From Amphritea sp. (GTDB taxonomy: Bacteria; Pseudomonadota; Gammaproteobacteria; Pseudomonadales; Nitrincolaceae): a stretch of DNA of 8,205 nucleotides. Shown here in pieces: positions 1 through 8,205 of this stretch. The position numbers were made by a program, and so were the translations under genes. The stretch lies in assembly GCA_024679635.1 (NCBI GenBank), contig JAIBDA010000053.1:1-8205 (forward strand), read 5' to 3'. Under the pieces are notes generated by a model. It did no database searches and was not told the origin of the DNA. It saw only the letters and a program-made list of their open reading frames with translations. Position 1 is the stretch's first letter; every line of letters starts with the position of its first letter.

Positions 1-401
1 ATAACTTTAAACAGGTGAATGACAGCTTTGGCCATCTGGCCGGGGACTGCGTCATTCAGGAAATCGCTGAAATTCTCAAATCCAGTCTCAGGGAAGCAGA
101 CTATTGTGGGCGTTATGGAGGCGAGGAGTTTGTCTTGGTGCTGCCCGCGACAGAAATACAGAAGGCAAATCTACTGGCTGAGCGTATCCGGGAACGGATC
201 ACAGAACTTAATATAGTCGCTATTAACTACCAGTCAGTGTCGGCGAGTTTTGGTGTAGCCGGATTTAGAGACGCCGCCCCGGTGGCCGATCTTATTTTAC
301 AGGCAGATAAAGCACTCTACCGCGCTAAACTGAAAGGTAAAAACTGTGTAGTAACAGCAACTGAAACAGTAGTCCTTGCTGTTACTGAAACAGACCATTA
401 G
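1..401 (+). CDS. Diguanylate cyclase, GGDEF domain, 3' end only (5' end outside window)
   Basis: This is the C-terminal end of a GGDEF-domain protein, which makes cyclic di-GMP from two GTP. The open frame runs in from the window edge (first whole codon at base 3). The GTG at 15 is an internal valine in the family motif NFKQVNDSFGHLAGD, not a start. The catalytic motif is GGEEF (in GRYGGEEFVLVLP), so the cyclase should be active. An inhibitory I-site RxxD (READ) lies exactly five residues before it, which suggests feedback inhibition by c-di-GMP. The later family motifs ASFGVA and DKALYRAK are present. About 16 residues follow the domain (VTATETVVLAVTETDH), encoded by a small internal repeat. 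Sensor domains, if any, lie upstream and cannot be seen. The gene is convergent with the porin and has no evident link to the transporter module. Confidence 0.93.
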   Translation, partial: NFKQVNDSFGHLAGDCVIQEIAEILKSSLREADYCGRYGGEEFVLVLPATEIQKANLLAERIRERITELNIVAINYQSVSASFGVAGFRDAAPVADLILQADKALYRAKLKGKNCVVTATETVVLAVTETDH

Positions 402-479
402 CAAAAAAACTGTACGCTATTCCTAGTATTAGCTTCTTTCTATAAGATAAATACAAGTTACTCTCGCTTAGTAAAGAAG

Positions 480-513
480 GCACCTGATACCTGAAGGGGG
501 TGGTAACAGGCGC
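480..513 (-). terminator. Weak candidate terminator for the porin gene
   Basis: On the minus strand, GCGCCTG pairs with CAGGTGC (7 bp with one G-U pair) around a 20-nt loop, followed by CTTCTTTAC. It lies about 20 bp after the porin stop codon, which is the right place. The loop is long and the T-tract is broken, so the call is tentative. The rest of the 402-532 convergent gap shows nothing else. Confidence 0.3.
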
Positions 514-532
514 TATTCAAATCAGCTCTAAA

Positions 533-1468
533 TCAGAACTTCACCTGCATTCCGACCAGGAAACCCGGATCGGTATCATCGGCATCGTTATCGCCAACTT
601 CGGCAAACATGCTGACACCTTTCTGTTGAGGAAACTTGTATGTAACGTTGGCATACCAGCCCATCACTTCATCACCCGCGTCTTCATCGCGATTCTGGAT
701 GCCTAACGCAACTTTAGTGGTCTCTGCTACCGGGAAAGCAGCAACCAGATTATAAACCTCAGCGGTATCATCCATTGAACCGTAGTCCACACCAAAGCTC
801 GCGAAACCCGCATCATATTCAACGCCCACACCCCACGCCGAAACAGAATCAGAACCTGCATCCTGATAGTTCTGATATGCTGCCATCAGACCCAGATCAC
901 CGACCGCGGTAGATATAAACAGGTCTGTGGACTTATTACCATCGCTGCTAGGGTTACCTTCGGCTTCAAGATCCGTAGAGACCGAAACAAAGAAGTTATC
1001 GAACTGAGCATCAACACGGACAACATCGTCGCCGGCATCATCATTCAGATCAAATACATCATCCTCTACGACGGTTTCGTAGGCTTTCTCAACACTGAAC
1101 TCATCGCTGGAGTAGTTCTGCTTACCAAAACGCAAATCGATATTGTCAAATCGCAGTCCCAGATAGGCTTCTTCCAATTTGCCTCCATCGTCGGCAGAAG
1201 GATCGTTAGCCTTCTTATCGAAACTGTAATCCAACTGGCCGAAAGCAGCCATGCTGTTACCCAGATCGTAGGTCAGGCGGTTCTTAAGTTCCAGATCATC
1301 AAACTCCAGATCGATATCTTTATCTGTACCGATTTTCTGACGCAGCTGAACCTGCATATCACCTTTAAGGTCATACTTCAGACCGTTCCCTTCATAGAGG
1401 GTCGCTGCCTGTACAGAACCCGCCAGTGTCGCCGCAGCGATAGTTGTAGCTAAAACTACCTTCTTCAT
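533..1468 (-). CDS. Outer-membrane porin, Gram-negative general porin type
   Basis: This encodes a predicted 311-residue beta-barrel porin. It begins with a classical signal peptide (MKKVVLATTIAAATLAGSVQA, cleavage after residue 21) and ends in the phenylalanine expected for outer-membrane barrel insertion (LVGMQVKF). The mature protein is rich in Asp and Gly, with alternating strands such as LKYDLKGDMQVQLRQ and LGLRFDNIDLRFGKQNYSS, as in the 300-350 residue porins of marine gammaproteobacteria. The start is chosen at 1468 because GGAG lies 7 nt upstream; an ATG at 1471 is nearly as good. The frame stays open to an ATG at 1534, but that one has no ribosome binding site and would bury the signal peptide. 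The gene follows tctA on the same strand beyond a strong terminator, so it is probably a separate unit serving the same substrate. It does not resemble the larger OprD-type OpdH that accompanies tctCBA in Pseudomonas. Specificity is unknown. Confidence 0.9.
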   Translation of the reverse strand: MKKVVLATTIAAATLAGSVQAATLYEGNGLKYDLKGDMQVQLRQKIGTDKDIDLEFDDLELKNRLTYDLGNSMAAFGQLDYSFDKKANDPSADDGGKLEEAYLGLRFDNIDLRFGKQNYSSDEFSVEKAYETVVEDDVFDLNDDAGDDVVRVDAQFDNFFVSVSTDLEAEGNPSSDGNKSTDLFISTAVGDLGLMAAYQNYQDAGSDSVSAWGVGVEYDAGFASFGVDYGSMDDTAEVYNLVAAFPVAETTKVALGIQNRDEDAGDEVMGWYANVTYKFPQQKGVSMFAEVGDNDADDTDPGFLVGMQVKF

Positions 1469-1532
1469 CATCAATCTCCACTTAGTGTATGGATTACTTG
1501 TTATTGTTTGGATCAGACCCTGCCTGATATCC

Positions 1533-1568
1533 ATTGGTGCTCTTTGTTAGCAATTGGCGCTCTTGTTA
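1533..1568 (-). repeat. Two direct repeats, 20-bp period, in the porin leader
   Basis: On the plus strand ATTGGTGCTCTTTGTTA (1533-1549) is followed by ATTGGCGCTCTTGTTA (1553-1568), identical except for one T/C change and one missing T. They lie 65-100 bp before the porin start codon, at or just downstream of the candidate -10 element. This placement would suit a repressor operator or an RNA target, but no protein can be named. Confidence 0.6.
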
Positions 1569-1593
1569 TAAACAGGTTAACGACGTATTAAAA
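1565..1593 (-). promoter_or_regulatory. Candidate sigma-70 promoter for the porin
   Basis: On the minus strand a -10-like TATAAC (1570-1565, 5 of 6 to consensus) lies 17 bp after a poor -35-like TTTTAA (1593-1588, 3 of 6). The spacing is ideal and the implied leader is about 90 nt. The weak -35 would suit activator dependence. This comes from consensus matching only. Confidence 0.35.
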
Positions 1594-1622
1594 AGGTAAG
1601 AAGTTATTGAAAATAAAGGGGA

Positions 1623-1659
1623 TAAAGTCTTTAAAGCACTTAAAGTTCATTAAGTTCAC
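1623..1659. promoter_or_regulatory. Phased TAAAG/TTCA repeats upstream of the porin promoter
   Basis: On the plus strand TAAAG occurs at 1623, 1632 and 1641, and TAAG at 1651, so the copies are 9-10 bp apart, about one helical turn. The block ends in GTTCATTAAGTTCA, a direct repeat of GTTCA. It sits roughly 65-100 bp upstream of the predicted start of transcription, a usual position for tandem activator sites. The AT-rich base composition means chance is possible. Confidence 0.3.
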
Positions 1660-1664
1660 AGGAA

Positions 1665-1694
1665 TAAAAAAACCGGCTAAAGCCGGCTTTTTTA
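1665..1694 (-). terminator. Rho-independent terminator after tctA
   Basis: In the minus-strand direction the stem CCGGC, loop TTTA, stem GCCGG is followed at once by seven T residues, a textbook intrinsic terminator for the tctCBA transcript. An A-run on the other side pairs with the T-run, and on the plus strand the T-run follows after one C, so it could work both ways. It separates the transporter operon from the porin leader. Confidence 0.88.
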
Positions 1695-1728
1695 TTCAGA
1701 ACGTATTACTACTTCTTTCAAAGCATTT

Positions 1729-1801
1729 TCTAGCTAGTGGCGCAGCCACATCTACCCACTAGCAAGTCACGAAGTGACATTCTAGCGAGTCGCAAAGCGA
1801 C
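1729..1801 (-). repeat. Structured hairpin array A, downstream of tctA
   Basis: In tctA sense there are three perfect 5-bp hairpins with 3-nt loops: GTCGC-TTT-GCGAC (1801-1789), GTCAC-TTC-GTGAC (1778-1766) and GTGGC-TGC-GCCAC (1749-1737). They are joined by linkers TCGCTAGAAT and TTGCTAGTGGGTAGAT and followed by TAGCTAGA. The array starts 7 nt after the tctA stop and lies between it and the terminator. The linkers recur almost unchanged in arrays B and C, whereas the stems vary. Confidence 0.85.
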
Positions 1802-1808
1802 GGCTTTG

Positions 1809-3350
1809 CTAACCTTCACCTTCCGTGACAGCAATTTCCGGGCCTTTGACAGCCCGACGGCCACGCAGGTACTCAAGAACGGGAGGCATACAAAGAACGA
1901 CAATTGCAGTCAGGACGATGCCCAACGTCAGTGGTCGTTCCCACAAGAAGGCTAAGCTACCATCAGAAATCACCAGAGCCCGGCTCAAATTAGTCTCCAT
2001 CAGGCCACCCAGAATGAAACCAAGCAACATCGGCGCCATAGGGAAACTAAGCAGTTTCAGGAATATCGCAATAACGGTAATAATCGCCATCATATGGATA
2101 TCGAAGCTATTAAAGCTGACCAGATACACCCCGGTAATTGAGAAGAACAGAATCAATGGTATCAGGATCGGACGCGGAATAATCAGCAGCTTAGAAATGT
2201 ACGGGATCAGCGGCAGGTTCAGGATCAATAGCACCAGATTACCGAAGTACATGGAGATAATGACCGACCAGAAAACATCCGGATTATCGATAAACAGACG
2301 CGGTCCCGGCTGAATACCATAGGCAATCAGAGCACCCAGCATAATCGCGGTCGTACCTGAACCAGGAATACCCAGCGTCAACAGTGGTACAAAAGAACCT
2401 GTAGATGCAGCATTATTAGCAGATTCAGGCGCCGCCAGACCACGTAGGGAACCCTTACCAAACTTCAGCTTCTCTTTCGCGGATGCGATATTACGCTCCA
2501 GACCGTAAGCCAGAAAAGATGCGATAGTAGCTCCGGCACCAGGCAACACGCCGACAATAAAGCCAAACACAGATGAACGGCCTATCGTAGGTGCAACTTC
2601 CATAATCTCCTCTTTGCTTAGCTTCATGCTGCCAAGCTTGCTCATATCAACCTGTTCTTCTTCCTCTTTGTGCTGACCATTGAGAACGGTCATCACGACT
2701 TCAGTCAGAGCAAAAGTAGCCATCGCCAGCAACAGAAAGCTAACGCCATCAATCAGGTCGATATTGCCAAAGGTAAAGCGGGTAGCACCGGAAGTGGTAT
2801 CGGTGCCGACAGTCGCTATCATCAGACCGAAGACGGTCATCATAAGCGCCTTAATGACCTGCCCCTTACCCGAAAATGCAGCAACCGCAGTCAGGCCCAG
2901 GACCATCAGGGCAAAGTAATCGGTGGACTGGAAACTCAGCGAAACCGTCGCCAGAGCCGGTGCCGCAAACAGCAACGCAATAGCCGCGATAGTACCGCCA
3001 GTAAAGGATGAGTATGCAGCCAGTGCCAGCGCCTTACCCGCCTGATTCTTCTGTGCCAGAGGATAACCGTCAAACGCGGTTACTACAGTACTGGCGCAGC
3101 CCGGCGCATTGATCAGGATAGATGACGTAGAGCCACCAAATACCGCGCCATAATAGACACCAGCCATCAGGATAATGCCGGACGAAGGATCGAGGCCATA
3201 GGTGATCGGGATCATCAGCGCCACAGCAGAGATAGGCCCCAGACCCGGCAGCATGCCAATAAATGTACCGGCGAAGCAGCCAACCACAACCATCATCAGA
3301 TTAAAGGGCATCACCGCAGTTGATAGCCCGGTAAAAATTCCGTCTAACAT
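1809..3350 (-). CDS. tctA: Tripartite tricarboxylate transporter, large membrane subunit TctA
   Basis: TctA is the large permease of the TTT family; it carries citrate or a similar carboxylate across the inner membrane, driven by an ion gradient, with TctB and the binding protein TctC. The 513-residue length fits the family. The two diagnostic glycine/proline repeats are clear: GMLPGLGP at residues 32-39 and VGVLPGAGAT at 266-275, reflecting the internal duplication. About a dozen hydrophobic segments surround a charged loop near residues 225-255 (HKEEEEQVDMSK). I choose ATG 3350 because GGAGG lies 8 nt upstream and MLDGIFTGLSTA is the family's usual beginning. A TTG five codons earlier (3365) keeps the frame open but overlaps that ribosome binding site. 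The tctB stop is only 4 nt before the ATG and the binding site lies within the end of tctB, so translation is probably coupled. The stop codon is followed by hairpin array A. Confidence 0.96.
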   Translation of the reverse strand: MLDGIFTGLSTAVMPFNLMMVVVGCFAGTFIGMLPGLGPISAVALMIPITYGLDPSSGIILMAGVYYGAVFGGSTSSILINAPGCASTVVTAFDGYPLAQKNQAGKALALAAYSSFTGGTIAAIALLFAAPALATVSLSFQSTDYFALMVLGLTAVAAFSGKGQVIKALMMTVFGLMIATVGTDTTSGATRFTFGNIDLIDGVSFLLLAMATFALTEVVMTVLNGQHKEEEEQVDMSKLGSMKLSKEEIMEVAPTIGRSSVFGFIVGVLPGAGATIASFLAYGLERNIASAKEKLKFGKGSLRGLAAPESANNAASTGSFVPLLTLGIPGSGTTAIMLGALIAYGIQPGPRLFIDNPDVFWSVIISMYFGNLVLLILNLPLIPYISKLLIIPRPILIPLILFFSITGVYLVSFNSFDIHMMAIITVIAIFLKLLSFPMAPMLLGFILGGLMETNLSRALVISDGSLAFLWERPLTLGIVLTAIVVLCMPPVLEYLRGRRAVKGPEIAVTEGEG

Positions 3351-3354
3351 CAGC

Positions 3355-3828
3355 TTATCCTCCAAATACTTGAATAAATAATTTTCCCGGTGCCAGATAG
3401 ATATCCAGCAACTGAGTCAGGACAAACCAGATGCCTGCAGCAAAAGGTACCGAAGCAAGCAGCAGCATTTTTAGTCGACGCTCACCGAGCAACCAGTAAC
3501 CTGATATCAGGAAAAACACTGTGGCCAGCATAAATCCAACCCAGTCCAGCGCCAGGGCGAACAGCACGACCAGTAGCAATAACTTCGCTACCAGCGGGAA
3601 GTCATACCCCTTGAGGCTGAGTTTGTGCTCAACACCCTTATCAGCGGTAAACAACAGACCAATAGATAAAATTCCACCGAGAGTCGCCAGCACGTAAGGC
3701 AATGTTTGTGCATGGAATGGTTCAAATTCATCGCCTGGCAACAACGCGATATCACCCGCGTAGTAACCGTAAACAACGGACAGGCAGAGAAACACCAATC
3801 CACCAATATGGTCTTTAGTAATAATCAT
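3355..3828 (-). CDS. tctB: Tripartite tricarboxylate transporter, small membrane subunit TctB
   Basis: TctB is the small, poorly conserved membrane partner of TctA. The 157-residue length and the pattern of about four membrane segments (roughly residues 8-26, 46-61, 78-112 as a long hydrophobic pair, and 121-140) match the family. Sequence identity within TctB is low, so the call rests mainly on position between tctC and tctA and on the hydrophobic pattern. The ATG at 3828 has a GGGAG ribosome binding site 6 nt upstream. That site lies inside a small hairpin with the bases just before the start codon (see 3829-3859). The gene is 299 bp downstream of tctC, an unusually long gap inside an operon, but only 4 nt upstream of tctA. 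Confidence 0.92.
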   Translation of the reverse strand: MIITKDHIGGLVFLCLSVVYGYYAGDIALLPGDEFEPFHAQTLPYVLATLGGILSIGLLFTADKGVEHKLSLKGYDFPLVAKLLLLVVLFALALDWVGFMLATVFFLISGYWLLGERRLKMLLLASVPFAAGIWFVLTQLLDIYLAPGKLFIQVFGG

Positions 3829-3859
3829 GGGACGCTCCCGGACGGTGGAATAATCCGTC
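3829..3859 (-). promoter_or_regulatory. Hairpins over the tctB ribosome binding site
   Basis: In the tctB mRNA GGGA-GCG-UCCC (3839-3829) folds so that the Shine-Dalgarno GGGAG is paired up to the base before the start codon. Just upstream GACGG and CCGUC (3859-3841) can form a second stem with a 9-nt loop. Together they could lower or gate translation of tctB and, by coupling, tctA. The stem is only 4 bp, so the effect is an inference. Confidence 0.4.
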
Positions 3860-4127
3860 GTTACGATAAAAAAATCTCCAGGACCTGCCCTGCAGAAAAT
3901 ACAGGCCGAGGCCTCAGAACTGACACAGTGACTAAATAATCAGCCCCGGAGAAAAGCAGTAATAAAACTTAGAATAGGAAAAACTATGAACAGACCCTCT
4001 GCGCTTCAGCATGCCTTTTCGGGTGCCGGCTTACAGAAAACGCTTTGGGCCTGTTCGCAGAACTCCTGGTAGTTAAAAGTCAGGTAGTTAAAAGTCAGGT
4101 AGTTAAAAGTTATATCTGTAAAAAGAC
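3860..4127 (-). other. Untranslated tctC-tctB spacer
   Basis: With the hairpins at 3829-3859 this makes up the 299-bp gap between tctC and tctB. I see no conserved gene on either strand. It holds the three-copy 15-bp tandem repeat (4066-4110) and minor dyads such as GGCC-GA-GGCC near 3903-3912. There is no strong intrinsic terminator. Such gaps in transporter operons often let the binding-protein gene be expressed more than the membrane genes through RNA processing or partial termination; applying this here is inference. Confidence 0.6.
4066..4110. repeat. 15-bp tandem repeat, three copies
   Basis: The unit CAGGTAGTTAAAAGT occurs at 4066-4080 (with CTG instead of CAG), 4081-4095 and 4096-4110. 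Copies two and three are identical and a partial fourth breaks off at TAT. It begins 17 nt after the tctC stop in operon sense, where it reads ACTTTTAACTACCTG. Near-identity points to recent slippage, so copy number may vary between strains. Confidence 0.95.
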
Positions 4128-5111
4128 TTACTTCAAAAAACCTAGCTCACGCATCAAATCACCAACCTCTTTCTCCTGCTGTTCCAGGAAGCTGATGAAC
4201 TGCGCATCAGGCTTGAAAATCTCAACCCAACCGTTACGCGCACGAACGGTTTCCCACTCGTCGGTCTGGTACATTTTCTCCAGTGCTTTGACGAATTCAG
4301 CCTTCTGACTGTCAGAGGTACCCGGAGCGGCAAAGAAACCACGCCAGTTAACAAATGTTGCCTCGTAACCCAGCTCTTTCAGAGTAGGCACATCTGGCGC
4401 TGCAGCATTACGCTCATCACCGGTCATCACCAAAATCCGCACTTCACCCGCTTCAGCCAGGGTCAACGCTTCACTGAAACCGGTTGAGAGCAACTGTGTC
4501 TCACCAGATAGCAAGCCTGCCATCGCTTTACCGCCTGCATCATAGGCCACATAACGAACCTGACGGGCATCGCCACCGGTGGCTTTAAATGCCATCGCTG
4601 CGACTAAATGATCCATACTGCCACGGGCAGAACCACCAGCGATCTTGATTGAACGTGGATCAGCTTTGTAATCAGCAACAACCTGTTCAAAGCTACTGTA
4701 CTTCGAATCTTTCTTTACGACGAAAGCGCCAAAATCACCAATAGTTGCAGCAACGGGCGTCAGGTCGCGGAAAGATTGTGGGAAGACTTTAGACAGAGAA
4801 CGGATAACGATCGGCGTGGAGTTAACCATCAGGGTGTCGGTTTTCTGACCTGCCGTTTCGATCAGGTGGGCGATCGCTTTACCGCCACCACCACCGGACA
4901 TATTTTCATAAGAGATACTGTCAACCAGACCCGCCTTGGACAGCGCCTCACCGGTACCCCGTGCGGTAGAATCCCAACCACCTCCGGCACCACCAGGGAT
5001 CAGGAAGTGAACCGATTCAAGGGCTGCCACATGGAAAGATGCACCCGCAGTCAGACAGGTTGTCAGTGCCGCAGCAATCAAAGATTTTTTATTTACAGAT
5101 TTACAGAACAT
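4128..5111 (-). CDS. tctC: Periplasmic tricarboxylate-binding protein TctC (Bug family)
   Basis: TctC captures the substrate in the periplasm and delivers it to TctA/TctB. The 327-residue product has an N-terminal signal peptide ending near residue 30 (SFHVAA, then LESVHFLIPG) and a length usual for the family. The hallmark glycine-rich loop that holds the ligand carboxylate is seen as IPGGAGGGWDSTARG from residue 38, followed by YENMSGGGGGKAIAHL. Other Bug-type segments are SARGSMDHLVAA and FVNWRGFFAAPG. A cysteine at position 19 (LTTC) is a poor lipobox, so a soluble periplasmic protein is more likely than a lipoprotein. The start ATG has GAGG 9 nt upstream. As first gene of the operon it follows the divergent promoter region shared with the kinase. 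Citrate or another tricarboxylate is the likely ligand, but Bug proteins bind many carboxylates and sequence alone does not settle it. Confidence 0.95.
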   Translation of the reverse strand: MFCKSVNKKSLIAAALTTCLTAGASFHVAALESVHFLIPGGAGGGWDSTARGTGEALSKAGLVDSISYENMSGGGGGKAIAHLIETAGQKTDTLMVNSTPIVIRSLSKVFPQSFRDLTPVAATIGDFGAFVVKKDSKYSSFEQVVADYKADPRSIKIAGGSARGSMDHLVAAMAFKATGGDARQVRYVAYDAGGKAMAGLLSGETQLLSTGFSEALTLAEAGEVRILVMTGDERNAAAPDVPTLKELGYEATFVNWRGFFAAPGTSDSQKAEFVKALEKMYQTDEWETVRARNGWVEIFKPDAQFISFLEQQEKEVGDLMRELGFLK

Positions 5112-5302
5112 CCGGTAATGCCTCGTTTTATTTTTGTGATGTCTGCAAGGTAGATGTTGAACGTTTCTAAATGAAGCTTATGAATTTAAAGGCTTTTTAA
5201 AACATAAAATTTATTTTGTTCATAATGTTTACGGGCCTTATTCCGTTCTATTGCTTACTATCTATACAGTTGGCTTAAAACATATCGGAGCAGAAACAAA
5301 CG
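5112..5302. promoter_or_regulatory. Divergent tctC / sensor-kinase promoter region
   Basis: This 191-bp AT-rich spacer must hold promoters for both operons. A perfect 7-bp inverted repeat, TTATGAA (5178-5184) and TTCATAA (5219-5225), flanks an AT-rich core with the partial dyad AAACAT (5200-5205) and ATGTTT (5225-5230). On the minus strand TTCATAAGCTTCA (5184-5172) contains two TTCA half-sites 9 bp apart. CitB/DcuR-type regulators bind AT-rich sites in such regions, so these are candidates for the neighbouring response regulator. TATACA (5264-5269) could be a -10 element for the kinase, with a poor -35. No promoter is certain. Confidence 0.6.
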
Positions 5303-6940
5303 ATGAAACAACACCAGATAAAACCGGGCCGGTTAAAGCTTAAGAGCAGAATGATTCTGATCCTGGGAGTAATGGCACTGGTACAAACGGGTTTTATCGG
5401 TCTTTTCGCCCTGCACTATCTCGAGCGTTCACTGGATGAACAGATCGGGCAACGAGCCCTGGATGTAGCCAAAACCATTGCTGCAATGCCACAGATTGTT
5501 GAAGCGGTGAAGCGCCGTGACATTGAGTACCTGCAACCGGTCAGCCTGTCACTGGCGATTACAACCCGCGCCCGGTTTGTCGTTATCGGCGATAAAAAGG
5601 GTATCCGGCTGGCCCACCCTAAACCTGAGAAACTGGGCCACTCAATGGCCGATGACGACGGTGATACCGGCTATCAGGCATTGATACAGGGTCAGGGCTA
5701 TATTGCAAAAGCGGTCGGTTCACTGGGTTGGTCAATGCGCGGTAAAGCGCCGGTTGTCATGCCTGATGGTACCATTGTCGGGCTGGTCTCAGTAGGCTAC
5801 GGGCTGGACCGCGTCAGCGAAATTATCAACCGCTACCGGGTCACCCTGCTATTTGTCATTCTCTGTTCCTTTATGCTCAGCGCTGTTATCGCAGTCTGGT
5901 TTGCCAACCACTTTAAGAGAGCAATATTCGGTCTGGAACCGGAGCAGATAGCCCGACTGTTTGATGAACAGCGCGCTACGCTTGAGTCAGTACGCGAAGG
6001 TATTATCGCAATCAACAGCGATAGCGAAATAACAACCGTTAATCAAACCGCTATTGAAACTCTGGGGCTACCTAAAGAGAGCAATCTGATCGGTCGCAAA
6101 GTAGATGAGGTACTGCCAGACAGCTCAATGCTGGAAGTACTTAAAGATGGTAAACCCCAGTATGATCGCGAAGTATGGCGGGGTGATTTCTGTATTATTG
6201 CTAACCGCCTGCCGCTGAAGCAAGGCGATAGAATTACCGGCGCAGTATCCAGTTTTCGCCGCAAAGATGAGCTTGATATGGTGAGCCAGAAGCTTACCCG
6301 CATTCAGCAATATGCCGACACCCTGCGTAGCCAGTCCCATGAATACTCCAATAAGCTGCATACCATTTCCGGCCTGATTCAGATCGGCGCCACCGAAGAA
6401 GCACTGAACCTGATCGGTCAGGAATCCGCCAGCCATCAGGAGCTGATTCATCTGCTGATGCGTGCCGTGCCCGATCCGATTCTGGCCGGGTGTCTGTTAG
6501 GTAAATTCAACCGGGCCCGGGAGCTGGGCCTTAAGCTGGTAATTGACCCGGAAAGCGAGATGAAGCAACTTCCGGATCATCTCCCCCGGGAACAGCTGGT
6601 CACCATTCTCGGTAACCTGATCGATAATGCACTTGAAGCGACACTACGACAACACGGCAGTGAGGGTGAAGTGCAGCTATCGATGACCGATTTGGGTAAG
6701 GATCTGATCTTTGAAATAGAAGACCAGGGCGAGGGGCTTTCAGAGCAACAACAACTGCACATTTTTGAAAAAGGATATAGTAGCAAAAACAGCGAAGGAC
6801 ACGGTTACGGCCTGCATCTGGTACAAAACCTGCTTCACAAAATCAATGGCAGTATCACCATCGAAAACACCCTTGCTGGCGGCAGCCGATTCACAGTCTA
6901 CATACCAAAACGAAACCCTAAAAATAAGAACAAAAACTAA
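5303..6940 (+). CDS. Sensor histidine kinase, CitA/DcuS family, likely tricarboxylate sensor
   Basis: This 545-residue inner-membrane kinase probably senses a carboxylate in the periplasm and phosphorylates the next gene's product. In order: membrane segment about 17-38; periplasmic PAS-like sensor about 40-175; membrane segment about 180-202; cytoplasmic PAS about 220-320; phosphoacceptor His346 in SQSHEYSNKLHTISGL, typical of CitA rather than classical kinases; then the ATPase domain with N-box NLIDNALEA (438-446), G1 DQGEG (474-478) and G2 GHGYG (499-503). The sensor has RLAH (Arg102, His105) and MRGK (Arg146, Lys148), which match from memory the RxxH and RxK residues contacting citrate in Klebsiella CitA. 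All motifs are intact. GGAG lies 12 nt before the ATG, slightly far. It is divergent from tctCBA and 14 nt upstream of its regulator. Usual tct operons use TctE/TctD, so this is a different sensor type. Ligand choice is inferred. Confidence 0.94.
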   Translation: MKQHQIKPGRLKLKSRMILILGVMALVQTGFIGLFALHYLERSLDEQIGQRALDVAKTIAAMPQIVEAVKRRDIEYLQPVSLSLAITTRARFVVIGDKKGIRLAHPKPEKLGHSMADDDGDTGYQALIQGQGYIAKAVGSLGWSMRGKAPVVMPDGTIVGLVSVGYGLDRVSEIINRYRVTLLFVILCSFMLSAVIAVWFANHFKRAIFGLEPEQIARLFDEQRATLESVREGIIAINSDSEITTVNQTAIETLGLPKESNLIGRKVDEVLPDSSMLEVLKDGKPQYDREVWRGDFCIIANRLPLKQGDRITGAVSSFRRKDELDMVSQKLTRIQQYADTLRSQSHEYSNKLHTISGLIQIGATEEALNLIGQESASHQELIHLLMRAVPDPILAGCLLGKFNRARELGLKLVIDPESEMKQLPDHLPREQLVTILGNLIDNALEATLRQHGSEGEVQLSMTDLGKDLIFEIEDQGEGLSEQQQLHIFEKGYSSKNSEGHGYGLHLVQNLLHKINGSITIENTLAGGSRFTVYIPKRNPKNKNKN

Positions 6941-6954
6941 AGAGTTATAAAAGC

Positions 6955-7641
6955 ATGATTAAAGTTGTAATTGCCGAAGATGACCCTCAGATCGCTGAAA
7001 TACAGCGCCGCTTTCTGGAACGAATCGAAGGATTTGAATTGGTAGGTATTGCCCATGGGCTGGAAGAAGCGGAGGACCTGATTGAGATTCTTCAGCCTAA
7101 CCTGATATTACTAGACATCATGTTTCCTACCGGTACAGGGCTGGAGCTATTACGTAAAATTCGCGCCGGTAACAGCAGAGTCGATGTCATCATGATCACT
7201 GCCGCTAAAGAGGTAGAAACCCTACGCGAAGCCCTACACGGAGGGGTTTTCGATTATATTTTAAAACCGTTGGTATTCGAGCGATTACAAGAAACACTGA
7301 CCAACTATCAACAACACCTGATCAAGTTAGAAGCCTTACAATCCCTGGCGCAAAGTGATGTGGATAAGGTTCTGCCCCGCAGTGGCGCAACCACGGATAC
7401 AACTCCCGAACCTGAAGCCCGTTTACCCAAAGGGATTGACGCCCTTACACTGGAAAAAATCCGCAAGGTATTCAATGAACAGAAATTAAGCCTGAACGCA
7501 GAAGAAGCCGGTGAAATCATAGGCGCCAGCCGTACCACCGCCCGTCGCTATCTGGAATTCATGGTTAGTCAGAATGAATTAAGTGCCGAAGTCAGCTACG
7601 GCACTGTAGGTCGGCCTGAACGGCGTTATCAGCGCAGCTGA
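6955..7641 (+). CDS. Response regulator, CitB/DcuR/DpiA family
   Basis: This 228-residue transcription regulator is the partner of the kinase just upstream. The receiver domain covers about residues 1-120 with the acidic pair Glu8/Asp9/Asp10, phosphorylation site Asp54 (LILLDIMFP), Thr82 and Lys104 (LKPL). A linker (about 130-160, rich in Pro, Thr and Glu) leads to a C-terminal helix-turn-helix near 176-205 (AEEAGEIIGASRTTARRYLE), the arrangement of CitB and DcuR, followed by YGTVGRPERRYQ, a family ending. AGAG lies 10 nt before the ATG and the 14-nt gap to the kinase shows one operon. By context it should activate the divergent tctCBA operon when carboxylate is present and may also control the porin. 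All phosphotransfer residues are present. No intrinsic terminator follows; hairpin array B begins 12 nt after the stop. Confidence 0.94.
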   Translation: MIKVVIAEDDPQIAEIQRRFLERIEGFELVGIAHGLEEAEDLIEILQPNLILLDIMFPTGTGLELLRKIRAGNSRVDVIMITAAKEVETLREALHGGVFDYILKPLVFERLQETLTNYQQHLIKLEALQSLAQSDVDKVLPRSGATTDTTPEPEARLPKGIDALTLEKIRKVFNEQKLSLNAEEAGEIIGASRTTARRYLEFMVSQNELSAEVSYGTVGRPERRYQRS

Positions 7642-7653
7642 TAAGAGCAGACC

Positions 7654-7734
7654 GCATCACTTCGTGATGCTCGCCAGAACCGCCGAACAAGTTCGGCTCG
7701 CTAGTGGCTGGACGTGACTGCGTCACTTGCTAGA
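7654..7734 (+). repeat. Structured hairpin array B, downstream of the response regulator
   Basis: In gene sense: stem GCATCAC-TTC-GTGATGC (7654-7670), linker TCGCCAGAACC, stem GCCGAAC-AA-GTTCGGC (7682-7697), linker TCGCTAGTGGCTGGAC (7698-7713), stem GTGAC-TGC-GTCAC (7714-7726), then TTGCTAGA. The order and linkers match arrays A and C. The middle stem has a quite different sequence from the GTCAC/GTGAC stem in A and C but is fully complementary. No U-tract follows any stem, so it is not a standard terminator. Confidence 0.85.
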
Positions 7735-7960
7735 TAAAATCCTTCTAAAGAATAAAAGGAAACAACTCCTGTCTCCCTGCTACGTAAGGTTGGTCTGGAC
7801 GGAAACATTCCTCATCCATAGAACCATCATCGGAGTTTAGTAACCGATACGAGCAAAGACTTCCTGAATAGGCGAAACGTGATGCTTAAGGGACAGCCCG
7901 GAACGTTGTCACAATGATAAGAATGCACTTAGTGACCGCCCATATGCTGTTGCTTTTTCC
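7735..7960. other. Unassigned 226-bp segment between two hairpin arrays
   Basis: I find no intact gene, tRNA or known RNA family here. A minus-strand frame reads MEKATAYGRSLSAFLSL, stop, then QRSGLSLKHHVSPIQEVFARIGY, stop (about 7958-7839), which looks faintly protein-like and could be a decayed gene remnant. I cannot assign it to a family. The dyads TCCTT/AAGGA (near 7740-7760) and ATCGG/CCGAT (near 7829-7850) are short. With arrays B and C this forms the 381-bp stretch between the response regulator and folD. Confidence 0.4.
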
Positions 7961-8023
7961 ATCTAGCCACTAGCGAGTCACGTAGTGACGTTCTAGCAAC
8001 TCTCGCGAAGCGAGTTCGCTCGC
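7961..8023 (-). repeat. Structured hairpin array C, downstream of folD
   Basis: In folD sense: a GCGAG/CTCGC stem with a four-base CGAA loop (8023-8010) starting inside the stop codon, overlapping stem CTCGC-TTC-GCGAG (8014-8002), linker AGTTGCTAGAAC, stem GTCAC-TAC-GTGAC (7989-7977) and linker TCGCTAGTGGCTAGAT (7976-7961). The third hairpin found in A and B is absent, so the array looks one unit short. The first two stems share GCGAG and cannot form together, so they are alternative folds. Confidence 0.85.
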
Positions 8024-8205
8024 TACGCAAGCAGCTCTGCCGCTTCAAGGGTTTGACTGATAAGCGCATTGATCGTCATCGGTCCTACACCACCCGGGAC
8101 CGGCGTTAAGGCTGCGACCCTGTTTTCTAAACCTAGCTTTTCGATATCACCCAGGCCACCCTGGTGATAGCCCGCATCCACGACCACCGCACCATCTTTA
8201 ATCCA
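8023..8205 (-). CDS. folD: Methylenetetrahydrofolate dehydrogenase/cyclohydrolase FolD, C-terminal end
   Basis: FolD converts 5,10-methylene-tetrahydrofolate to 5,10-methenyl- and then 10-formyl-tetrahydrofolate in the cytosol using NADP. Only the last 60 codons are in the window, in frame to the edge, so the start and the catalytic lysine region are not seen. The visible part begins [12 protein letters not shown], the strand after the cofactor-binding fold, and contains the diagnostic [16 protein letters not shown] at residues 34-49, ending with the usual helix [11 protein letters not shown]. The loop YHQGGLGDI differs from the E. coli form DVGINR and may mark a FolD subfamily. The gene is convergent with the response regulator and has no apparent tie to carboxylate uptake. 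Its TAG stop lies at the edge of hairpin array C. The family call is sure; whether this is the only folD in the genome is unknown. Confidence 0.92.

Follow-up and report, generated by a model that had tools for sequence, protein, structure and literature searches.

Genomes of the marine genus Amphritea carry a family of short intergenic hairpin repeats in which the linkers are fixed and the stems change while remaining complementary. The unit is YTAG followed by two or three bases (AC or AAC), a stem, the triloop TNC, T(Y) and GCTAG; the stem is usually 5–7 bp long, and arrays mostly hold one to three modules that run head to tail, joined by CTAG linkers. The family seems to be an undescribed relative of REP repeats that keeps its shape more than its stem sequence. 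With moderate confidence, we interpret the arrays as a REP/BIME-like variant of which the folded strand, rather than the stem sequence, is recognized and which is reshuffled in the form of hairpin modules.

REP repeats are widespread, and the feature by which they are recognized and their mode of spread are only partly understood. In the Amphritea family, stems vary while loop ends and linkers are held in hundreds of copies and in several species, a natural separation of structure from sequence recognition that needs no mutagenesis. The family is also a test bed for distinguishing compensatory changes by base-pair selection from exchange of whole hairpins.

Three hairpin arrays behind genes

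Re-reading the window (the whole 8,205-nt stretch of DNA analysed) placed three hairpin arrays exactly where the earlier note had described them, A and C on the minus strand and B on the plus strand. Each starts 7–12 nt beyond a stop codon: A behind tctA (1809..3365, minus strand; Pfam TctA, 507.8 bits), B behind a response regulator gene (6955..7641, plus strand; Pfam Response_reg and HTH_64) and C behind the 3′ end of a folD-type gene (8023..8205, minus strand, stop codon 8023-8025; Pfam THF_DHG_CYH_C, 54.4 bits).

Read in the sense of the upstream gene, array A consists of hairpin 1, GTCGC-TTT-GCGAC (1789..1801), linker 1, TCGCTAGAAT (1779..1788), hairpin 2, GTCAC-TTC-GTGAC (1766..1778), linker 2, TTGCTAGTGGGTAGAT (1750..1765), hairpin 3, GTGGC-TGC-GCCAC (1737..1749), and a terminal linker, TAGCTAGA (1729..1736), followed by AAAT. 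Array B has hairpin 1, GCATCAC-TTC-GTGATGC (7654..7670, 12 nt past the response-regulator stop), linker 1, TCGCCAGAACC (7671..7681), hairpin 2, GCCGAAC-AA-GTTCGGC (7682..7697), of which the stem and loop are identical to a copy elsewhere in A. balenae (G001:C19:283096), linker 2, TCGCTAGTGGCTGGAC (7698..7713), hairpin 3, GTGAC-TGC-GTCAC (7714..7726), and the terminal linker TTGCTAGA (7727..7734). Array C comprises hairpin 1, CTCGC-TTC-GCGAG (8002..8014, 8 nt past the folD-type stop), linker 1, AGTTGCTAGAAC (7990..8001), hairpin 2, GTCAC-TAC-GTGAC (7977..7989), and linker 2, TCGCTAGTGGCTAGAT (7961..7976), after which it continues into GGAAAAAG and not into a third hairpin. The common plan proposed earlier, with a third hairpin and TWGCTAGA, therefore holds for A and B, whereas C has two hairpins only. 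Linker 2 measures 16 nt in all three, as claimed, and the stem differences are as first read: the third stem is GTGGC/GCCAC in A and GTGAC/GTCAC in B, a compensatory difference, and the middle stem is GTCAC/GTGAC in A and C and GCCGAAC/GTTCGGC in B.

A scan with the linker-2 pattern recovered that linker in each array, and these are its only three perfect matches in the window; with up to two mismatches there are four matches against 1.5 expected, a count reached by 9 of 200 shuffles. Folded as single-stranded DNA, array A outperforms 199 of 200 shuffles; the advantage of B and C is mild, with 7 and 12 of 200 shuffles, respectively, folding equally well. An Rfam 15 scan of the window gave three matches at E up to 1, none of them inside the arrays; one, a weak match to BSnc120, stops 2 nt ahead of array A.

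A genus-level family with a finite pool of stems

Beyond the window, the earlier proposal was borne out: the repeats form a family of many copies whose linkers are fixed and whose stems change but stay complementary, and covariation is strong. Linkers of the type GCTAGAAY recur in all four genomes searched, and by eye TTGCTAGAAAAAGC is a common array end in relatives. A search pattern that fixed the linkers, the loop ends and the outer and closing pairs, and left three bases per arm free, found 531 copies in 11 of 17 Amphritea genomes (14–126 copies each in nine, one each in two more), compared with two for a reversed-pattern control. Samples of the order (390 genomes) and the class (369 genomes) each contained a single positive genome, A. 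balenae itself. We read the family as a genus-level one. We observed 26 distinct stems, 22 of which recur, and they form a finite pool common to several genomes.

Stems are perfect in 267 of the 293 listed copies and in 176 of 213 odd-length inserts from a set defined by linkers and the outer G/C (leaving aside eight even-length inserts), that is, in 83–91% of copies overall. Retrieval by linkers only gave 83 distinct inserts, and in 51 of them a 5-bp stem pairs perfectly; re-dealing the right arms left 4.9 ± 2.0 such inserts (maximum, 13 in 2,000), so the complementarity clearly exceeds that of shuffled arms; among distinct arm pairs, 14 of 32 are perfect, against 1.8 (maximum, 8) after arm swapping. 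In 23 hand-picked distinct units, 29 cells are changed on both sides (9.3 ± 3.2 expected; reached by none of 500 shuffles), and slid structures fail this test. The number of pairs with both-side changes in these 23 units (three of five) does not exceed that of shuffles (291 of 500 reach it), because the outer and closing pairs never vary.

The triloop is TNC in 193 of 210 units for which the search left the loop free, with free variation only at the middle base. On the opposite strand it reads GNA with a C–G closure, and GNA loops with any middle base and at least two G–C pairs have been described as forming extraordinarily stable DNA mini-hairpins (PMC4686876). A DNA energy model rates both strands of the 13-mers equal, so that the advantage of the GNA strand is taken from the literature.

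Position, polarity and a possible role as RNA

Arrays lie in 80 convergent, 64 tandem and 16 divergent gaps and at 31 locus edges; a random sample of gaps held 72 convergent, 249 tandem and 85 divergent ones. Only 2 of 191 are inside open reading frames of at least 100 amino acids, and 101 of 127 lie within 100 nt of a stop codon. Convergent arrays are mostly nearer to the gene to which they are sense (69 of 80), tandem arrays are usually sense (47 of 64, with 17 antisense), and of 115 clusters flanked by a gene on either side, 4 contain both orientations. Orientation shows no excess with respect to the replication strand (16/34 and 21/41), a bias that a lagging-strand mobile element might have shown. 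The arrays commonly run by eye into A-rich sequence, with no direct T run, and we reject them as intrinsic terminators.

Strong sense polarity behind genes points to transcripts as much as to DNA. A credible, if rather unlikely, alternative is that the arrays are hairpins of 3′ untranslated regions selected as RNA, with stems drifting by compensatory mutation, and serve to protect transcript ends, slow ribosomes at stop codons or bind a protein through CUAG linkers. Their polarity and nearness to stop codons agree with such a role, and sense terminators lie within 200 nt beyond 26 of 117 stop-proximal arrays, so some arrays are probably transcribed; ribosomes are, moreover, reported to stall at REPs that lie no more than 15 nt from a stop codon (PMC12306157). 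Sense RNA, however, leaves no mark in the mismatches, because G·T/T·G and A·C/C·A are equally common among the listed copies (seven each) and the raw counts in the linker-defined set are 8 G–U and 15 A–C, numbers too small to be decisive, whereas frequent GT pairing is reported for GTAG REPs (PMC3733652). The A-rich 3′ boundary is not that of a terminator, the loop type favours the antisense strand as DNA, and the antisense tandem arrays and those in divergent gaps also fit poorly with selection as sense RNA.

Hairpins are gained, lost and replaced as units

Comparison of homologous sites supports the earlier suggestion that stems are interchangeable: whole hairpins differ between kept linkers, and single modules are gained or lost exactly. 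Loci L194 and L218 differ by one module of 22 nt, gained or lost precisely at CTAG. A. balenae, whose sensor kinase is 94% identical to that of the window, has at the site of array A a single hairpin that, by our manual reading, shares the stem and loop of array A hairpin 1; hairpin 3 is lacking there, as by the same reading is hairpin 2, whereas the aligner paired the remaining hairpin with hairpin 2. Read in this way, the site is a further case of modules gained or lost at CTAG. Elsewhere, GGAAAC and GTCAC hairpins replace each other while linkers and the next hairpin are conserved (L190:2148/L192:410 and L192:4781/L058:2504), and GTCGC and GTGGC are possibly exchanged at L202/L036; the orthology of the swapped-hairpin sites is uncertain because they sit in repeat-rich regions. 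Among the sites compared we found no clean empty site at which a target-site duplication could be read, and by eye the arrays have no apparent terminal inverted repeats of the MITE kind.

The earlier note had also considered that stems are rewritten as perfect palindromes. In this improbable explanation, template switching during replication perfects imperfect hairpins with no structural selection, and linkers are kept by descent and gene conversion. According to PMC8794818, template switching can give rise to perfect stems and to compensatory changes of several bases, and can preserve them; it would accommodate both the few unpaired arm-hybrid stems (for example, GTCGC-TTC-GCTCC) and the tandem copies in which GC-TTC-GC or GCAAC-TGC-GTTGC occupies the same place. 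It leaves unexplained, however, the fixed loop ends with C–G closure, the limited stem set and the polarity, and in aligned orthologous pairs the changes lie in middle loop bases, linkers and flanks, with the stems mostly intact. The cases seen are explained by hairpins moving as units.

Relation to REP repeats and their transposases

REPs were named at the outset as the nearest known kind, and this is upheld: the Amphritea units are many-copy, short intergenic palindromes that favour downstream locations and convergent gaps. The supposed contrast that REPs conserve their stem sequence was too sharp, as stems partly define the GTAG families, most of which can be divided into sub-families whose stem residues differ yet remain complementary (PMC3733652). 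Like the GTAG REPs described in PMC3733652 and PMC8266576, above all GTAG-1/2 families and Marinomonas REP_Mb, the units have a tetranucleotide ending in TAG, two or three extra bases and a short tail, and lie near gene 3′ ends in convergent and unidirectional gaps, with stems that vary between sub-families. They differ in bearing CTAG or TTAG where GTAG is expected (only the last three bases are shared), which removes them from the GTAG super-family as defined by its tetranucleotide or a slightly degenerate version of that; in standing head to tail with shared CTAG linkers, whereas GTAG REPs are mostly inverted dimers; in the number of stems within one family (about 26) and the TNC/GNA triloop; and in having neither a G–U excess nor a linked RAYT at 35 Y1 loci.

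We are more sceptical again that a RAYT (TnpA_REP) of the genus mobilizes the units as genuine REPs in which CTAG replaces GTAG. Their layout resembles that of Marinomonas REP_Mb, a perfect 5-bp palindrome two bases from its tetranucleotide (PMC8266576), and of GTAG-1/2 repeats, with an extra dinucleotide and a 3-bp tail (PMC3733652); NCBIfam classes four Y1 proteins as RAYTs, and a GTAG-type REP motif lies within 200 nt of 87 of 323 units. The RAYT genes, however, have other repeats as companions: those of 148 amino acids lie amid GTAGGAG/GTGGGAG repeats, and those of 175–176 amino acids (L082 and L259) carry repeats of the GTAGGTTGGG type. A loose scan of 35 Y1 loci (26 in the genus; L081 and L260 contain runs of N) found units at two, against 2.6 units expected in 107 kb from 19 in a random 800 kb; this supports neither a RAYT-mobilized REPtron nor the Y1 transposase, bordered by the same hairpins, that the earlier note had suggested looking for. 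At L068, one unit does lie between the G100 Y1 gene and its neighbour, but it follows that neighbouring ORF in sense orientation, 16 nt beyond its stop. In A. balenae, 14 copies occur in a genome that gave no Y1 match, and mutation to CTAG is reported to have lowered cleavage by TnpA_Sm (PMC8266576).

It is highly improbable that the repeats are neutral, ordinary recombination having multiplied and shuffled a handful of master modules whose structure goes unrecognized: the finite stem pool common to genomes could also stem from a few amplified masters, and slippage is visible in tandem arrays and a CTAGTGG run, but neither the prevalence of perfect pairing nor variation confined to the middle loop base is expected without constraint.

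A folded strand as the proposed conserved feature

Our preferred reading, a REP/BIME-like repeat recognized by its fold, would make the kept feature a folded single strand, most likely DNA and the strand that carries the GNA loops. A putative protein would read the loop, the closing C–G pair and the CTAG flank; the stem would need only to pair, and could therefore vary freely. Recombination or replication slippage through CTAG linkers would carry the two arms of a hairpin along as one piece and so produce the apparent compensatory changes. The spreading enzyme would most likely be a single-strand (HUH-type) transposase that acts in trans. At transcript 3′ ends the arrays probably have the roles proposed for REPs, in transcript ends and topology; we would regard this as an effect of their maintenance and not as its demonstrated cause.

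BIMEs form mosaic arrays between genes, as the Amphritea units do. The units within BIMEs alternate in orientation (PMC2817692), whereas Amphritea modules run one way, the two orientations sharing so few clusters that we reject an assignment to BIMEs, and their stems are mostly perfect; E. coli REPs require a conserved bulge (PMC8266576).

Double-hairpin elements of fungal mitochondria likewise have hairpins with variable, complementary stems, but in other organisms and with no CTAG linkers. Integron attC sites sit behind genes with fixed polarity, as do the Amphritea arrays. They lack sequence conservation, one folded strand being recognized by its structure, as may hold for the Amphritea units, and their folds include extrahelical bases and a central spacer that stays unpaired (PMC2727003); the Amphritea modules differ in being about 25 nt long with plain 5–7 bp stems, and no cassette array was seen with them. 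We suggest tentatively, and consider it unlikely, that a putative protein recognizes a single-stranded DNA mini-hairpin from nothing more than the GNA triloop, the closing pair and the CTAG flank, with the stem a free, exchangeable module. This would be an undescribed kind of mobile or recombining repeat with attC-like structural recognition at the size of a REP, its modules inserted, lost and swapped singly behind genes.

Copies across the genus

The hairpin repeats that the earlier note had described from three loci have many further copies in related genomes. A main pattern, in which the linkers, the loop TNC, the outer G/C and the closing C–G pair were fixed and three bases per arm left free, gave 531 copies in 11 of the 17 Amphritea genomes (126, 121, 79, 57, 56, 44, 18, 14, 14, 1 and 1 per genome), against 2 matches for its reversed control. 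This pattern matched one of 369 genomes in a sample of the class, and a different, linker-2 pattern matched one of 390 in a sample of the order; both matches were Amphritea balenae. A looser pattern matched 16 of 99 genomes in a family sample, with real copies, judged by eye, in four; 13 loci of that search (L040–L051 and L055) were taken as chance matches and excluded from later counts. Viral contigs, searched with one pattern, gave 0 matches.

We take the repeats to be a previously undescribed variant of the REP/BIME type, a genus-level family of modular hairpins. Their layout is close to that of REP_Mb of Marinomonas (PMC8266576) and of the GTAG-1/2 repeats (PMC3733652), and REPs are reported to occupy a similar position behind genes. 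No publication on repeats of this type appeared among the papers listed by literature searches, which covered papers free of subscription and, for Amphritea, included 15 of 81 papers from one search.

The three arrays of the window

Genes for a porin, a tctCBA-type transporter (TctA, TctB and TctC), a sensor kinase and a response regulator lie in the window, together with the end of a folD-type gene. Over the best segment the kinase shares 94% identity with its A. balenae counterpart, so the window belongs to that genus or lies very close to it. Its three arrays are present as previously described, except that array C holds two hairpins where three had been claimed. Each starts 7–12 nt past a stop codon, in the same sense as that gene. 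The middle hairpin of array B (GCCGAAC-AA-GTTCGGC) is also found in A. balenae. Some hairpins form a second class, in which the stem has 7 bp and the loop 2 bases (GCYGAAC AA/AC GTTCRGC); in four fetched loci (L034, L153, L154 and L197) this hairpin comes first, after GACC, and in the window (7682–7697) it is in the middle.

Behind the porin gene (401–533) the window has only a degenerate trace, where A. balenae has a hairpin array, and directly behind tctC (4068–4123) lies a 15-bp tandem repeat, GGTAGTTAAAAGTCA, in three copies, the last diverged. An Rfam search of the window gave weak matches only, all outside the arrays; one, to the Ruegeria cis8 sRNA (2179–2306, plus strand, antisense within tctA; 52.4 bits, below the cut-off of 58), may reflect homologous coding sequence only.

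Stems change and remain complementary

When four whole genomes were searched with the linkers only, inserts being left as N, the inserts were hairpins with many different stems, and a similar pattern gave a like result. Perfect stems of 4 bp or more were present in 109 of 134 inserts (82 of the 87 rows of one search, after five nested duplicates were dropped, and all 52 of another). The earlier note had claimed that stems change and stay complementary, and two comparisons agree. Perfect 5-bp stems occur in 51 of 83 distinct insert strings, compared with 4.9 ± 2.0 when the right arms are dealt anew. Among 23 distinct units, chosen by hand as one per arm pair noticed with mismatched pairs included, 29 cells have both partners changed, compared with 9.3 ± 3.2 in shuffles; this signal is lost when partners are slid. 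In the same units the outer and closing pairs are invariant, and the pairs changed on both sides number three, not above shuffles.

The 293 copies listed, of 370 counted in four genomes (G077, 100 of 121; G473, 49 of 79; G100, 100 of 126; G474, 44 of 44), comprise 267 perfect stems, 21 with one mismatch and 5 with two, and a set in which the loop was left free has perfect stems in 176 of 213 odd-length inserts. The 239 perfect-stem triloop modules yield 27 stem strings; 26 are real stems, of which 22 occur two or more times, and the 27th, CTAG, was discounted as an artefact of CTAGTGG runs. This count replaces a figure of 108 perfect stems in 323 units, discarded because greedy parsing had made the arms unequal. 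Of the 17 stems found in the listed-copy set, four genomes show 10, 11, 15 and 16.

A fixed loop with a free middle base

A module opens with YTAG and AC or AAC; its stem, mostly of 5–7 bp (G first, C last), encloses the loop TNC and is followed by T, TT or TC and by GCTAG. The loop is TNC in 193 of 210 units of the free-loop set, its middle base being T in 97, G in 74, A in 17 and C in 5. Read on the opposite strand, it is C-GNA-G. According to PMC4686876, DNA mini-hairpins of extraordinary stability are formed by GNA loops, whatever their middle base, in combination with two or more G–C pairs, and the GAA case contains a sheared G–A pair. Fixed loop ends with a free middle base are what selection on a folded strand would leave. 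The data show the multiple copies, the pairing, the loop, the polarity and the gain or loss of modules; from these we infer that the folded strand, probably as DNA, is what is recognized and kept, through its structure and by an enzyme. The DNA energy model that we used gives both strands of the 13-mers the same energy; the hairpin oligonucleotide GTCACGAAGTGAC could be set against its complement for the stability of the GNA strand. Judged by eye among the arrays listed, arrays commonly end in TTGCTAGAAAAAGC.

Gain, loss and probable exchange of modules

Some homologous sites differ by whole modules. At the site of array A, A. balenae has one hairpin and the window three; the aligner matched the single A. 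balenae hairpin to the middle hairpin of the window, but by our reading of the alignment the missing part is bounded by CTAG. In a second pair (loci L194 and L218, from G473 and the Amphritea atlantica genome G077), the arrays differ by exactly one 22-nt module with CTAG at its bounds. Nine pairs were aligned, one of them (L195/L223) without a useful array; in the remaining pairs stems are mostly the same, and linkers, middle loop bases and flanks differ. The exceptions are one-sided stem changes in L192/L190, with an arm hybrid, and in L185/L216; L202/L036 pairs GTCGC/GCGAC with GTGGC/GCCAC in a poorly aligned gap.

A wider comparison covered 84 array pairs with both flanks homologous; at most 46 of the non-identical pairs were listed, several of these alignments being tandem paralogues or misplaced. 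Two sites whose flanks are homologous have GGAAAC-TGC-GTTTCC as the middle hairpin in one locus and GTCAC-TGC-GTGAC in the other, and the linkers and next hairpin differ by no more than single bases (L190:2148/L192:410, with flank identities of 74% and 81%; L192:4781/L058:2504, with 90% and 86%). Because these sites sit in repeat-rich regions, their orthology is likely rather than certain. Both arms of a hairpin thus seem to travel together, and hairpins would be exchanged as whole units through the CTAG linkers; a few hybrid hairpins with unpaired arms do occur.

In L191 (around 2134, minus strand) there is a tandem run of about nine copies of CTAGTGG, the core of linker 2, with no hairpins; this points to slippage between CTAG units. 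In another pair, from G473 and A. atlantica (L149/L207), about 129 nt containing a two-hairpin array are identical and the flanking blocks 83–89% identical. At L192:15744–16900, tandem repeats of about 209 bp contain a GTAG-type REP linked with CTAG hairpin modules.

Arrays lie mostly behind genes in sense orientation

With ORFs called mechanically in loci that had been fetched for holding copies, 80 of 191 distinct arrays lie in convergent gaps, 64 in tandem ones, 16 in divergent ones and 31 at locus edges; two are inside ORFs of at least 100 amino acids. An unbiased 800-kb sample has 72 convergent, 249 tandem and 85 divergent gaps (convergent versus tandem, p = 6e-12; divergent versus rest, p = 0.002). 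Convergent arrays are nearer their own sense gene in 69 of 80 cases and tandem arrays are in sense orientation in 47 of 64. Among sense arrays, 101 of 127 start less than 100 nt from the stop codon and 17 of 127 end less than 100 nt before the next gene. Replication-strand bias was absent in G016 and G473, whose contigs begin near a skew switch (leading-strand orientation in 16 of 34 and, among the matches listed for G473, 21 of 41).

The strongest rival to a folded DNA strand is a role of the arrays in RNA. Of 117 stop-proximal arrays, 26 have a sense terminator no more than 200 nt behind them and 8 have one in front, so some arrays are probably transcribed and others may not be. One-sided stem changes of the A–C and G–T kinds are equally frequent among the listed copies of four genomes (7 and 7, small numbers), a result that does not speak for selection on sense RNA; the raw mismatches of the free-loop set are 8 of wobble type and 15 of A·C type, part of the latter being large-loop hairpins parsed as triloops. 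That the arrays are themselves terminators was rejected, 85 of 117 having no sense terminator on either side by a simple home-made detector.

Y1 transposases and GTAG repeats

A search for the Y1 transposase family (PF01797) began with 9 genomes and was extended to the full 17 Amphritea genomes, and the flanks were read. Matches occur in 12 of 17, 11 of them above the cut-off. NCBIfam assigns the proteins of L075, L081, L082 and L259 to the REP-associated tyrosine transposases (RAYTs); those of L067 and L073 fall below its cut-off. The 148-amino-acid Y1 genes (L071, L072, L075, L081 and L255) lie within GTAGGAG/GTGGGAG clusters of 5–22 motifs per roughly 3.3 kb, and a second RAYT type of 175–176 amino acids (L082 and L259) is accompanied by GTAGGTTGGG-type repeats.

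The suggestion of a RAYT/Y1 transposase with the same hairpins at its ends did not hold, and such an enzyme was rejected as the cognate partner: a loose scan found CTAG units at 2 of 35 Y1 loci, the background frequency (2.6 expected, given 19 such units over 800 kb of random stretches), and A. balenae, with its 14 copies, lacks any Y1 match. This weakens an identity as RAYT-driven REPs, not a REP-like way of working. The unit in L067, about 0.7 kb from the Y1 gene, is the only one at Y1 loci matched by narrow patterns. The looser scan also matched a divergent unit that had escaped them (CCAGAAC-GCGC-TCT-GCGC-TTGCTAG; L068:2426–2458, minus strand), which lies between the Y1 gene and its neighbour, in sense to the neighbour.

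Downstream of the Y1 gene in L259 and L260, the array end CTTTTTCTAGCAA directly adjoins a RAYT-type REP, with no hairpin. A GTAG-type REP motif lies within 200 nt of 87 of 323 CTAG units, compared with a background of 0.047 per 400 nt in a random sample that includes non-intergenic DNA.
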